Source: Ferruginibacter sp.
GTDB taxonomy: Bacteria; Bacteroidota; Bacteroidia; Chitinophagales; Chitinophagaceae
Assembly (NCBI RefSeq): GCF_028288465.1
Contig: NZ_JAQBNR010000056.1
Location: forward strand, 1 to 64,000
Direction of reading: 5' to 3'
DNA length: 64,000 nt
The position numbers were made by a program, and so were the translations under genes. Below are positions 1-64,000 of the stretch, piece after piece. Below the pieces are notes generated by a model that did no database searches, was not told where the DNA came from, and worked only from the letters and a program-made list of their open reading frames with translations. Within the stretch, counting starts at the first letter, position 1, and the number at the start of each line of letters is the position of its first letter.

Positions 1-1
1 T

Positions 2-346
2 GCCAACGGGGATGCTGCCATCCTTACCAGCAGCGGCTTTACGCTGAGCAAGCTGCCGGAGCCCAATTACATTACCAACCCCGGCAATGTTACGCTGGCC
101 AACGGTGTAAGCACGGGTGTAATGGAAGTATCGGTGGGTGCGGTAAAGGGCGCCAAAGGCTATGTGTACCAGATAGCGGGCGAAGAGCCTGTTACGGGAA
201 CTGAATGGCAAAGCACCAACAGCAGCCGCAGCAAATTTACCTTCACCAACCTGCAGCCGGGTAAACGCTACTGGGTAAGGGTGGCGGCTACGGGCAGCGG
301 TGAACAGATTGCCTACAGCCCGGTGGCAAGCCAGTTTGTACAGTGA
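2..346 (+). CDS. Fibronectin type III domain protein, C-terminal part (5' end outside window)
   Basis: The frame is open from the first complete codon of the window to the TGA at 344-346, so only the C-terminal ~114 residues are visible. The last ~80 residues carry a fibronectin type III pattern: alternating hydrophobic strands, a central Tyr, the W-x-S/T region, and the closing 'LQPGKRYWVRVAATG' strand. FN3 modules are structural and mediate binding; this type is common in Bacteroidota surface or hypothetical proteins that start with a separate N-terminal domain. The ORF-track start at 122 is internal and should not be used. The upstream catalytic or targeting domain cannot be seen, so no specific function is assigned. 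Confidence 0.75.
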   Translation, partial: ANGDAAILTSSGFTLSKLPEPNYITNPGNVTLANGVSTGVMEVSVGAVKGAKGYVYQIAGEEPVTGTEWQSTNSSRSKFTFTNLQPGKRYWVRVAATGSGEQIAYSPVASQFVQ

Positions 347-517
347 CAGACAGGTGTTGATTGCTTTAAAGCTTTATTGATTGCAGTCTGCTGGTATTGA
401 CAGCCTGTATTTTGATAAAGCTTTTTAGTGCCCGGAAAAATAAGTAAAAATACGCATTGACATTTTGAATAATATTTATTTTATTTGTATTACTTTTTTC
501 ACTAACCCATTACATTT

Positions 518-757
518 ATGAAATCAGATGCCGCTATCAGAAAGCTTATTGAACAACGTAGCCTGCCCCAGGGATTTTTAAAATGGATTACCGACAGGCA
601 TATTTTTGAATTTTTTGGCATCAGTCCGGAAACGCTGAAAAACTGGCGCCGGCTGGGTAAAGTAACCTACAGTCGCTTTTGCGGTATTATTTTATATGAT
701 GCAGATGAGATGCTGGCGGAAATTGAAAAAGCAAAAGTGATGCGGAAAGTTGTTTAG
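518..757 (+). CDS. Small helix-turn-helix (excisionase/MerR-like) protein
   Basis: This 79-residue protein has the layout of a HTH_17/excisionase-type domain. 'FEFFGISPETLKNWRRLGKVTYSRF' forms recognition helix plus wing, followed by 'GIILYDADEMLAEIEKAK', the usual 'vyY-x-x-dd-l-x-x-l' end of the fold. It probably binds DNA. In Bacteroidota such proteins act as excisionases of mobile elements or as stand-alone regulators. No integrase or other mobility gene lies next to it here, so a link to an element is unproven. The ATG follows an AT-rich leader and lies about 170 bp downstream of the FN3 gene, with no overlap. Confidence 0.7.
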   Translation: MKSDAAIRKLIEQRSLPQGFLKWITDRHIFEFFGISPETLKNWRRLGKVTYSRFCGIILYDADEMLAEIEKAKVMRKVV

Positions 758-766
758 CGGAGGATG

Positions 767-971
767 GAACGCTGATGACGCGGATTAATACGGATGATGG
801 CTGATTTTTTGTTCATACTGCATTAGAAAACACATATTTTAGAGCCGAAACATTCGTCTATTGGCTTCTTCCGTCCTATCAGCGTTTCAATTATTTTATT
901 TTTTACATCAGCACTATATAGACACATAAATAATCCGTTTTTTATCCGTGCCATCTGTGTCATCAGCGTTC
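767..971. repeat. Dispersed-type inverted repeat
   Basis: The left arm starts 'gaacgctgatgac' at 767. The right arm (932-971) is its imperfect reverse complement, ending 'gtcatcagcgttc'. The arms continue with related 'cggat.a.acgg' sequence and enclose about 130 bp without coding sense, which includes a further 'atcagcgtt' copy near 879. Such 'GCTGATGAC...CGGAT' arms are a frequent intergenic element in Bacteroidota. I infer a non-autonomous, REP/MITE-like element with no transposase. Confidence 0.6.
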
Positions 972-1013
972 GATTGCTTTAGTTCCGCAAGAACACTTGC
1001 TGCCATAAAAAAA

Positions 1014-1040
1014 CCGCCTCAATATTGAGACGGCCATTTT
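1014..1040. terminator. Bidirectional intrinsic terminator
   Basis: The near-perfect palindrome 'ccgcctcaatattgagacgg' is preceded by an A-run and followed by 'ccatttt'. It could end transcription from either side. Confidence 0.6.
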
Positions 1041-1407
1041 ATACCATAATCCTGAACGATTATTATCTTTAGGAAAAACCTGTTTTATTTTTAACTGCGC
1101 TGATCTTGTGCCCCACTACTCTTTTCCTCCCTTCGTTCATCATCGCTTGTATATACTCTAAGTCCTAAAACCGTGCCAACAACATAATGCGTTGGTTTTA
1201 AGCAGTATATGATTTGGCCAGCTGCGCCATTTTCCATTTATTGGAAGCAAATGACACAAACGGGACTGGCGACCGATAGTCGAAACAGGCACATGGTTAA
1301 ATTGTTTTATTGATGGATTGTTTGATGTTGAATTGCTTTCGTATTGAATTGCTTATTGTTGAATTGTTATTTGCAGGAGTTGGCTTTTATCGTTGGGATC
1401 AGTTTTT

Positions 1408-1592
1408 GTCTGAACTGTGATTTGTTTGATTTTTGTGATTTTTGTGATTTGCCGGTTGCAGTACACTGCATTTTTGATCATGATAATCATTGAATCATAA
1501 AATCATAGTTCAGACAGGTGTGAGGTTGACGACCTGGAGTACCCTGCCTCGTAATCCTGTAAATCATCGAATCATAAAAATCCCGTTCAGAC
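1408..1592. repeat. Cluster of three 'gtctgaac...tgattt' repeats
   Basis: A forward copy starting 'gtctgaactgtgattt' (about 1408-1450) faces two reverse copies, 'atcattgaatcataaaatcatagttcagac' (about 1486-1516) and 'aatcatcgaatcataaaaatcccgttcagac' (about 1562-1592). They form an inverted plus direct repeat array directly after the 3' end of the acyl-CoA ligase gene. No ORF of substance lies in 1041-1590. This is probably a dispersed intergenic repeat family. Confidence 0.55.
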
Positions 1593-1595
1593 TTG

Positions 1596-3143
1596 CTACA
1601 ATTTCCTCAACTCCTTCTTCAATATTTTTCCGGTGGCACTCATGGGCAATGCGGCAACAAATTCAATGTGCCGCGGATATTTGTAAGAGGCGATGCGTTC
1701 TTTTGTCCAGTTGAGCAGTTCGGCTGAGGATACTGTATAGCTTTCCTTTAACACTACAAATGCTTTTACCTCCTCTCCCAGTTCTTCATGCGGTATGCCT
1801 ATCACCGCCACCAGCGATACGGCTTCGTGCTGTATCATAGTTTCTTCCACTTCTCTCGGGTACACATTGTAACCGCCCCGAATGATCATATCCTTTGTAC
1901 GGTCAACGATGTAATAAAAACCATCCGCGTCTTTAACAGCAATGTCGCCGGAATGCATCCAGCCATTTTGTAAAACGGTGGCAGTTGCTTCGGTTTTTTT
2001 ATAATATCCCTTCATTACGTTGTGGCCCCGGTACAACAATTCACCTTTTTCACCAACGGGTACTTCGTTACCCTCTGCATCAATTAGTTTCACCTGTACG
2101 CCCCAAACCGGTGTGCCCACGGAACCTGGCTTACGACCCGTTTTTAAATCATTGAACGTTACTACCGGCGAACCTTCCGACATGCCATAGCCCTCAATGA
2201 CGGGCACGTTAAAACGCTGCTCAAAATCCTGCAGCACTTTTACCGGCAGCGAAGCACCACCGGACAGGCAGAGTTTTAAATTGGCTGCAATGGCATTAAA
2301 ATCAACTTGTGGGTTGGTATAATTTAACAGGCCCCAAAACATCGTAGGCACGCCAATAAAAAGCGTTACTTTATGTTGTTGCATCAATGCAAACGCCTGG
2401 GCTGCATCAAAACGGGTAAGCAAAACGCCGGTGCCCCCTTTGTACACGCCTGCGTTTAATAAAGCCGTCATACCAAAAATGTGAAACAGGGGCAACACAA
2501 CTAAACTTGTATCATCAGCAGTACTGTTCATCAAATCACAAATTAAAATGGCATTCAGCAGCAGGTTGCTGTGTGTCAGCTCTGCGCCTTTGGGGCGGCC
2601 CGTTGTGCCGGAGGTGTATATAATAACACAGGTATCTTCGGCACCGGTCTGGCAGGTTTCAAATGTTACCGGTTGATCTTCCATTAAATCAGCAATGGTC
2701 TGTACCCTTTCTATAGATGCCGGCATTGCGGCATCCGGCATAATCAAAAAGAATAACCCACAGGCATCTACTGTATTAAAGGCATCATAGCCCATTTGCC
2801 CCATGGGTAACTCCGGTGTGCCGGTAAAACAGCAATAGGCTTTGGCATCACTATCCGTGAGATGAAAGGCTATTTCATCTTTTTTTAGCAGCACACTCAA
2901 TGGTACCACCACAGCGCCGGTTTTAATAATGCCATAATATAAAACCGGGAAGGCCGGTACATTGGGACAGCTCAATGCCACTTTATCACCCGGCTGAATG
3001 CCCCTGCTGGTTAAACCATTGGCCACTTTGTTTGCAGCTGCATTTAATGCCGCATACGTCATTGATTGATCCATGAAAGTAAAAGCGGCTTTGGACGGAT
3101 ATCGTTTGGCGCTATCCTCCAGGATGACAGACAGGTTCAGCAT
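1596..3143 (-). CDS. Long-chain fatty-acid--CoA ligase (AMP-forming, class I adenylating)
   Basis: This 515-residue ANL-superfamily enzyme should activate a carboxylic acid, probably a medium- or long-chain fatty acid, to acyl-AMP and then acyl-CoA in the cytoplasm. The key motifs are in order: A3 P-loop 'IIYTSGTTGRPKGAELTH' near residue 170, A5 'GYGMSEGSPV', A7 'WMHSGDIAVKDADGFYYIVDR', A8 'KDMIIRGGYNVYPREVEE', and A10 'PMSATGKILKKELR' with the catalytic Lys at the C terminus. Length is normal for the FadD-like short forms. The gene stands alone, with repeats downstream and a long AT-rich leader upstream. Substrate chain length cannot be read from the sequence. Confidence 0.88.
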   Translation of the reverse strand: MLNLSVILEDSAKRYPSKAAFTFMDQSMTYAALNAAANKVANGLTSRGIQPGDKVALSCPNVPAFPVLYYGIIKTGAVVVPLSVLLKKDEIAFHLTDSDAKAYCCFTGTPELPMGQMGYDAFNTVDACGLFFLIMPDAAMPASIERVQTIADLMEDQPVTFETCQTGAEDTCVIIYTSGTTGRPKGAELTHSNLLLNAILICDLMNSTADDTSLVVLPLFHIFGMTALLNAGVYKGGTGVLLTRFDAAQAFALMQQHKVTLFIGVPTMFWGLLNYTNPQVDFNAIAANLKLCLSGGASLPVKVLQDFEQRFNVPVIEGYGMSEGSPVVTFNDLKTGRKPGSVGTPVWGVQVKLIDAEGNEVPVGEKGELLYRGHNVMKGYYKKTEATATVLQNGWMHSGDIAVKDADGFYYIVDRTKDMIIRGGYNVYPREVEETMIQHEAVSLVAVIGIPHEELGEEVKAFVVLKESYTVSSAELLNWTKERIASYKYPRHIEFVAALPMSATGKILKKELRKL

Positions 3144-3399
3144 CGGTTGTAGCTTTGCAATCGTTATTTAAATATGGCGTAGTGCTTTATTGTGAACTCA
3201 ATAAATTAGTTCAACAATTTAAACAAAAATCCGGAGCATTAAAATTTGAAATAAAAAAAACTGCAACCAACAAATACGCTGCAAATCGCCCTTTGCCTGG
3301 AGGCGAAGGTGTCCGCCGCGGCGGACGGATGAGGTTGATGCGCAACCGTGAATGGCTTAGTATTGGCAAGCCGGTACGTTGTTAAAATAAAAAGATGAC

Positions 3400-3620
3400 T
3401 TACTTTCTTTTTTTTCCTGATAAAAAAAAGAAACAAAAAAAATCAAGGCTGCGAATAAAAAGGCTGAAATTTTCAGTACAATCCTACAATCAAGGAACTC
3501 GCCCGAAGAGTGCAATACTTTGTGGTGCATGCGTGCTCAAACAGCCTTGATTGCTTAACGGATTGCACTGAAAATTTCTAGCACTTTTTATTCGAGGCCG
3601 TTTGAAGCGTATGCACAAGC
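3400..3620. repeat. Intergenic imperfect inverted repeat (~45-bp arms)
   Basis: Arms at about 3446-3486 ('gcgaataaaaaggctgaaa..') and 3559-3603 ('..ggattgcactgaaaattt') are imperfect reverse complements around a loop of about 75 bp. They are preceded by a short A/T hairpin 'tttcttttttttcctgataaaaaaaagaaa'. A small perfect palindrome 'gtccgccgcggcggac' lies near 3311. There is no coding sense in 3150-4018. This is likely a dispersed structured element. Confidence 0.5.
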
Positions 3621-3679
3621 GATGCGGCAAGGAATGTAGATTGGCAGTTAAAAGAATTACGAACAACTAAAGCGCTTCA

Positions 3680-3835
3680 ATCCATCCTTCGAGTTGAATA
3701 CAGTAACTGCGTAAGCTGCCTCTTTCGGTTCGGTCCCGCCCCAGGCGGGATTCAAAAAAATGCGCAGCAATATTTTTTTGAAAGAAGCGAAAGCAGCAGC
3801 GTCGCAGTTACGCAGCCCCGCCGGCGGCAGAGGCG
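3680..3835. repeat. Second structured intergenic element with nested inverted repeats
   Basis: The outer arms read 'cagtaactgcgtaagctgcctctttc' and 'gaaagcagcagcgtcgcagttacgc', which are imperfect reverse complements. Inside is a stem 'attcaaaaaaat...atttttttgaa' and a small 'ccgccccaggcggg' palindrome. The composition is GC-richer than its surroundings. It probably belongs to the same class as the preceding element and fills the gap before the SDR gene. Confidence 0.45.
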
Positions 3836-4018
3836 AATCTTGATACAGAAAGCTGTTCCCATTGCCGTGAGGCGCAGGCAAACCTGGGAGCCAATTTCAA
3901 ATGGAGCTTCAATTTTATTTCATCGTTTATGATTATCCTTTTATCTTTAGCCAATGCCATTGAGAAATAATCATATACTTTCAGGCCGCAATTATTCAAC
4001 TAAAATTTACTACAACTA

Positions 4019-4828
4019 ATGGGAAAAGTAATTCTGGTAACCGGTGCATCATCCGGCATAGGCCTTGCCTGTGCAACAGCGCTTCAATCAAAAGGGCATA
4101 CCGTATATGGTTCTGCCCGTAACCTTAACCGGTTACAATCTGTATCGTTTAAACCAGTTGAGTTAGATGTTACCGATGATGTTTCTGTAAAAAAGGCCAT
4201 TGCTGCCATTATACAGGCAGAAGGCAAACTGGATGTACTGGTAAACAACGCCGGCAATGGTGTTGCAGGCCCTGCTTATACCATGTCTGTAGAAAATGCA
4301 AAGAAACAATTTGAAGTTAATTTTTTTGGCGTTGTGCGCATGTGCACTGCCGTTTTGCCCGGGATGATTGAAAGAAAACAGGGAACGATTATTAATATTG
4401 GTTCACTGGCTGGTCTTTTTGGGCTGCCTTACCAAAGTATGTACAGTGCATCCAAGTACGCCATTGAAGGCTACTCTCAAAGCCTGCGGATGGAGCTGCG
4501 CAATACGGGTGTAAAAGTAGTAGTGATTAACCCCGGCGATTTTAAAACCGGCTTTACAGAAAGCAGGGAAAAAACGGCGTTTGGCATTGCCAACCCTCAA
4601 TTGGAAGCAGAGTACAAAGCCGCTGTTGCCAGTATGGAAAAAGACGAAAGCATTGGCCAAAGCCCGGATGTACTGGCGGCTAAATTGTGTAAGATTGTAG
4701 ATACCGCCAATCCGGCTCACCGTTACCTGATCGGGGCGTTTGGACAAACCATTGCTCCTACGTTAAAAAGGGTATTACCAGGCGGCTTGTTTGAAAAATT
4801 GATGAATGATCATTACGGCATAAAATAA
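4019..4828 (+). CDS. SDR-family oxidoreductase
   Basis: This is a classical short-chain dehydrogenase/reductase of 269 residues. It has a Rossmann N-terminal 'VTGASSGIGLACA' (TGxxxGIG), 'NNAGNG' near residue 78, catalytic Ser in 'NIGSLAG', and the YxxxK active site in 'YSASKYAIEGYS'. The post-catalytic 'VINPGDFKTGF' segment is typical of classical SDRs. It reduces or oxidises a carbonyl/alcohol with NAD(P)(H). The substrate is unknown: many close-looking proteins are annotated only as SDR oxidoreductases. It precedes the transporter gene by about 135 bp on the same strand, but co-transcription is uncertain. Confidence 0.85.
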   Translation: MGKVILVTGASSGIGLACATALQSKGHTVYGSARNLNRLQSVSFKPVELDVTDDVSVKKAIAAIIQAEGKLDVLVNNAGNGVAGPAYTMSVENAKKQFEVNFFGVVRMCTAVLPGMIERKQGTIINIGSLAGLFGLPYQSMYSASKYAIEGYSQSLRMELRNTGVKVVVINPGDFKTGFTESREKTAFGIANPQLEAEYKAAVASMEKDESIGQSPDVLAAKLCKIVDTANPAHRYLIGAFGQTIAPTLKRVLPGGLFEKLMNDHYGIK

Positions 4829-4963
4829 TTGCCGGCATTAAAGGCGTTGCTTACTTGTCATAATTGAAGTTGCTGATTCCTGCAATGCTATGTGGCATTT
4901 ATCCTAAGGTCTGTTACCACTTTCACAAAAATGTTCTGCAGAATAAAAATCCAATAATGCCTG

Positions 4964-6283
4964 ATGGCGGAGAAAAACGACAAAAAAACAATCTGGGCCT
5001 GGGCCATGTTCGACTGGGCTAACCAATCATATAATATGGTGATCACTTCCACCATATTTCCTGCTTACTATGTAGCCATTACCGCCAATAAAGAAAAAGG
5101 CGATATGGTTTCTTTCTTTGGTCATCAATATGTAAACACGGTTCTCTCCAATTACATACTGGGTTTGTCTTATCTTATTATCGTGGTAATGTTGCCCATA
5201 CTCACTTCCATTGCCGATTACAAGGGACATAAAAAATTATACCTGCAATTCTTTACCTGGATGGGCAGCCTGGCATGTGCGGGACTGTTCTTTTTTACGA
5301 TGGATAATTTTGAATTTAGTATGATCTGTTTTGGCATTGCTTCTGTTGGTTATTGTGGCGGCTTTGTATTTTATAATTCTTACCTGCCGCAAATTGCCAC
5401 CATTGATCAGCAGGATGCTGTGAGCGCCAAAGGATTTATTTATGGTTTTGCAGGAAGCATTGTGGTGCAAATTATCTGTTTTGTTTTTGTATTATCACCT
5501 GCTACTTTCGGCATAACAGACGAAGCATTACCTGCCCGTATATCGTTTTTAATAGTCGGTATCTGGTGGATAGGATTTTCTATCATTCCGTTTTACCTGT
5601 TGCCAAAAGGCATGCCCAATGCAGGTTCTCACAACTACAGTGTTTTTACAGGAGGTTTTAAAGAACTGGCCAAGGTATGGTACAACTTAAAACACCTGCC
5701 CTTATTAAAACGATTTTTACCTGCCTTCTTTTTTTATTCAGTAGGTGTGCAAACCATTATGCTGGTGGCTGCCAATTTTGGCGCCAAGGAATTAAAAATG
5801 CCGGAAGAAAGTTTGATCAGTATCATCCTGATTATTCAGCTGGTGGCCATTATTGGTGCTTCTTTTACAGCGAAATTGTCTGGTAAATATGGCAATACCA
5901 AAGTGCTGGCGGGCATTGTTTTTATCTGGGCGTTGATATGTGCCGGCGTTTATTTTGTTACCAACGCAATGCAGTTTTATGTTGCTGCTGTATTGGTTGG
6001 CATCGTGATGGGGGGTGTACAGTCGTTGTCCCGCTCGACGTATTCCAAATACATTCCGCAAAATATTCCAGACACAGCTTCTTATTTCAGCTTTTATGAT
6101 GTGACCGAAAAACTGTCGATTGTTGTTGGCTTATTTACCTTTGGCTTTGTAGAATCACTAACGCATGAAATGCGGGATTCGGCACTGGTACTGGATGGCT
6201 TTTTTGTTATTGGATTGCTGTTGCTGGTATCATTATCCATTTTTGAAACAAGCCATCAGTCTGCAAAAACAGTTATTGCTTAA
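4964..6283 (+). CDS. MFS transporter, UMF1/Atg22-like
   Basis: This 439-residue integral membrane protein has about 12 hydrophobic segments. It opens with 'KTIWAWAMFDWANQSYNMVITSTIFPAYY', and the 'FDWANxxY' signature is typical of the UMF1/Atg22-like branch of the major facilitator superfamily (PF11700). The domain continues to residue ~425, ending 'ETSHQSAKTVIA'. Characterised eukaryotic members export amino acids from vacuoles, whereas bacterial substrates are mostly unknown. The stop lies only 11 bp before the PIG-L gene, so the two are probably co-transcribed. Confidence 0.85.
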   Translation: MAEKNDKKTIWAWAMFDWANQSYNMVITSTIFPAYYVAITANKEKGDMVSFFGHQYVNTVLSNYILGLSYLIIVVMLPILTSIADYKGHKKLYLQFFTWMGSLACAGLFFFTMDNFEFSMICFGIASVGYCGGFVFYNSYLPQIATIDQQDAVSAKGFIYGFAGSIVVQIICFVFVLSPATFGITDEALPARISFLIVGIWWIGFSIIPFYLLPKGMPNAGSHNYSVFTGGFKELAKVWYNLKHLPLLKRFLPAFFFYSVGVQTIMLVAANFGAKELKMPEESLISIILIIQLVAIIGASFTAKLSGKYGNTKVLAGIVFIWALICAGVYFVTNAMQFYVAAVLVGIVMGGVQSLSRSTYSKYIPQNIPDTASYFSFYDVTEKLSIVVGLFTFGFVESLTHEMRDSALVLDGFFVIGLLLLVSLSIFETSHQSAKTVIA

Positions 6284-6294
6284 AAGAGGAACGT

Positions 6295-7074
6295 ATGAAA
6301 AAATCAGCTTCTGCAAGACGTCATTTTATTAAACTATCGGCGATGGGTATTGGCAGTCTTGCCGCAGCGCCGGTTGTACAAGCCATGCCGGCATCAGCAA
6401 CAAATACTGCAGATAAAAAGTTGCGTATTGTTTGCGTTGGTGCCCACCCCGGTGATCCTGAATTTGGCTGCGGTGGTACCATGGCAAAATACAGCGATGC
6501 CGGGCATAAGGTTACTTTTTTGTATCTCACAAAAGGTGAAGCCAGTGACCCAAAAAAAACATATGCTGAGATGGCGGATCTGCGAACAAAAGAAGCTGCT
6601 TTATCCTGCAAAATATTAGGCGCTACCGCCATGTATGCAGGGCAGATTGATGGCAACACCGTGCTGGATAAAAACAAGAATGAAGAGATGACTAAAATGA
6701 TCCTGGCACTTGAACCAAACATCGTATTTACACAATGGCCGGTAGACGGACATCCTGATCACCAGGTGACCGGTTTGTTACCACTGACTGCCTGGGTAAG
6801 GGCAGAAAGAAAATTCCATTTATACTTTTACGAAGTAAATACAGGCAGTGAAACCATGGGCTTTACTCCCACCGATTACGTTGATATTACCTCCTTACGG
6901 GAACGAAAGAAAGAAGCGATGTTTGCACACAAAACGCAAGACCCCATCAATACATACAACGATTACTTTAAGCCACTGGAAGAATTTCGCGGCCTGGAAG
7001 CAGGCGTAAAAGCAGCCGAAGCATTTATTCATTTTAAAGCCAAAGGCGAAAGGGCAAGCATCATCGGGTTGTAG
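6295..7074 (+). CDS. PIG-L family deacetylase, exported (Tat-like signal)
   Basis: This 259-residue protein begins with a signal sequence 'SARRHFIKLSAMGIGSLAAAP' that contains a twin arginine, so export is likely. The mature part is a LmbE/PIG-L fold (Zn-dependent deacetylase of N-acetyl-glucosaminyl substrates). It has 'GAHPGDPEFGCGGTMAKY' at 49-66 and the distal zinc-His motif 'WPVDGHPDHQVTG'. Canonical members read AHPDD, where the first Asp is the general base and the second binds zinc. Here the first Asp is Gly (residue 53) while His51 and Asp54 are kept, so zinc binding should persist but the usual base is missing. The substrate is unknown. The gene follows the MFS gene by 11 bp. Confidence 0.82.
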   Translation: MKKSASARRHFIKLSAMGIGSLAAAPVVQAMPASATNTADKKLRIVCVGAHPGDPEFGCGGTMAKYSDAGHKVTFLYLTKGEASDPKKTYAEMADLRTKEAALSCKILGATAMYAGQIDGNTVLDKNKNEEMTKMILALEPNIVFTQWPVDGHPDHQVTGLLPLTAWVRAERKFHLYFYEVNTGSETMGFTPTDYVDITSLRERKKEAMFAHKTQDPINTYNDYFKPLEEFRGLEAGVKAAEAFIHFKAKGERASIIGL

Positions 7075-7221
7075 TTTATCTTAACAATTGTATTTGATAT
7101 CCTAAGCATTAATTACTGCAACTGCTCCACGCTTTCCGTCTCCATCACGTACCGCCTTCCCCGCCCTGTTTGCTGTTCAATAAATCATTGTCGTTTACCT
7201 AAGGAAAGTCAGTCCGGTGGG

Positions 7222-7274
7222 CAAGGTGGTCGACCTTGTTTAAAGACTGGTAACTATAAAGAGGTCGACCACCT
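7222..7274. terminator. Hairpin between convergent genes
   Basis: 'aaggtggtcgacctt' and 'aggtcgaccacctt' form a ~14-bp stem with a ~23-nt loop, placed between two convergent genes (6295..7074 on plus and 7300..9033 on minus). The flanking T-tract is weak. A transcription-ending role is an inference from position. Confidence 0.45.
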
Positions 7275-7299
7275 TCATTCGATAAGTAAGCTACTTTGT

Positions 7300-9033
7300 T
7301 TAATGAATAATTATTTTTTCAACGTCTACGGTATTATCTCCAATAAATTTAACCATGTAAACCGCGGTTGGTAATTTACTAACGGGAATTTTTATCTGTC
7401 CGGATTGTCCTGCAATATTTTGTTTTGCTACAATGCTTCCATTGCTGCTCACTACTTCAATAGCACGATAACCAGGATTATCCAGGTATGCATTGATAAT
7501 ACCATTGCTTACGATTGTTGGTGCAATTAAAGTTTTGGTGGTGTTATTTACCGGGAATTGTATCACATTGGAATAGCTATAACTGCCATCTGTATTGAGT
7601 ATTTTCAACCGGTAGAAAACAGTACCGTTGTAACGAAAGGCGTGTAAAAAACGATAGTTATTGGCAGCAGATGACAATGCAGGCTGCACAGTTCCCGCAA
7701 ATGAAAATGCGCTGCCGTTTAAACTGTATTCAACATCATACTGACGTATGTTTTGTTCTGCAGCTGTTCGCCATTGCAGTGCCACCCCTGCTTTTTCCGG
7801 CGCACCGGTAAAGGCTGTTAATGTTACGGGCAAAGGTCCGGGTGCGTCTATGCGGTACACGCTGTTGCCTGTGAGCGAGACGGCGTATACTTCTCCATTG
7901 TCTGTCTCACCAAAATCAGCGATGTTATTTGTTGCAAGCACTTGTGTTGTAGTAATCCATCCGCCGGAACCATTTGGTTTCGTAAGGTAAAATGTACCTG
8001 AATAAAAATCGGCGCTGATGTTATACCCTTGCAGCGATGGATACTGCGTTCCCCGGTAAACGACGCCGCCTGTAATGGCAGCTGCCGGATTTTGGGTAGG
8101 ATAAGTATACACCGGAAAAACGTAATTGGCTATCGGTCCGCAGCCGGTGGTGTTGTAAGTATTATTGCCTTCGTAACAACGCCATCCATAGTTTACCCCG
8201 GCAGTGGCTGCCGCTGGCCTGAAATTAATTTCTTCAAAAGAATCCTGACCAACATCACCTATCCACATATCATTGGTAAGCCGGTCAAAACTCCAGCGGA
8301 AGGGATTGCGCAAACCAAGATCATAAATTTCATTGCCAAAAGGATTACCAGCGGGAATGGTGTAATAGGGACTCGTGCTGGAAGTGTTTACATCAAACCG
8401 CAAAATTTTTCCCAGCAACACAGCGGTATTCTGTGCGTTGTTGGGAACATCACCTCCTCCTCCGCCATCACCGGTTGACAGGTAAAGAAATCCATCAGCA
8501 CCAAAGTGCAGTTCGCCTCCGTTGTGGTTGGAATTTGTTGGGTGAGGTATCGTAATCAAAATTACTTTTGAAGCAGGATCCGCAACATTGGCATCGCTGC
8601 TGATATGGTATCTTGCCAGTTCCAGGTCACCAGCCGTGTTGGTATAATACACATAAAAAAAGCCATTGGAAGCATAATTTGGATGAAACACCATACTGAG
8701 CAAACCCCGCTCTCCGCCAACATTTACGTTAGATACGGTAAGAAAATCTGCCAGGAAATTAAACGAAGCATCATACGCTTTTATGGTACCGCCCTGCTGT
8801 ACAATAAAAACACGGTTTGTTCCGTCACCGGCATTTACAAACTGTATAGGTGAACTTAACCCGGAAGTAATCACCGGTGTTAAAGCGATGGTTGGTTGAG
8901 CAAAACTTTTTCCTGTTAAAAGCAAACAGCACATACAACAAAGCAGGCGGTTTAGCATTCCATTCTTCAAGCAGGTAATGTCAAATTGTATCATAGCAAA
9001 TAATTTTATGGTAAACATATTAAAAAGTAACAC
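7300..9033 (-). CDS. Secreted PQQ-dependent sugar dehydrogenase-like protein with T9SS tail
   Basis: The fold is a six-bladed propeller of the glucose/sorbosone dehydrogenase family (GSDH, PF07995). Visible motifs include 'HNGGELHFGADGFLYLSTGDGGG', 'LGKILRFDV', 'LRNPFRWSFD', 'IGDVGQDSFEEIN' and 'NYGWRCYEG'. The ORF track starts at 9033, but a hydrophobic signal peptide starts at Met26 ('MLNRLLCCMCCLLLTGKSFAQ'), so the true start may be near 8958. After the propeller, about 170 C-terminal residues form an Ig-like linker and a Bacteroidota type IX secretion sorting domain ending 'YMVKFIGDNTVDVEKIIIH'. It is therefore predicted to be exported across the outer membrane. It probably oxidises an aldose with PQQ as cofactor, but the substrate is unproven. 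It is a single gene. Confidence 0.85.
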   Translation of the reverse strand: MLLFNMFTIKLFAMIQFDITCLKNGMLNRLLCCMCCLLLTGKSFAQPTIALTPVITSGLSSPIQFVNAGDGTNRVFIVQQGGTIKAYDASFNFLADFLTVSNVNVGGERGLLSMVFHPNYASNGFFYVYYTNTAGDLELARYHISSDANVADPASKVILITIPHPTNSNHNGGELHFGADGFLYLSTGDGGGGGDVPNNAQNTAVLLGKILRFDVNTSSTSPYYTIPAGNPFGNEIYDLGLRNPFRWSFDRLTNDMWIGDVGQDSFEEINFRPAAATAGVNYGWRCYEGNNTYNTTGCGPIANYVFPVYTYPTQNPAAAITGGVVYRGTQYPSLQGYNISADFYSGTFYLTKPNGSGGWITTTQVLATNNIADFGETDNGEVYAVSLTGNSVYRIDAPGPLPVTLTAFTGAPEKAGVALQWRTAAEQNIRQYDVEYSLNGSAFSFAGTVQPALSSAANNYRFLHAFRYNGTVFYRLKILNTDGSYSYSNVIQFPVNNTTKTLIAPTIVSNGIINAYLDNPGYRAIEVVSSNGSIVAKQNIAGQSGQIKIPVSKLPTAVYMVKFIGDNTVDVEKIIIH

Positions 9034-9145
9034 AAAGTATATGCCGGTAATTTTTTAAAGTCTGCGCCGGTTAAATTTATCTCACTCCAAAAAAATGTCT
9101 TTGCCATTGATGCCCTATTTTTGAAAAAAAATAAAACAACTGTTT

Positions 9146-10510
9146 ATGATGACTGCAGGTACGCAACAGGAAGTGAGTTTGCTGACAGAAGGCGATGTAA
9201 ATTTCGCACCCTCCCGTAAAGGCTGGTACAAAACCCTGGATACAACTACGATGGATTTACTTGAAAAGGACAGTGAAGTTTTTTTGCACCAGTCCCTCTC
9301 CACGCCCTGCCTTGATGTATTGCAAAGCTGCGAAGGCATTTATATTACCGACACCAGCGGAAAAAAACTGATGGATTTTCATGGCAATAATGTGCACCAG
9401 GTGGGTTACCGCAACGCCTATGTAGTTGATAAAGTAAAAGCGCAACTGGACATACTTCCCTTTAGTCCACGCAGGTATACCAATGCCGTTGCAATTGATT
9501 GTGCAAAAAAAATTACTTCCCTTTTTCCACCGGCACTTTCAAGGATCTTATTTGCACCGGGGGGTACAAGTACCATCGGCATTGCATTGAAACTGGCCCG
9601 GGTGGTAACAGGAAAATATAAAGTGGTATCGCTGGCAGATTCTTTTCATGGTGCTTCTATTGATGCCATTGCGGCGGGCGGAGAAGAACAATTTAAAAGA
9701 TACCTGGGGCCATTGATACCAAACACAACCAACATTCCGCAGCCAACAGGCTACCGGCATAAAAACGGTGTTGAAGATGATTTAGCCTACGCCAATGCAC
9801 TGGAAGATATTTTAAAAAATGATACCGGTGTTGGTGCATTCATTGCTGAAACCGTTCGCAATACAGATGTACAAATACCCTCCAAAGCTTACTGGCAAAG
9901 GGTAAGGGAAATCTGTACGCAGTATAATGTATTATTGATACTGGATGAAATACCCATCGCCTTTGGGCGCACCGGAAAAATGTTTGCTTTTGAACACTAC
10001 GATATTGAGCCGGATATTGTTTGCCTTGGCAAAGGTCTTGGTGGTGGTGTTATCCCATTCGCGGCCATGATTTGCCGGGAAGGGTATAACATTGCCGGCG
10101 ATGTTTCGCTGGGACATTATACACATGAAAAAAGTCCGCTGGGCAGCGCCGCCGCACTGGCTATGATTGAATACCTGGAACAGGAGCACATTCTTGAAAA
10201 GGTACAGGCAGATGAAATATTTATGCGGGAACAACTGCAGCTGTTGAAAGAGCGGCACCCGGTTATTGGGGATGTGCGGGGCATCGGTTTGCTTTGGGGT
10301 ATTGAACTGGTAAAAGATGCCGTTACAAAAGTAAAAGCTATTACCGAAGCAGAAAAGATCATGTATGAATGCCTGGCTAACGGGCTAAGTTTTAAAGTGT
10401 CACAGGGTAATGTATTGCAGCTTTGTCCGCCACTGATTATTACGAGAGCGCAATTAATGAGTGCGATTACAATTATAGACAATGCAATTGCAACAATTTG
10501 CGGAACATAA
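9146..10510 (+). CDS. Class III PLP-dependent aminotransferase-family enzyme
   Basis: This 454-residue fold-type I PLP enzyme of the class III aminotransferase family has 'FAPGGTSTIGIALKLAR' (phosphate-binding region), 'LILDEIPIAFGRTG' (the D that pairs with the pyridine N), and PLP lysine in 'VCLGKGLGGGVIPFAAM'. The N-terminal pattern 'DSEVFLHQSLSTPC...MDFHGNNVHQVGY' reminds me of enzymes annotated as (R)-1-hydroxy-2-aminoethylphosphonate ammonia-lyase (PbfA) or related aminoethylphosphonate enzymes. No phosphonate genes lie nearby, so this is only a possibility. Two Met codons open the ORF at 9146; the 9149 start is equally plausible. It is a single gene. Confidence 0.8.
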   Translation: MMTAGTQQEVSLLTEGDVNFAPSRKGWYKTLDTTTMDLLEKDSEVFLHQSLSTPCLDVLQSCEGIYITDTSGKKLMDFHGNNVHQVGYRNAYVVDKVKAQLDILPFSPRRYTNAVAIDCAKKITSLFPPALSRILFAPGGTSTIGIALKLARVVTGKYKVVSLADSFHGASIDAIAAGGEEQFKRYLGPLIPNTTNIPQPTGYRHKNGVEDDLAYANALEDILKNDTGVGAFIAETVRNTDVQIPSKAYWQRVREICTQYNVLLILDEIPIAFGRTGKMFAFEHYDIEPDIVCLGKGLGGGVIPFAAMICREGYNIAGDVSLGHYTHEKSPLGSAAALAMIEYLEQEHILEKVQADEIFMREQLQLLKERHPVIGDVRGIGLLWGIELVKDAVTKVKAITEAEKIMYECLANGLSFKVSQGNVLQLCPPLIITRAQLMSAITIIDNAIATICGT

Positions 10511-11425
10511 CATAATCGTTTGGTGCTGTTAAATAATGTTCTGAATAAAAGGAGCAGCAGCTGATTATTTTTTGTGACAGACTTTGGGTTGCTACGATAA
10601 GAATGGACGAGGCATATGCCGGTTTTAGTAATTACAAAAACACATTGTATGCATAGAAAACTTAGACACTCACCATGGAGACGATTGCCAAACCCAAGGC
10701 GCCTTTTACCTGATCTTATCTATTGAAATTTTGTACAATGGTATTAATAACGGGTTTAAATATCTGGTGGGTAACTGCAGCATTTTGTAGTGGGCTCGAA
10801 TCAAAGACCAATCCGGTTGGTTTAATTTGGCATGACTGCTCTCCAGATATACATAGGGATCAGTGTGCGATGAAATAACAACGGCGTGTTTATAAACCTT
10901 GAAAAATCAAGCAGGCCTGATGTATGCGTAAGCGTATTTCCTATGGTGATGTTTTAAGGCACATTCCGAGAGTAGTGAACTTTATAAATAAGTTAATGAG
11001 TATTGCCATACAATCAGATTTCCATGTGTAATAGACAGTATTTAATCGGACAATGAAGAATTTTTAGTCTTATAGTGTCAGGATATATTTGTTTTATGCT
11101 GCCGGTGTGACCTGCCCTAAAAACTTCTTCCTTTTTAAGGTAATAGAATCCTTGAAAGTTTCCACCAGCAATAACCTTAAAATCTACTTTGACCTGCTGA
11201 TTGACAAATTAAAGAGCACATCAAGCGAGGATAATATTGGGATCATAAGCTATTGCAGTTTGCTATAAATCTGAAACTAATTTATGAACCGGAAGAGTCA
11301 CTTCGAATTCTTTTCGGCTAATTAATTACTAAGCCATTTATTGGATAATAATCAACCATTCAATACATTTATAATTGGATAGCATTACCACACTTCACCA
11401 TCAGGGAAGGTAATCAGATAATACT
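10511..11425. other. Long intergenic stretch with eroded coding traces
   Basis: No intact gene is visible. Short stretches read as protein without a start: a minus-strand piece (10706-10906 and beyond, listed separately) and a plus-strand piece around 11087-11268 reading '...FFLFKVIESLKVSTSNNLKIYFDLLIDKL...' to a TAA. I see them as gene remnants or chance, and no RNA gene or repeat was recognised. Confidence 0.4.
10706..10990 (-). pseudogene. Minus-strand gene remnant, possibly serine hydrolase (beta-lactamase) related
   Basis: On the reverse strand one frame reads 'NITIGNTLTHTSGLLDFSRF'. It resembles the 'ITIRHLLTHTSGLPDY' region of class C beta-lactamase/serine hydrolases. A second frame, open from 10906 to a stop at 10706-10708, reads '...DPYVYLESSHAKLNQPDWSLI...' with natural-looking codon use. 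Neither has a start and they overlap, so at least one frameshift is needed to make a gene. Only the LTHTSG motif is recognisable. The identity of the C-terminal part is unknown. Confidence 0.3.
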
Positions 11426-12438
11426 ATGCAGTTAAAAAAAGAACTCATACAGCAAATACAGTCCATCATTGCAACGGCAAAGGACAGGGCCATTCGTTCG
11501 GTTGATACCGAGCGGGTGCTGATGTATTGGCAAATAGGTAAGGTAATTTTAGAAGAAGAGCAGGAAGGCAAGGAAAGGGCTGGTTACGGTGAGTTTCTTA
11601 TAAAATCGTTATCCGAAAAACTTCAGCCGGAGTTTGGCAGTGGCTTTTCCATCCGCCAGTTAGAAATGTGCCGCCAGTTTTACCGCACATTTCCAATTAC
11701 GAACGCACTGCGTTCGCAATTCAGCTGGACCCACTACCGCACACTCATACGAATTGAAAAAGAAGAAAAACGGGATTTTTACCTAGCCGAAGCAGCAAAG
11801 AACAACTGGACAGCCAGGCAACTGGAAAGACAGGTTAACAGCCAGTTGTTTGAACGGCTTTTACTAAGCAATGAATTAAAAGATGTGCTGGCAGTGGCCA
11901 GGGAAGAAAATTACCATCCGATGCCAAAGAAATTATTAAAGACCCGATGGTGCTGGAGTTCCTGGGCTTAAAAAGAGAAGCTGCTTATTACGAAAAGGAT
12001 TTGGAGAGCGACATCATTACCCACCTGCAGGAATTTTTACTCGAGATAGGCAACGGCTTTTCTTTTGTAGCAAGGCAAAAACGCATCCATATAGAAGGCG
12101 ATGAATTTTCTATTGATCTTGTTTTTTACAACCGGCTGCTGCAATGCTTTGTAGTATTTGAAATTAAAACCACCAAACTCACTCATGAAGATATCGGGCA
12201 GTTACAGATGTATGTCAACTACTACGACCGCTTTGAAAAACAGGATTTCGAAAACTCCACCATCGGCATTTTATTATGTGCCGATAAAAACGATGCAGTA
12301 GTAAAAATCACTTTACCCGAAAGCAACAAAACAATCATTGCCAGCAAATATCAGCTATACCTGCCCACAGAGCAGCAGTTAATAGATGAAGTAAAGAAGG
12401 AAATTGAAAAATTAGACAACGGTAAAAATGGCAACTGA
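11426..12438 (+). pseudogene. YhcG-type (DUF1016) PDDEXK nuclease gene with a single frameshift
   Basis: Two overlapping ORFs (11426..11971 and 11947..12438) are the halves of one DUF1016/YhcG protein of about 335 residues. The first half carries the DUF1016 N-terminal domain ('VLMYWQIGKVILEEEQ', 'FSWTHYRTLIRIEKEEKRDFY', 'NWTARQLERQVNSQLFERLL'). The second is the PDDEXK domain ('LVFYNRLLQCFVVFEIKT' with D...E-x-K). Across the junction, family members read 'ENYHPDDAKEIIKDPMVLEFLGL'. Here 'catccgatgcc' lacks one base (near 11920), so the frame is lost after His-Pro and restored reading gives 'DAKEIIKDPMVLEFLG'. This is either a recent pseudogene or a sequencing indel. The family is linked to mobile regions and suspected nucleic-acid defence, with its role unproven. 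Confidence 0.8.
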
Positions 12439-12605
12439 TGCAGCAGTAATTACTTTCAAATATCATCCCTTTTACAATACCGGCAATTGTACAGGCAATC
12501 AGTACCAAATCACAAACGTCAGGACTCGCACTTATCCAGAATTTTGACGAAGGCCTGGCTGCCAAAAGGTTCTTATTAAACATCACTTAAAAAAAGTAAC
12601 TGTCA

Positions 12606-13259
12606 ATGTCTGGAATTTCCTTTATTAAGAAACTGTTTACCTGCATTCTTGCAGGGTTGGTCATTGGCGCATCGGCTTTTCGAATAACCATTACTTACTT
12701 TAGAAACTGGGGCACAATCGGCAGTTTTTCGATAATTTCCCTCGTGACCGTAGTTACCGCCATAACATACGCCTTCATATGGCAAGCCCGAAAAACAAAT
12801 ACCCCTTCGACGCTGGCTTTCTGGCAAGGGCTGATCCGTTATGGAGTTGCGTTTGACCTGGCTGAATTCGGATGGGCAAAAATCTGTCATTTGCAATTGG
12901 TGATGCCCATGAGCAAGCTTGATCTTCCTTATAAAAGTTGTTCACCATCGGATATATTCTGGAATTTTTTTAGCTATTCTTACACGCTTGGGTGTATTAT
13001 AGCTGCACTACAGATTACAGGTGCAATGCTGCTGCTGTTTCACAAAACAAGACTGGTGGGTGTATTTATGTTGTTGCCGTTACTTGCCAACATTTTACTG
13101 ATGGATATTTTTTACGAGATTGGCTACAGTGTAGTGATACATGCTTTCATAATGATGGCCGGGCTTGTATATTTTATGTTCATTGAATTCAACCGCCTGA
13201 AGGAATTTTCTTTGCAGCAACGAACCCCTTACCTGAATTGCATTTTTCCCGCTTCGTGA
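12606..13259 (+). CDS. DoxX-like integral membrane protein (probably N-terminal part of a longer protein)
   Basis: This 217-residue protein has about six hydrophobic helices. The pairs 'LFTCILAGLVIGAS', 'IGSFSIISLVTVVTAITYAFIW' and 'LGCIIAALQITGAMLLLF', and the conserved-looking 'FWQGLIRYGVAFDLAEFGWAKI' (helix with charged face), resemble DoxX/DoxX-like membrane proteins of unknown function. The last 15 residues ('SLQQRTPYLNCIFPAS') look out of frame. The +1 frame instead continues 'FFAATNPLPELHFSRFVKLMVRL', directly into the next ORF. A one-base frameshift near 13210 is therefore likely, and this entry plus 13238..13660 would be a single gene. Confidence 0.6.
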   Translation: MSGISFIKKLFTCILAGLVIGASAFRITITYFRNWGTIGSFSIISLVTVVTAITYAFIWQARKTNTPSTLAFWQGLIRYGVAFDLAEFGWAKICHLQLVMPMSKLDLPYKSCSPSDIFWNFFSYSYTLGCIIAALQITGAMLLLFHKTRLVGVFMLLPLLANILLMDIFYEIGYSVVIHAFIMMAGLVYFMFIEFNRLKEFSLQQRTPYLNCIFPAS

Positions 13260-13660
13260 AATTAATGGTTCGTCTTTCTATCATTTATATTCCGTTATTG
13301 TTAATAGCCATGCATGGAAAAGTGGATAATTATCCAAACCTTACCGGGAAGTACGAGGTAAAAAAATTACTTATTAACCAGCAGGTACTGCATCAGGATA
13401 CCTGTGCAGACAGCCTGCTTACGGTGGTTTATTTTGACATTAAAAATGGCTGTGTATTTCAATTCAACACGCCGGCTAAAAGATGGAACGGCAGTTTTAC
13501 AAAGACAAGCAATCACATCAACATAAAATGGTATGCGCCATCCGGTAAGCCGGTTTTCAACGGTACACTGTCGACGCTGAACAACTCCGGAAATATGACA
13601 CTTACGGGAATGCTGGGGAAAGATTCGATGGACGTAATACTACAGAAGGTGATTAATTAA
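13238..13660 (+). CDS. Lipocalin-like C-terminal part of the preceding membrane protein (or separate small protein)
   Basis: The 140-residue ORF needs a TTG start inside the preceding ORF, with a 22-nt overlap in another frame. It has one hydrophobic segment 'LSIIYIPLLLIAMHG' and then a beta-rich domain 'NLTGKYEVKKLLIN...VVYFDIKNGCVFQFNT...NITKWY' that looks lipocalin-like. There is no good ribosome-binding site. The reading frame extends upstream of the TTG in sense ('ATNPLPELHFSRF'). I therefore think it was translated as the C-terminal extension of the DoxX-like protein before a frameshift. The domain should face the periplasm. Confidence 0.5.
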   Translation: MHFSRFVKLMVRLSIIYIPLLLIAMHGKVDNYPNLTGKYEVKKLLINQQVLHQDTCADSLLTVVYFDIKNGCVFQFNTPAKRWNGSFTKTSNHINIKWYAPSGKPVFNGTLSTLNNSGNMTLTGMLGKDSMDVILQKVIN

Positions 13661-13772
13661 GTCTTGCTGCGGTTATCTATTTTTTTTAACAGGTATTTAC
13701 TTTAGTAAATAAAAGGTCATAACCATTTTTTATGCATCATCAATTATGCATAAACCCTTTACAGATTTATTA

Positions 13773-14213
13773 TTAACGCCTGGTTACTTGCCAGCCTGAA
13801 AAAGGTTTAACAGTAGCGCAATTGGGGCCGCCATCTTTGGCTTTTCCGGCAACTTTTGTAGCCAGCATAAGATTGGCATCTCCCAATAACAGATCGATCG
13901 TCTCTGGCACTATTTCTTTTAAGGGTATTTTTAATCTACGTGTCCAGATAGAATCTAATTGCCCTGCGCAAGTCCCGATATCTATATAAATAAAACGTTC
14001 GTTCAAAACTCCGTGGACAAACGGGCCGCAAAAATCGTATTGATTCAATTTAGTTTTCTTTACTTCAATCCGGCATTCAAAGCAAAGTTTACCTGTTACA
14101 GATCTTTGTTTTTGGATTGTCTCGTATTGATTTCCCCTGCCTTCCTGAATACCAAAGTCAACACCTGGCGGAGGGTTTTCCAAAATAATTTGTATTGATA
14201 TTTCCGGGTTCAT
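13773..14213 (-). CDS. DUF5990 family protein
   Basis: The 146 residues match the DUF5990 pattern: an opening 'ISIQIILENPPPGVDFGIQEGRG', the central 'GPFVHGVLNERFIYIDIGTCAG', and 'WTRRLKIPLKEI' before a C-terminal 'KDGGPNCATVKPFSGW'. The family is of unknown function, small and soluble. The gene is complete and stands alone between plus-strand genes. The ATG at 14213 is the first start after an AT-rich leader. Confidence 0.8.
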   Translation of the reverse strand: MNPEISIQIILENPPPGVDFGIQEGRGNQYETIQKQRSVTGKLCFECRIEVKKTKLNQYDFCGPFVHGVLNERFIYIDIGTCAGQLDSIWTRRLKIPLKEIVPETIDLLLGDANLMLATKVAGKAKDGGPNCATVKPFSGWQVTRR

Positions 14214-14345
14214 TGTTTGATTCTATAATAATTTAAAAATGTCATCGCCAAAGTCAATTCAGTTTATGTTGCCTTAGATTCTTTTGGTGAAAACTTAAAA
14301 TTACAGAATCTATTGAATTGATTTTGTCTTTCTCAAATGGAATGA

Positions 14346-14726
14346 TTGTTAACTGGTCCTGAAGAAACAAAAAATTCCTGTCTCTTCCTACAAGAAAGTG
14401 CAATTAAAAAACAGGTTAATTCCTTACTAAATCATTTAGTATTTAAGTCGCATGGGAAATGTTATTTTAATATCGAATTGGGTTCTTATCGATTAAAAAC
14501 AGAAATCACCTACGGGCCAAATAATACAATCAATTATAAGGTGCATTTACGGGACAAGTTTTTTATTCTTGAAGAAAGTTTATTGAACAAGTCCGACAAA
14601 TGGAAGTTGAGAGAGATGTCAGATACTATTGATCTGGATAGGTTATTAGAAAATCTTCCCGAAATAATTAAAGGAATTGAAAAATACATGAGACCGAAAA
14701 CACAAAAGAAAAGACCGTGGGATTAA
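14346..14726 (+). CDS. Hypothetical protein
   Basis: This 126-residue soluble protein is not recognised. The centre ('CYFNIELGSYRLKTEITYGPNNTINYKVHLRD') suggests a small beta-sheet, and the C-terminal third is helical and ends with the basic stretch 'RPKTQKKRPWD'. The start is a TTG, because the nearby ATG ('atggaatga') is out of frame and closes at once. The true start is therefore uncertain. Codon use resembles the neighbours and the reading frame is undisturbed, so it is probably a real gene. Confidence 0.5.
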   Translation: MLTGPEETKNSCLFLQESAIKKQVNSLLNHLVFKSHGKCYFNIELGSYRLKTEITYGPNNTINYKVHLRDKFFILEESLLNKSDKWKLREMSDTIDLDRLLENLPEIIKGIEKYMRPKTQKKRPWD

Positions 14727-14882
14727 TGCAATCCGGTTGCTACCCTAAGTGGATATTTTTAAGGCAATCTTTCCTATAAAAATGTAGCTGAATTTCCATT
14801 GGAAATTAACTTAAATTCTTCCATGATTCTTCCCGGTTTTATGACCGAATGATGTAAACTTGCAGTATAAAATTCAATCAAC

Positions 14883-15245
14883 ATGAAAAGCACTTACCTC
14901 CTATTTACCTCCATGCTATTTTCGACGTTGGCATTTGGCCAAACGGAAATCAAGCTCGAAGATATCAGCAAGCATACCGGCGATTCCGTTAAGATTTGCA
15001 CCACTATATTTGGTGGTATTTTTCTTGACAGAAGCAAAGGCTCACCAACACTTTTAAACGCAGGAGGAAGTTTTCCGGACAACCCTTTGACCCTCGTGAT
15101 CTGGCCTGAGCTGAGGCAATCATTTGATATTAAACCGGAGGAATTTTTTAAAGGTAAACCGGTTTGTATTTTTGGAAAAATTGAAATTTTTAAAAACAAA
15201 CCACAAATTGTAGTTCAGTCAAAAAATCAAATTCAGGTGCAGTAA
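14883..15245 (+). CDS. Exported OB-fold-like small protein
   Basis: The 120 residues start with a clear signal peptide ('MKSTYLLFTSMLFSTLAFGQ', cleavage after Gly/Gln). The mature part 'DISKHTGDSVKICTTIFGG...LLNAGGSFPDNPLTLVIWPELRQSF' and the end 'GKPVCIFGKIEIFKNKPQIVVQSKNQIQV' follow the beta-barrel pattern of exported OB-fold proteins in Bacteroidota. These are often annotated as 'DNA-binding/nucleic acid-binding OB fold' and occur near nucleases. A periplasmic location is expected. The function is unknown. Confidence 0.65.
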   Translation: MKSTYLLFTSMLFSTLAFGQTEIKLEDISKHTGDSVKICTTIFGGIFLDRSKGSPTLLNAGGSFPDNPLTLVIWPELRQSFDIKPEEFFKGKPVCIFGKIEIFKNKPQIVVQSKNQIQVQ

Positions 15246-15338
15246 ATTGTTGCTTTACACCACCTGGATGGGCAGGTTTTCACCGTATTTTATCTGACAC
15301 AATTATCAGCTAAAAACTTTTATATAAACAGCATTTAA

Positions 15339-15731
15339 ATGGAAGAATCTGGCGAAGATCACCTCAGCGTAACCCGGCATAATGCAGCTGCATTGGAAAA
15401 GGAAGGCCACTTGCACGAGGCTGCCAGGATGTATGAACAACTCCTAAAATCGGCACCCTTCAGTATTTACATTTTGAATAAGCTGATGATAGTAAATCGT
15501 AGAATGAAAGCCTATAAAAAGGAAGTATTTTTTATTGATAAGGCAATAGCAATTCATGAGTCAAAATATCGTGTAGAAAAACCAAAGGATGTTAAGGTTG
15601 AAAGAATTAGTAAACAACTAAATTCTCTATTAGGCCACACCAATAAAAAAGGCCAAAATTTGTTGGTAATTCCCGAAGTGGAAAGATTACAAAAAAGAAA
15701 AGCAACAGCGCTGAAAAAGTTGAAAAATTAA
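15339..15731 (+). CDS. Small TPR-like protein
   Basis: This 130-residue, mostly helical, Lys-rich protein has two helices near the N terminus, 'HNAAALEKEGHLHEAARMYEQLLKSAPFSIYILNKLMIVNRRMKAYKKEV'. They form roughly one and a half tetratricopeptide repeats (the A8-L-P pattern 'LEKEGHLHEAARMYEQLLKSAP'). The C-terminal half is basic ('KKGQNLLVIPEVERLQKRKATALKKLKN'). TPRs mediate protein-protein contacts. No partner is evident. The ATG follows an AT-rich leader, and there is no signal peptide. Confidence 0.6.
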   Translation: MEESGEDHLSVTRHNAAALEKEGHLHEAARMYEQLLKSAPFSIYILNKLMIVNRRMKAYKKEVFFIDKAIAIHESKYRVEKPKDVKVERISKQLNSLLGHTNKKGQNLLVIPEVERLQKRKATALKKLKN

Positions 15732-15883
15732 TTAAGGTTTCTATTGAAATTTTCAAAAGCTTTGCAAGGGCACTGCTTAGTACAGGAGGTATGGCATCTC
15801 CAGGTTGCAGAAGTTATCATGTACCAACTGGCCTGGTGTTTGTGCGCCACAATTAAATATTCAACCAAATAAATCGGAATAGT

Positions 15884-16366
15884 ATGAAAAAGAATACCAT
15901 TTGCCTGTGGTACAACCATGATGCAGAAGCCGCTGCGCAGTTTTATGCCCAAACCTTTCCTGACAGTACAGTAGGCGCTGTTCACCGGGCTCCGTCTGAT
16001 TATCCTGATGGCAAGGAGGGGGAAGTGCTGACAGTAGAATTTACGGTATGCGGTGTACCCTGCATTGGACTTAATGGAGGAGAAACGTTTAAGCACAGCG
16101 AGGCATTTTCCTTTCAGATTTCCACTGAGGACCAGGAAGAAACTGACCGTTACTGGAACGCGATTGTTGAAGGAGGTGGTGAAGAAAGTCAATGCGGCTG
16201 GTGCAAGGACAAATGGGGTCTGTCGTGGCAAATAACGCCACGCGTTTTATCAGACGCGATGATACAGGGTGGTGCTATTGCAAAACGTGCGTTCGAAGCG
16301 ATGATGCAGATGCGTAAGATTGATGTTGCCGCAATTGAGGCTGCAGTCAACGGTCAAGCTGTTTGA
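15884..16366 (+). CDS. VOC family protein (PhnB/3-demethylubiquinone methyltransferase-like)
   Basis: The 160-residue protein matches the VOC superfamily branch often labelled '3-demethylubiquinone-9 3-methyltransferase' (PF06983). It opens 'ICLWYNHDAEAAAQFYAQTFPDS', has 'VEFTVCGVPCIGLNGGETFKHSEAFSFQI' in the middle and 'CGWCKDKWGLSWQITPRVL' near the end, followed by an 'AFEAMMQMRKIDVAAIEAA' helix. The beta-alpha-beta-beta-beta fold usually binds a metal or a small molecule. The methyltransferase name is not supported by biochemistry. It is a stand-alone gene with a nearby 3' hairpin. Confidence 0.85.
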   Translation: MKKNTICLWYNHDAEAAAQFYAQTFPDSTVGAVHRAPSDYPDGKEGEVLTVEFTVCGVPCIGLNGGETFKHSEAFSFQISTEDQEETDRYWNAIVEGGGEESQCGWCKDKWGLSWQITPRVLSDAMIQGGAIAKRAFEAMMQMRKIDVAAIEAAVNGQAV

Positions 16367-16414
16367 GCACCACCGTTGGTACCGGTACTACATAATTGAA
16401 CTTGCATAGGCTGT

Positions 16415-16448
16415 TGGAGTAAGGCTGGTGTTAGCTATCCTTACTCCA
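16415..16448 (+). terminator. Hairpin downstream of the VOC gene
   Basis: A perfect 10-bp stem 'tggagtaagg'/'ccttactcca' with a 14-nt loop lies 50 bp after the VOC stop. No T-run follows, so it could be a rho-independent-like pause, an mRNA 3' stabiliser or an inverted repeat. Confidence 0.4.
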
Positions 16449-16839
16449 GACAACAAATGCCTTACAATAATAATCCATCCATTGCTAAATGATAATAACA
16501 TCGCCAGTAAATAAGTACTGCTAAATCTTCTTACTCTTCAAAAGGAACCAATTCTGCTTTACCCAGTAAGATTCCTATTGAAAAGTGTTAGACAGGTCTT
16601 AAATAAGTGAAAGACATACACACGTTTGTAAGCAAACAAGAGTGAAAGTTTTGCACTCGTCAACCAGGCTACTTCCAATGGCGGAAAGTCGGCATTTTCT
16701 TATGACAAAAAAGAAGCAAAATCAAAATATTTTTAGTTTCAACCAGCTGGCATGAAGGATGAAATTGCAAGAGTAATTGCAAATAAAATGGAGGGATAAA
16801 AAAGGTACCTTCAATTTGAATTTTTACCCCAAAATTATT

Positions 16840-17136
16840 TTAAACTGTTTCATTTTCTTTTACATCAATCGCAGATTTCAGCATTCTTAAAACAACTTTT
16901 TCAGCACCTGATTTTGCTTCTTCAAAATCGTACCAATTCCCTTCTTTTGTTCTGTATAATTTGCGGGAAAACGGTCCGCTTTGATCATCCTTTTTTGTGA
17001 AATGATATTGCTGCAAAACTGCAACAACACTGCCCAGTGCATTCTTTAATTCGTATGGTTGTGTAGTGTAATAAAAGACGCTGCCATCTTCTAAATTAAT
17101 CTGCTCCGCGAAAAGATTTTTCAGGGCGTCTCTCAT
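16840..17136 (-). CDS. Hypothetical protein
   Basis: The ORF track starts at 17169, but the second Met ('MRDALKNLFAEQINLEDGSVFYY', 17136) looks the better start. It lies one base after the stop (17138-17140) of an upstream minus-strand reading frame, and the residues before it ('MKLKYFIYYCE') are the shifted tail of that frame. The resulting 98-residue soluble protein has mixed alpha/beta content ('SVVAVLQQYHFTKKDDQSGPFSRKLYRTKEGNWYDFEEAK'), and its family is unknown. Between 16449 and 16839 I see nothing clearly coding. Confidence 0.5.
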   Translation of the reverse strand: MRDALKNLFAEQINLEDGSVFYYTTQPYELKNALGSVVAVLQQYHFTKKDDQSGPFSRKLYRTKEGNWYDFEEAKSGAEKVVLRMLKSAIDVKENETV

Positions 17137-17137
17137 C

Positions 17138-17282
17138 TCACAATAATAAATGAAATATTTCAATTTCACCAGGTGTAGTTTTTCTGGTTGCTATTTTTAT
17201 AACCTGAGCTGGGCTGATTGGTATAAATTTTGTCGCGGGGTGCAGGGAATCATAACCTTGAACATCAACCAGCTTCCTTTAT
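17138..17282 (-). pseudogene. 3' remnant of a gene upstream of the hypothetical protein
   Basis: The reverse strand is open from 17282 to a TGA at 17138-17140. It reads 'LVDVQGYDSLHPATKFIPISPAQVIKIATRKTTPGEIEIF...' with natural codon use but no start, and it is cut off upstream by a stop. It ends one base before the ATG of the following gene, as expected for an operon partner. It is probably the tail of a decayed or frameshifted gene, of unknown identity. Confidence 0.35.
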
Positions 17283-17813
17283 TTTGGAACGTTGACTGTC
17301 TGTTTTCGTTACACTTACTGTTTGTTTCTGCTACCTCGTTAGAAATGAATTAACCCTTGCAAACCGGGTATAAATAAATTCGACCAGAACCCAGGCGAAA
17401 AGCACGATGAAAGCCGGCAAGAATCATCAGACCATTGACTGTTTTAAAACTTAAGAACAGAAATTAAAAAACCAAATGATAGGTAGAGCAGAATCAATTG
17501 CCTGCAAACACGCATACTACCCATTTTATAAATTATCTGCATTACCAGGCAACATATACCATATCGTCTTGTCTCTATAATTGTGTTCGTCATTTACAGT
17601 TTTGCCGCAGTGCGAAGAGATGCAGTAAAATTATAAGAACCTTTTGGTACAAAACTGGACGCTTCTCATAGGAAAATAAGTATTGAACAGGAACATTGCC
17701 AGGCCAGGTTTTGAACAAATCCCTCGGTGCGATTTGATAGCTACGGCGGCCGAAATAAATGTAAAAAATAAGTATAGCAATTTTAATAGCCATTAAACAA
17801 CTGAATTAAAAAA
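17283..17813. other. Intergenic leader region
   Basis: About 530 bp lie upstream of the outer-membrane barrel gene. I see no supported gene, RNA or clear repeat, and the small ORFs here have no coding character. The promoter of the barrel gene should lie in the AT-rich last 80 bp. Confidence 0.4.
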
Positions 17814-20618
17814 ATGAAAAACAGTTTACTGCTTTTTATGTGCGTAGCCATCTGCTCAGCAGCCTTTTCGCAGGCAACACTTAAGGGAAAATTGATAGAC
17901 AGTACAGCAAAAACACCGCTGGGTTTAGCTACCGTAACTGTTTTTAAAGCAGCTGATACAGCCATTATTACTTACAGGTTAAGTAACCCTGACGGCGATT
18001 TCAAAATTCCGGGGTTACCATTTGCCGTGAATTGCAGGGTTGTAGTTTCGTATAGTGGCTACCGTGGGTACAGGAGAGAATTTACGCTTAAAAGCGATCA
18101 GCCTGTTTTAGATCTTGGCAATGTTTACCTGTCTCCCGTTTCCGCAGCAATGGAGGAAGTGTTTGTATACGCAGAGCGGCCACCGGTTGTAATCAAAAAG
18201 GATACAGTTGAATTTAATGCGGCTGCTTTTAAAACATTACCCAATGCATTGGTAGAAGATCTTTTAAAAAAATTACCCGGGGTACAGGTAGATAAAGAGG
18301 GGAATATCATGGTTAATGGCAAACCTGTTAACAGGATATTGGTGGATGGCAAAACATTTTTTGGTGATGACCCAAAGATGGCTACCCGTAATTTGCCGTC
18401 GCAGGTAATCGATAAAGTGCAGGTAACGGATGATAAAGAAGAGATGTTGCGTAACGGAGATGATAATGCGAACAATGTAGGCAAGGTGATCAATCTTACA
18501 TTAAAAAAGGGTATAAAGAAAAGCATGTTCGGTAAAGCCTATGCCGGTGGCGGTGGAGGTCCCCAGGGTGGCCGGTATGAAACGGGAGCTATAGCAAATA
18601 TTTTTAGGGACACACTGCAGGTAAGTGTCATGGGGTATTCTAATAATCTTAACCGCCCCGGCTTTAGTGTAACCGATATGCGGCAAACAATGGGTATCAG
18701 CCGTTCTATCGAAACGATGGGAGGTAACTCTAACAATAACACCAATAACAGCAATTACGGTTCCACCTTCAGCATCAATGATATCAATTTTGGAGGCGAA
18801 TCACGGAACGGCGGTATCACAAAAAGTGATGGCGTAGGCATTAACATCAACCATTCGCCCAGCAATAAACGATCTGTCTATGGTCAATATTTTTATGGAC
18901 GTGTTAATACAGATGTGCAAACGGAGAACAGAACTGATATTTATAAACAAGATACCATAATAAGTAATTTTTCAAAACAACACTATACCGAAATCGGTAA
19001 TTCGCATGTGTTTGGAGCCGGTGCAAATTTAAAGCCCGACTCCACCGTCAACCTCATCATTGGCTTAAACTATGTAATATCCGGAACCACATCTGAAAGA
19101 AAGGATGGCAGGAGTGGAGTGAATAATTTTCTTGGCAAGCTAAACAACGGTCTTGTAAATAATACAGGCGACCTGAAAACTAACATGTATAGCCATAATA
19201 TAATGTTCACCAAACTATCTAAAAGTAAAAAAGGGCGGCGATTGAATATTACCCATTACATGGGATGGAACAAAAGAGACAGAGATGACTATACTGATGC
19301 CGACATTGCATACCAGCAGCCCGTTAGCAAAGATACCACTTACCAGCAACTGCGTAATGAATGGGTACCAACATGGACGGCTAACGTTGCCGGTAATTAC
19401 AGCGAACCGCTGATCAAAAACTTTTTCTTCAGGTTAGGTGCACGATACGATTATGAAAAACTGGATGACAGGGTTGGTACGTTTACAAATAACTCAGGTG
19501 ACCCTATCAAAGGTCTCAGCAGCAGGTTTACCAGGGAGAGCAATAAGTACAGCCTTGCAGGGGGAATTGAATACCGGTATAAAGATTTTACTTTCCGGCC
19601 GGGCATACGTTATCAATCGCAAAAATTTGAAAACAATGTATACTCATTAAACCAGTCAATTAAACAGGAGCAACGTAATGTGCTGCCACAGTTTGATTTT
19701 GTATATAAAAAATTATCGCTTTCGTATAACCGGGATGTAGTGTTACCCTATTACACCAACCTGCTACCAGTGTTGAACAATAGCAACCCTTATATGATAA
19801 GGTTGGGTAATCCTGATCTTCAACCGGCATTACAGGACAGGGTACGTATTAATTTGAATACGTATAGCCCTAAAAGTACCTTGGGTGTCTGGTCATGGTT
19901 TGAAGCTTCGCAATCGAAAAATGTGATAGTAGACAGCATTAGTTTAGATCAGGGTGGTATACAAACGGTATACCCCGTAAATGCAAATGGGTATAAACGT
20001 ATGGCCACTAATTTTGGTTTGTACCAGAATAAAAGGAATGCAAAGAATTTTATGATCCCCTGGAATTTTGGCACCTGGACCGAATATGTTCAAAATTATT
20101 TTTTCTATAATGGAATTCGTAGCCTGCAAAACAGGTTGAATTGTAATTTCTGGAGCGGCATCGGATTTAATTGGGATGATAAGCTGGAGCTTAACCAGGA
20201 GTACTCCCTTAGTTACCGCTTTGTAAAGAATAGCAATGCTGGTTTTGAAGATATCAAAACATTCAGCCAAACGATCGGTACAGAGGTGATAATCCGTTAT
20301 ATAAAACATGTAATATTCGATACAAGGTTGCGCTTGATCACGAATGATATGTTTGAAGATCCGGCATTGAAAAAGATATATCTATGGAATGCTGCGGTAA
20401 ATTTCACTTTCTTTAAAGATGAAAGAGCAGTATTGAGGATAAGTGCAAATGATATATTGAACCAGGGAAAAAATGTGTACATGTCTCCTAATCAAAATAC
20501 AGCATTCTTTTCTAAGGGCGATGTGCTGGCGCAGTATTTTTTGTCAACATTCACTTATAATCTACGGCCAGCAGGCGCAAAGAAAACAGCTGCGGGTGGA
20601 AAATGGTCTTTGTTTTAA
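17814..20618 (+). CDS. Outer-membrane beta-barrel protein, TonB-receptor-like with CarboxypepD_reg domain
   Basis: The 934-residue protein begins with a signal peptide ('MKNSLLLFMCVAICSAAFSQ'). A carboxypeptidase-regulatory-like Ig domain follows (~20-115, 'ATLKGKLIDSTAKTPLGLATVTVF'), then a plug-like segment (~125-220, 'EDLLKKLPGVQVDKEGNIMVNGKPVNRILVDGKTFFGDDPK'), and a long aromatic-rich barrel of the OMP_b-brl_3 type (PF14905) to the C terminus. It resembles SusC/TonB-dependent receptors but has no visible SusD partner or TonB box. It may import or export a large solute or be a structural barrel. Barrel interior loops are Asn/Ser/Gly-rich. The gene is convergent with the two-component kinase gene. 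Confidence 0.85.
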   Translation: MKNSLLLFMCVAICSAAFSQATLKGKLIDSTAKTPLGLATVTVFKAADTAIITYRLSNPDGDFKIPGLPFAVNCRVVVSYSGYRGYRREFTLKSDQPVLDLGNVYLSPVSAAMEEVFVYAERPPVVIKKDTVEFNAAAFKTLPNALVEDLLKKLPGVQVDKEGNIMVNGKPVNRILVDGKTFFGDDPKMATRNLPSQVIDKVQVTDDKEEMLRNGDDNANNVGKVINLTLKKGIKKSMFGKAYAGGGGGPQGGRYETGAIANIFRDTLQVSVMGYSNNLNRPGFSVTDMRQTMGISRSIETMGGNSNNNTNNSNYGSTFSINDINFGGESRNGGITKSDGVGININHSPSNKRSVYGQYFYGRVNTDVQTENRTDIYKQDTIISNFSKQHYTEIGNSHVFGAGANLKPDSTVNLIIGLNYVISGTTSERKDGRSGVNNFLGKLNNGLVNNTGDLKTNMYSHNIMFTKLSKSKKGRRLNITHYMGWNKRDRDDYTDADIAYQQPVSKDTTYQQLRNEWVPTWTANVAGNYSEPLIKNFFFRLGARYDYEKLDDRVGTFTNNSGDPIKGLSSRFTRESNKYSLAGGIEYRYKDFTFRPGIRYQSQKFENNVYSLNQSIKQEQRNVLPQFDFVYKKLSLSYNRDVVLPYYTNLLPVLNNSNPYMIRLGNPDLQPALQDRVRINLNTYSPKSTLGVWSWFEASQSKNVIVDSISLDQGGIQTVYPVNANGYKRMATNFGLYQNKRNAKNFMIPWNFGTWTEYVQNYFFYNGIRSLQNRLNCNFWSGIGFNWDDKLELNQEYSLSYRFVKNSNAGFEDIKTFSQTIGTEVIIRYIKHVIFDTRLRLITNDMFEDPALKKIYLWNAAVNFTFFKDERAVLRISANDILNQGKNVYMSPNQNTAFFSKGDVLAQYFLSTFTYNLRPAGAKKTAAGGKWSLF

Positions 20619-20650
20619 GCGGTGGATTGAACAATAATTGACCTGGAATA

Positions 20651-21994
20651 TCAGGAGGCTGGCAGGGAGGAGCCCCGGTACCTTTCAGGCCCTTCATTGA
20701 AAGTTATGGTAAAATTGGTGCACCCAGGCCGGATAGTTTGCAGATTAAATGAAGCGCCGTGACCTGAAAGAATTTCTTTCACGAGTGTAAGTCCAATACC
20801 CTGCCCGTCTTTTTTGGTACTGAAGAAAGGGCTGAAAAGCTGCTCATGAATTTGAGGTGATATGTCCATCCCATTATTAGAAATGATGAGGGTTTTTAAG
20901 CTGTCGTCTGCGGTAAAAGTTACGATGCCCTTTTCGCCGACGGCCTCTATGGCGTTCTTAACAATATTGATTAGCACTTGCTCCATTTGCTGCTCATCAC
21001 CATGAATAGTAAAATTATTTCCGGCAAGGCAGTATTCAAACTTTACTTGTTTTTCAGCGGCGATCAGTTCCATCAACTTTGTAATGGAATAAATCATTTT
21101 ATGAAGATCAAGCTGCACCATCTTTGGTTCCGGCAATCTGACGACGTCTGCAAAATTGCGCATAAATGCATTAAGATTGCTGTTCCGGCTCAATGCTACT
21201 TCCAGTGCTTCTTTCAGGGGCTCCTCTTCCTGCCGGTTCCATATTTTTTTTGAGTCCAGTGTGGATTGTATGATGGAATTGACAGGGCCAAGTGTATTGT
21301 TCACCTCATGTGCCATCATGCGGATAACCTTACCATAAGCCTTTTTTTCTGCAGCAAGTATTTCAGCAGTCAGCTCTTCAATCATAACAAAATGTCGGGC
21401 AAAGCCACGATCGATAAAATGGGATTTTTGAATTTTAAAAGTGGTGGCCCCGTTTAAAGTAACTGTTTTTGCTTCACCTGATTTTATTTGTTGTATTTGC
21501 TGAAGCAAAGGATTTTCAATGCTGCTGACTGGTTTATCCACCACATCTTTTTCCTCCAGGTTCAATAGTTTTAAAGCCCGTGGATTTATTTCATGTACTT
21601 CATCGTCGTAATTTAAAATCAGTATGCCGGTTGGCGAAGTATGAATTAATTTTTCCAAAAATAAATGCTGTTGTTCCTGCCTGGTACGCTCGCCTCTTAA
21701 TTCATCAATCATCTGGTTGTATACTTTTATCAGTTCATCCATTTCGTATTTTCCGGTAGTCACAAACTTCACATTAAAATCTTTATCCCTGATGGCTTCT
21801 GCGCCCTGCATCAGCAATTGCAGTGGCTGTATCAGTTGACGGTACAACTGCCAGGCAATTCCGATGGAAATCAGCACAAGCACTTCCGCCGCTATAAACA
21901 CGATTTTGTTTTGTTGAAAAATAAAATAGGTCAGCACCAGTGTAACAAGATGCAGAATAATTACAAACAAAATGAATTTAATCCGAAGTCTCAT
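20651..21994 (-). CDS. Sensor histidine kinase of the NtrC-type two-component system
   Basis: This 447-residue kinase has two N-terminal membrane segments (~5-25 and 30-50), a HAMP-like linker ('RQLIQPLQLLMQGAEAIRDKDFNV') and a PAS domain (~110-200). The HisKA region has the phosphoacceptor His in 'MMAHEVNNTLGPVNSII'. The HATPase_c domain has 'NIVKNAIEAVGE' (N box), 'SNNGMDIS' (G1 equivalent, degenerate) and 'GQGIGLTLVKEILSGHG'. It should sense a membrane or envelope signal and phosphorylate the response regulator encoded just upstream. The two ORFs overlap by 17 nt, which indicates translational coupling. It closes the efflux operon. Confidence 0.88.
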   Translation of the reverse strand: MRLRIKFILFVIILHLVTLVLTYFIFQQNKIVFIAAEVLVLISIGIAWQLYRQLIQPLQLLMQGAEAIRDKDFNVKFVTTGKYEMDELIKVYNQMIDELRGERTRQEQQHLFLEKLIHTSPTGILILNYDDEVHEINPRALKLLNLEEKDVVDKPVSSIENPLLQQIQQIKSGEAKTVTLNGATTFKIQKSHFIDRGFARHFVMIEELTAEILAAEKKAYGKVIRMMAHEVNNTLGPVNSIIQSTLDSKKIWNRQEEEPLKEALEVALSRNSNLNAFMRNFADVVRLPEPKMVQLDLHKMIYSITKLMELIAAEKQVKFEYCLAGNNFTIHGDEQQMEQVLINIVKNAIEAVGEKGIVTFTADDSLKTLIISNNGMDISPQIHEQLFSPFFSTKKDGQGIGLTLVKEILSGHGASFNLQTIRPGCTNFTITFNEGPERYRGSSLPAS

Positions 21995-23348
21995 CGTAGG
22001 GAATATGGTATTTATCTAAACGCCGGTAAAGGGAGCTTCTTGTTAAACCCAATGATGCTGCAGCCTTGGCGATTTTGTTTTTATGAAATTCCAATGATTT
22101 TTTTATCATCATCACTTCTATTTCATCCAGCGTTAAACTGCCTACTTCGGGTAACTGCAGGGTATTTTTCTTTGACGGCAGATTTAATTGCGGTTCAAAA
22201 TCAGTTACATCCAGTACATCTTTACGGCTTACTAAAACAGTACGCTCTACCAGATTTTTTAACTGCCTTATGTTACCCGGAAACTGCAGTTGCTGCAGCC
22301 ATTTCATAGCATGGGATGTCACAGAGAGGTGCGGACGGTTATAAATTTCTTTTAAATTATTAATCAAAAAATTTACCAGCAAAGGAATATCTTTTGGCCG
22401 TTCCCGCAGTGGGGGTAAGTGAATGGTGATGAGATTAATGCGGTACAACAGGTCTTCCCTGAATGTGCCTTTACTTACCATTTCATTCAGATCTTTATTG
22501 GTTGCGCAGATCAGTCTCACATCAACTGTTTTGGTTCTGCTGCTGCCCAGCACTTCGTAGGTACGGTCCTGCAATACCCGCAGCAATTTTACCTGGCTGC
22601 TGTGGTCGAGATCACCGATCTCATCTAAAAAAATCGTGCCTTTGTTGGCCATTTCAAACCGGCCGGTACGGTCTGTTCTGGCATCTGTAAAAGCTCCCCG
22701 GATATGTCCGAACATTTCACTTTCAAAAAGCGATGTAGAGATGCCGCCCAGGTTTACTTTTACAAATGGCTTGCCGCTGCGCAAACTATTGTTGTGAATG
22801 GCTTCCGCTACCAATTCTTTTCCAGTGCCGCTTTCCCCGGTTATTAATACAGATGCACCGGTTGCTGCAACGCTGCCGGCTGTTTCAAGTAGTTGCAACA
22901 GCCGCTCGTCTTCACCAATGATGTTTTGAAAATTATACAGGCTGTCTAACTGTTTGCGGGTATGGGTTTCTTTTTTTATTTCTTTTAAAGACAGGATGGT
23001 TTTTACAGATTGCAAGAGGTAGTCATTGCTCCAGGGCTTATTGATAAAATCGCTGGCACCCAGTTTCATTCCTTCCACCGCAAGCTCAATGGTGCCCCAT
23101 CCGGTAATAAGAATTACAGGTATGGCAGGATCTGATTTTTTTATTTCTTTCAGCAGGCTCATCCCCTCTCTGCCCGAAGTTTCAATAGAGAAATTAAGAT
23201 CGAGCAGGATCAATGAAACAGGTTGCGTGGCGATCATGGCAAGCGCCTTCTTTTGCGAATCCACCCCTTCCGCATTATAACCTGCTGTTTTAAACAACAA
23301 CAGCAAAGAGGCCCTCACAGCAATATCATCATCAATAATCAGTATCAT
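21978..23348 (-). CDS. Sigma-54-dependent response regulator (NtrC family)
   Basis: The 456 residues hold a receiver domain (1-~120, acidic 'IDDD' at 5-8, phospho-Asp in 'LILLDLNFS', 'ILITGWG', Lys in 'INKPW'). A central AAA+ sigma-54 activation domain follows (~135-370, Walker A 'GESGTGKELVAEAI', 'GAFTDARTDRTGRFE' and Walker B 'GTIFLDEIGDL'). A Fis-type HTH closes it ('IAKAAASLGLTRSSLYRRLDKY'). The sigma-54 contact loop is GAFTDA rather than GAFTGA, a known variant. It should activate a sigma-54 promoter in response to the cognate kinase, most likely that of this operon, where a perfect palindrome lies upstream (29414-29435). Confidence 0.9.
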   Translation of the reverse strand: MILIIDDDIAVRASLLLLFKTAGYNAEGVDSQKKALAMIATQPVSLILLDLNFSIETSGREGMSLLKEIKKSDPAIPVILITGWGTIELAVEGMKLGASDFINKPWSNDYLLQSVKTILSLKEIKKETHTRKQLDSLYNFQNIIGEDERLLQLLETAGSVAATGASVLITGESGTGKELVAEAIHNNSLRSGKPFVKVNLGGISTSLFESEMFGHIRGAFTDARTDRTGRFEMANKGTIFLDEIGDLDHSSQVKLLRVLQDRTYEVLGSSRTKTVDVRLICATNKDLNEMVSKGTFREDLLYRINLITIHLPPLRERPKDIPLLVNFLINNLKEIYNRPHLSVTSHAMKWLQQLQFPGNIRQLKNLVERTVLVSRKDVLDVTDFEPQLNLPSKKNTLQLPEVGSLTLDEIEVMMIKKSLEFHKNKIAKAAASLGLTRSSLYRRLDKYHIPYDETSD

Positions 23349-23397
23349 AATGCCAACAACAATTTAATAAATTTTTGCGTAGATTTTTTTTCATTAA

Positions 23398-24582
23398 TTA
23401 TTCCTCGTGCAATGCAACTGCCGGAAAGATGGCTGCCGCCTGCCTGCCGGGATATAGCGCACAAATTATAACCAGCAGATAGATAAAGGTAATGGCCAAT
23501 GCCAGGGCGATGAGGTAAGTATTTGTTGCAAGGTTAAATACATTCATCAGCGGAAACTGGATGGCGAAAAAGGTACCAATGATGAGCGCCAGTGTAGCCA
23601 ATACCATCGCTTCGCCGATCAGTTGTTTTGATATGGCGGCACCGCTGGCACCCACCGCCCTGCGCAAACCAATTTCACTTTTTCGTTTATTGATATTGTA
23701 CCACAGCACACCAAACAATCCCAGCGCAACATTCACTACAAGAAAACCCGCCACGATTAAAATAATGATCACTCCCGTAAGCAAGCGCTGGTTTTTGCCG
23801 GTACGCAGTTTATCAAGATGTGAAATTTCAATACTTTTATTTTGTATGGCGCCGCTAAGCGCTTTATATAAGCGCCCTTCGAAATCAGCATCAGCAGTGG
23901 GTTTTACCTTTATCAGCATCACGCCACCCCATAACTGGTTACTGGTATCCACCCTGCTAAAAACAGCATTTTTGCGCCCCGTAAAGTCTCCTTCGTCTTT
24001 CATGTCGCTTACTACGCCTACTACCCTGTCGTGATCGTTCACGGTTTTTCCTATAGGATTGTCATTGCCAAAAAGTTCTTGTTTTAAGCTCTCATTTATC
24101 ACTACAGGTTTTTCCCTCGCTCCCATGTCGTCTTTAGAAAACCACCTACCTGCTTTAAGCTGTATACCCAATACATCCCGGTAAGCATCATCGGCACTGT
24201 ACAGATTTGTTCGTGCCTGTATCTTTCCATGATTAATCCCACCCCCGATGGTGGCATCCGAAAAAGGCGTATTCACATTAGAGAAGGCGACCTCCGCTAC
24301 CTGCGGCATTGCCTTTACGAGTTGTTTTAATGACGCCCGAAACTCAGTAACACTGTCAGTGTCGCTCATTCCGGCAGGATTATCATAACGGGTTGTCCAA
24401 ACATTTTCATATTCAAATCCCATAGGCCGGTTGTAGTTCTGATAAAAATATACCACCAGGGTAAACACTGCGAACATTACAATGAAGGAGATAAGCATCT
24501 CAATGATGAGCAAAAAGTTTTGCTTTTTTTTGTTCCAGATGAGTTTAAATAAATGCTGTAACATGTAAATTATTTTATACAA
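23398..24582 (-). CDS. ABC transporter permease (FtsX/MacB type)
   Basis: This 394-residue membrane protein has one N-terminal helix ('NFLLIIEMLISFIVMFAVFTLVVYF'), a large periplasmic MacB_PCD domain (~50-270), and three C-terminal helices with the FtsX signature ('RKSEIGLRRAVGASGAAISKQLIGEAMVLATLALIIGTFF'). FtsX/MacB permeases work mechanically with a MacA-type adaptor and TolC channel rather than passing substrate through the membrane. It lies in the same operon as the second permease (12-bp gap), ATPase, TolC and adaptor. The C-terminal 'ALHEE' is short and typical. Confidence 0.87.
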   Translation of the reverse strand: MYKIIYMLQHLFKLIWNKKKQNFLLIIEMLISFIVMFAVFTLVVYFYQNYNRPMGFEYENVWTTRYDNPAGMSDTDSVTEFRASLKQLVKAMPQVAEVAFSNVNTPFSDATIGGGINHGKIQARTNLYSADDAYRDVLGIQLKAGRWFSKDDMGAREKPVVINESLKQELFGNDNPIGKTVNDHDRVVGVVSDMKDEGDFTGRKNAVFSRVDTSNQLWGGVMLIKVKPTADADFEGRLYKALSGAIQNKSIEISHLDKLRTGKNQRLLTGVIIILIVAGFLVVNVALGLFGVLWYNINKRKSEIGLRRAVGASGAAISKQLIGEAMVLATLALIIGTFFAIQFPLMNVFNLATNTYLIALALAITFIYLLVIICALYPGRQAAAIFPAVALHEE

Positions 24583-24594
24583 TGAATCAAATTG

Positions 24595-25836
24595 CTATTG
24601 CGCTTTTAAGGCGCTAACCACCTGCATACGCGACATGCGCCAAGCAGGAAAAACTCCTGATAAAAACCCAAAAACCAGGCAGGCGAAAAGGCTGAAAAGT
24701 AATACCCGGAAATTAATGCTCAGTTCCATATCGGGTATAATATTACTGCGATTGAATACCTGGATGATAATAAACGAAAGCATGATACCAATAAGGCAAC
24801 CAATAAATGTAATGATCAGGTTTTCTACAATAAACTGGTACACCAGTGTTTTGGAAGAAGCCCCAAACGCTTTGCGCACGCCAATTTCAGAGTACCGGTC
24901 CATGATACGGCTAATATTGATATTAACCAGGTTGAGTGTTGGTAGTGACAAAAAAAGCAGGAAGAAAATGCTTATGATCAAAATAAATTTCCCTATACCG
25001 GAATCAGCGCCATTGCCAAAGGGTAGTCCCCGGGTAAAAGCTTCCAGGTAACTATCCGCATACGTAAATCTCAAATCAAGATCCTTGCTTAGCATTGGTA
25101 TTTTGGCAACCATCTGGTTATATTCAGTTTTCATTTTATCAATATCATCTTTTGAATGCAACAGCAGCACACCGGTATAATCTCCAATCAGGTCTGTGTT
25201 GTGAATGTCCTCTTTTGAAAGCGTGTAAGGAGCAAACATATCGGCATAAAAATATTCCCGCGAAAGAGGCACATTTTTTACAACGCCGGTAATCCGGTAT
25301 TGTATGTTGTCTGTCTCAATGTATTTACCAACTGCCGCAACCCCATTGCCAAAATAATTGTTGCGGGTGCTTTCAGAAATAACGGCTACTTTTTCAGCGT
25401 TGTCAATTTCTTGTTTGGTGTATGGCTTACCTTCCAAAAATTGATACTGCAGCACGTCCCAAAACTGATCATTGGTGTACGACAGTTGGGTGACCATTTT
25501 TTTGTTATTGATATAAGTACTGGTAGCATAGTTGTGTGATATAAGCGCCAGCTTCTCGGGTGTTTTCAATTTGGATACATAGTGCTCAAAAAAATAAAAA
25601 CTTGGGCCGGCACTGATATCTGACCCGCTTTTTGAACCCTTGTATTTCATGCGGGTCACGAACAGTTCCCTGTCCCTTGCGGTATCAGGATAACCGGCAC
25701 TCAATACATGATCCGTTAAAGCAGCAACAACGATTACAATGGTGAGTGTAAAGCTGATGCCAAACAGGCTGATGAAAGTAAAAAATTTTCTGCGCTTTAA
25801 AACCGCGATGGCTATTTTAAAATAATTTTTAAGCAT
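24595..25836 (-). CDS. ABC transporter permease (FtsX/MacB type), second subunit
   Basis: The 413 residues have the same architecture as the neighbouring permease: an N-terminal helix 'RKFFTFISLFGISFTLTIVIVVAAL', a large extracytoplasmic domain and a C-terminal helix bundle. The cytoplasmic coupling sequence is 'RYSEIGVRKAFGASSKTLVYQFIVENLIITFIG', and the end is the typical 'PAWRMSRMQVVSALKAQ'. The two permeases probably form a heterodimer with the single ATPase. The gene follows the ATPase gene by a 68-bp gap that contains a short 'gagttatgagttatgag' simple repeat. Confidence 0.87.
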   Translation of the reverse strand: MLKNYFKIAIAVLKRRKFFTFISLFGISFTLTIVIVVAALTDHVLSAGYPDTARDRELFVTRMKYKGSKSGSDISAGPSFYFFEHYVSKLKTPEKLALISHNYATSTYINNKKMVTQLSYTNDQFWDVLQYQFLEGKPYTKQEIDNAEKVAVISESTRNNYFGNGVAAVGKYIETDNIQYRITGVVKNVPLSREYFYADMFAPYTLSKEDIHNTDLIGDYTGVLLLHSKDDIDKMKTEYNQMVAKIPMLSKDLDLRFTYADSYLEAFTRGLPFGNGADSGIGKFILIISIFFLLFLSLPTLNLVNINISRIMDRYSEIGVRKAFGASSKTLVYQFIVENLIITFIGCLIGIMLSFIIIQVFNRSNIIPDMELSINFRVLLFSLFACLVFGFLSGVFPAWRMSRMQVVSALKAQ

Positions 25837-25904
25837 GACGAAACATTATGAATTGTGAGTTATGAGTTATGAGTGCAGGTACTGCCTGCGCATTAACTAC
25901 TTTT

Positions 25905-26570
25905 TTATTGCACTTGTGAGCCATCAAACAGCCGTACTAAACGGTGCGTTTTTTTCGCCATTTGTTCATCGTGTGTTACCATTACAATGGTGGTGCCTTC
26001 TGTGCGGTTTAAGTTAATCAGTATTTCCATAATCTCATTGCCCATGGCACTATCCAGGTTGCCGGTGGGTTCATCCGCCAGGATAATTTCCGGCTCACCT
26101 ACAATGGCCCTTGCTATGGCTACCCGCTGTTTTTGCCCTCCGGACAACTGGGTGGGAAAATGTTTCACCCTGTTACTTAAACCTACTTTAGCCAATGCCG
26201 CAGTGGCCAGCTCTTTTCGTTGTTTGGCAGTACTGCTCCGGTAAAGCAATGGTAGTTCAACATTATCCAGCACTTTTAAATCGTTGATGAGGTGATAGCT
26301 TTGAAAAATAAAGCCAATCTTTTTATTGCGGAACTGCGCCAGTTGTTTATCGGAAAAACCTGTTGTTTGCTGGGTGTCTATTTTTATTTCTCCTTTCGAA
26401 GGCGCATCCAGTAATCCCATAATATTCAGCAGTGTACTTTTACCACAGCCTGAAGGCCCCATGATGGAAAGAAATTCGCCTTTGGCTACATTTAAACTAA
26501 TGCTGTTGAGTGCCAGCGTTTCCACGGTATCAGTACGATAGACTTTTTCAATTTTTTCTAAATGTATCAT
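25905..26570 (-). CDS. ABC transporter ATP-binding protein (MacB/LolD type)
   Basis: This complete 221-residue nucleotide-binding subunit has Walker A 'GPSGCGKSTLLNIMG', Q-loop 'FIFQSYHLINDL', signature 'LSGGQKQRVAIARAI', Walker B 'IILADEPTGNLD' and H-loop 'VMVTHDEQMA'. The short insert between Walker A and Q-loop and the 'YHL' after the Q-loop place it in the LolD/MacB/FtsE branch that powers FtsX-type permeases. It energises the two permeases encoded just downstream. The start is well defined by the 'MIHLEKIEKVY' opening. Confidence 0.92.
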   Translation of the reverse strand: MIHLEKIEKVYRTDTVETLALNSISLNVAKGEFLSIMGPSGCGKSTLLNIMGLLDAPSKGEIKIDTQQTTGFSDKQLAQFRNKKIGFIFQSYHLINDLKVLDNVELPLLYRSSTAKQRKELATAALAKVGLSNRVKHFPTQLSGGQKQRVAIARAIVGEPEIILADEPTGNLDSAMGNEIMEILINLNRTEGTTIVMVTHDEQMAKKTHRLVRLFDGSQVQ

Positions 26571-26609
26571 GTTGTTATTTTAATGGTTTGATTATTATTG
26601 GCGATCCCT

Positions 26610-28073
26610 TTACTGATAACTGATCTTACTGTTTTTTTCAAAATCGTATAAGGATAAATACCGCAACTGGTAATAAGCCCCCCAGTAATCCCGCAGCGCA
26701 GCAATATAATCCCGTTTGGCCTGGTCCTTTTCCTGGAAGGCAATGCTCAGATCCGTGATGCTTAAATTACCGAGTACATACCGCTCTTTGGCAATGAGGT
26801 ATTTTTCACTGGCGATACTGTCGGCATTGGCTGTTAATACAAGTTGCTCCTTCATCATATCAAACAAGGTAACCTGTGTTACAATCTCCTGCGTAAAAAT
26901 TTGCTTGTCCTGCTCCACCGCATAGTTGGTAAACTGCAGGTTAGCTTCGGCTGTTTTTATTCTTGATTTTGATCTTCCCCAGTCAAGTATCGGTATGGCG
27001 AATATCAACTGTACCTGCTGCTGGTCTTTGGGTGATTGGTACACTTTGGAAATGTTGACGGCGCTTTTTGAAAAACCCAATTGAGCGGTAAGAGATGCAT
27101 TCAACCCATTGTCCCCTTTTGCTTTTGAGATGTCGCGTTTTGCTTCGGCAATGCGTCGTGCGAAAGCAATGGCATCGCTCCTATTGGCGAACGCCTCTTG
27201 CAAAACCTTATCAACCGGTACCGTCATGCTGATGATGGCGGCAGGTAAAGAGAGAGCGATTTTAGTAGTGTCCTGCAATCCGCTGTAAGAGCGAAGGTTT
27301 AGCGTGGCGATCTCCACATCCCGCCTGGCAATGCCTGCGGCTTTCTGTGCTTTTAGTTGCTCTAACTGCAATTGTAAAATTTCATTTTTTGATATTTTTC
27401 CGAGGTTGAATTTTTCATTCGCTATCTCCAAAATATTTTTCGTGTTGCTTACATTGGTGGTTGCAATCTGCAGGTTTACCTGCGCCAGCAGCAGATCGAA
27501 AAAGTACCCGCTGGCTTTGTAGGCGATGGCTTCCATTGATTCAATAAACTGCTGTTTGCTTTCTGAATATTTTAACGGCTGAATCTTTTTTTCCCATTTT
27601 AAATTATTGAACTGAAATAAAGGCTGGCTGTACCCTATGCCAAAAGGTACACCGTTGTACAGGGTGTTGTTTCTTTCAAAATCATCAAAGCGCTGTAATT
27701 GTGTTGTGCCATACACATTGCCACCGGTAGCCGAAATGGCCTGGCTGAAAGAAAGATTGAGCGATGAATTGTTGTTCTTTATCGGCTGAAATAAAATGGT
27801 GCCATCGGGCTGTTGTACTTCAACAAATGATTTGTTGTAGGCTGGTAACCTTCCATCCAATGATAGCTGTGGCTGGTAATTGGATTTAAAAGTACGGTAC
27901 TCCCAATACTTAGTTTCTTTAATGGTAGAGGCCTGTTTGGAAGCAATGGATTTTGCTTTTGCCATCGCCACCACTTCCTCCAGGCTAAGGGTGAGCGTAT
28001 CATTTTTTACCTGGCAAAAGCCGGTGAAAAAAAAGAAGCAAAATGTAGTGGTATAGATAAACCGGAGTTTCAT
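26610..28073 (-). CDS. TolC family outer-membrane efflux channel
   Basis: The 487 residues have a signal peptide ('FIYTTTFCFFFFTGFCQ') and then two OEP repeats of long helices and short strands. Repeats are visible as 'LSLEEVVAMAKAKSIASKQA', 'ANEKFNLGKISKNEILQLQLEQLKAQKA' and 'AKERYVLGNLSITDLSIAFQEKDQAKRDYIAALRDYW', the last with the characteristic 'G-x-x-x-x-x-D' turn before the final helix. It forms the outer-membrane duct for the MacAB-like pump. The stop-to-start spacing to the adaptor gene is 4 bp, so they are translated together. Confidence 0.9.
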   Translation of the reverse strand: MKLRFIYTTTFCFFFFTGFCQVKNDTLTLSLEEVVAMAKAKSIASKQASTIKETKYWEYRTFKSNYQPQLSLDGRLPAYNKSFVEVQQPDGTILFQPIKNNNSSLNLSFSQAISATGGNVYGTTQLQRFDDFERNNTLYNGVPFGIGYSQPLFQFNNLKWEKKIQPLKYSESKQQFIESMEAIAYKASGYFFDLLLAQVNLQIATTNVSNTKNILEIANEKFNLGKISKNEILQLQLEQLKAQKAAGIARRDVEIATLNLRSYSGLQDTTKIALSLPAAIISMTVPVDKVLQEAFANRSDAIAFARRIAEAKRDISKAKGDNGLNASLTAQLGFSKSAVNISKVYQSPKDQQQVQLIFAIPILDWGRSKSRIKTAEANLQFTNYAVEQDKQIFTQEIVTQVTLFDMMKEQLVLTANADSIASEKYLIAKERYVLGNLSITDLSIAFQEKDQAKRDYIAALRDYWGAYYQLRYLSLYDFEKNSKISYQ

Positions 28074-28077
28074 GCGG

Positions 28078-29325
28078 TTAGTTGTTGATGGTAATTTCTT
28101 TTGTGTTTTTGTATTGCTCCATGTCAGAAGTTATAATCACATCTCCTGCTTTTACATTGTCTTTTAATTCAACAAAATCAAAATTAGACAAGCCAGTATG
28201 CACGGTTCGTTTTTCTGCCTTTCCATTGTTCACCACAAAAATATCCTGGGTAGCAATTCCTTTAAAAGCCGGGCCGTTGGCCACTCTTAATACATTTGTT
28301 TTTGCAGCAGTAACAAGAAACACATCTGCTTTTAAATTTGGCCGCAGCAGCTTATTGTTTCTTTCTTCTAACTGAATATTGAATGATGCCACACCATTTT
28401 GTACGGCTGGCTGTATATTGACGACAGTTCCACGTAATTGCGTTTCGTTAATGCGGATGATTGCGTACATGCCGTTGTGCAATTGGTCAAGGTAGTTGTC
28501 TGATATCGTTCCCTGCACTTTAAAGCTGCTCAGGTTGGCGATGCGTGCCAGGGTTTCTCCTTCCCTTACGGTGGCACCAATATTTTTATTTAACCAGGTT
28601 ACCACACCATCGCGACTTGCCACAATATTCGCCAGCTTTAATTTTCGTTCCAGTTCACTTAAATCGTTTTGCTGAATGGCGGCAGCTATCGTGGCTTCCC
28701 GCATTTCCACTTCCATGGTTTGCTGCTTGTTTTTTATTTCATTTTCCAGTTGCAGCTTTTCAAGCGTGGCGACTTTTAAAGCCAGCTCCGCTTTTTCAAT
28801 ATCTTCCCTGGTGCCGCCCCCGGCCTTGAATAAACGTTTTGTATTTTCAACGTCCGCCTGCAAACTGTTAATGCGCAGTTGCTTTATACTGTTGCTGGAT
28901 TTAATGTCGTAAAAACTTTTGTCCAGTTGAAGCCTGAGTTTTTTAATATCATTTTGTTTTGATTCCAGTCCGAATTTCAGTCGTTCAAATTCAGTTTGTG
29001 AAGCTGCTTTGTCCAGGGTAAGCACCGACTGTCCGACCTTTACGGGGAGGCCCGCATCCAGCAATACATTTTGTACAGATGCATTGATAGGACTTGCGAT
29101 GATCTCTTCAAACTCCGGTAGAATTTCACCGGTTGCGGTAATGGTATTTTCAATGTTACCTGTTTCAACAACAGCGGTTGTAATGGAAGATTTTTTTACA
29201 GAAGATGAGACAGAATACCGCAACAGAAACCAGGCGCAGCCCAATAAAATGACACTGAAGAGTATGACAATGATTATTTTTTTTCTTTTGTCCAATTGTA
29301 CTTCCGCTTCAATAGCCGTATCCAT
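28078..29325 (-). CDS. Efflux periplasmic adaptor (HlyD/MacA type)
   Basis: This 415-residue membrane-fusion protein has an N-terminal anchor helix ('KKIIIVILFSVILLGCAWFLL', ~15-35). A lipoyl/barrel-sandwich half is visible ('VETGNIENTITATGEILPEFEEIIASPI'), then a long coiled-coil hairpin (~110-230, 'LKFGLESKQNDIKKLRLQLDKSF...EIKNKQQTMEVEMREATIAAAI'). The second lipoyl half and beta-barrel domain follow ('REGETLARIANLSSFKVQGTISDNYLDQL'). It links the ABC permeases to TolC. As the first gene of the seven-gene unit, its upstream region holds the predicted promoter and operator. The substrate is unknown: macrolide, peptide or lipid export are all possible for this family. Confidence 0.88.
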   Translation of the reverse strand: MDTAIEAEVQLDKRKKIIIVILFSVILLGCAWFLLRYSVSSSVKKSSITTAVVETGNIENTITATGEILPEFEEIIASPINASVQNVLLDAGLPVKVGQSVLTLDKAASQTEFERLKFGLESKQNDIKKLRLQLDKSFYDIKSSNSIKQLRINSLQADVENTKRLFKAGGGTREDIEKAELALKVATLEKLQLENEIKNKQQTMEVEMREATIAAAIQQNDLSELERKLKLANIVASRDGVVTWLNKNIGATVREGETLARIANLSSFKVQGTISDNYLDQLHNGMYAIIRINETQLRGTVVNIQPAVQNGVASFNIQLEERNNKLLRPNLKADVFLVTAAKTNVLRVANGPAFKGIATQDIFVVNNGKAEKRTVHTGLSNFDFVELKDNVKAGDVIITSDMEQYKNTKEITINN

Positions 29326-29350
29326 AACTGATATTTAGGCCAATGCTATT

Positions 29351-29365
29351 TCAAGCTATATGCCA
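29351..29365 (-). promoter_or_regulatory. Predicted sigma-54 promoter of the efflux operon
   Basis: Read on the minus strand, 'TGGCAT-ATAGC-TTGA' has the -24/-12 spacing of sigma-54 promoters (consensus TGGCAC-N5-TTGC). It would start transcription about 15 nt before the adaptor ATG. A second, weaker candidate 'TGGCAC-TGATT-TTTA' lies just upstream (29369-29383). The operon's own NtrC-type regulator makes a sigma-54 promoter expected. Confidence 0.5.
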
Positions 29366-29413
29366 AAGTAAAAATCAGTGCCAGTAAGGGTTTTATCGAT
29401 TTCCATTTTTAAT

Positions 29414-29435
29414 ATTTGTCCGGTACCGGACAAAT
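29414..29435. promoter_or_regulatory. 22-bp perfect palindrome, likely activator binding site
   Basis: 'atttgtccggtaccggacaaat' is a perfect palindrome centred about 85 bp upstream of the predicted transcription start. That is the usual distance for an enhancer site of an NtrC-family activator. The regulator encoded in this operon (21978..23348) is the natural candidate to bind it. I saw no second copy in the window. Confidence 0.6.
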
Positions 29436-29667
29436 TGTTTGATTTCGTTCAACATACGAATCGATAATTGAAAAAAGTATACCCGTGCATGATTAAAAAA
29501 AGAAACACCGGTGGTCCTTAATAAATCTACCACCCGAATGTTGCTAAAAAATAGGTAGTGTCACCTTAAATATTACTTAAATGTCTCCCGAATAATATTT
29601 TTGGCCATAAGTAGTTAACAATTTTGTCAACTTCTAAATGGCCGAAATTCGGGGGAGCTTACAAACT

Positions 29668-29959
29668 AATATATCAAAGAGGTTGTAAAATTGGCCGGTA
29701 TTGATGAAAAAATAAAGATTACACATAAGCTAGGTAATAAAATAATTGAAGAAACAAAACCCAAATACGCGTGGATTATGTCTCACACCTGTCGTGGTCG
29801 TTTTGCACAAATGAGTTTCTTGACGGAACACCAACAAACTTAATCATGGGCATCAACGGACATAAAACAGAAAAGGCATTCAGGAGATACATTAAAGCAG
29901 ACCAAGTACAAAAAGCTCACATGATTAAGAAACTTTGGGACAACAGATCAGGTTTGTAA
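29668..29959 (+). pseudogene. Tyrosine recombinase (integrase) C-terminal remnant
   Basis: After a TAA, the plus strand reads 'YIKEVVKLAGIDEKIKITHKLGNKIIEETKPKYAWIMSHTCR' and then, after a one-base frame change near 29790, 'SFCTNEFLDGTPTNLIMGINGHKTEKAFRRYIKADQ'. Together this is the catalytic end of a Bacteroidota tyrosine recombinase: H-x-x-R ('SHTCRRSF'), the G-H box ('GHKTEKAFRRY') with the nucleophilic Tyr in 'RRYIK'. The N-terminal two thirds are missing and the frame is broken, so it is dead. It marks an old mobile-element insertion next to the efflux operon promoter. No further coding trace is seen in 29960-30233. Confidence 0.7.
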
Positions 29960-30233
29960 TCGATTTTCATCTGTAAATGGAACTTTTGGCTGACAATAAA
30001 ACTTGTTGCGCATCATTTTTTAGCCGCTATAGAAATTCGTCAAAATAAGAACCTGTAAAATTTATTTTATTAAATAAACAGCTTTTAACTTAATAAAGAT
30101 GTAAAGAAAATTTCTCTTAAGAGGATAACACCGGACACATCTGCTAAACGATTAACGGCAGATCTGCGTCAAACGCAACTAATTTATAATTAACAGAAAT
30201 CATCAATTTTGATAAGCCTAATTGAATTCTTAC

Positions 30234-30572
30234 TCAATGCTCGCCAATAATCAAATTTCCTCCTGCCATATCACTTGTTGCTGATTTCCATTTTTGTAAG
30301 AGCACAATTTTTCCGTTGGGCAAAATTTCCGGATGACACTCGCCTGATCCAGCAAACAAAACCAAGTCAGTAGTTACGTGATGATAACACATTTTCATGC
30401 TGCCGTCATCGTCAACAATCGCCAGCATTTGCCCTCTTACAATATTTCCGCCTGAATAATTTGAAGTAAGAATGTTGCCTGTTTGTCTGAACACAAAAAG
30501 AGCCTCTGTCCAATAATCGCTACCTGTATTATTTACAATTGGTGAGAATATTTTTCCGTTATAATTAATCAT
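30234..30572 (-). CDS. Small protein of the family annotated as n-acetylglutamate synthase
   Basis: The 112 residues have the layout of a short protein family commonly labelled 'n-acetylglutamate synthase' in Bacteroidota and Firmicutes: 'MINYNGKIFSPIVNNTGSD', 'TGNILTSNYSGGNIVRGQMLAIVDDDGSMKMCYHHVTT' and 'GECHPEILPNGKIVLLQKWKSATSD'. The tandem strands and turns suggest a small MORN/beta-propeller-like sheet. It has no GNAT domain, so the enzymatic label is doubtful. It is cytoplasmic with no signal peptide, and stands alone. Confidence 0.7.
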   Translation of the reverse strand: MINYNGKIFSPIVNNTGSDYWTEALFVFRQTGNILTSNYSGGNIVRGQMLAIVDDDGSMKMCYHHVTTDLVLFAGSGECHPEILPNGKIVLLQKWKSATSDMAGGNLIIGEH

Positions 30573-30661
30573 GATAATAAATAGTCAATAGAGGTTTATA
30601 AAGTCTATAAGAAAGTAAAGTTGGGGTGTCATTTATCTGAGGATGAGGTAAAATACATTAT

Positions 30662-30690
30662 AAAAAAGCCGCCCTAAGGCAGCCCAAAAA
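30662..30690 (-). terminator. Terminator downstream of the sigma/barrel operon
   Basis: On the minus strand 'gggctgccttagggcggcttttttat' forms a 6-bp GC-rich stem (one G-U) with a 4-nt loop and a T6 tail. It lies about 115 nt after the barrel gene stop. Confidence 0.6.
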
Positions 30691-30803
30691 ACAAGTTTTT
30701 TTAAAGATGGAACTCACAGGAAAAAATTGAACTTAAAACGTCCATGGTGGCATTCCAAAATTTGATCAAAGCTTATCTCCACTTTGTGGATGGCATTTGT
30801 ATG

Positions 30804-31982
30804 TTATTTTAAATGGTAAAATATCTTAAACGTGAGCAGTTGGTTTCTGGCAGCCGTTACCTGCTTGCCTTCGAAAGCAGGCCGCAGTGCATACTGGTAA
30901 GTCAGGTCCAGTGCCACTTTATTCATTGAATATCTTAAGCCACCAACCAAACGATAATCCATTTTTAATGGACTTACTTTATAGTTATTTTCAGGCGCAG
31001 CAGCCGCGGCGCCCATAAAAGTATTTTGCGGCACATTTGCCTGCCTCATCTGAAAATCATATTTATCAATGGATTCTTTACTTTTTGTACCTAATAAAAT
31101 GGATGCCTGCACGCCACCTTCTGCTGACAATCTTTTACCAAGTTTAACACCGGCCATCACGGGTATATCGGCATAATATAAACGGGTGTAACTGGTGACC
31201 TTGTTGTAAAACTGAATGTTGTTGGCAGTATCATTCACGTAGATTGTTTTGCTAACGCCATGACCACTGGTTGCCACAACAGCACCTGCAGTTAAACCCA
31301 TGCTTACATAAAAATTAGGAGAGGCTTTATACAGCATTTCTGCGGCAGGAAAAGGTTGCAGGTTTTGCCGCTGCCCCGGAATTACATTTACGTCAACACC
31401 CGCAGAAAACAGCAGTTTATTTTTATGCTGCATTTCATTGACCGCTTTTCCTGAAAGCTGCATGTTACCTGAACCGATTGGCAATGGGCGAATGAGGTGA
31501 CGCGATTTTGAAAACGGATTTTCAAGGCTCAGGTAATCCTCCTTTTCTAAATCCGCGTGATCAATTCCTACTAAGTCCGGGACCTCTCCTTCCGGAAGCA
31601 TTTGCGGATTGATCGTGTTTTCATTTACCTTCATTTCAGCTGAATTATTATTGGCAGCATCGTGAATAAATGGTTTCTTAACACTAAATTTTCGAACCGG
31701 GCTCATCACCTGCTGCTCCGCTTTAGAAGTACCTGGCTCTTTGTTTTCAATTGTCTTTACCAGGTAATTATTTTGCGGTACCAGTTGTAAATAATTGTCA
31801 TGAGTAAGAAGAGAACTTAATAATAACAAAGCCGTCAGGGAAGCTGCAACACCTGCACGCACCATTGAAAAATTGCTCTTTCTTCTCACCGGCAAATTTT
31901 TATCCAGCAAAACTTTCAGCTCTTCCCAACCGTATTGCGGAGAGTCGAATAATTCATCACTATTATGTAAACGTTTGCTCAT
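30804..31982 (-). CDS. Membrane-anchored outer-membrane barrel-like protein encoded with an ECF sigma factor
   Basis: The 392 residues have a cytoplasmic-type N terminus ('FDSPQYGWEELKVLLDKNLP') like the start of an anti-sigma factor. One membrane helix (~40-60, 'AGVAASLTALLLLSSLL') and a disordered linker (~65-175) follow. The C-terminal ~200 residues look like a small beta-barrel: 'LFSAGVDVNVIPG', 'FYVSMGLTAGAVVAT', 'YADIPVMAGVKLGKRLSAEGGVQASILLG', 'MDYRLVGGLRYSMNKVALDLTYQYALRPAF', ending in Lys after aromatic strands. Its start overlaps the sigma gene by 4 nt (ATGA). An anti-sigma-like regulatory role is inferred only from this linkage. The inner-membrane anchor on a barrel-like domain is odd. 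Confidence 0.7.
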   Translation of the reverse strand: MSKRLHNSDELFDSPQYGWEELKVLLDKNLPVRRKSNFSMVRAGVAASLTALLLLSSLLTHDNYLQLVPQNNYLVKTIENKEPGTSKAEQQVMSPVRKFSVKKPFIHDAANNNSAEMKVNENTINPQMLPEGEVPDLVGIDHADLEKEDYLSLENPFSKSRHLIRPLPIGSGNMQLSGKAVNEMQHKNKLLFSAGVDVNVIPGQRQNLQPFPAAEMLYKASPNFYVSMGLTAGAVVATSGHGVSKTIYVNDTANNIQFYNKVTSYTRLYYADIPVMAGVKLGKRLSAEGGVQASILLGTKSKESIDKYDFQMRQANVPQNTFMGAAAAAPENNYKVSPLKMDYRLVGGLRYSMNKVALDLTYQYALRPAFEGKQVTAARNQLLTFKIFYHLK

Positions 31983-32536
31983 ATCCTGTGCTCTTTAGAA
32001 AGTTTAAATTGCATGGACTGCTTTAATTTTTTTCTGGCTTCTGAAACATGCCAGCGGCTGGTTGATTCAGAAATACCCAGCTTCTCTGCAATCTCTTTAT
32101 AATCATACCCATCAAAAGCAAAAAGATTAATCACAATTCTTGTAACAGAGGGTAAGGCTTTCAGGTGCTGTGCTACTTCCTCCATGCTATGATTAAAATT
32201 AAGCTGGAAGTCATCATTACCTTGTTCCTGGATATTATCAATGTGAATTACCTGCGTACCTTTTTTCCGGTTGCGGGTGTGATCAATGGCTGTATTAATA
32301 ATGATGGTTTTAAGCCAGGGTTTAAAATCACCCAGCTCAGCACTGTACTTTAAAATATTGGTAAATGCTTTTAGAAATCCATCATTTAATATGGTGAGCG
32401 CATCATGGGGATCTTCGGCATAACGCTTACATGTCACAAACATATCTTTATAAAAATGTTTGTAAATAGCTTCCTGCGAGCAGCGGTCATTCAACCTGCA
32501 TCCCGCAATATGTATGTATAATTCGTCCTGACTCAC
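31979..32536 (-). CDS. ECF-type RNA polymerase sigma factor
   Basis: This is an ECF sigma-70 factor with region 2 ('AIYKHFYKDMFVTCKRYAEDPHDALTILNDGFLKAFTNIL...FKPWLKTIIINTAIDHTRNRKK') and region 4 ('LPSVTRIVINLFAFDGYDYKEIAEKLGISESTSRWHVSEARKKLKQ'). The ORF track extends to a GTG at 32572, but that codon lies inside the terminator hairpin of the upstream lipoprotein gene. I therefore prefer the GTG at 32536 ('VSQDELYIHIAGC'), giving ~185 residues. It directs transcription of an unknown regulon, possibly its own operon. The downstream barrel protein is its probable partner. Confidence 0.85.
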   Translation of the reverse strand: MSQDELYIHIAGCRLNDRCSQEAIYKHFYKDMFVTCKRYAEDPHDALTILNDGFLKAFTNILKYSAELGDFKPWLKTIIINTAIDHTRNRKKGTQVIHIDNIQEQGNDDFQLNFNHSMEEVAQHLKALPSVTRIVINLFAFDGYDYKEIAEKLGISESTSRWHVSEARKKLKQSMQFKLSKEHRI

Positions 32537-32568
32537 CAATTTTTTTGACCGGTTGCAATGGTATGAAA

Positions 32569-32604
32569 ACACTGCAACTTTCCTGCGTTGAAAAGTTGCA
32601 GTGT
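32569..32604 (-). terminator. Intrinsic terminator of the lipoprotein gene
   Basis: 'acactgcaacttt' and 'aaaagttgcagtgt' form a 13-bp perfect stem with a 9-nt loop, starting 8 nt after the lipoprotein stop. It overlaps the annotated far-upstream start of the sigma ORF, which argues for a later sigma start. Confidence 0.6.
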
Positions 32605-32611
32605 ATGTTAA

Positions 32612-33073
32612 TTAATGTTTAAAAGAAATCGTCTTAACTATTTTGGTAGCAGGATTTGTACTATCTGTGTAGCGCACTACAAGAGCGGTATCATTTAAAG
32701 TAACTACTTTCCATGAAGCATACTTAACCGGTGCATTGGATGAAAGCTGGATAGAATCAGCTGCAATTTTGTAAGCCCAGCTTCCTTTTGAGTAACGGAA
32801 GGCAGTAGAATCGCACTTCACTGTACCGTCCTGAAAATCATAACCATTATTGGAAAACTGAATGATATCATCGCTCATACAATCTTTGTAAATAGAACTG
32901 TCTGCTGCAGGCTGCCCTGCTTTGGGAGTTGTAATGGCCTTAATTTTCCAGGGAACCATTAGCTTGCTTACTTTGTCGGGAACTGCCGGTGAATCATCTT
33001 TTTTACACGCAGCGAAGATTACGGTAGCTGTCAAAATAAGTGTAACAGATTTCAATATGCTATTTTTTACCAT
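32612..33073 (-). CDS. Lipocalin-like lipoprotein
   Basis: The 153 residues start with a lipoprotein signal ('ILKSVTLILTATVIFAAC', lipobox FAAC, Cys at ~22). The mature domain has the lipocalin-like order of strands: 'LMVPWKIKAITTPK', 'DDIIQFSNNGYDFQDGTVKCDSTAFRYSKGSWAYKIAADSIQL', and 'WKVVTLNDTALVVRYTDSTNPATKIVKTISFKH'. The W-x-I/L start and 'GSWAY' resemble small Bacteroidota lipocalin-family lipoproteins of unknown ligand. An outer-membrane location facing the periplasm or surface is expected. It is a single gene with its own terminator. Confidence 0.75.
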   Translation of the reverse strand: MVKNSILKSVTLILTATVIFAACKKDDSPAVPDKVSKLMVPWKIKAITTPKAGQPAADSSIYKDCMSDDIIQFSNNGYDFQDGTVKCDSTAFRYSKGSWAYKIAADSIQLSSNAPVKYASWKVVTLNDTALVVRYTDSTNPATKIVKTISFKH

Positions 33074-33189
33074 GTTATTTTTTGTTGTTATAAAAATGAA
33101 ATAATGTCCCGGGATGTTTGTACACTAACTGGTACGGTTTATTATTCCGGTTTGTTGGGAGAGCATTAAAATATTTTTTTTTAATTTAG

Positions 33190-33606
33190 GAAAGAAGAAA
33201 AACTGACGATCACTGGTTACTACAAAGAAATCCTAAAGCCATCACAGCATAAAAAACAGCTGGATGTTACCCGGTTGTATAGTGGTACTGTGGGTGATAG
33301 TTATTTTAAAGAAATGCAATTACCATTAAGCGATGGCCGAATGATCGGTTATTTATCTGCAGTACTGCCGGTAAAAGAAATTATTTTCAGGGAAGTGGAA
33401 GCTTTTTACGATTATGATTTTCACAATGCACCCGGCGGCAATACACTGTGCTGCTGGATGACGGCATACAAATAGAAACCTCCACTGGTGATACCAAAAG
33501 CTTTGTACCCGGCGAAGTGATCCCTGGTAGAAGATAGTACCGGTAAGGACATCGCACTAAAAACCTGGAGGCTAAAACAAGGCGGTCGGTGTTTGTTATT
33601 TTTTAA
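33190..33606 (+). pseudogene. Cupin-domain gene, broken by several frameshifts
   Basis: The plus strand first reads 'KLTITGYYKEILKPSQHKKQLDVTRLYSGTVGDSYFKEMQLPLSDGRMIGYLSAVLPVKEIIFREVEAFYDYDFHNAP'. After a shift near 33435 it reads 'QYTVLLDDGIQIETSTGDTKSFVPGEVI', and after another near 33525 it ends 'HRTKNLEAKTRRSVFVIF' at a TAA. These pieces fit in order a single cupin protein (the 'IETSTGDTKSFVPGEV...TGKGHRT' pattern). There is no start codon and at least two frame breaks, so the gene is inactive. It marks the left border of the STAND/nuclease island. Confidence 0.75.
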
Positions 33607-33732
33607 AAGGATTTATTTTGGAACGTACCATGGAAGCAGTGGGCAATATCGATGTGTATTCTTGTACCGTATGCCATTATTGAGCTTCTATTGCCGCTAA
33701 TATTTAAGGAAGGCACTGGGATCGTAGTACAT

Positions 33733-36486
33733 TTAAGATTCTACAAGTAATCTTGGTAAACGTTCAAATGCCAAATGAGGTGGTGGTTGTGGGAAAGCTG
33801 CCCTCTGTGAATCTGTAAATACTTTTGAATCAACAGCAGTGCAATACTCTTTTTGATATGCATTAGAATTGAAAGCCTTCTCCCCTACTTTTCCTTCTTC
33901 ATGCAAAACTCTCCACCAAAAATCTTCAAACTCGTTTTCTCCAAATGTTGAAATCGACCTGAAAATTTTCTTTATAACAACTGAAATAAAACCATAATGA
34001 TAGCTTATTTCTTTTTGCTCTTTGCTTTCGAACTTAGGTATAGAAACAATCCAACGCCCGTGTTCTATGTTATTTTTTGCCTGTTGGTAATCTGGTGCTT
34101 CTTCAATTAATATGGCCATACTTTTATTAGGCTCCAGAAAATTCGAGTTCAAACGAGCCAATTCACAAAGGAAAATTTGTAAACTGCTCGCAAATTCTTC
34201 TCCGATAGCTGTTAAGAGATATGTATTTGCAAACTCTATGCGCCAGTCAATATGAAGTGCATTGAAAGCAATGACTTTTAAGGGACCAACATCGCTTAGT
34301 GGATCGCTTTGAAGATGTCTTTTTACAAATCTTAGAAGTTGTGTCTCGTCTGTGATGGATTTTTCAAACTGTTCTATCTGCGGAGCAATAAACTCACGCC
34401 AAAGGTCTTCCCATTTTCCAGACCGAAAATCTACAAAATAGCTGATTTGAGGAAATAGTTTTTTTGAGGCGTAAATCAGGAATGACATATCAACAAGCGC
34501 TTTTTTAAACATCTCATCGCCATTCCCTATCCAACCATTGGGATTAAAGTTATTTCTTGCATTAATGAATAATTCAAAATCTTCAATTGCCTGCATCCAA
34601 GCGCCCTGTTTGTAATCATTAATGAAGATCAGACCAGTTGCCTGAGCTAATCTATTAAAAATTGATTCGTCTTTTGAATGCCAGGTTACCCATATAGCAC
34701 ATAGAGCGTAGTACTTAGCGGCTATATTCATACCTAAAGCTGTATAAACCTGGCCAATATTGATCAAGGCTAAAATGTAACCTTCTTTGGTTCGTTCTAA
34801 AAGCCATAGCGACTTAGCCTTATGAAAGGAGGTAAGTGCCTGTAAAAAATTATGAAGGCCTCCTGCGCTCAGATAGTCATATCCTCTTTTGGCCAAGTTT
34901 TTTGCTGCGATATGACGCTGCCCTGATTTTACAGCCGCCTCCTGTATTTCCTCCATGAAATTTTCAAGTAATAAAATTCCTGCAGAGTCAGCTTTAAACT
35001 GAATCAAAAGAGAAATCATGCTTTCAAAAGTGTCAAACATAGAGGAAACAGAATACAACTCAGCCTGCGGAAGAAGGGGTAATATCTGTCTATATATATC
35101 AATGGATTTTGCACTGTTCTCTCTTGATTTTACAACATTGGTATGAAACTCAAAATCTCCTTTTAATTCAAGTAGTATACATCGATCATCTACCTTGATA
35201 TCTGATTTCAATTGCTGTTCAATAAAGGAATGCATACTATACCTCCATTTATTAATCTCTTCCGTTTGTATTTCAATTTTACCAATTAAGGATTGAACTA
35301 AGACTATTTGAAGCAATGAGATATCTTCATGTATATCAGCCAAGTTATTCCGATGCTCCCATTCATTAAAATAATACTTGACCCAATCCTCACAACCTCT
35401 TAAAGGTAAAATGTCATCACCTTCCACAGGAGTGGGGTTTAATGCTAAAAAAATGAATTCGTAAATTGCTTTTCTTCTATAGTGAGGTTTTATTTGTTCG
35501 TTGTCTATATACTTTTTAAGCAGCGACATCCATAGATTATTGTGCCCAAGCTTATGAAAATTCATCCTGTAATACCTTTCTGCATCAATAATTTCATAAA
35601 ACTGGCCGAGATGAAATTCAGGAATGTTTTGTACATCCTTCCACTTTGCATATAATTCAGCATACCATTTTTCCTTTTCATCGCCAGATTCCAAAAGAAT
35701 CATGTCAATCAATTCGTTTGTAAGTTTACGCATTTCAGGATCGGCCTGATAAGATTTAGTAACAACTGCCCGATACAATAAAGAAAAGGCTATTTTGACA
35801 TCGTTAGTTATTGGCAAGGGGATTCTTTCAATTAAAGAATTGATTTTATTTATTTGGTTTTCTACTGCTTCATCCGAAGATAATCCTTCAAAGTTCCATT
35901 GAATTGACTGAATGAATTTATCGAGGATCTCATCGGTCATTTTATTAAAGACAATTTCAGCCTGCTGCACTTGCAGTTTTAAATTAACATTTTGAATTTT
36001 AGCTTCGTATTCCTTTTGAATATAACTCTGTAGAATTTTTAGAACTCTTGCCCGCACTCTCTGCAATGTTTCACCTGATAAATTTTGCTGATTGGCAGCC
36101 CAAGCCTGCAGCAGATCAGCATCATTATCTTTAACAACCCTGCCCACCACCGAAGCGTTTGTTTCAAAGGAAAAAATCATTTCTTCAAGCATGTAATCAC
36201 CTTTTACAAACAGCATAAAAAAGTTGGCTATGGTCTCCTGTATAGCATCTGATGAAAATGAGAAATCTGTCGAGTAAAGTTTTATCTGTCGGAATTTCGA
36301 TTCTCCTTTTGCCAAATCCCTATGAAATATATCCTCTTCGAAGTCGCAGTAAATTATTTCTTCTATATTATTTAATCTATTATTTATCCAAGACTCAAGC
36401 GTTTTCAAATGCTGAAACTCATATCCTTTTAAAGTAGCTGCCGCATCTCTCTTTTCAGCGAAAATCTGAAGTTGTTTTAGTGACAT
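33733..36486 (-). CDS. Large protein with N-terminal DUF4297/Cap4-like PDDEXK nuclease and helical repeats
   Basis: The N-terminal ~110 residues look like the DUF4297/Cap4-type nuclease family. They have 'GYEFQHLKTLESWI' (21-34), acidic 'CDFEEDIF' (E50, E51, D52) and 'SKFRQIKLYS' with the Q-x-K pair (Q67/K69). This is the PDDEXK arrangement used to cut dsDNA. The remaining ~800 residues are helical, with tetratricopeptide-like pairs around 540-650 ('SFHKAKSLWLLERTKEGYILALINIGQVYTALGMNIAAKYYALCAIW'), which suits a sensor or scaffold. The gene starts 46 bp after the STAND gene, so both are likely one transcript. It may cut DNA once the partner senses a target. No characterised two-gene system of this make-up is known to me. 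Codon use looks more AT-rich than in neighbouring genes. Confidence 0.7.
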   Translation of the reverse strand: MSLKQLQIFAEKRDAAATLKGYEFQHLKTLESWINNRLNNIEEIIYCDFEEDIFHRDLAKGESKFRQIKLYSTDFSFSSDAIQETIANFFMLFVKGDYMLEEMIFSFETNASVVGRVVKDNDADLLQAWAANQQNLSGETLQRVRARVLKILQSYIQKEYEAKIQNVNLKLQVQQAEIVFNKMTDEILDKFIQSIQWNFEGLSSDEAVENQINKINSLIERIPLPITNDVKIAFSLLYRAVVTKSYQADPEMRKLTNELIDMILLESGDEKEKWYAELYAKWKDVQNIPEFHLGQFYEIIDAERYYRMNFHKLGHNNLWMSLLKKYIDNEQIKPHYRRKAIYEFIFLALNPTPVEGDDILPLRGCEDWVKYYFNEWEHRNNLADIHEDISLLQIVLVQSLIGKIEIQTEEINKWRYSMHSFIEQQLKSDIKVDDRCILLELKGDFEFHTNVVKSRENSAKSIDIYRQILPLLPQAELYSVSSMFDTFESMISLLIQFKADSAGILLLENFMEEIQEAAVKSGQRHIAAKNLAKRGYDYLSAGGLHNFLQALTSFHKAKSLWLLERTKEGYILALINIGQVYTALGMNIAAKYYALCAIWVTWHSKDESIFNRLAQATGLIFINDYKQGAWMQAIEDFELFINARNNFNPNGWIGNGDEMFKKALVDMSFLIYASKKLFPQISYFVDFRSGKWEDLWREFIAPQIEQFEKSITDETQLLRFVKRHLQSDPLSDVGPLKVIAFNALHIDWRIEFANTYLLTAIGEEFASSLQIFLCELARLNSNFLEPNKSMAILIEEAPDYQQAKNNIEHGRWIVSIPKFESKEQKEISYHYGFISVVIKKIFRSISTFGENEFEDFWWRVLHEEGKVGEKAFNSNAYQKEYCTAVDSKVFTDSQRAAFPQPPPHLAFERLPRLLVES

Positions 36487-36532
36487 ACTGAAATTATAAA
36501 ATAGAATAGTCTAAAGTGTTTACAAGTTTAAT

Positions 36533-39500
36533 TTAATAAAGGTCTTCCCTTAACAAGTATCCATTTACCGACCCTTTTGATACCAAAAAATCTAATAGGG
36601 TAAGCACATTTTCTTTCATGAAGCGGCTAGTTTTCAGCTTTGTCCTGTTTAGATAGACGTATTTCCTGGCTATTATTTCCAGATAATAAATAGTGTTAGG
36701 ATGCAGATCCTCCATTTGCAGGTTTGCGTTTTTAGTTAATATATCTCCAATCCAAATTATACCCTTATCAAGAAAAGATGAACCTATTTCGTTTAACAAC
36801 TTTGATATGGAATATAATACCGAAGGATGATTCCCCATTTCTGTACATATTCGTTGAAAAAAGACAGTTTCCCTTTCACGAAGGCTTCGCCATTCTTTTG
36901 CTGTATCCTTCCAATATGGCCAAGCCAGCATATAATTACGTATTATTTCATCCAAATGTCTATGATGATCGTTCTCTGCGGCAGCTTTAATAATTGGATA
37001 AAAACATTCCCATATAGCCCAAAAGCTATCGTATTTACCTAAACTATCTTCTTCAGAAACTACATCTGATAAGAAATCAGCCATTTCCCTTGAAACGGTA
37101 AAAGCATCTTCAAAAGGTTTTAGCCATTCCTGTATTGAAGGTGGCTCCCGGTGTAATAAGAAATTAGCAAACTTCCTGTAAAAGCGGTGTTTTAATCGGT
37201 AATCAATTTCTGAATCATTATCAGAATAACGGGTTTCCTTTAATATTTCACTACTGAAATTTTCTAGGAATTTTCTAATGTAATCTAAATGGATAGGGTT
37301 ATTTGTATCAGAAGGTATTATTTGAAAAGCCGTTTCAGCTACTCTAATCCCTTGTGATGCAAAATCAATCGTACTGTAATTAGCAGCAGTTGGTTCAATC
37401 TCCCCCAATTCCTTATCATACTTTGTAGCAAACTCATCAAGTATTTCAGCCCTTGTTTTTCTCTCCCTCATTCGTCTTTGTGGTGGATTATCCAAGTCAA
37501 ACTTTGGCTTAAACATCATATAGCCAACCAAGATAGTATTGGCATCATCAGGAGATAATTCAAATAAATTGTTTCTTATTGCCTCAACTGCATAGTCACA
37601 AATTCTTTTATACTCTCCAAGCGGATAAGTATCAAATAATATAAAAAGCAAAGTGATGTTAAAGTCTAGTGTATTTTCAGGAAACAATTTGTAAAGGAAT
37701 GGTAATGTACTAATAGCTGCTTCCACACCATCGCCAATTTGATAATCATAATTCTCTCTAAAAGGAGAAGTAGCATAAGCTGTTACAATATCTCTACAAA
37801 ATATTAGGTCATCAGATGAAATTTTGTCACTATATAGTCTAAGTAAGGCAGAGCAAGTATAAGCAGGAATATAACTGTTGAATAAATGAAATTCTTCGCT
37901 ATCCCCTTTCTGCAACCCGTCAAGTATTTCCTTTGTTTCCTTCAATACTAATTCTGGGTCTCCATCATACTGGGGGTATGGGCCATACTGGTTATGGTTC
38001 TCAACTTTATTTGTTGCCCATAATTTCAAAGCTGTGTATTTAAACTTCTCCTGATAGGTTTTCATTCCTTCTTCACTATATTCTTTCAAATCAGATTCCA
38101 ATGAAGGGTTAAATTCAATCAATAACTTGTCTTTTTCCTGATGTACCACGGGATTCATTTTCCGCCTATCAATCCTTGCTAATAATAGTCTTATATTTTT
38201 ATTTCTATCTGATTCTTCAGGAGGTATTGTACTGTATAGATAATCAATAATCGTCCAAATTTCTTCTTTACGTTTATCCGCTTCTTCATCGCTTATATGC
38301 TCTTTTTTAAACCACTGATAATTGAGGGCAAGACTTTCAAGGGAAAGTTTACGGTGAGGGTCATCGCAAGTAGCTAATCTTTCATTTTTGTATTCTTTTT
38401 TTCTATCCAAACCAGCACCAATCAAATAAAGGTTTTTCGCCGAATTTTCTGAACCTGCTCGTAAATTGTCGTACTTATAAAATTCGTAGTTTTTAAATAG
38501 GATGACAGCTACTTCAAATAGTTCATCGGGGTATGCCAATACAACACTGGCAACAACAGCAGTTATAGAAGCTGACCGTGTATTTTTGAGTAAATGAATC
38601 AACCATTCCTTTAAATTCTTTTTATCAGAAGCCTTAGCAATTTCAAGCAGTCGCTTTTCTAAAGCCATGTGCATAGATTGCAAGAGATAGGGAGTAACGG
38701 GTGAGCCAGAACCTCTGTATATATTCCAGAGGCCGCTGCTGATTATTTGCTTTGTCTTATCTGAATCAATTATAACCTCTATTTCATGGACAGAGGAATC
38801 AAAACCAGAAGCAAGATATGCTTCAACAGCACGATTTGTAAAATCAAGAAAAAAATCTATTGTTTTTGAAAAGTCAGCAAATAACAAAAAATAAATAGGC
38901 GTTTGCAACGCACTTGAAGGGAAATAATCATGGTGTGAATGGCTTCTGAGTGAATAGTAGTCTTCCACTCCAATACCCGAAGAATAATAGGGATGGTTAT
39001 CAGTTTCAGCTTTATGCCAGGAACTATCTGCCAGTTTTATTACATACTCTGGCAGGCTCATAATATAAGCAGTATTATCATATCCAGAAGCCAGTACAGC
39101 TTCCCTTAAACTATCAAAAGGCTCTTGCCTGTTGAAAGGTCTGGATAATAAATCTTCTGTTATGGCTACTAATTCAGTTTTTAATTCAACGGCAGCAGCC
39201 AATACAATTTGTAAAAGTTTACTTTCCGTTTCAGAACTGTAATAAGCATTCTTATTTAACTCTGCATCTTTGTAAAAGTGCAGGGCAAACAATCCAGCTA
39301 TTTTTGCAGTATTCCCTTTAGGTTGATGACCAACCCATTCCTTTAGGAAGGGCAAAATAAAATTCAGTTCTTCTTTTTGAATCAAAGTAATCTTAGAATG
39401 GATGTATTCCACAGCAACTTCCCATCCCTTACCTTTTGGTTTAGTGAAAACATAGGCTGGACTGATAGCTAAGTCTTTTGTATTCTGCAAAATTTTGTTT

Positions 39501-41254
39501 AAACGTGTATCTAACTCTTTACAAGCTGTTCTTAAAAGGAAGATAACTTTCTTTAAAAAGAATTTATCATTTGCCAATAGTACATTGTCAAAAAGTTTGA
39601 AGAAAGCAAAGGAATAGTCAGAAAGCAATATACTAATTAGCAATTCATCTTTCCAGAATACAGGTACAGCATCTTCGCTAAAAGATTGCTCAATAAATTG
39701 CTTGATGCCTGAATCGGGTTGTAATATTTTATCTGAAAGCCAGTCACGGAAAGCCCTTCGTATCGGCAATGAATTTCCTATATTTTCAAAAAATAAAGAG
39801 TGCGAAACTAAAGTGGTGTATTCTTTTTCAATCAATTTTTCAAGTGCCCATTCTTCATAAATATCATGGGTAATAAAGTAGCCATCCTGTGACGGCTCAT
39901 ATTTTATAATCTCATCTTTTTCGAGTAATGATAAAATTTCATTTTTGCATAAGTCCCCACTTAAAAAAAAGTTCCCGGTGTCGCATCTTTGTTTGGCAAA
40001 ATTCAAGAAGCACCTACCTCTCTCAAGGTGAATATTATCTTTTTTGAACTTTGAATTTTGAATTCTCTTTTGCCAAAGTATATCCCGGAACTTCACAACA
40101 TCTGTTTGGCCATTGATTATATCATAGTTTGTAAGATACTCATTCAAATAAAACAGGTTACTAATTAAAGACTGTAATCGTGGGTTATCGGGTATCTTAA
40201 AATGGAAGGTAGCTGACAGACTTTCTAACTCTACAGTAGCTAGGTTTTCCAGCTTAATAATATCGAAAGGAAGTCTGTACACTTCCAGCATTTGGAAACA
40301 CAAGTCGTCAAGATAGCTGTTCCTGGTTGTGAATATTATTTGCCAGCTATTCTTAATTAAAGCGGAAAGCAACTCAATAAACACATCCTGATTTTCTAAA
40401 TCAGACAGCTTTTCAGCAGAATCAATAACAAATGTTTTCTTTGGTTCATCTTCATGGAAATGTAGAAAATCATTCATGTCATAACCACCGAATTGATTAA
40501 ATATGACAGTCGAACTCGGTTTTGTAAATTCGGCAGCTTTCAATACATAACAGGGATCGGATTGATTGTTGAACAACTCTTTAATTAATGCAGTTTTCCC
40601 ACTTCCTCCTTCACCTGCAAGAATTATTATCTGTGTCTTATTATTGGTAAGTTTTGAAAGGTCGCTTTTCCTGTCAATTTTAATTTTCTGTTCTTTAAAT
40701 CCTATATCCGTCTGGATGGCAAAAAGGATATTTTCTGAATGGGCTTTAAGCTTGTCTAAGAAATCTACAACTCCATTCTCCCATCCAAAGAAATATTGAG
40801 CTAAGTAGTCATTTTCTGGAACGGAAAGTTGTTTCTCGAAGTGACTTGGCAATCTCCATTCAATATCAATGCTAATTTTTTGAGCAGCTTGCTCAATTTC
40901 TGTTTGGTAAGCTGTTTTTTTTTCTCGTTTTTTGCTACTTTCAGAAAGCTCCTGGTTTGTGTAAATCAGGATTTTATTTAGTGAAGGGTTTTTTGATTTT
41001 GCTTTTTGCAGAGAATCTATAATATCATCTTTATTATCTGAAAGTTTCGTGTCGTAATATTTAGCTTGAAAGCCCACTTTTAAGCCATCCAAATCAATAG
41101 ATTCTGTTTCTATACCTGTTTGATTCTTAAACTTGAAAATGCCTACCCGTATATTGAATTCATAACAGAAAAGCATGTAAGCAAGCCGCTCAAAAACAAT
41201 TCTTTCCTTTTCATTGAATTTTGATTTGAAATTATTCCAATTTATATCAATCAT
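36533..41254 (-). CDS. Avs-like protein: PDDEXK nuclease, STAND NTPase and helical repeat sensor
   Basis: The 1573 residues divide into three parts. Part 1 (1-~160) is a PDDEXK domain ('FERLAYMLFCYEFN', 'GIETESIDLDGLKVGFQAKYYDTK' with E49 and Q63-x-K65). Part 2 (~190-480) is a P-loop STAND NTPase with Walker A 'GEGGSGKT' (214-221), Walker B 'KTFVIDSAEKL', the 'IIFTTRN' sensor (309-312) and a winged helix ending 'GYFITHDIYEEWALEKLI'. Part 3 (~480-1573) is a very long helical-repeat array. This is the plan of Avs/STAND antiviral NTPases, where the C-terminal array binds a phage protein and ATP-driven oligomerisation fires the N-terminal effector. That mechanism is inference here. Family membership cannot be settled by eye. 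It is followed by the 917-residue second nuclease protein. Confidence 0.75.
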   Translation of the reverse strand: MIDINWNNFKSKFNEKERIVFERLAYMLFCYEFNIRVGIFKFKNQTGIETESIDLDGLKVGFQAKYYDTKLSDNKDDIIDSLQKAKSKNPSLNKILIYTNQELSESSKKREKKTAYQTEIEQAAQKISIDIEWRLPSHFEKQLSVPENDYLAQYFFGWENGVVDFLDKLKAHSENILFAIQTDIGFKEQKIKIDRKSDLSKLTNNKTQIIILAGEGGSGKTALIKELFNNQSDPCYVLKAAEFTKPSSTVIFNQFGGYDMNDFLHFHEDEPKKTFVIDSAEKLSDLENQDVFIELLSALIKNSWQIIFTTRNSYLDDLCFQMLEVYRLPFDIIKLENLATVELESLSATFHFKIPDNPRLQSLISNLFYLNEYLTNYDIINGQTDVVKFRDILWQKRIQNSKFKKDNIHLERGRCFLNFAKQRCDTGNFFLSGDLCKNEILSLLEKDEIIKYEPSQDGYFITHDIYEEWALEKLIEKEYTTLVSHSLFFENIGNSLPIRRAFRDWLSDKILQPDSGIKQFIEQSFSEDAVPVFWKDELLISILLSDYSFAFFKLFDNVLLANDKFFLKKVIFLLRTACKELDTRLNKILQNTKDLAISPAYVFTKPKGKGWEVAVEYIHSKITLIQKEELNFILPFLKEWVGHQPKGNTAKIAGLFALHFYKDAELNKNAYYSSETESKLLQIVLAAAVELKTELVAITEDLLSRPFNRQEPFDSLREAVLASGYDNTAYIMSLPEYVIKLADSSWHKAETDNHPYYSSGIGVEDYYSLRSHSHHDYFPSSALQTPIYFLLFADFSKTIDFFLDFTNRAVEAYLASGFDSSVHEIEVIIDSDKTKQIISSGLWNIYRGSGSPVTPYLLQSMHMALEKRLLEIAKASDKKNLKEWLIHLLKNTRSASITAVVASVVLAYPDELFEVAVILFKNYEFYKYDNLRAGSENSAKNLYLIGAGLDRKKEYKNERLATCDDPHRKLSLESLALNYQWFKKEHISDEEADKRKEEIWTIIDYLYSTIPPEESDRNKNIRLLLARIDRRKMNPVVHQEKDKLLIEFNPSLESDLKEYSEEGMKTYQEKFKYTALKLWATNKVENHNQYGPYPQYDGDPELVLKETKEILDGLQKGDSEEFHLFNSYIPAYTCSALLRLYSDKISSDDLIFCRDIVTAYATSPFRENYDYQIGDGVEAAISTLPFLYKLFPENTLDFNITLLFILFDTYPLGEYKRICDYAVEAIRNNLFELSPDDANTILVGYMMFKPKFDLDNPPQRRMRERKTRAEILDEFATKYDKELGEIEPTAANYSTIDFASQGIRVAETAFQIIPSDTNNPIHLDYIRKFLENFSSEILKETRYSDNDSEIDYRLKHRFYRKFANFLLHREPPSIQEWLKPFEDAFTVSREMADFLSDVVSEEDSLGKYDSFWAIWECFYPIIKAAAENDHHRHLDEIIRNYMLAWPYWKDTAKEWRSLRERETVFFQRICTEMGNHPSVLYSISKLLNEIGSSFLDKGIIWIGDILTKNANLQMEDLHPNTIYYLEIIARKYVYLNRTKLKTSRFMKENVLTLLDFLVSKGSVNGYLLREDLY

Positions 41255-41280
41255 ATATTTTTGCCTTTAAAAGTATTTCC

Positions 41281-41520
41281 TCAAATCTCGTCATTATCTG
41301 AAGCTTCATCAAAATCAGTTTGTTCCATCAATACTTTTATCGAACAATTTTCATTCTCTACAACATATTTTCTCAAAAACTGCAACACTTGAAATAATAG
41401 AGATTTTATTCCGGAGAAGTTTTCACAACATATCCTAACCTCAGCCAAAGCACGCGTCTTGAGCCGTCTACCCATCGATAAAAGCTCATTTAAGATATTC
41501 AAGTACAACTGTGGACACAA
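41281..41520 (-). CDS. Small hypothetical protein upstream of the STAND gene
   Basis: The frame (TTG at 41520, ATG at 41475) codes for 79 or 64 residues. It stops 26 bp before the STAND gene start, on the same strand. The sequence is helical ('GIKSLLFQVLQFLRKYVVENENCSIKVLM') with an acidic end ('DFDEASDNDEI'). No family is recognised. It could be a real small partner or regulator of the nuclease pair, or the tail of a truncated gene, because the frame is closed by a stop just upstream and has no good start. The position suggests the former but does not prove it. Confidence 0.35.
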   Translation of the reverse strand: MCPQLYLNILNELLSMGRRLKTRALAEVRICCENFSGIKSLLFQVLQFLRKYVVENENCSIKVLMEQTDFDEASDNDEI

Positions 41521-41533
41521 CGATGCAGATCCC

Positions 41534-41640
41534 GCTTACCAATGCTTGCTCCAAAAGAGATACAAATATTTTTTCCACTTTTGCGCTATGAAAGTTCTCA
41601 ATAAATTGCTCCGCATTCATAACAAAACAACTGGCTACCA
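41534..41640. repeat. Direct repeat copy 1 (gene-start relic)
   Basis: This stretch aligns with 43371-43470 from 'gcttaccaatg' through 'cttttgcgctatgaaag' to 'ttgct.c.cattcataa.caaaa'. Both copies contain an ATG followed by a few codons ('MKVLNKLLRIHNK' here, 'MKDVIKLLHIHKQ' there), as if the promoter and first codons of one gene had been duplicated. The copies flank the esterase gene, and the first copy borders the STAND/nuclease island. Confidence 0.6.
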
Positions 41641-41650
41641 GGCTTCTTTC

Positions 41651-43198
41651 TCAATGTTTATGTTCATCATTACCATATTCCAAATCAAACGGTACCGGTA
41701 CAGCATCGCCGGAAGCAGGCATTCCCGGTGTAAGGTAATAGAACAGGAAATTGAAATCTTCCTTCTTATAAAAAGATTCAATCCTAACGGGATAAAAGCC
41801 TTTCGATAATGGCATCAGGTAGGTGAACACAGCTCCATTAGCATTGTCATCCCATTGCATGATGAGCTTTTTATCAATCCATGCTTTTGAACCTTTACCG
41901 GCCCTCATAATAAAAGTATAATATCCGTCTTCCTTTATTTCGAGGTAGCCATCTATCAGCAGGGCAAAATTGTTTTTCGGGTGAAGACTGTCTGCTTTAA
42001 AGTTTTTATCCAGTATGCCTGTTTTAATCAAAGTAGCAGTTTTAAGGTCAGGCTGCTCATCACCGATACCTTCATAATACCGGTAGGTAAGGCCGCCCGG
42101 TTTTGCATGGTGCAACCTGGCTATTGGTGGCGGCAGGCTTTCGGCAATAAATTGACCGGTGGTACTTTTGCCATAACGGGCACGGTTGCTGATTTGTTTG
42201 TAGGTGACTGTTGCCGGCCCCGTCACCGTTAATTCGTGGCTTGCCTTTGGCGACTGTGCTGTTGGTACTGCACCATCCAGTGTGTAGTGAACATAAGTGG
42301 TATCATCCGTATAATATATTTTATACGGCTGGTCTTTTGCTATGATCCCGTTCATGGGAGCAAATTCAATGGCTGAAGTCTGCCCTTCGTAAGTAAATTT
42401 TAACCCGTCGTAAGTGGCTCTCATACGCAACGAGCTGTGCGATTCTCCTTTGTAAGTAACCAGCTTCCATTTTAAATTCGGCGGAGCGTATTTCCTCAGC
42501 ATCGTTTCCATCGTGTCAATTTTCATCTCCTGAAATGGCGGACCTTCCCTGCCGCTCATGAAAAAGGTAATGGTGGAATCCGGTAATGCCTTCAACCTGG
42601 CTGCAGCCATTTTTGGCACATAGCAATCGTCCCACCACATGCTGGGGTCCACGGCAATAACTGATTTAAACAGTAATGGCTCCTTCAGCATGGCCCAGGT
42701 AACAAACATACCACCCAAAGAGTGACCCCACAAGGTATTATCGCCGTTGGAAGGATAGGATTTATTGATATAAGGGATGAGTTCGTTTTTAATAAAAGCC
42801 AGGAATTTATCTGCTCCGCCAGTGGGTGCATTCCACGATTTTAGGACCGTAGGTGTAAGCTCAATATTACGGTCAATACCCGTCACGCTCACAATGATTG
42901 TTGGGGGCATCTGTCCCTCGTTCTGTATAAAGCGCTGTAGCGGTGCCACTACATTCATGTTCCAGTTACCGCCATCAAAAACATAGAGCACATCATATTT
43001 GTCGGCACTGCCCGGTTTGTAACCGGCAGGGACAAAAACCTGCACAAAACGTTTTTGATTTAACGTTGCGGAGTTGATGGAGTCCAGCTTTCCATTATAC
43101 GATACGGTAAGTAATGTGTCCTGGGCGGTGACAACTGCGGCTAGCCCGGTTACTATTAATGCAGTTAAAAAAAACCTGGACAAACTTGCTTGTAGCAT
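41651..43198 (-). CDS. Secreted esterase-fold hydrolase with C-terminal PA14/sugar-binding-like domain
   Basis: The 515 residues begin with a signal peptide ('FFLTALIVTGLAAVVTAQ'). An alpha/beta-hydrolase of the putative-esterase family (PF00756) follows: 'YDVLYVFDGGNWN', nucleophile elbow 'LWGHSLGGMFVTWAML', 'IAVDPSMWWDDCY' and a terminal His in 'KGESHSSLRM'. After residue ~290 there is a CHB_HEX-like Ig domain ('YKIYYTDDTTYVHYTLDGAVPT') and then a PA14-like domain ('LTYRYYEGI...IDGYLEIKEDGYYTFIMRAGKGSKAWIDKKLIMQWDDNANG'). It probably cleaves an ester of a polysaccharide or siderophore outside the cell. No T9SS tail is clear. It is a single gene. Confidence 0.82.
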   Translation of the reverse strand: MLQASLSRFFLTALIVTGLAAVVTAQDTLLTVSYNGKLDSINSATLNQKRFVQVFVPAGYKPGSADKYDVLYVFDGGNWNMNVVAPLQRFIQNEGQMPPTIIVSVTGIDRNIELTPTVLKSWNAPTGGADKFLAFIKNELIPYINKSYPSNGDNTLWGHSLGGMFVTWAMLKEPLLFKSVIAVDPSMWWDDCYVPKMAAARLKALPDSTITFFMSGREGPPFQEMKIDTMETMLRKYAPPNLKWKLVTYKGESHSSLRMRATYDGLKFTYEGQTSAIEFAPMNGIIAKDQPYKIYYTDDTTYVHYTLDGAVPTAQSPKASHELTVTGPATVTYKQISNRARYGKSTTGQFIAESLPPPIARLHHAKPGGLTYRYYEGIGDEQPDLKTATLIKTGILDKNFKADSLHPKNNFALLIDGYLEIKEDGYYTFIMRAGKGSKAWIDKKLIMQWDDNANGAVFTYLMPLSKGFYPVRIESFYKKEDFNFLFYYLTPGMPASGDAVPVPFDLEYGNDEHKH

Positions 43199-43370
43199 GG
43201 CAATTGGTTTTAAACTTTTAAGGCAATGATACGAAGCCAGTTCGGTTTTGTTACAACTACCTCCAGATTAAATTATTTGGTTAGGGTCCTGCTTAGTTTT
43301 CAGCGGTGATGGAACTTTTTTAACCAACACCCTGGTTATCTTCAATGCAAGCCACTGCTGGCTGATCATT

Positions 43371-43470
43371 GCTTACCAATGGCAAAATTGGCACCTGTAT
43401 TTCTTCTACTTTTGCGCTATGAAAGATGTCATTAAATTGCTGCACATTCATAAACAAAATCACCAGCTAC
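43371..43470. repeat. Direct repeat copy 2 (gene-start relic)
   Basis: This partner of 41534-41640 is aligned over about 100 bp with scattered differences. It ends in a short dead ORF ('MKDVIKLLHIHKQNHQLPESRL', then stop). Between it and the esterase start (43199-43370) I see no other coding trace. Confidence 0.6.
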
Positions 43471-43560
43471 CCGAAAGCAGACTATAAGAATTGTCTTTTA
43501 CTTTTTTTTAATAAAATAATATTCCTTCTTTTCTTCCGGAACCTGGATCACCAGCATGGA

Positions 43561-43977
43561 CTAGTTATTTTCTTTTTTAAATGTGAACAGCAGCCGTTCA
43601 TTTTCTGCCATAAAGTATTCAGTTTTATTGAGCGGAATTAACCGTGTAGGAAGATCGCCTGCCCGCTGAAATTTCCAGTATAGTTTATTCTTATCAGTAA
43701 AGATCAGCGCACCAGGCAATGATGTGTCCTTGCTGGTGTAACTTCCTTTGTACCCATTAAAAATAACAGGGCTAACCACTGCTGCCTCGCGGCGTTCGCA
43801 ATAACCAAAGGCTACAGCATTCTGCATTACCTCCGCCAGTGCAGCACCATGATTGGCACCCGGTGTAAAATCTTTCCGTATGCGGAGGCCTGGGCACTTA
43901 CGGGAAAGCAAAAAATTTGCAAAGGAATCAATGTTTTTTGCGGTTTCGGTTTCGTAACTGCCCTTTTCATTTGGTCA
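43561..43977 (-). pseudogene. 3' remnant of an esterase/alpha-beta hydrolase gene
   Basis: The reverse frame is open from about 43977 and reads 'EKGSYETETAKNIDSFANFLLSRKCPGLRIRKDFTPGANHGAALAEVMQNAVAFGY', then 'FNGYKGSYTSKDTSLPGALIFTDKNKLYWKFQRAG...RLLFTFKKENN'. The 'PGANHGAALAEVMQNAVAFGY' end with the catalytic-His-like 'NHG' is what closes many putative-esterase proteins. The N-terminal half with the Ser is absent. It abuts the truncated TPR gene at 43967-43977, so a deletion may have fused two genes. The ORF-track Met at 43911 is internal. Confidence 0.65.
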
Positions 43978-44881
43978 AGTTATTCCGTGATTTTCGTAGC
44001 TTGTTATATGGACCTAAAGCGATTACAATCTGCATGGCACTTTGCAAATAGTATAGGGAAGAGTCAATGTTATGCATCAGTTGATAAGTAGCGCCTATCG
44101 GCTCCTCAAAATAATTCCAGTTTGCTGCATAGTAGTTTATTCCGTGCAACGTTCCATATTGCTGACCTTGCCTGTAATAACTCAGGGCATCCTCGTAATC
44201 GCCGGCAGACCTGTACAGGTAGCCCATATTTGCAAGTGAAGCCGCCACACAAACATGGTCGCTCATTGTTTCACGAAGCAATAAACTTTTTGTGCAATAT
44301 TCAAAGCTGCTGTCATAGTTACCGGTAGCCGCGTACAGAAAGCTTAACCATGCCCAGGCTTTGCCTATGCCTTCATTATTATTGTGTCTGGTAAGGTAGC
44401 TTAATGATTTCCTGATGCAGGAAGCAGCCTCGGTAAACCTGTTTTCAGAATACAGCGTCTGACCAAGCCATAAGTTGCACCATCCCTCTCCGTTTTCATC
44501 GTGAACGCTGTCAAAAACCGGCAGGGCTGTTCTTAAATAATTTTCGGCCGTTACAAAATTTTTCCGGTAGATGGCTGATACACCCAGGTGCATACCTGCC
44601 TTAGCCAAACCGGATGTATAATTATTATTTGCGGCTTCTTTGTAAGCTATGTCAGCCCACATAGAAATCGAGTCAGGATATACCCTTGGTGGCCACCAGT
44701 ATTCTTCACTCAAATCATTCAGGCAGTCGATGTATTGTGTACCCTGTTTTAAGGGCAAAAGCTTTTTTAAGCTATCAATCTTTTGCCGGGCCGGATGCTG
44801 GGCAGCCAGGTATAAAATGCAGCATATCTGCAGTATGAAAATGCCTGTTTTTTTTAACACTAACATAGTATTAGTGATCAA
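43967..44881 (-). CDS. TPR-repeat protein, probably C-terminally truncated regulator
   Basis: The 304 residues have an N-terminal hydrophobic signal/anchor ('TGIFILQICCILYLAAQ') and then about five tetratricopeptide repeats, e.g. 'AENYLRTALPVFDSVHDENGEGWCNLWLGQTLYSENRFTEAASCIRKSLSYLTRHNNNEGIGKAWAWLSFLYAATGNYDSSFEYCTKSLLL'. In Bacteroidota such exported TPR arrays usually precede a transmembrane helix and a histidine kinase or LuxR-like output. Here the protein stops at 'YNKLRKSRNNLTK', right where an esterase remnant begins. It is likely truncated by a deletion, and a sensory role is lost or altered. Confidence 0.7.
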   Translation of the reverse strand: MITNTMLVLKKTGIFILQICCILYLAAQHPARQKIDSLKKLLPLKQGTQYIDCLNDLSEEYWWPPRVYPDSISMWADIAYKEAANNNYTSGLAKAGMHLGVSAIYRKNFVTAENYLRTALPVFDSVHDENGEGWCNLWLGQTLYSENRFTEAASCIRKSLSYLTRHNNNEGIGKAWAWLSFLYAATGNYDSSFEYCTKSLLLRETMSDHVCVAASLANMGYLYRSAGDYEDALSYYRQGQQYGTLHGINYYAANWNYFEEPIGATYQLMHNIDSSLYYLQSAMQIVIALGPYNKLRKSRNNLTK

Positions 44882-45071
44882 AAATTGTTCAGATAAATAA
44901 ACTCTGGGTTATTGCTGATGGTAAAGTTGTATCTCAATTCCCTGCTGTTCAAATGTAGTATTTTATTAGCTACATAGAACCGACAAATGAATACCTGCAC
45001 ATAATTCATGATGGGCTGCGGGGTTCAATGAGTAGTTCACAAGCGCATAAATTAAGCTCTTAACAACACAT

Positions 45072-45198
45072 TTAAATTTCATCAGTTTTCTGTCTCGCGG
45101 TTTGTGAATTGCTAACCAGTTTCAGCAGATTGCCTTTCAGGGCTGTTAAGTAATCATCGGGACTTTTTATACACTGGCTGTACCGATAATTTCATGGA
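45072..45198 (-). pseudogene. Short C-terminal gene remnant
   Basis: The minus strand reads 'NYRYSQCIKSPDDYLTALKGNLLKLVSNSQTARQKTDEI' to a TAA at 45072-45074, after a stop at about 45199. Codon use looks natural, but the piece has no start and its family is unknown. The rest of 44882-45553 shows nothing else that is coding. Confidence 0.3.
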
Positions 45199-45553
45199 AG
45201 TAAATTGAAGTTAACAATATGAAAGTTTCACTCACAAACATCTGCAGTTAGTCACCGCAGGATTACTTTACAGGCACGGTTTCAAGCCTGGTTTAAATTA
45301 AACCTGGAGCAAATAAAAGAAACTATTAAAAATTGCTAAGGGTAGATTGGCACAAAGGTTTTATGCTTTCATAATGCCCGTCGCTGGCCGGCTAAGCTGG
45401 AACCGAACCTAAACAATAATCGATCGTGGAAAATTGCATTCACTATTCTGTTAAACACTGGCAACAATACCCCAAAAAAGGATAGCCCTCTTTTTCATAA
45501 AAACTTTTTGAATAAATTTTCGGTACACAGTAATCAATAAAAATCAATAGATC

Positions 45554-46909
45554 ATGAAACGTTTATTTAATTTATCAACAGGCTACGTTAAGCAATTACT
45601 TGTTTTTGCGGTTATTATTTTCAGCCTCCTGGCAAGTTGTAATAAGTCAGACCATTTGCCGGCTGCTGGACCAAATGATGCCGGAAAATATTCATCCGAA
45701 GTGATCGACAAATGGCTTACGATGCAGATTCGGTTAATGAAAAATGCTACCGGCATTCCCAATGTACTTTTTTGCAGGTATTACGCTTATACTGGGTTAA
45801 CAGCCTACGAAGCAATTGCTCCGGGCACATGGCTCGGTGAAGGAATAAATAGTAAATTAAACGGCCTTACGGATCTGCCTGCAGCAAACCGTTTTAAATT
45901 GTATTACTGGCCTGCCAGCGTGAATGCAGCATTGGCAGCTGTGAACAGAAGTATTTTTGTTAATGCAAGCACTGCAGATAAAGCAGCCATTGATTCTCTT
46001 GAAAATGCATTGAACACGGGTTACAGTTCCCAGGCACATGGCGATGTGCTCGTACGGTCAAATGAGTTTGGCAAAAGCATTGCTGCTGCTGTATTTAACT
46101 GGTCTGCCACCGACGGCATTGCCAATGTAGGAGCATCGTATACTCCGCCTGTTGGTCCCGGCTTATGGGTGCCCACACCTCCTGGCTTCGGCGCTGCAAG
46201 CACGCCATATTTTGGAAACCTGCGTACTATTGTAACAGGCAGTACCAGTAACTCACAACCCGGTGCCCCGATAGCTTATTCCGAAGATCCTAATTCGACC
46301 TTTTATAAAATGGTGCTAAATGTATATACGGTGTCACAAAATTTAACTCCGGCACAAACGGCACAGGGTTTATTTTGGAGGGATGTACCGGGAGTTACAA
46401 CTGCGGGTCACTGGGAAAGTATTTTACAGCAGGTGCTGAAACAAACCAATACACGGCTGGATAAGGCAGCCGTGGCCTATGCCATTACTGGTATTTGCAG
46501 CAGTGATCCCAGCATTAGTTGCTGGCAATCAAAATATCACTACAACCTTATCAGACCGGTAACTTACATCAGAAATGTAATGGGGTTTTCCTCTTGGAAT
46601 TCTTTGCTCACTACACCAGCGCATCCCGAATACTCCTCAGCACACGCGGTTATTTCGGCCGCTGTCGCAGAAGCGCTCATGGCATTGTTTGGTGATATGG
46701 GAAGCTTTACCGATCATACCTATGATTACCTGGGTTTTACGCCAAAAACGTTTTCATCGTTTCGGGCAATTGGAGAAGACGCGGGTAATTCAAGGGTTTT
46801 TGCAGGCATCCACTACCAACCCTCTGTTGACACAGGTTTGGTGCAGGGCCGCAAGGTCGCCGCAACCATTTTGAGCAGTCTCGGCTTTCAAGCTAAGGTC
46901 GAAAAATAA
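45554..46909 (+). CDS. Vanadium-dependent haloperoxidase-like / PAP2-family lipoprotein
   Basis: The 451 residues start with a lipoprotein-type signal ('LLVFAVIIFSLLASC', Cys at ~29). The second half carries the PAP2/vanadium haloperoxidase active-site set: 'KYHYNLIRPVTYIR' (K-x6-RP), 'TPAHPEYSSAHAVISAA' (PSGH-like, here SSAH) and 'GNSRVFAGIHYQPSVD' (SRxxxGxHxxxD). It probably binds vanadate or phosphate. Vanadium haloperoxidase activity in Bacteroidota members is often unproven and phosphatase activity is an alternative. The lipid anchor places it in the envelope. The gene is followed by a strong terminator. Confidence 0.85.
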   Translation: MKRLFNLSTGYVKQLLVFAVIIFSLLASCNKSDHLPAAGPNDAGKYSSEVIDKWLTMQIRLMKNATGIPNVLFCRYYAYTGLTAYEAIAPGTWLGEGINSKLNGLTDLPAANRFKLYYWPASVNAALAAVNRSIFVNASTADKAAIDSLENALNTGYSSQAHGDVLVRSNEFGKSIAAAVFNWSATDGIANVGASYTPPVGPGLWVPTPPGFGAASTPYFGNLRTIVTGSTSNSQPGAPIAYSEDPNSTFYKMVLNVYTVSQNLTPAQTAQGLFWRDVPGVTTAGHWESILQQVLKQTNTRLDKAAVAYAITGICSSDPSISCWQSKYHYNLIRPVTYIRNVMGFSSWNSLLTTPAHPEYSSAHAVISAAVAEALMALFGDMGSFTDHTYDYLGFTPKTFSSFRAIGEDAGNSRVFAGIHYQPSVDTGLVQGRKVAATILSSLGFQAKVEK

Positions 46910-46918
46910 AGCGGGCAA

Positions 46919-46957
46919 GGGATTGCTATAAATGCTTTTATGGCAATCCTTTTTTTG
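46919..46957 (+). terminator. Intrinsic terminator
   Basis: 'ggattgctataaa...tttatggcaatcc' pairs into a long stem followed by 'ttttttt', 10 nt after the haloperoxidase stop. The following stretch 46958-47640 shows no supported gene. Confidence 0.75.
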
Positions 46958-47640
46958 GACAACATCGGCCACTAGGCTTTGTCAGCATGGACCGGGATGT
47001 TGCGCCATGTTAGTCTGCACTATGTTTCAGACAAGAACTACGACCTTTGCTTCAAGAGTGTACGAATGCCTTTTTGTGGTGCTGCCAAATATTTATTTGT
47101 AATTGGAAATTACCAGATACAAAACGACAATAACAATGTAGTAGTTTTATCGGGGTGGACTTTCTAAACTTACAAAGCAAGTCTTCACAATACATTTTGT
47201 ATAAAATCTTATGTAAGTCATTTGCTTGAGGTGTGCAGATAAATATTAAAAAGGGAATGACAAAGAGGCTGCATCAACGCCTAAAATTTTGCTATCCGAT
47301 TCTTTGATATTCATAATACTGCATTGAAATAACGTCTGGCTGATATGATAGAGAAAGGAAAATGATTTGTTTAAAAATATCCGTTGCCTGTTATTAGTTT
47401 ATCATTTCACCTTCCATTGCAGAGGCTGTATCCGGATGGCTAAATGTGGTCTAAAAATAATACTAAAGTAACAGGATAAAGATGCTATCAACCCCGGTAG
47501 ATAAAACGCAATCATTACTTTAAAATTATAAGTTCGATCACCAAAAAGGGTGGTATTGTAAAACACAACTGGTTCTGCTGTTGCAAATCTTGCAATACTT
47601 CTTCACACGATTTTGTTAAAAGACAATGCATTGATAAATA

Positions 47641-47850
47641 TTAAGCCAGTGTTAATTCCGATTCATCAAATACCTTTAAAATAACTTTGTGTTCCTTTAT
47701 CCAGGCACATTTATATTTGCCATTAAAATTGGAGGGCCGTAAAATTGGATTACCCAAATTGCCACTTTCATTTATTACCGTAATAATCATCATTTCCTGT
47801 TCCTCATTAATACCCTTCACAAAAAGTCCAATATCAAATTTCGGTTGCAT
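47641..47850 (-). CDS. Small hypothetical protein, YodC/DUF2158-like
   Basis: The 69 residues resemble the YodC (DUF2158) pattern: an N-terminal 'FDIGLFVKGINEEQEMMIITVINESG' (equivalent to 'F-x-G-D-V-V...-M-x-V') and a C-terminal 'YKCAWIKEHKVILKVFDESELTLA' (equivalent to 'C-x-W-f...-F-x-E-x-x-L'). The function is unknown. It is soluble, and its ATG follows an AT-rich leader. The homology is weak by eye, hence the moderate confidence. Confidence 0.55.
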   Translation of the reverse strand: MQPKFDIGLFVKGINEEQEMMIITVINESGNLGNPILRPSNFNGKYKCAWIKEHKVILKVFDESELTLA

Positions 47851-48173
47851 AAGAAAATTATTTTAAGCAAGTTACAAATCTGCATGTCACCACATAATTA
47901 TCAAATTGTTTCCTCTCTTTTGTTTAGTTCTGTTTGTAAGAATTAATGAAAAAACACTTCTATCGTTTATATTGATATAGGATATACTAATCCGGAACCC
48001 AAAGCTGCGTTAGTAAAATCTAAAGTGAGACTGCAACTAAAAAAGTTATATCCAACTTTGAATCACACGGTTATTGGATAATTGCAAATTAATATCAATA
48101 GGAAAATTGCCAGGTGCGAATCCCTGGCTCATTAAGATTAAGATATCCAAAGCCTGATTGCCACCTCCAGACC

Positions 48174-48390
48174 ATGGTGTGTAAAATAAAAAAAGTGCGC
48201 CACTAACGCAAGCCTTCACCTGCACTGACAATTGTAAAATTTCATCAGACAGAACTGTTACCAAACCCGATGGCACCAGCATAAAACTAATGAGCGGGTA
48301 TGAAATTGACAAGGATGGCAAAACCACGATAATTGCCCAACGGCAGGCCACGTTTGTACAAAGGATTGCCCGATGGCAAAGAAAATGTAA
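48174..48390 (+). pseudogene. DUF6799-like small gene, frameshifted
   Basis: The plus strand opens 'MVCKI' at 48174, shifts at an A7 run (48188-48194), then reads 'LTQAFTCTDNCKISSDRTVTKPDGTSIKLMSGYEIDKDGKTTIIAQRQAT'. It shifts again near 48350 and ends 'CTKDCPMAKKM' at TAA 48388-48390. Joined, this is a ~70-residue protein of the DUF6799 kind ('xVTKPDGTxIKLxxGYxIDKDG'). A strong terminator follows 8 nt later, which supports this as a real former gene. The minus-strand ORF 48046..48351 in the track is its shadow. Confidence 0.6.
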
Positions 48391-48397
48391 ACTTTCT

Positions 48398-48430
48398 GGG
48401 GTTAGTGAAACCGCTAACCCCTGTTTTTTC
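48398..48430 (+). terminator. Intrinsic terminator
   Basis: 'ggggttag-tgaaaccg-ctaacccc' forms an 8-bp perfect stem followed by 'tgtttttt'. It ends the DUF6799-like gene and isolates the arsenosugar operon. Confidence 0.8.
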
Positions 48431-48636
48431 GGTCCAATAATTTGATTTATTATTGGGGCACACGGCGCATACTTCTTAAATACAGGCAGTAGGTTGCTGG
48501 TACAATTGTTTAAAGGCTGGCATCAATTAAACCGGAGGTAACAATATGGAGTTATAATTGTTGGTATCACAATGGATCGATTTTTTAATTTCAAATTGCA
48601 GGCGGATAATTCTACATTACAAAAAAAATAAACAGC

Positions 48637-48969
48637 ATGGAAACATACTACAATCCTGATGATTTAAAAAAATTTGGAAACCTTGCCGATTTTCAAAAGA
48701 ACCTCGGCGATAAATTTTTTGCCTATTACGGAGAAGTTTTTAAAGACGATGCATTGACTGCCCGGGAAAAATCATTGATCGCTTTGGCGGTGGCGCATGC
48801 GGTGCAATGCCCCTACTGCATTGATGCCTACAGCAGCGATGCGTTTGAAAAAGGCTGGAGCGAGGCACAGATGATGGAAGCAGTACATGTGGCATGCGCT
48901 ATACGTGGCGGCGCTTCACTGGTACATGGGGTGCAGATGATGAATAAGGTAAAAGAAATAGCAATGTAA
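48637..48969 (+). CDS. Arsenosugar biosynthesis-associated peroxidase-like (carboxymuconolactone decarboxylase family) protein
   Basis: This 110-residue alkylhydroperoxidase/CMD-fold protein has 'ALTAREKSLIALAVAHAVQCPYCIDAYSSDAFEKGWSEAQMMEAVHVACAIRGGASLVHGVQMM', i.e. the Cys-x-x-Cys redox motif and the His two turns on. It resembles the TIGR04169-type partner of the radical SAM enzyme ArsS, in which one Cys is selenocysteine in some species; here both are Cys. It should act as a peroxidase or thiol-redox helper. It is the first gene of the operon, ending 1 bp before arsS. Its promoter should lie in 48540-48630. Confidence 0.82.
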   Translation: METYYNPDDLKKFGNLADFQKNLGDKFFAYYGEVFKDDALTAREKSLIALAVAHAVQCPYCIDAYSSDAFEKGWSEAQMMEAVHVACAIRGGASLVHGVQMMNKVKEIAM

Positions 48970-48970
48970 C

Positions 48971-50020
48971 ATGAAATCATTATTGGCAGAACATAGTAGA
49001 CTCGCCATCGCAAGCGAACAGATCGATATTCTGGAACATGGACAAAGTCCCGGTTACAGGCTAATTCCCTTTCAGCAACAACTGGAAGCAAGTGGCTTGT
49101 ATCCTTTACATCCAACTACACTCGAAGTGTTCCAGGTAAATGTGGGCAAGATGTGTAACCAGGTTTGCAAACATTGCCACGTGGATGCCGGGCCCGACCG
49201 CAAAGAAATTATGAGTCAGGAAACGATGCAGCTATGCCTGGAGGCATTGAAAAATAATCCTTCGTTAAAAACGGTAGATATTACCGGTGGTGCCCCGGAA
49301 ATGAATCCGCATTTCAGGTGGTTTGTTGAAGCAATCAAAAAACTGGACAGGCATATCATCGTTCGATGCAATCTTACCATCATTCTGGCCAATTCAAAAT
49401 ACAATCACCTTCCGGAGTTTTATAAACAACACCAGGTAGAAGTAGTTTCTTCTCTTCCATTTTATACACAGGACAGAACAGACCGGCAACGTGGTAACGG
49501 TGTATTTGAAGACAGCATTAAAGCATTGCAAATGCTGAATGGTGTTGGTTATGGTTTGGAAGAAACCGGACTGACTTTGAATTTAGTGTACAACCCGGCC
49601 GGTGCATTTTTACCGCCGTCACAATTGGCGTTGGAAAAAGAATACAAGACAGCATTAAGCAATCAGTATGGCATCGCGTTTAATAATTTGTTTGCCATTA
49701 CCAATCTTCCCATCAGTCGCTTTTTAGACTACCTCTTGCAAAGCGGCAATTATGAAAAATATATGGAGAAATTGCTGATGGCTTACAACCCTGTTGCAGC
49801 TGCCAATGTAATGTGCCGGAATACCATTTCAGTTGGATGGGATGGTTATTTATACGATTGCGATTTTAACCAGATGCTGGATTTAAAACTGTCAGGCAGT
49901 TGCAGGCACATAGCACAATTCAACACGGAAAAACTTCAGAACAGGGAGATCATTGTTGGGCAACATTGTTATGGATGCACGGCTGGCGCTGGCAGCAGTT
50001 GCGGTGGTGCAGTAGCCTGA
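48971..50020 (+). CDS. arsS: Arsenosugar biosynthesis radical SAM protein ArsS
   Basis: The 349-residue enzyme has the radical SAM CxxxCxxC in 'VGKMCNQVCKHCHVDAGPDR' (~60-75), a 'VDITGGAPEMNPHF' segment, and a Cys-rich C terminus 'QHCYGCTAGAGSSCGGAVA'. The last pattern is the hallmark of the rSAM_SeCys/ArsS group, where the Cys in SSCGG is selenocysteine in other species. ArsS joins the 5'-deoxyadenosyl group of SAM to dimethylarsenic to give the deoxyadenosyl precursor of arsenosugars (known chemistry of the family, not shown here). It overlaps its operon partners tightly, but no arsM is visible in the window. Confidence 0.88.
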   Translation: MKSLLAEHSRLAIASEQIDILEHGQSPGYRLIPFQQQLEASGLYPLHPTTLEVFQVNVGKMCNQVCKHCHVDAGPDRKEIMSQETMQLCLEALKNNPSLKTVDITGGAPEMNPHFRWFVEAIKKLDRHIIVRCNLTIILANSKYNHLPEFYKQHQVEVVSSLPFYTQDRTDRQRGNGVFEDSIKALQMLNGVGYGLEETGLTLNLVYNPAGAFLPPSQLALEKEYKTALSNQYGIAFNNLFAITNLPISRFLDYLLQSGNYEKYMEKLLMAYNPVAAANVMCRNTISVGWDGYLYDCDFNQMLDLKLSGSCRHIAQFNTEKLQNREIIVGQHCYGCTAGAGSSCGGAVA

Positions 50021-50065
50021 TATAATCTTTTTTATAATAACAAACAACGTAACAATATAACAGTT

Positions 50066-50881
50066 ATGATGGATCAACTCAACGAAGCAACGGCGTATCT
50101 ACAATCAAAAGGAATACATAAGGCAGATGCAGGTATTGTGTTGGGAACAGGCTTGCATCACCTGGTAAACCTCATGGAAATTATTCAAACCATACCCTAT
50201 GCAGACATCCCCAACTTTCCTGTATCAACAGTAGAATTTCATAAAGGCAATTTTATTTATGGCACTATCGGCAATAAAAAAGTGCTGGTGATGCAGGGTC
50301 GCTTTCATGCGTATGAAGGTTATTCCATGCAGCAGGTTGTGTTTCCCATAAGGGTTATGAAGCTGCTGGGCATCCAATATTTGTTGCTGTCCAATGCAGC
50401 CGGTGGTATCAATCTCAATTTCAAAAAAGGTGACCTGGTGTTGATTGAAGACCACATCAATTTACAAAATGGCAACCCATTGACAGGTAAAAATCTGGAT
50501 GAACTCGGCAGCCGTTTCCCGGACATGAGTGAACCCTACAGCCAATTGCTATCGCAGGAATTGATTGATAAAGCAACCACTTTAAATATTATGCTACATA
50601 AAGGTGTGTATGCTGCGGTCAATGGACCTAACCTGGAAACCCGCGCAGAATACCGTTACCTGAAAGTCATTGGAGCCGACCTGGTGGGCATGTCGACTGT
50701 CCCGGAAGTAATTGCCGCTAACCACACGCAACTGCCATGTGCTGCTGTTTCTGTTGTAACAGATGAATGTGACCCTGATCATTTAAAGCCGGTAAATATT
50801 GCAGAGATTATTGCAGTGGCAGGCAAAGCAGATGAAAAATTATCCATGCTTTTTTATGAAACAATCAAAGCATTGCAATGA
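50066..50881 (+). CDS. Purine-nucleoside phosphorylase
   Basis: This 271-residue PNP/MTAP-fold enzyme has 'ADAGIVLGTGLHHLV' (phosphate loop), 'VMQGRFHAYEGYS', 'SNAAGGINLNFKKGDLVLIEDHINLQ' and 'GPNLETRAEYRYLKVIGADLVGMSTVPEVIAAN' (purine and ribose contacts). It cleaves purine nucleosides to base and ribose 1-phosphate. In this operon it could remove adenine from the ArsS product to free the arsenic-bearing sugar, an inference from context. Its stop overlaps the next start (ATGA), which indicates translational coupling. Confidence 0.88.
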   Translation: MMDQLNEATAYLQSKGIHKADAGIVLGTGLHHLVNLMEIIQTIPYADIPNFPVSTVEFHKGNFIYGTIGNKKVLVMQGRFHAYEGYSMQQVVFPIRVMKLLGIQYLLLSNAAGGINLNFKKGDLVLIEDHINLQNGNPLTGKNLDELGSRFPDMSEPYSQLLSQELIDKATTLNIMLHKGVYAAVNGPNLETRAEYRYLKVIGADLVGMSTVPEVIAANHTQLPCAAVSVVTDECDPDHLKPVNIAEIIAVAGKADEKLSMLFYETIKALQ

Positions 50882-51495
50882 CACAGGCACTTTTAATTTT
50901 TGCAAAAAATTTGATTCATGGCAAGGTAAAAAGCAGGCTGGCGGGCACTATCGGCAACGATGCCGCCATGAATGTGTACAAGCATCTGCTGCGACATACA
51001 GCGTCTATTACAGATCAGCTGCCCGTTCATAAAATCCTATTTTATTCAGACAGTATTGAAACCAATGATGCCTGGTGTGACAAAAAATATGATAAACAAA
51101 TGCAGTCAGGCAATGATTTGGGAGAACGGATGCGGCATGCATTTGAAAACGCATTTGCGAAGGGAAATAAAGAAGTTGTAATTATTGGTACAGACTGTTT
51201 GGATATATCAACTGATGTAATAACACAAGCCTTCTCCCATTTAAAAAATTTCGACGTGGTGATAGGCCCGGCAAAAGATGGTGGTTATTATCTCGCAGGG
51301 ATGAAACAATTGCACGCTGCCCTTTTCATAAACATCAACTGGAGTACCAGTGAAGTGTTGCAACAAACATTGGACATTTGCAAGCATAAAAACCTGTCTG
51401 TTTATTTGCTGCCGGTGTTATCAGATATAGACACAGAAAAGGATTTGAGCGAAGCGCAGAAACAATTCTTTCAAACAAATCAGCGGGAAAGATGA
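50878..51495 (+). CDS. TIGR04282-family arsenosugar-cluster glycosyltransferase
   Basis: The 205 residues have a GT-A fold with 'LLIFAKNLIHGKVKSRLAGTIG' (nucleotide-sugar binding, the K-S-R-L-A motif of TIGR04282) and 'VIIGTDCLDIS' (metal-binding GTD-C). 'VVIGPAKDGGYYLAGM' is also typical of this family (ex-DUF2064). Members occur with TIGR04283 glycosyltransferases and ArsS. It may add a sugar or glycerol-type group to the arsenosugar precursor, but its exact donor is unknown. It overlaps the next gene by 4 nt. Confidence 0.8.
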   Translation: MTQALLIFAKNLIHGKVKSRLAGTIGNDAAMNVYKHLLRHTASITDQLPVHKILFYSDSIETNDAWCDKKYDKQMQSGNDLGERMRHAFENAFAKGNKEVVIIGTDCLDISTDVITQAFSHLKNFDVVIGPAKDGGYYLAGMKQLHAALFININWSTSEVLQQTLDICKHKNLSVYLLPVLSDIDTEKDLSEAQKQFFQTNQRER

Positions 51496-52190
51496 TGACT
51501 GTAATTATTCCAACTTTCAATGAAGCTGCGCATATTCAATCCACCATTCAGCAGCTGAGGGAACGTGATGCTGGCAATTTGATTAAAGAAATTATAATAG
51601 TGGATGGTGGAAGCACAGATGACACGGTGGCCATTGCCAAAGCAGCCAATGCAACAGTCGCAGTGAGCCCTGCAAAAGGTCGTTCGGCTCAAATGAATTA
51701 TGGTGCCTCTTTTGCAACGGAAGATATTTTATACTTTTTGCACGCCGATACAATCCCACCCAGGAACTTCAGCACCGATATTGCAATGTCGGCTGAAAAG
51801 GGCTTTGGTGCAGGTTGCTTCCTGTTGTCATTTGATTATGATCATTGGTTTTTAAGAGCCAATTGCTGGTTTACCCGGTTTGATGTGGATGCCATACGCT
51901 TTGGTGACCAGAGTTTATTTGTAACCAAAGCAGCTTTTGAAAAGGCAAACGGTTTTTGCGAAAAACACATTGTATTGGAAGACCAGCACCTGATAAAACG
52001 CTTAAAAAAAATAACGCGTTTTACCATTATAAAAAAACCGGTCCTGACTTCTGCCAGGAAATACCTGGAGAATGGCATCTATAAAACACAGGCTATATTT
52101 TTTATCATTTATGGCATGTATCGCCTTGGCTATCCGCAGGAAAAACTGGTGACTGCTTATAGAAAAATGATCAATCAAAATAAGATTTAA
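51492..52190 (+). CDS. TIGR04283-family arsenosugar-cluster glycosyltransferase (GT2)
   Basis: The 232-residue GT2 enzyme has 'MMTVIIPTFNEAAHIQSTIQQL', 'IIVDGGSTDDTVAIAKAANATVAVSPAKGRSAQMNYGASFA' and the DxD-like 'ILYFLHADTIPP', followed by 'FGDQSLFVTKAAFEKANGF' and 'EDQHLIKRLKK'. The 'KGRSAQMNYGA' segment is the TIGR04283 signature. It probably works with the TIGR04282 partner on the same substrate. There is no signal peptide, so the reaction is cytoplasmic. The gene lies in the middle of the operon, 16 bp before the reductase gene. Confidence 0.85.
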   Translation: MMTVIIPTFNEAAHIQSTIQQLRERDAGNLIKEIIIVDGGSTDDTVAIAKAANATVAVSPAKGRSAQMNYGASFATEDILYFLHADTIPPRNFSTDIAMSAEKGFGAGCFLLSFDYDHWFLRANCWFTRFDVDAIRFGDQSLFVTKAAFEKANGFCEKHIVLEDQHLIKRLKKITRFTIIKKPVLTSARKYLENGIYKTQAIFFIIYGMYRLGYPQEKLVTAYRKMINQNKI

Positions 52191-52206
52191 AAAAGGCTGT
52201 TATTGT

Positions 52207-53643
52207 ATGACGAAAAAGCAATATGATATCATTGTAATCGGCGCCGGTTCGGCAGGGCTAAGCGTTGGCTTATTTATGAATACGGCTGGCTTTAAAGTGT
52301 TGATGCTGGCAAAAACAGATATGGCCATTGGTGGAGATTGCCTGAACGATGGCTGTGTTCCCAGCAAGGCATTGATTCATGTAGCAAAGATTGTCAACAG
52401 CGGCAAAGTGGCCGCTGCATTTGGCTTACAGGTAAGCGGTCATGTAGATATAAAGAAGGTCATTGAGTATGTTTATTCCAAACAGGCAGTGATCCGCAAA
52501 CATGAAAATGCGCAATGGCTGAAGGAACAGGGCATTGATGTTGTGTTGGGCAACGCCAGCTTTGCAGGTAAACACAAAGTGGCTGTAAACGGAGAAACAT
52601 TTACCGGGAAAAAGATTGTCATCGCCACGGGCTCCAGTCCGAAAAAATTAAACGTGCCCGGCGCTGAAAAAATAACCTTGTACGACAACGAGAGTATCTT
52701 TCATCTGCAGCATTTACCTGAACGACTTTTAGTTGTTGGTGGTGGCCCGATAGGTATCGAGATGGCACAGGCTTTACACCGGCTTGGCAGCAAGGTAACC
52801 GTTGTTCATAAAGGTGCCATGATTTTAGAACACGATGAACCATCGGTAGCGATAATCCTGCTGCAACAATTGCAGGCAGAGGGAATTGAATTTATTTTCA
52901 ACGCTTCTGTTGAGCAATTCACCACTGCCAATGAAGGCATCATACAAATGGCAAATGGTAACACGCAAGTCGTGCAATTCGATGCGGTCTTTGTCGCCAT
53001 TGGCAGAGAACTTATATCGGAGCCCTTGCATTTACAAAATGCAGGCATCAGTGTTAAGGATGATAAAATAGTCATTGATCGATACCTGCGGACCACCAAT
53101 AAGGATGTATTTGTTTGCGGTGATATTGCAGGCGATCTCCAGTTTTCTCATGCAGCAGAATTTCATGCAAGGATATTAATCAACAACTTTTTTTCTCCTT
53201 TTAAAAAGAAGTTAGATAACCGCTTTATGTCCTGGGTAACCTTTACGGACCCTGAATTGGCAACGTTTGGGTTGAATGAGAAACAGTTAAAGGAAAGAGA
53301 CATTTCCTATGAAAAATTAGAACAGGATTTTAGCATGGATGACCGGGCGGTCGTTGATAATTACCAGTACGGCAAACAGATTTTATTTATCAGCAAAAAT
53401 GCTTTGTTTAAAAAGCAGGTATTGTTGGGAGGCACGATGATTGCACCCAATGCAGGCGAACTGATGCAGGAACTTATTTTGGCCAACGCCGGCAAAATTT
53501 CGATTAATGCTATTTTTAATAAGGTGTATCCCTACCCTGTGGCAGCAAGAGTAAATCAATTATTGATTGTAAAACATAAAGAAAAAACCCTGACGGCCAC
53601 GGTGAAAAAACTATTGCAACAAGCCTATAAAATATTCAGCTGA
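52207..53643 (+). CDS. FAD-dependent pyridine nucleotide-disulfide oxidoreductase (mercuric reductase/lipoamide dehydrogenase-like)
   Basis: The 478 residues begin with an FAD-binding Rossmann motif 'IIVIGAGSAGLSVGLFMNTAGFKVLML'. The redox-active disulfide is in 'GGDCLNDGCVPSKALIHVAK'. The NAD(P)-binding half 'LLVVGGGPIGIEMAQALHRLGSKVTVVHKG' and the FAD-closing 'VFVCGDIAGDLQFSHAAEFHARI' follow, with a C-terminal dimerisation domain. It resembles the mercuric-reductase-like branch, but lacks the vicinal Cys pair and the N-terminal HMA domain of MerA. It may reduce an arsenic or disulfide intermediate, or serve redox balance; the cluster context suggests the former. The stop overlaps the next ATG by 1 nt. 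Confidence 0.85.
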   Translation: MTKKQYDIIVIGAGSAGLSVGLFMNTAGFKVLMLAKTDMAIGGDCLNDGCVPSKALIHVAKIVNSGKVAAAFGLQVSGHVDIKKVIEYVYSKQAVIRKHENAQWLKEQGIDVVLGNASFAGKHKVAVNGETFTGKKIVIATGSSPKKLNVPGAEKITLYDNESIFHLQHLPERLLVVGGGPIGIEMAQALHRLGSKVTVVHKGAMILEHDEPSVAIILLQQLQAEGIEFIFNASVEQFTTANEGIIQMANGNTQVVQFDAVFVAIGRELISEPLHLQNAGISVKDDKIVIDRYLRTTNKDVFVCGDIAGDLQFSHAAEFHARILINNFFSPFKKKLDNRFMSWVTFTDPELATFGLNEKQLKERDISYEKLEQDFSMDDRAVVDNYQYGKQILFISKNALFKKQVLLGGTMIAPNAGELMQELILANAGKISINAIFNKVYPYPVAARVNQLLIVKHKEKTLTATVKKLLQQAYKIFS

Positions 53644-53960
53644 TGGCATTATGGAATTTAATTAAAGAATGGTTTTTAAGCCCCGGTACAAAGTACAACG
53701 TAAACCCTTACATTTTCGGTGGCATCTACGTTGGAGCCATTCCTTTATTCTTTGTTTGCCTGGGTTGGACTATGAAAAGAATGAAAAATAAAAAGCCCTA
53801 TGCATTGCCGCTATTGCTTACAGGTGGCTGTTTTGTATCGGCGTATGTATACCTCTTCTTTGTGGGCAAAAACATTCCGCAATGGGTTTATTTTTTTATT
53901 GCAGCCATGATTGGGTACGGCGTTTATTCAACTGTTTTAAAAATCAGGAAAAAGATATAA
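53643..53960 (+). CDS. Small membrane protein of the arsenosugar operon
   Basis: The 105 residues have three hydrophobic segments ('PYIFGGIYVGAIPLFFVCLGW', 'ALPLLLTGGCFVSAYVYLFFVG' and 'QWVYFFIAAMIGYGVYSTVL') and a basic end. The family is unknown to me. Tight coupling (1-nt overlap with the reductase, 7 bp to the hydroxylase) says it works with them. It could anchor or serve the reductase/hydroxylase chemistry at the membrane. It has no signal peptide. Confidence 0.65.
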   Translation: MALWNLIKEWFLSPGTKYNVNPYIFGGIYVGAIPLFFVCLGWTMKRMKNKKPYALPLLLTGGCFVSAYVYLFFVGKNIPQWVYFFIAAMIGYGVYSTVLKIRKKI

Positions 53961-53967
53961 CAACACC

Positions 53968-54780
53968 ATGATACATGCCATATTCGATAAAATCGGTGCA
54001 CCTGTTTTGACTGTCATTTTTGTAGTGTTGTTTTTGTTTGAAACAAAATGTCAGCTTCGTAAAAGAGTGCAAAACAGGTGGCGGAGAATAATTGTAAATC
54101 TGTTGGCTTCCGCCCCCTCTTTTGCGTTGTTGCGATTTATGTTTTTACCAGCCATGGTTTGGCTTGCTTATACAAATGAAACTTACCATGTTGGATTAAA
54201 CTACCAGTATGCTCTGCCTTCCTGGATGGAAGCTGCCATCGCCTTTATAGTGCTGGACTATGGAAACTATTTATGGCATGTGCTCAATCACAAAATCCCG
54301 CTGCTATGGCGTTTTCACCTTGTTCATCATACCGATCCTGACCTGGATATTACAACCGCTTTTCGTTTTCATTTTGGTGAAATGATTGGCTCCCTTTTCT
54401 TCCGCGGAGCGTTTGTATTTTTTACGGGTGCCACTCCGTTACTTGTATTGATCTATGAAATTATTTTTGAAGCCGCCACGCAGTTTCACCACAGCAACTG
54501 GAAACTTCCCATCAAACTGGAAAAACTGCTGAATATCATATTCGTTACACCCCGGATGCATGGCATTCATCATTCCATCGTACAAGAAGAAACAGACAGC
54601 AACTACTCGGTCATTTTTTCCTGCTGGGACCGCCTGCATAAAACGATGCGCCTGCATGTAAAGCAAGATGACATTACCATCGGCGTGGCTCCGTATAATA
54701 ATCCTGCTGAACTGACAACAGGTTATCTATTGAAGTTACCTTTTACAAAAATCAGGAAGGGAAAGCGCTATAAACAATAA
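53968..54780 (+). CDS. Sterol desaturase/fatty acid hydroxylase-superfamily protein
   Basis: The 270-residue membrane enzyme has the diiron histidine clusters of the FA_hydroxylase family: 'HVLNH' (HxxxH), 'HLVHHTDPDLD' (HxxHH), and 'RMHGIHHSIVQEE' (HxxHH). It also has three to four hydrophobic segments ('PVLTVIFVVLFLF', 'MFLPAMVWLAY' and 'AIAFIVLDYGNYLW'). It should hydroxylate or desaturate an alkyl chain at the membrane. Within an arsenosugar operon this suggests that the product is joined to lipid (an arsenolipid), an inference from context. It is the last gene of the operon, followed by an oppositely oriented regulator. Confidence 0.8.
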   Translation: MIHAIFDKIGAPVLTVIFVVLFLFETKCQLRKRVQNRWRRIIVNLLASAPSFALLRFMFLPAMVWLAYTNETYHVGLNYQYALPSWMEAAIAFIVLDYGNYLWHVLNHKIPLLWRFHLVHHTDPDLDITTAFRFHFGEMIGSLFFRGAFVFFTGATPLLVLIYEIIFEAATQFHHSNWKLPIKLEKLLNIIFVTPRMHGIHHSIVQEETDSNYSVIFSCWDRLHKTMRLHVKQDDITIGVAPYNNPAELTTGYLLKLPFTKIRKGKRYKQ

Positions 54781-54869
54781 TAGAAAAGTCATGATTGTAA
54801 TTACAAATTTTCTCTGACCTCACTACTGTTTCCATCGTCGATCCGGAGGTACGCCAATTACAACATCTT

Positions 54870-55193
54870 TTATTTTTTTGCTTTGTTGTCTAAAATATGC
54901 TGCAATTTCTGAAGCTTCTTAGCCCAGAATTTATCAAAATAGTTAATGAAGTCCTGTACTTCATTGAAACCGTCCTGGTTTAAAACGCAGTGCCTTTCCC
55001 TGCCGATATCTGTAATAGTAATGAAGCCGGCGATGTGCAAAATTTTGATATGCTTTGACACAGCGGGCCGGCTCATATCAAAGTTTTCCGCCAGCGAATT
55101 AATGGCCATGCTATCGTTTGAAAGCATCATTAACATTTGCCTGCGGCTGGGATCGGCAATAACCTGAAAGGCATCCGACGTTTGTGTCGTCAT
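54870..55193 (-). CDS. ArsR-fold transcriptional regulator without the metal-site cysteines
   Basis: The 107-residue winged-helix protein has 'FQVIADPSRRQMLMMLSNDSMAINSLAENFDMSRPAVSKHIKILHIAGFITI'. It is an ArsR/SmtB fold of the SRPBCC-linked branch (it ends 'INYFDKFWAKKLQKLQHILDNK'). The canonical ELCVCDL arsenic site is absent: no Cys pair occurs in the recognition helix, and the only Cys lies in the wing ('RERHCVLNQ'). Thus arsenite sensing of the classic type is unlikely. It faces the arsenosugar operon's end (convergent) and has no visible SRPBCC partner. The region 55194-55627 shows nothing else. Confidence 0.82.
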   Translation of the reverse strand: MTTQTSDAFQVIADPSRRQMLMMLSNDSMAINSLAENFDMSRPAVSKHIKILHIAGFITITDIGRERHCVLNQDGFNEVQDFINYFDKFWAKKLQKLQHILDNKAKK

Positions 55194-55627
55194 TTTTTAG
55201 AAACTTTTAAAAGTTCACCCAATTTGTTACCCAGGAAAGATTGAGGATTTCTATTTACAGTGATCATTTTTGCGAAGAAATTTCTACAGGAAATTAACGA
55301 TTTTAAGTGGAGACCAGATATCAGACTTTGGCATGTTTTTAATCCAGTTTTCTTGATCACTTCACTTCCAGATTTACTCAAAAAAGGTAATTCTTTTATT
55401 GTTTAAAATATCCAGCGGGCTATTGATGCAATTTTTTGACTGGTCTTATTGGTGGTACGTAGCTGTAAAATCGTCCTGTTACGGAAGTAGAATGGTTCAG
55501 AAAAGCAAGGGTGATAGTTATCCACGCCAAAGTTGATATTTTAAAAAGCCTGAAAGCTCTAATCCATTGCATTAAACAACAATTAAAATTATAACACTAC
55601 AATTAAACACACAAAAAATTATCGATT

Positions 55628-56821
55628 ATGAAAGCATTGGTTTACTATGGGCCCAGGGATGTCAGGATTGCAGAAATGCCTGATGCAAAAATTGAAGCCC
55701 CCACTGACGTACTGGTAAAAATCACCACTACCAATATCTGCGGTTCAGACCTTCATATGTATGAAGGAAGAACAAATATGGAAACAGGTAGGATATTTGG
55801 TCACGAAAACCTGGGTGAAGTGATAGAAATAGGAAGTGCGGTTACCCAAATTAAAGTAGGCGATATGGTTTGTATGCCATTTAATATCGGCTGCGGTCAC
55901 TGCAGAAATTGTGAATCAGGTCTGACAGGTTTTTGCCTTACTATGAATCCTGATCCAAACATGGCTGGCGCTGCTTATGGTTTCGCTGGGATGGGTCCCT
56001 ACAGTGGTGGGCAGGCCGAATTTCTTAGAGTGCCGCATGGTGATTTTAACTGCCTTAAACTACCGGAAGATGCGACAGAAAAGGAGAATGATTATGTAAT
56101 GCTTTCAGACATTTTCCCTACCGGTTATCATGCAACTGAGCTGGCTGGCGTACTGCCCGGCGACTCGGTAGTAATATATGGCGCAGGTCCGGTAGGCCTT
56201 ATGGCGGCACATTCTGCTGCCATTAAAGGGGCAGGAAAAATAATGGTTGTTGACAATCACCCCGACAGGCTAAAACTTGCTGAAGATATGGGAGCCATCG
56301 CCATTGACTTTTCCAAACACTCCGCAGTAGAACAGGTACTGGAGCTTACAGACGGAAAGGGTGCAGACAGGGGCTGTGAGTGTGTGGGCTACCAGTGTTG
56401 CGACAAACATGGCAGGGAACATTCCAACGTTACTATGAATGAGTTGGTACAAGCTGTAAAAGCTACGGGATCAATTGGCGTGGTAGGTGTGTTTGTAAAA
56501 GAAGATCCAAAATCAAAAGAAGAGCTTCAAAAAAGAGGGCATATGGATTTTGATTTTGGCTCATTCTGGATGAAAGGCCAGCGGATGGCTACGGGACAGG
56601 CGAATGTAAAATCATACAACCGCCAGCTTTGCGCCCTCATCTCCTCCGGTAAAGCAAAACCGTCCTCAATAATTTCGCATGAATTGTCACTTGACGAGGC
56701 TCCTCAAGCTTATGAAAATTTTGATGAAAGAATGAAGGGATGGACAAAAGTGATACTGAAGCCGGGGAAAACTGGACGAAAAAATGCCATGAAAAAACAG
56801 GCAAAGCATACCGTGCTATAA
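55628..56821 (+). CDS. Zinc-dependent alcohol dehydrogenase, glutathione-independent formaldehyde dehydrogenase-like
   Basis: The 397-residue MDR enzyme has the catalytic zinc Cys in 'TNICGSDLHMYEGR' and 'GHENLGEVIEIG'. The structural zinc lobe is 'IGCGHCRNCESGLTGFC' and the NAD loop 'VVIYGAGPVGLMAAHSAAIKGAGKIMVVD'. The insertion after residue ~250 ('GADRGCECVGYQCCDKHGREH...') and the lack of a short C-terminal lobe fit the class with glutathione-independent formaldehyde dehydrogenases (FdhA-like). It would oxidise formaldehyde or another aldehyde/alcohol. It is a single gene, with a terminator just after it. Confidence 0.85.
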   Translation: MKALVYYGPRDVRIAEMPDAKIEAPTDVLVKITTTNICGSDLHMYEGRTNMETGRIFGHENLGEVIEIGSAVTQIKVGDMVCMPFNIGCGHCRNCESGLTGFCLTMNPDPNMAGAAYGFAGMGPYSGGQAEFLRVPHGDFNCLKLPEDATEKENDYVMLSDIFPTGYHATELAGVLPGDSVVIYGAGPVGLMAAHSAAIKGAGKIMVVDNHPDRLKLAEDMGAIAIDFSKHSAVEQVLELTDGKGADRGCECVGYQCCDKHGREHSNVTMNELVQAVKATGSIGVVGVFVKEDPKSKEELQKRGHMDFDFGSFWMKGQRMATGQANVKSYNRQLCALISSGKAKPSSIISHELSLDEAPQAYENFDERMKGWTKVILKPGKTGRKNAMKKQAKHTVL

Positions 56822-56840
56822 AGGGCGACACATTACAGTA

Positions 56841-56868
56841 AGCCCGGCATTTGCCGGGTTTATTTTTT
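56841..56868 (+). terminator. Intrinsic terminator
   Basis: 'agcccggc-attt-gccgggttt' has a 6-bp GC stem and a T-rich tail ('tttattttttg'), 20 nt after the alcohol dehydrogenase stop. Confidence 0.85.
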
Positions 56869-57040
56869 GCTTATAATACCTACCTGAGATTCCGATACCC
56901 GTTCAATGGAGTGTACATTTTCCAACCTCTAGCACATGATAAAGACTATTGAAAAAAATAATAGAACGAATGGGATTAAAATAGACACTTTAAAGAATAA
57001 CCAACGCTTGGGTTTGGCGGAAAGACATAAGTATTTCAAT

Positions 57041-57079
57041 AAAAAATCACAGCTCCTTTACAGCAGCTGTGATTTTTTA
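57041..57079. terminator. Bidirectional intrinsic terminator
   Basis: 'aaaaaatcacagct...agctgtgatttttta' forms an 8-bp stem with A- and T-tracts on both sides. It lies 25 nt beyond the stop of the minus-strand gene 57104..57469. The plus-strand ORF 56936..57142 in the track spans it and is therefore spurious. Confidence 0.8.
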
Positions 57080-57103
57080 TATATAAAGACCTCTCCGATT
57101 TTT

Positions 57104-57469
57104 TTATTGCGGGCTTTTATCTTTCATTTTTATTTTTACTGAACCATCTTTTTTAACCTTGTATTTTTTTATATCCGCCGCATTGTTAGCCCAAGGATTG
57201 GTCCCGTCAACTATAATCTCCTGTTGTCCGGCCTTATCTACTACAATTGTTGGTGGCAGGCTTTGGGCTTTGGTCCAGTTTTCCGCTCCCTTCTCCTGAT
57301 ACCAGTAAGTATCAGATGCCTGGTCATAGTAGACATTCTGCTCAGGATAAAAAACATACTTGTGGCCTGTCGTGGTGGTTGTAGTAGTGACCGTCTTACT
57401 CGTGCTATCCTGAGCGAATGTTGTCAGTGCACTTCCACATATCAGCATACCTAAAAGAATCTTTTTCAT
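57104..57469 (-). CDS. Small exported hypothetical protein
   Basis: The 121 residues have a signal peptide ('MKKILLGMLICGSALTTFAQ'), a Thr-rich stretch ('SKTVTTTTTTTGHK'), and a central repeat-like 'YVFYPEQNVYYDQASDTYWYQEKGAENWTKAQSLPP' of aromatic/acidic turns. The tail is Lys-rich ('YKVKKDGSVKIKMKDK'). The 'VYYDQASDTYWY' turn occurs in small Bacteroidota periplasmic proteins of unknown function. It is probably periplasmic or envelope-bound. The gene is single and has a clear terminator. Confidence 0.65.
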   Translation of the reverse strand: MKKILLGMLICGSALTTFAQDSTSKTVTTTTTTTGHKYVFYPEQNVYYDQASDTYWYQEKGAENWTKAQSLPPTIVVDKAGQQEIIVDGTNPWANNAADIKKYKVKKDGSVKIKMKDKSPQ

Positions 57470-57479
57470 AATACAAATT

Positions 57480-58559
57480 TTAAGTTTTCAATTAATTTAC
57501 CACAACATATATGACCAAAAACATGCCAAAGAAAACCGCATGAGTGTAGAATAAATTCCATTATTACTCTTTTTTGAAAGCAGGTTATTTTAAAAAGGAA
57601 ACTGACCATGCAGCATTTTTGTTTCCGAACAGTATCAATCGCTTACTGACGCAAATACGTGACGTTGGCTATGTTACCCGGCTTTTACATGCGATTCCAT
57701 CTGCTACGGTTTGGTATTTTCCAGAAACGAAGTCTCAACTGAAGGGAAGCTTTTTGAGTGGACTAAATAAGGCATAACATTAATTTCAAGAAGGAGTTCC
57801 TCACCTATTGTTTATATTGAAAAAGACTCTCGTTAAAGGCACGACGGAGCGCAGCTAACCTGGATCCAAATACTCCATTTTCAACCAAGGGTTTGCAGAT
57901 ACGCACACTTTCTATAAAATTTGAAAAAATGTGCTACATGATCAATAAAATTTTCCTGCGCAACATTTCTTATGTGTGGCAATACACGTACTTACTGATC
58001 TTCGAACGTATATTTAGTGTGTGTTTCAAGCAACCGCTTTGCATGTCGTAAGTAACTGATAAATAAAGTCCCATGAATGAACTGCTATCAGCCCGTACTG
58101 AAAAATTCTGGAGCAATTTTCTGCAGTTTTATAGAACTGTTATTGTTCAAAAGGGTATGGATGTTTCTGCTGGTTACCTTTGCTTAAGCAAGACAAACTA
58201 AAAAATTGAAACATATTGTCTACCATTGATAACGCGTTGGCATTAGTGGCAAAGCGGCTGTATTCTGTAACTCGTTTTCTGGTAACACACCCCTCTGGCT
58301 TTTCTACAAAGCGGAATTTTGCAAACGGATCTTTGCCCAAACAGCCATCAGGCAAATAGTGGGGGTCGTTTTTTCCGGACATTGCGGGGATATTTGATGA
58401 CGATACTGCGATCATATTTTTGAATATAGGTTACCAAACACGAAGCAGTAAAATAATTGGTATGTTTTATTGACCGGTGTTAAGTAATACAATTTTATTG
58501 TTCTACATTTATCTCAACTATTTCTTGCTGCGGCTGCCTTTTCAACAATCACGAATTGT
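57480..58559. other. Long region without a confident gene
   Basis: About 1.1 kb. The only candidate is a short minus-strand ORF (58140..58415, listed separately). ORF 57574..57777 has no coding character. No repeat or RNA is recognised, and the last ~120 bp is the AT-rich leader of the histidine kinase gene. Confidence 0.4.
58140..58415 (-). CDS. Hypothetical protein (doubtful)
   Basis: The 91-residue ORF starts 'MIAVSSSNIPAMSGKNDPHYLPDGCLGKDPFAKFRFVEKPEGCVTRKRVTEYSRF'. It has no recognisable family and no signal peptide. It could be a real orphan, because no better frame occupies the place and the sequence is not low complexity, but coding evidence is weak. Confidence 0.25.
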   Translation of the reverse strand: MIAVSSSNIPAMSGKNDPHYLPDGCLGKDPFAKFRFVEKPEGCVTRKRVTEYSRFATNANALSMVDNMFQFFSLSCLSKGNQQKHPYPFEQ

Positions 58560-60002
58560 ATGGTTTTTGATAAATTTCAACAATCGAATTACAACCTGTT
58601 TGATTTCAGCAAACGTAACGTTTGGCAAAAATCAGTTATTACTCTCTTGCTCGTATGTGTGGCAAATTTCATCAAATATTTGCTGCGGAATTATATTGGC
58701 CATGGCACTCCGTTTTTACTTTATTTTGGTTTCATCATGCTATGTGGCCGTTTTGTTGGTTTCTGGTATGCCATAGCCTGCACACTTATTTTCGGTATCA
58801 TCGCTACAATATACTTTCTCATACCATTGGAAGGGTTTACCGCAGTAGCTTTTTTTAAAATGGCGGTCTATCTGATGGAGGGGTATTTCATCGCTGCCCT
58901 GGCAAGCGGTTTGCGGAAAAGAGTGGAAGCATTGGAGATCAGTGAATTAAATTTCAGCACACTCATCTCCAAAAGTAAAGATGGGCTGGCCAAATTTTCT
59001 GCCGATGGGAAAATCCTCTACATCAGCCCTTCCATTGAAGCTATTACCGGGCTCAACAGAGAAGCACTTGCCGCGAGTCTGTTTAATATTTTTCCTTCCG
59101 AAAATGACCGAAAAGCAGTTGCCGAACACTTCTTAAGTGTCGTCAGCCATCCTGGAAAAAGTGCTGTTATAATTCACCCCTATCTTAACCGGGAGAAAAA
59201 AAAACGTTGGATGGAAACCATATTTACCAACTGTCTCGAAGTGGATGGTGTAAATGCGGTTGTTGCCAATTTTCGGGATGTCACGGAAAGAGTAGAAGCT
59301 GATATAAAGAAAAATGATTTTATCGGCATTATCTCTCACGAGATAAAGAATCCGTTAACAGTAATACAGTTTGCTGCCGAAATGCAAAATGAGGCTTTGG
59401 AACAAAATGATATGGAACAATTGCGGCAATTGAATGCAATTCTGAAGAACAGCTCCCAAAGAATGGCTGTTTTATTAAATGATTTGCTGAACTACTCAGG
59501 ATTCGAAGCTTCTTTACTTAATCTAAAAATTAGCCCGGTGGCAATTGGCGACGTTATCAGCCGGGTACTGGTAAATTTTTCAACCAGCTATAATAACCCA
59601 GTTCTTATATGCGGCGACGTCTCAGTTGTTGTGCACATGGATGCCGCAAGGGTCGAACAGGTCCTTCTTAACCTTCTTTTTAATGCAGCGAAATACTCTC
59701 CTCCCAATGCAGACATTCGCTTGCATTGTACCTTATCCGACGATATGCTGATAATTGAAGTTATAGATCAGGGCAACGGAATTCCTCCACACGAGCAGGC
59801 CAATTTATTCAACAAATTCTACCGCATACCTGGCGGAGATCCGGGTATTAAAGGTTTTGGATTGGGTTTGTATATCTGTACTGAAATTGTAAAAGCTCAC
59901 CATGGAAAAATCGGCGTTCATAGTACACCGGGTAACGGATCAACATTTTGGTTTGCAATACCAGTTCATACCCCTTTAAATCACCAACAGTCAAAGTCGT
60001 GA
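58560..60002 (+). CDS. Orphan sensor histidine kinase with membrane and PAS domains
   Basis: The 480 residues have an N-terminal DUF4118-like bundle of about four membrane helices ('SVITLLLVCVANFIKYLL', 'FLLYFGFIMLCGRFVGFWYAIACTLIFGIIATIYFLIPLE'). A PAS domain follows (~130-250, 'DGLAKFSADGKILYISPSIEAITGLNREAL'), then HisKA with His in 'FIGIISHEIKNPLTVIQF'. HATPase_c has 'NLLFNAAKYSPP' (N box), 'EVIDQGNGIPPHEQANLFNKFYR' (G1/F) and 'GFGLGLYICTEIVKAHHGKI' (G2). It should sense a cytoplasmic or membrane cue and phosphorylate an unknown regulator. No response regulator is adjacent, so it is an orphan. The first Met at 58560 is taken. Confidence 0.87.
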   Translation: MVFDKFQQSNYNLFDFSKRNVWQKSVITLLLVCVANFIKYLLRNYIGHGTPFLLYFGFIMLCGRFVGFWYAIACTLIFGIIATIYFLIPLEGFTAVAFFKMAVYLMEGYFIAALASGLRKRVEALEISELNFSTLISKSKDGLAKFSADGKILYISPSIEAITGLNREALAASLFNIFPSENDRKAVAEHFLSVVSHPGKSAVIIHPYLNREKKKRWMETIFTNCLEVDGVNAVVANFRDVTERVEADIKKNDFIGIISHEIKNPLTVIQFAAEMQNEALEQNDMEQLRQLNAILKNSSQRMAVLLNDLLNYSGFEASLLNLKISPVAIGDVISRVLVNFSTSYNNPVLICGDVSVVVHMDAARVEQVLLNLLFNAAKYSPPNADIRLHCTLSDDMLIIEVIDQGNGIPPHEQANLFNKFYRIPGGDPGIKGFGLGLYICTEIVKAHHGKIGVHSTPGNGSTFWFAIPVHTPLNHQQSKS

Positions 60003-60344
60003 AGGAGTGGTTGCCTGCCGGGTATTGTTTTCCCTACTGAGAAGATTATGGCCAAAGAGTACCTGATTTTCGTTGAAGCCCTTGGAGATGAGGATGACTG
60101 AATTACAACCAGGTATAATACTCAAAATAGTTGGTAAAATATGCTATACTGCTTTACAGGATTATTTAGATAAAAATTTGGTGAAACCGGTTACGCCAGG
60201 CTTTTGTTGTTTATGAAAAAGTAGTTTATCGGTAATATGCGGGGCCGGTTCCAAACCAAGCAGCGCTTCAGATGTAAAAACTTCGGAATTTTATTTCCGC
60301 ACAATGACAGGGAGTACCTACTCAACAATAGATTTGTCTAAAGT

Positions 60345-60400
60345 GTAATTTTATCAACGTTAAATGGCCGACATTCGGGAGAAATTACAGCACAAGATGG
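60345..60400 (+). repeat. Repeat shared with the integrase relic region
   Basis: 'taaatggccgacattcgggagaaattaca' matches 'taaatggccgaaattcgggggagcttaca' at 29634-29662, and the matches extend upstream ('aattttatcaac' against 'aattttgtcaac'). About 50 bp align. The rest of 60003-60710 has no supported gene. Confidence 0.5.
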
Positions 60401-60710
60401 TATTATCCTGGCCAAAGCCCGGCTAATCGTCATGCAACGTTAAGAAAGAAGCCTTCGGTGAAATAGAACCGGACATCCGTGTTATCTCGGTTCACAAAAT
60501 ATTTATCAGTCAATCAAGGCTTCGGCTTGTTATTAGCCCTTCATTATAAATTAGCCAGACTTGTCTATTTTCGGATAAGTCCACTCTCGCACGCAAAAGT
60601 TTTTTTAAATTCAACCAGCTGGTAGCGGATTTGTTTTTAAGATATTTTATCTGGTATGCCATTTGAAATAACTACGACGCTGGTTATTGTATTCTTAAAA
60701 TGAAACTACT

Positions 60711-61838
60711 TTGGATAATAAAGATAAAAAACCTGTAAGTGTGCTTGAAATCATAGGTACGGCAACGATAGGTGGAATGGAAAATCAAATACTTAATTTC
60801 TTCCGCAATGTTTCACTTGTGGATTTTAAAATAACCTGTATTTGTCCTTGCGAAAGCTTGTTCACTAACGAACTCCGAAATTTAGGATTCGAGGTTTTTA
60901 TTACAGCATTGGCAGACGATCCTGAATGGCGATCTGTACAAACTGCTATTGAAGTTTGCCGGCTTCACAATGTTGATGTGATACACGCACATATGCCAAA
61001 ATCACATGTACTGGCGGCCATCACAGGCAGTTTCGTACGAAAACCTGTAGTGGCTACGGTTCACGGTATGCATCTTACGTCTTTTGAACTCGGAGTGGCC
61101 CTTATATCCAAATCCCACTTAATTACCAATTGCCAGGAAAGTTATATACAAGCACTGGCGTTAGGGATACCTAAGGAACGTGTCTCTGTTTTTTCAAATG
61201 CTGTGGATATTCAAATGTACCATCCTACGAAGTGCGGGAAGCAATTGCGGGATGATTTAAATGTGCCATTAGGAACACCGCTAATCGGCTTTGTGGGAAG
61301 ATTAGAATTTGAAAAAGGTCCGGATCTTTTTCTGTTAGCAGCAGCTTACATACACGAACACAGACCGGATGCACACTTTGCAATAGCAGGAACCGGATCT
61401 ATGATGCCTGAGTTGATGCAAAGCGCCGCTAAACAACAACTTGATCAACACATACATTTTTTGGAATGGTCAACAAATCTTTCAGAAATTTACCCTGCCT
61501 TTGACGTGGTGGCTCATACTTCAAGGAGTGATGGCACTTCTTTAGTGGTACTGGAAGCAATGAGCAGCGGCAAACCAGTCGTAGCTATGGCTGTTGGCGG
61601 GGTGAAGGACATGATTGAAAATGAGCATACAGGAATATTGGTTAAACCCGGGGATTGGCAGCAACTTGGAGCCGAAATAATAAAATTATTGAACCACCCG
61701 GGCCTTTTGGATGATATGGGCAAGGCAGCACGGATTAGAGTTGAAAATCATTTCAATGTAATTAACAATGCTTCTAAAATCGCTGGCGTTTTAAAATCGG
61801 TAGCAATGACGAGTACCCGGCAGAGCACTATTGAATAA
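60711..61838 (+). CDS. Glycosyltransferase family 4 protein
   Basis: This 375-residue GT-B enzyme has an N-terminal acceptor lobe ('LEIIGTATIGGMENQILNFFRNV'), 'VIHAHMPKSHVLAAITG' and the GT4 donor-site segment 'LIGFVGRLEFEKGPDLFLLAA'. 'GTSLVVLEAMSSGKPVVAMAVGGVKDMIENEHTGILVKPGD' contains the E-x7-E-like motif. The start is a TTG: a nearby ATG (60699) is in another frame and closes after a dozen codons. It probably adds a hexose or N-acetylhexosamine to a lipid or metabolite. It lies 51 bp before a PIG-L deacetylase gene, which suggests a joint pathway in which a GlcNAc-type sugar is added and then deacetylated. Confidence 0.8.
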   Translation: MDNKDKKPVSVLEIIGTATIGGMENQILNFFRNVSLVDFKITCICPCESLFTNELRNLGFEVFITALADDPEWRSVQTAIEVCRLHNVDVIHAHMPKSHVLAAITGSFVRKPVVATVHGMHLTSFELGVALISKSHLITNCQESYIQALALGIPKERVSVFSNAVDIQMYHPTKCGKQLRDDLNVPLGTPLIGFVGRLEFEKGPDLFLLAAAYIHEHRPDAHFAIAGTGSMMPELMQSAAKQQLDQHIHFLEWSTNLSEIYPAFDVVAHTSRSDGTSLVVLEAMSSGKPVVAMAVGGVKDMIENEHTGILVKPGDWQQLGAEIIKLLNHPGLLDDMGKAARIRVENHFNVINNASKIAGVLKSVAMTSTRQSTIE

Positions 61839-61889
61839 AAAGGATAACCAAGACGCAAGCTGTTTTGAACATGCACCAAAATAAACAGA

Positions 61890-62705
61890 ATGAAAACATC
61901 TGCAGAAACTGCTCTTTATATCATTGCACATTCGGATGATTGGCAGTTATTTATGATGCCCAACATTTTAAATGAGTTGCTTGATCCAGCTTGCAAAATA
62001 GTTTTAATAATTACAACGGCCGGAGATGCCGGCCTGTCTGATAGCTTTTGGAAGGCCCGGGAAGAAGGTTCAAATAGTTCCATTCGTTTCTGTCATGCGG
62101 CGTTTTCTATTATTGAAGAAAGCACCGGCTTTAAATTGTATAACGGTCGTACCATTAATTATTCAGTGATAAATAATACAACTTCCTATTTTTTACGATT
62201 GCCTGATGGCGGCCTGAATGGCGATGGGTTTGCTTATTCAAACTATAAAAGTATTTCTAAACTGGAACAAGGATCCATCCATGAGATTGAGGCGATAGAC
62301 GGGTCTGCCATTTATTATGGTTGGACAGACCTGGTAAATACCATCGCAACTATAATCAATACTGAATCTGAAAAAAATGCTAACTGTACATTGAATTATT
62401 TGAACCCCTCTAATATTGAAAACCCCAATGATCATCCCGATCATGGGTCAACGGGGCGGGCTGTACAGGCTGGAAAAATCTCATCCTTTTTAAAACAGCG
62501 GCTCTACGTTGGCTACAGCTTAACCAATTCGGCTGAACTATTGACAAATGAAGACCTGTTTTGGAAGAGTGGTATGATGGCAGCATATGATAAAGCGATT
62601 TTTGACAAATGCGGTTACAGCACACTAAAAGAAAATGTCAGTTTGTATATCAACTGGTGTAAACGCCCGGCGAAATATGTAAACATCTTTCCATTCAATA
62701 AATGA
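61890..62705 (+). CDS. PIG-L family deacetylase
   Basis: The 271 residues open with 'ALYIIAHSDDWQLFMMPNILNELL' (H14-S-D16-D17, a variant of HPDD with zinc and base residues kept) and 'VLIITTAGDAG'. The distal zinc-His motif is 'PNDHPDHGSTGRAVQ'. It should deacetylate an N-acetylglucosaminyl substrate. Together with the preceding GT4 gene this mirrors the BshA/BshB or MshA/MshB order (glycosyl transfer, then deacetylation). The sequence is divergent, though, and no bshC-like gene is near. There is no signal peptide, so it is cytoplasmic. Confidence 0.8.
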   Translation: MKTSAETALYIIAHSDDWQLFMMPNILNELLDPACKIVLIITTAGDAGLSDSFWKAREEGSNSSIRFCHAAFSIIEESTGFKLYNGRTINYSVINNTTSYFLRLPDGGLNGDGFAYSNYKSISKLEQGSIHEIEAIDGSAIYYGWTDLVNTIATIINTESEKNANCTLNYLNPSNIENPNDHPDHGSTGRAVQAGKISSFLKQRLYVGYSLTNSAELLTNEDLFWKSGMMAAYDKAIFDKCGYSTLKENVSLYINWCKRPAKYVNIFPFNK

Positions 62706-63369
62706 AAGTATAACCCTGCCACCCCGTTGTTAGGTATTCACGCCTGGCCAGCGCTCGGCACAAAATTATGCAAAGCCAGTTTAGCAGGCGATGTAGCACA
62801 GTTTGTAATGGTTCATTTAATTAAAATTTATTGCGGTGTATTTAAAGGAAGTTTATAAGGTACGGATTGCTACAAGGATACTGGCTTCACAGGGGAGCCC
62901 TTTTTATTATAAGACAATTACTTCGACAGGTGCTATTGCTTATTAAAATGATAGTTAAAAAATTGGCCTTTTTTCAATCAATGGAATTATTGATGTCGTC
63001 AGGGTTCATCCAAATTGTGCGTGTTATATTTGATTTGGTTTTTCGCCGCATATAGGATCAAGACAGGGCTGCCGGGTTTTCAGTAAGCCCCTTTTTGGAT
63101 AAAATTAGTTATCAATTTTGGGCACAGTTTTAGTTTATTTTTTAATGGTTTTCATAGGATATTGGACAAAAGTCGGGGCAACTGTTTTCACGGTAAGCCC
63201 CCTTTTTTATATCGCAAACGATTCTTAGGTGTAATACCCAAAGGAACTAATTTCAACTGATGATTATGTAGAGCCCTTCTGAAAATTGAAAAGAAAAGGT
63301 ATAATTCCAGGGAATACATTCACCCTGTTTGCACTCAATTGATGCACTATTCACTTGCACACATAAAAA
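62706..63369. other. Gene-poor stretch with short repeats
   Basis: There is no supported gene. Two related pieces, 'ttttcagtaagcccctttttgga' (~63079) and 'ttttcacggtaagcccccttttttat' (~63185), look like a duplicated short motif. ORF 62867..63055 lacks coding character. Confidence 0.4.
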
Positions 63370-63372
63370 ATA

Positions 63373-63399
63373 AAAAAGGTGACTATTAGTTAGCCACCT
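63373..63399 (-). terminator. Terminator after the tRNA fragment
   Basis: On the minus strand 'aggtggctaactaatagtcaccttttttattttttatg' has a 5-bp stem and a strong T-tract. An alternative stem uses ccacct (63394-63399) and aggtgg (63409-63414). This is what normally lies after a tRNA gene. Confidence 0.65.
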
Positions 63400-63411
63400 T
63401 CATCCTTCAGG

Positions 63412-63458
63412 TGGAGAATACCAGATTCGAACCGGTGACTTCCTGCATGTCATGCAAG
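63412..63458 (-). tRNA. Truncated tRNA-Val(GAC), 3' half only
   Basis: Read on the minus strand, the anticodon arm 'CTTGC-ATGACAT-GCAGG' (anticodon GAC) is followed by variable loop, T arm 'ACCGG-TTCGAAT-CTGGT' and acceptor strand 'ATTCTCC' with discriminator A. The D arm and 5' acceptor strand are missing: the sequence upstream is unrelated and AT-rich. It cannot work as a tRNA. Such 3' halves are the usual scar (attachment site) of an integrative element that entered an intact tRNA-Val gene. Confidence 0.75.
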
Positions 63459-63573
63459 AACAAAATTTTGGAAATGTTTTTGATTAGAATGGGCAGTACC
63501 TATAACTGCCTGTAAAAAATGTCTGTCCGGTAAATTAAGCAGCCGCCACTAACTATATGACGGCTGATTAATT

Positions 63574-63774
63574 TTAGTTCGCGTGACTTTTATTTCCTTT
63601 TGTACTTAAATAGTTCATCACGGCCTGCCGCGAAGGGCCTTTTTCTTTGATGGCCTGAATAATCTGTTCATGTGACAAATTGGGGAACTGTTGATGTACA
63701 TATTCAGCCTCAGCTGCATCATTTACATCAATCCAGCTCCTGTCCCGACCATCCTGTATTTTTTTATTATCCAT
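63574..63774 (-). CDS. DUF3606 domain-containing protein
   Basis: This 66-residue protein of the DUF3606 family opens 'KIQDGRDRSWIDVNDAAEAEYVHQQFPNLSHEQIIQAIKEKGPSRQAVMNYLSTKG' (G-x-D-R-x-x-I/V-x-x and 'A/v-x-x-x-G-x-s' as in the family). It is small, charged and soluble; its function is unknown. A weak hairpin ('agccg...cggct', 63540-63566) follows its stop. The ATG is the only sensible start. Confidence 0.85.
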   Translation of the reverse strand: MDNKKIQDGRDRSWIDVNDAAEAEYVHQQFPNLSHEQIIQAIKEKGPSRQAVMNYLSTKGNKSHAN

Positions 63775-64000
63775 AGTTTTTTAATTTATGGTTCAATAAT
63801 TACACAAAAAAAACCGTGCCTGATTTGAGGGATGTGTATTAGGTATGGGTGAAGAAAAGGTGTCGCCTCAGATGCAGATAGCCAGCAGTATGCATCAGCT
63901 TGAACGCTGTGCAGGAAGCTACTAGCAGTAATATAGTTATTGAGGGGTAATCCGCTCATTTGTAAGACTGGTATTAGTTCGGCTATTAGGAGCGCACAAC
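63775..64000. other. Window end, no gene seen
   Basis: The last 226 bp hold the leader of the DUF3606 gene and otherwise no recognisable gene or repeat. A gene may begin beyond the window. Confidence 0.5.

What the first reader, a model, noticed from the sequence alone, without database searches (positions are those of the whole stretch)
63412..63458. tRNA-Val(GAC) 3' half as attachment-site scar
A perfect anticodon-to-discriminator half of tRNA-Val with its terminator lies alone. Its orientation (3' end to the left) means the native flank continues to the left and the integrated element should extend to the right of the window, up to an intact tRNA-Val. This is a seen fact plus standard integration logic.
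Basis: partly seen in the sequence, partly recalled or inferred. Interest (0 to 1): 0.6.

Follow-up and report, generated by a model that had tools for sequence, protein, structure and literature searches.

The report
Old tRNA-Ala half left by integration
The window holds an ageing copy of the back half of the tRNA-Ala(GGC) gene (not tRNA-Val) that looks like the mark left where a mobile element once recombined with that gene; no element remains beside it, so it is an ordinary genomic scar.

Summary
The fragment is real, at the stated place (63412-63458, minus strand) and alone, but its name is wrong. Its only close match in the genome is tRNA-Ala(GGC) (43/47; next best tRNAs, Val-TAC among them, 28/47). 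"GAC" is one G-to-A change in Ala's GGC, and the sister species carries the orthologous scar with GGC still intact.

In this genus (Ferruginibacter-like, Chitinophagaceae) tRNA-Ala(GGC) is a recurrent integration site. In four relatives, and truncated in a fifth, the same tyrosine integrase sits directly 3' of the intact gene, and 3'-half scars in the genus typically begin at tRNA nucleotides 26-29. The window's scar begins at 27, the left edge of the 17-base anticodon palindrome.

The predicted intact tRNA-Val and element to the right were not found. The 105 kb from the window's end to the contig end hold no tRNA and no intact integrase. The intact tRNA-Ala is on another contig. In the sister genome, 590 kb right of the scar hold no intact copy. 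The scar predates the split of the two species and is orphaned.

Two wrinkles: similarity to the tRNA-Ala locus runs about 120 bp past the tRNA, further than a simple attachment site explains; and the trailing terminator's stem and T-tract are unchanged between species while its loop is not. Low interest.

The parts
63411..63458 (-). 3' half of tRNA-Ala(GGC), nt 27-74, four substitutions from the intact gene in the first 47 nt, anticodon GGC decayed to GAC
63442..63458 (-). Left edge of the scar: degenerate copy (CTTGCATGACATGCAGG) of the 17-base anticodon palindrome CTTGCATGGCATGCAAG; similarity to the tRNA stops exactly at 63458
63375..63401 (-). Intrinsic terminator (11-pair stem, loop of 5, T-tract); stem and T-tract identical in the sister species
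63290..63410 (-). 3' flank similar to the 3' flank of the intact tRNA-Ala gene on contig C43 (79% over 170 bp together with the tRNA half)
63574..63774 (-). 66-aa DUF3606 gene upstream of the scar on the same strand, conserved in the sister species (not part of the tRNA scar)
63540..63566 (-). Second terminator-like hairpin just after the DUF3606 stop codon, stem conserved in the sister species

Best explanation
It is an orphan attachment-site scar. A mobile element with a tyrosine integrase recombined through the anticodon stem-loop of tRNA-Ala(GGC), leaving a displaced 3'-half tRNA with its terminator and flank. Later the element was lost and the segment was separated from the intact tRNA by rearrangement, before the two sister species split. 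The half cannot make a tRNA and is decaying; its terminator hairpin is still intact. Shown: identity as tRNA-Ala, breakpoint, orthology in the sister species, absence of an attached element or paired tRNA, and the same kind of site occupied by integrase elements in relatives. Inferred: that integration rather than another duplication made this copy, and the later loss and rearrangement.
For: Closest and only close relative is tRNA-Ala(GGC). The break lies at nt 27, the edge of the anticodon palindrome, and other fragments in the genus break at nt 26-29 (G012, G062, G097, G023, G109, G005). In G012 a 16-kb element with a Phage_integrase gene directly 3' of the intact tRNA ends in such a scar; homologous integrases sit 3' of tRNA-Ala in G011, G023, G034 and, truncated, G094. 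The 3' flank of tRNA-Ala differs in almost every relative while the 5' flank is recognisably shared in several. Anticodon-centred attachment sites and displaced 3' fragments are the standard island signature (PMC4383910).
Against: No integrase, element gene or paired tRNA remains near it. Similarity to the intact locus runs about 120 bp past the tRNA, whereas in G012 the two flanks are unrelated; this needs tandem related elements, an attP that carried host flank, or a duplication. Some partial tRNA-Ala matches in the genus break elsewhere (nt 12, 18, 41, 44).
Confidence: 0.72

Rival explanations
1. A segment of the tRNA-Ala locus (3' half plus about 120 bp of flank) was duplicated, or a second tRNA-Ala gene lost its 5' half by deletion, without any integrase.
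For: Similarity extends about 120 bp beyond the tRNA through the terminator and beyond it. No element or integrase remains nearby.
Against: The break falls at the same 1-3 bases as integration scars in relatives; a random end within that range has a chance of only about 5% (my estimate, 4 of 75 positions).
Confidence: 0.22
2. The scar's terminator is now used, and kept by selection, as a transcript end for the upstream DUF3606 gene. This concerns present use and is compatible with either origin.
For: Stem and T-tract have 0/28 changes between species against 21% overall (chance about 0.0015), while 4/5 loop bases changed. The DUF3606 gene lies upstream on the same strand in both genomes.
Against: One pair of genomes only. 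A second hairpin with a conserved stem lies right after the DUF3606 stop codon and may do the job alone.
Confidence: 0.3
3. One reading: a tRNA-Val scar at the left end of an element still present to the right of the window.
For: Orientation (3' end to the left) is right for it, and about 80 kb to the right is absent from the corresponding place in the sister genome.
Against: The sequence is tRNA-Ala. No tRNA or Phage_integrase match follows up to the contig end. The sister genome keeps the scar without the 80 kb, whose genes are metabolic.
Confidence: 0.02

Closest known systems
Displaced tDNA fragments that mark genomic islands (Islander; anticodon-centred attP class; PMC4383910)
   Same: 3' tRNA fragment beginning at the anticodon stem, as in the anticodon-centred class
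   Different: No integrase and no intact tRNA paired with it within a plausible distance; Islander's integrase filter would reject it
tRNA gene fragments left by integrated elements and misread as tRNA genes (PMC9897764)
   Same: Partial tRNA easily given a wrong isotype; integration is the usual source
   Different: Here the element is gone and the anticodon has mutated
The 16-kb tRNA-Ala(GGC) element of relative G012 (C33:80201-96125)
   Same: Same target gene and nearly the same junction (nt 26 against 27)
   Different: It still has its integrase, its other genes and the paired intact tRNA; its two flanks are not similar to each other

Membership tests
Attachment-site scar of a tRNA-targeted element | 3' fragment of a tRNA gene whose intact copy exists in the genome | tested here: met
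Attachment-site scar of a tRNA-targeted element | Breakpoint at a crossover site known for integrases | tested here: met
   nt 27; relatives 26-29
Attachment-site scar of a tRNA-targeted element | Element with integrase between the intact tRNA and the fragment | tested here: not met
   none on C46 beyond the scar; 590 kb without an intact copy in G062. So it can be filed only as an orphan scar, not as the end of a present island.
Attachment-site scar of a tRNA-targeted element | Similarity between the two ends limited to the att core | tested here: not met
   similarity continues about 120 bp past the tRNA
tRNA-Val(GAC) | Sequence closest to tRNA-Val | tested here: not met
   43/47 to Ala(GGC) against 28/47 to Val(TAC); sister ortholog has GGC
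Functional tRNA gene | Complete cloverleaf | tested here: not met
   no 5' half; no ARAGORN call

The most novel reading that the evidence does not exclude
An attachment scar has been domesticated: the terminator left behind by an integration event is kept by selection as a transcript end for a neighbouring gene long after the element was lost.
Probability: 0.2. Interest if true: 0.3.

Novelty: new member of a known kind. Interest (0 to 1): 0.15.

Why it matters
It corrects a plausible misreading (Val instead of Ala, island still present) and documents tRNA-Ala(GGC) as a recurrent anticodon-type integration site in Ferruginibacter-like bacteria, with an orphan scar older than a species split. 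The general phenomenon is well known.

Tried and rejected
tRNA-Val identity: rejected by comparison with the genome's own tRNAs and by the sister ortholog. A present island to the right: rejected for lack of a tRNA, an intact integrase or recognisable mobile-element families; the roughly 80 kb absent from the corresponding place in G062 are polysaccharide-use and metabolic genes. Decayed integrase near the scar: relaxed tblastn over 56001-66000 gave only chance-level matches (E above 1). An empty-site comparison in other genus members failed because the scar block was found only in G062. One region request was one base too long.

Full report
What is there. Minus-strand positions 63458 to 63411 read CTTGCATGACATGCAGGAAGTCACCGGTTCGAATCTGGTATTCTCCAC: anticodon arm, variable loop, T arm, acceptor strand and discriminator of a tRNA, followed by a terminator hairpin. 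There is no 5' half, and ARAGORN finds no tRNA in the window.

Which tRNA. A whole-genome search finds one relative of the stretch, at E 1.3e-27, on another contig (G000:C43), overlapping the genome's tRNA-Ala(GGC) gene at 16099-16174. Compared with the 3' halves of 22 of the genome's tRNAs, the fragment matches Ala(GGC) at 43/47 and every other at 28/47 or less, Val(TAC) included. The sister species G062 (97.8% identical over the tRNA-Ala locus) carries the orthologous fragment at C32:141745-141793 with anticodon GGC. 'GAC' is therefore most simply a decay mutation in an Ala fragment.

Is it an attachment scar. A search of 93 genomes of the genus (named close relatives are Ferruginibacter MAGs) with the full tRNA-Ala(GGC) shows several 3'-half fragments that begin at tRNA nt 26-29, among them G012 (26), G062 (27), G097 (27), G023 (28), G109 (28) and G005 (29); the window's begins at 27. 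Other partial matches start elsewhere (nt 12, 18, 41, 44). For G011, G094 and G110 the listed start at 18 reflects partial similarity 5' of the anticodon stem. Nt 27 is the left edge of the 17-base palindrome CTTGCATGGCATGCAAG, the anticodon stem-loop. In G012 an element of about 16 kb lies between the intact gene and the scar, with a 385-aa Phage_integrase protein directly 3' of the intact gene. Homologs of that integrase (66-86% identical) sit in the same position in G011, G023, G034 and, truncated, G094. The 5' flank of tRNA-Ala is recognisably the same in several relatives, whereas the 3' flank differs in almost every one, as expected at a site of repeated integration. Islander lists anticodon-centred crossovers as one of two common classes (PMC4383910), and integration-derived tRNA fragments are described as pervasive and prone to mis-annotation (PMC9897764).

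Is the element there. No. Contig C46 runs 105 kb beyond the window; it has no tRNA and no Phage_integrase match, only one decayed integrase C-terminus near 151.8 kb. In G062 the scar has 590 kb of contig to its right and no intact tRNA-Ala there; its intact gene is on C30. Synteny shows a compact order in G062, whereas in the window's genome about 80 kb of other DNA lies between the scar block (63329-64733) and the shared block at 145600, with two small shared blocks inside. That DNA encodes glycosidases, a SusD protein, dehydrogenases and the like; no mobile-element family is among the 25 of 60 Pfam families displayed, and none of the 20 PHROG families found is described as an integration or structural gene, though most have no description. 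Since G062 keeps the scar without this DNA, it is unlikely to be the element that made the scar.

What does not fit simply. Similarity to the intact locus continues about 120 bp past the tRNA, through the terminator. In G012 the flank of the intact gene and the flank of the scar look unrelated. Either two related elements with the same attP flank once sat in tandem, or attP carried captured host flank, or the copy arose by segmental duplication. The first two keep the scar reading; the third is the main rival. The coincidence of the breakpoint favours integration but does not prove it.

Present role. Between the two species the terminator stem and T-tract are unchanged in 28 positions against 21% divergence over the whole aligned block, while 4 of 5 loop bases differ (chance about 0.0015, for one pair of genomes and a region chosen after seeing it). 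A conserved DUF3606 gene lies upstream on the same strand. A second hairpin with a conserved stem just after its stop codon leaves it uncertain whether the scar's terminator is used.

Verdict. An ordinary, orphaned attachment-type scar of tRNA-Ala(GGC), mislabelled tRNA-Val. Low interest.

Noticed in passing
window 29798-29920 (+): Remnant of a tyrosine recombinase C-terminus (41 aa, 49% identical to the integrase at G000:C43:152230), with no full-length reading frame around it.
   Followed up: no
G000:C46:151831-152067: Second decayed integrase C-terminus (37% identical to the integrase at C7:138790); the DNA here is repeated at G062:C32:99359 and 111039.
   Followed up: partly
G000 contigs C7 (L076), C49 (L073), C36 (L075): Intact tyrosine integrases within about 1 kb on the 3' side of tRNA-Asp(GTC), tRNA-Leu(CAA) and tRNA-Leu(CAG): likely occupied integration sites in this genome.
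   Followed up: no
G000:C46:47970-145600 against G062:C32:132170-146000: Highly plastic region: about 97 kb in the window's genome against about 14 kb in the sister species, with shared blocks in a different order.
   Followed up: partly
L033:4057-6252 (-), G000:C46:66057-68252: 731-aa protein that joins a glycosyl hydrolase family 1 domain to an RmlD-type domain, next to a glf (UDP-galactopyranose mutase) gene.
   Followed up: no
L039:7066-8604 (+), G000:C43: Reverse transcriptase (RVT_1, 513 aa) about 8 kb on the 3' side of the intact tRNA-Ala, followed by a stretch (8.7-11.2 kb) with multi-copy similarity to the sister genome.
   Followed up: no
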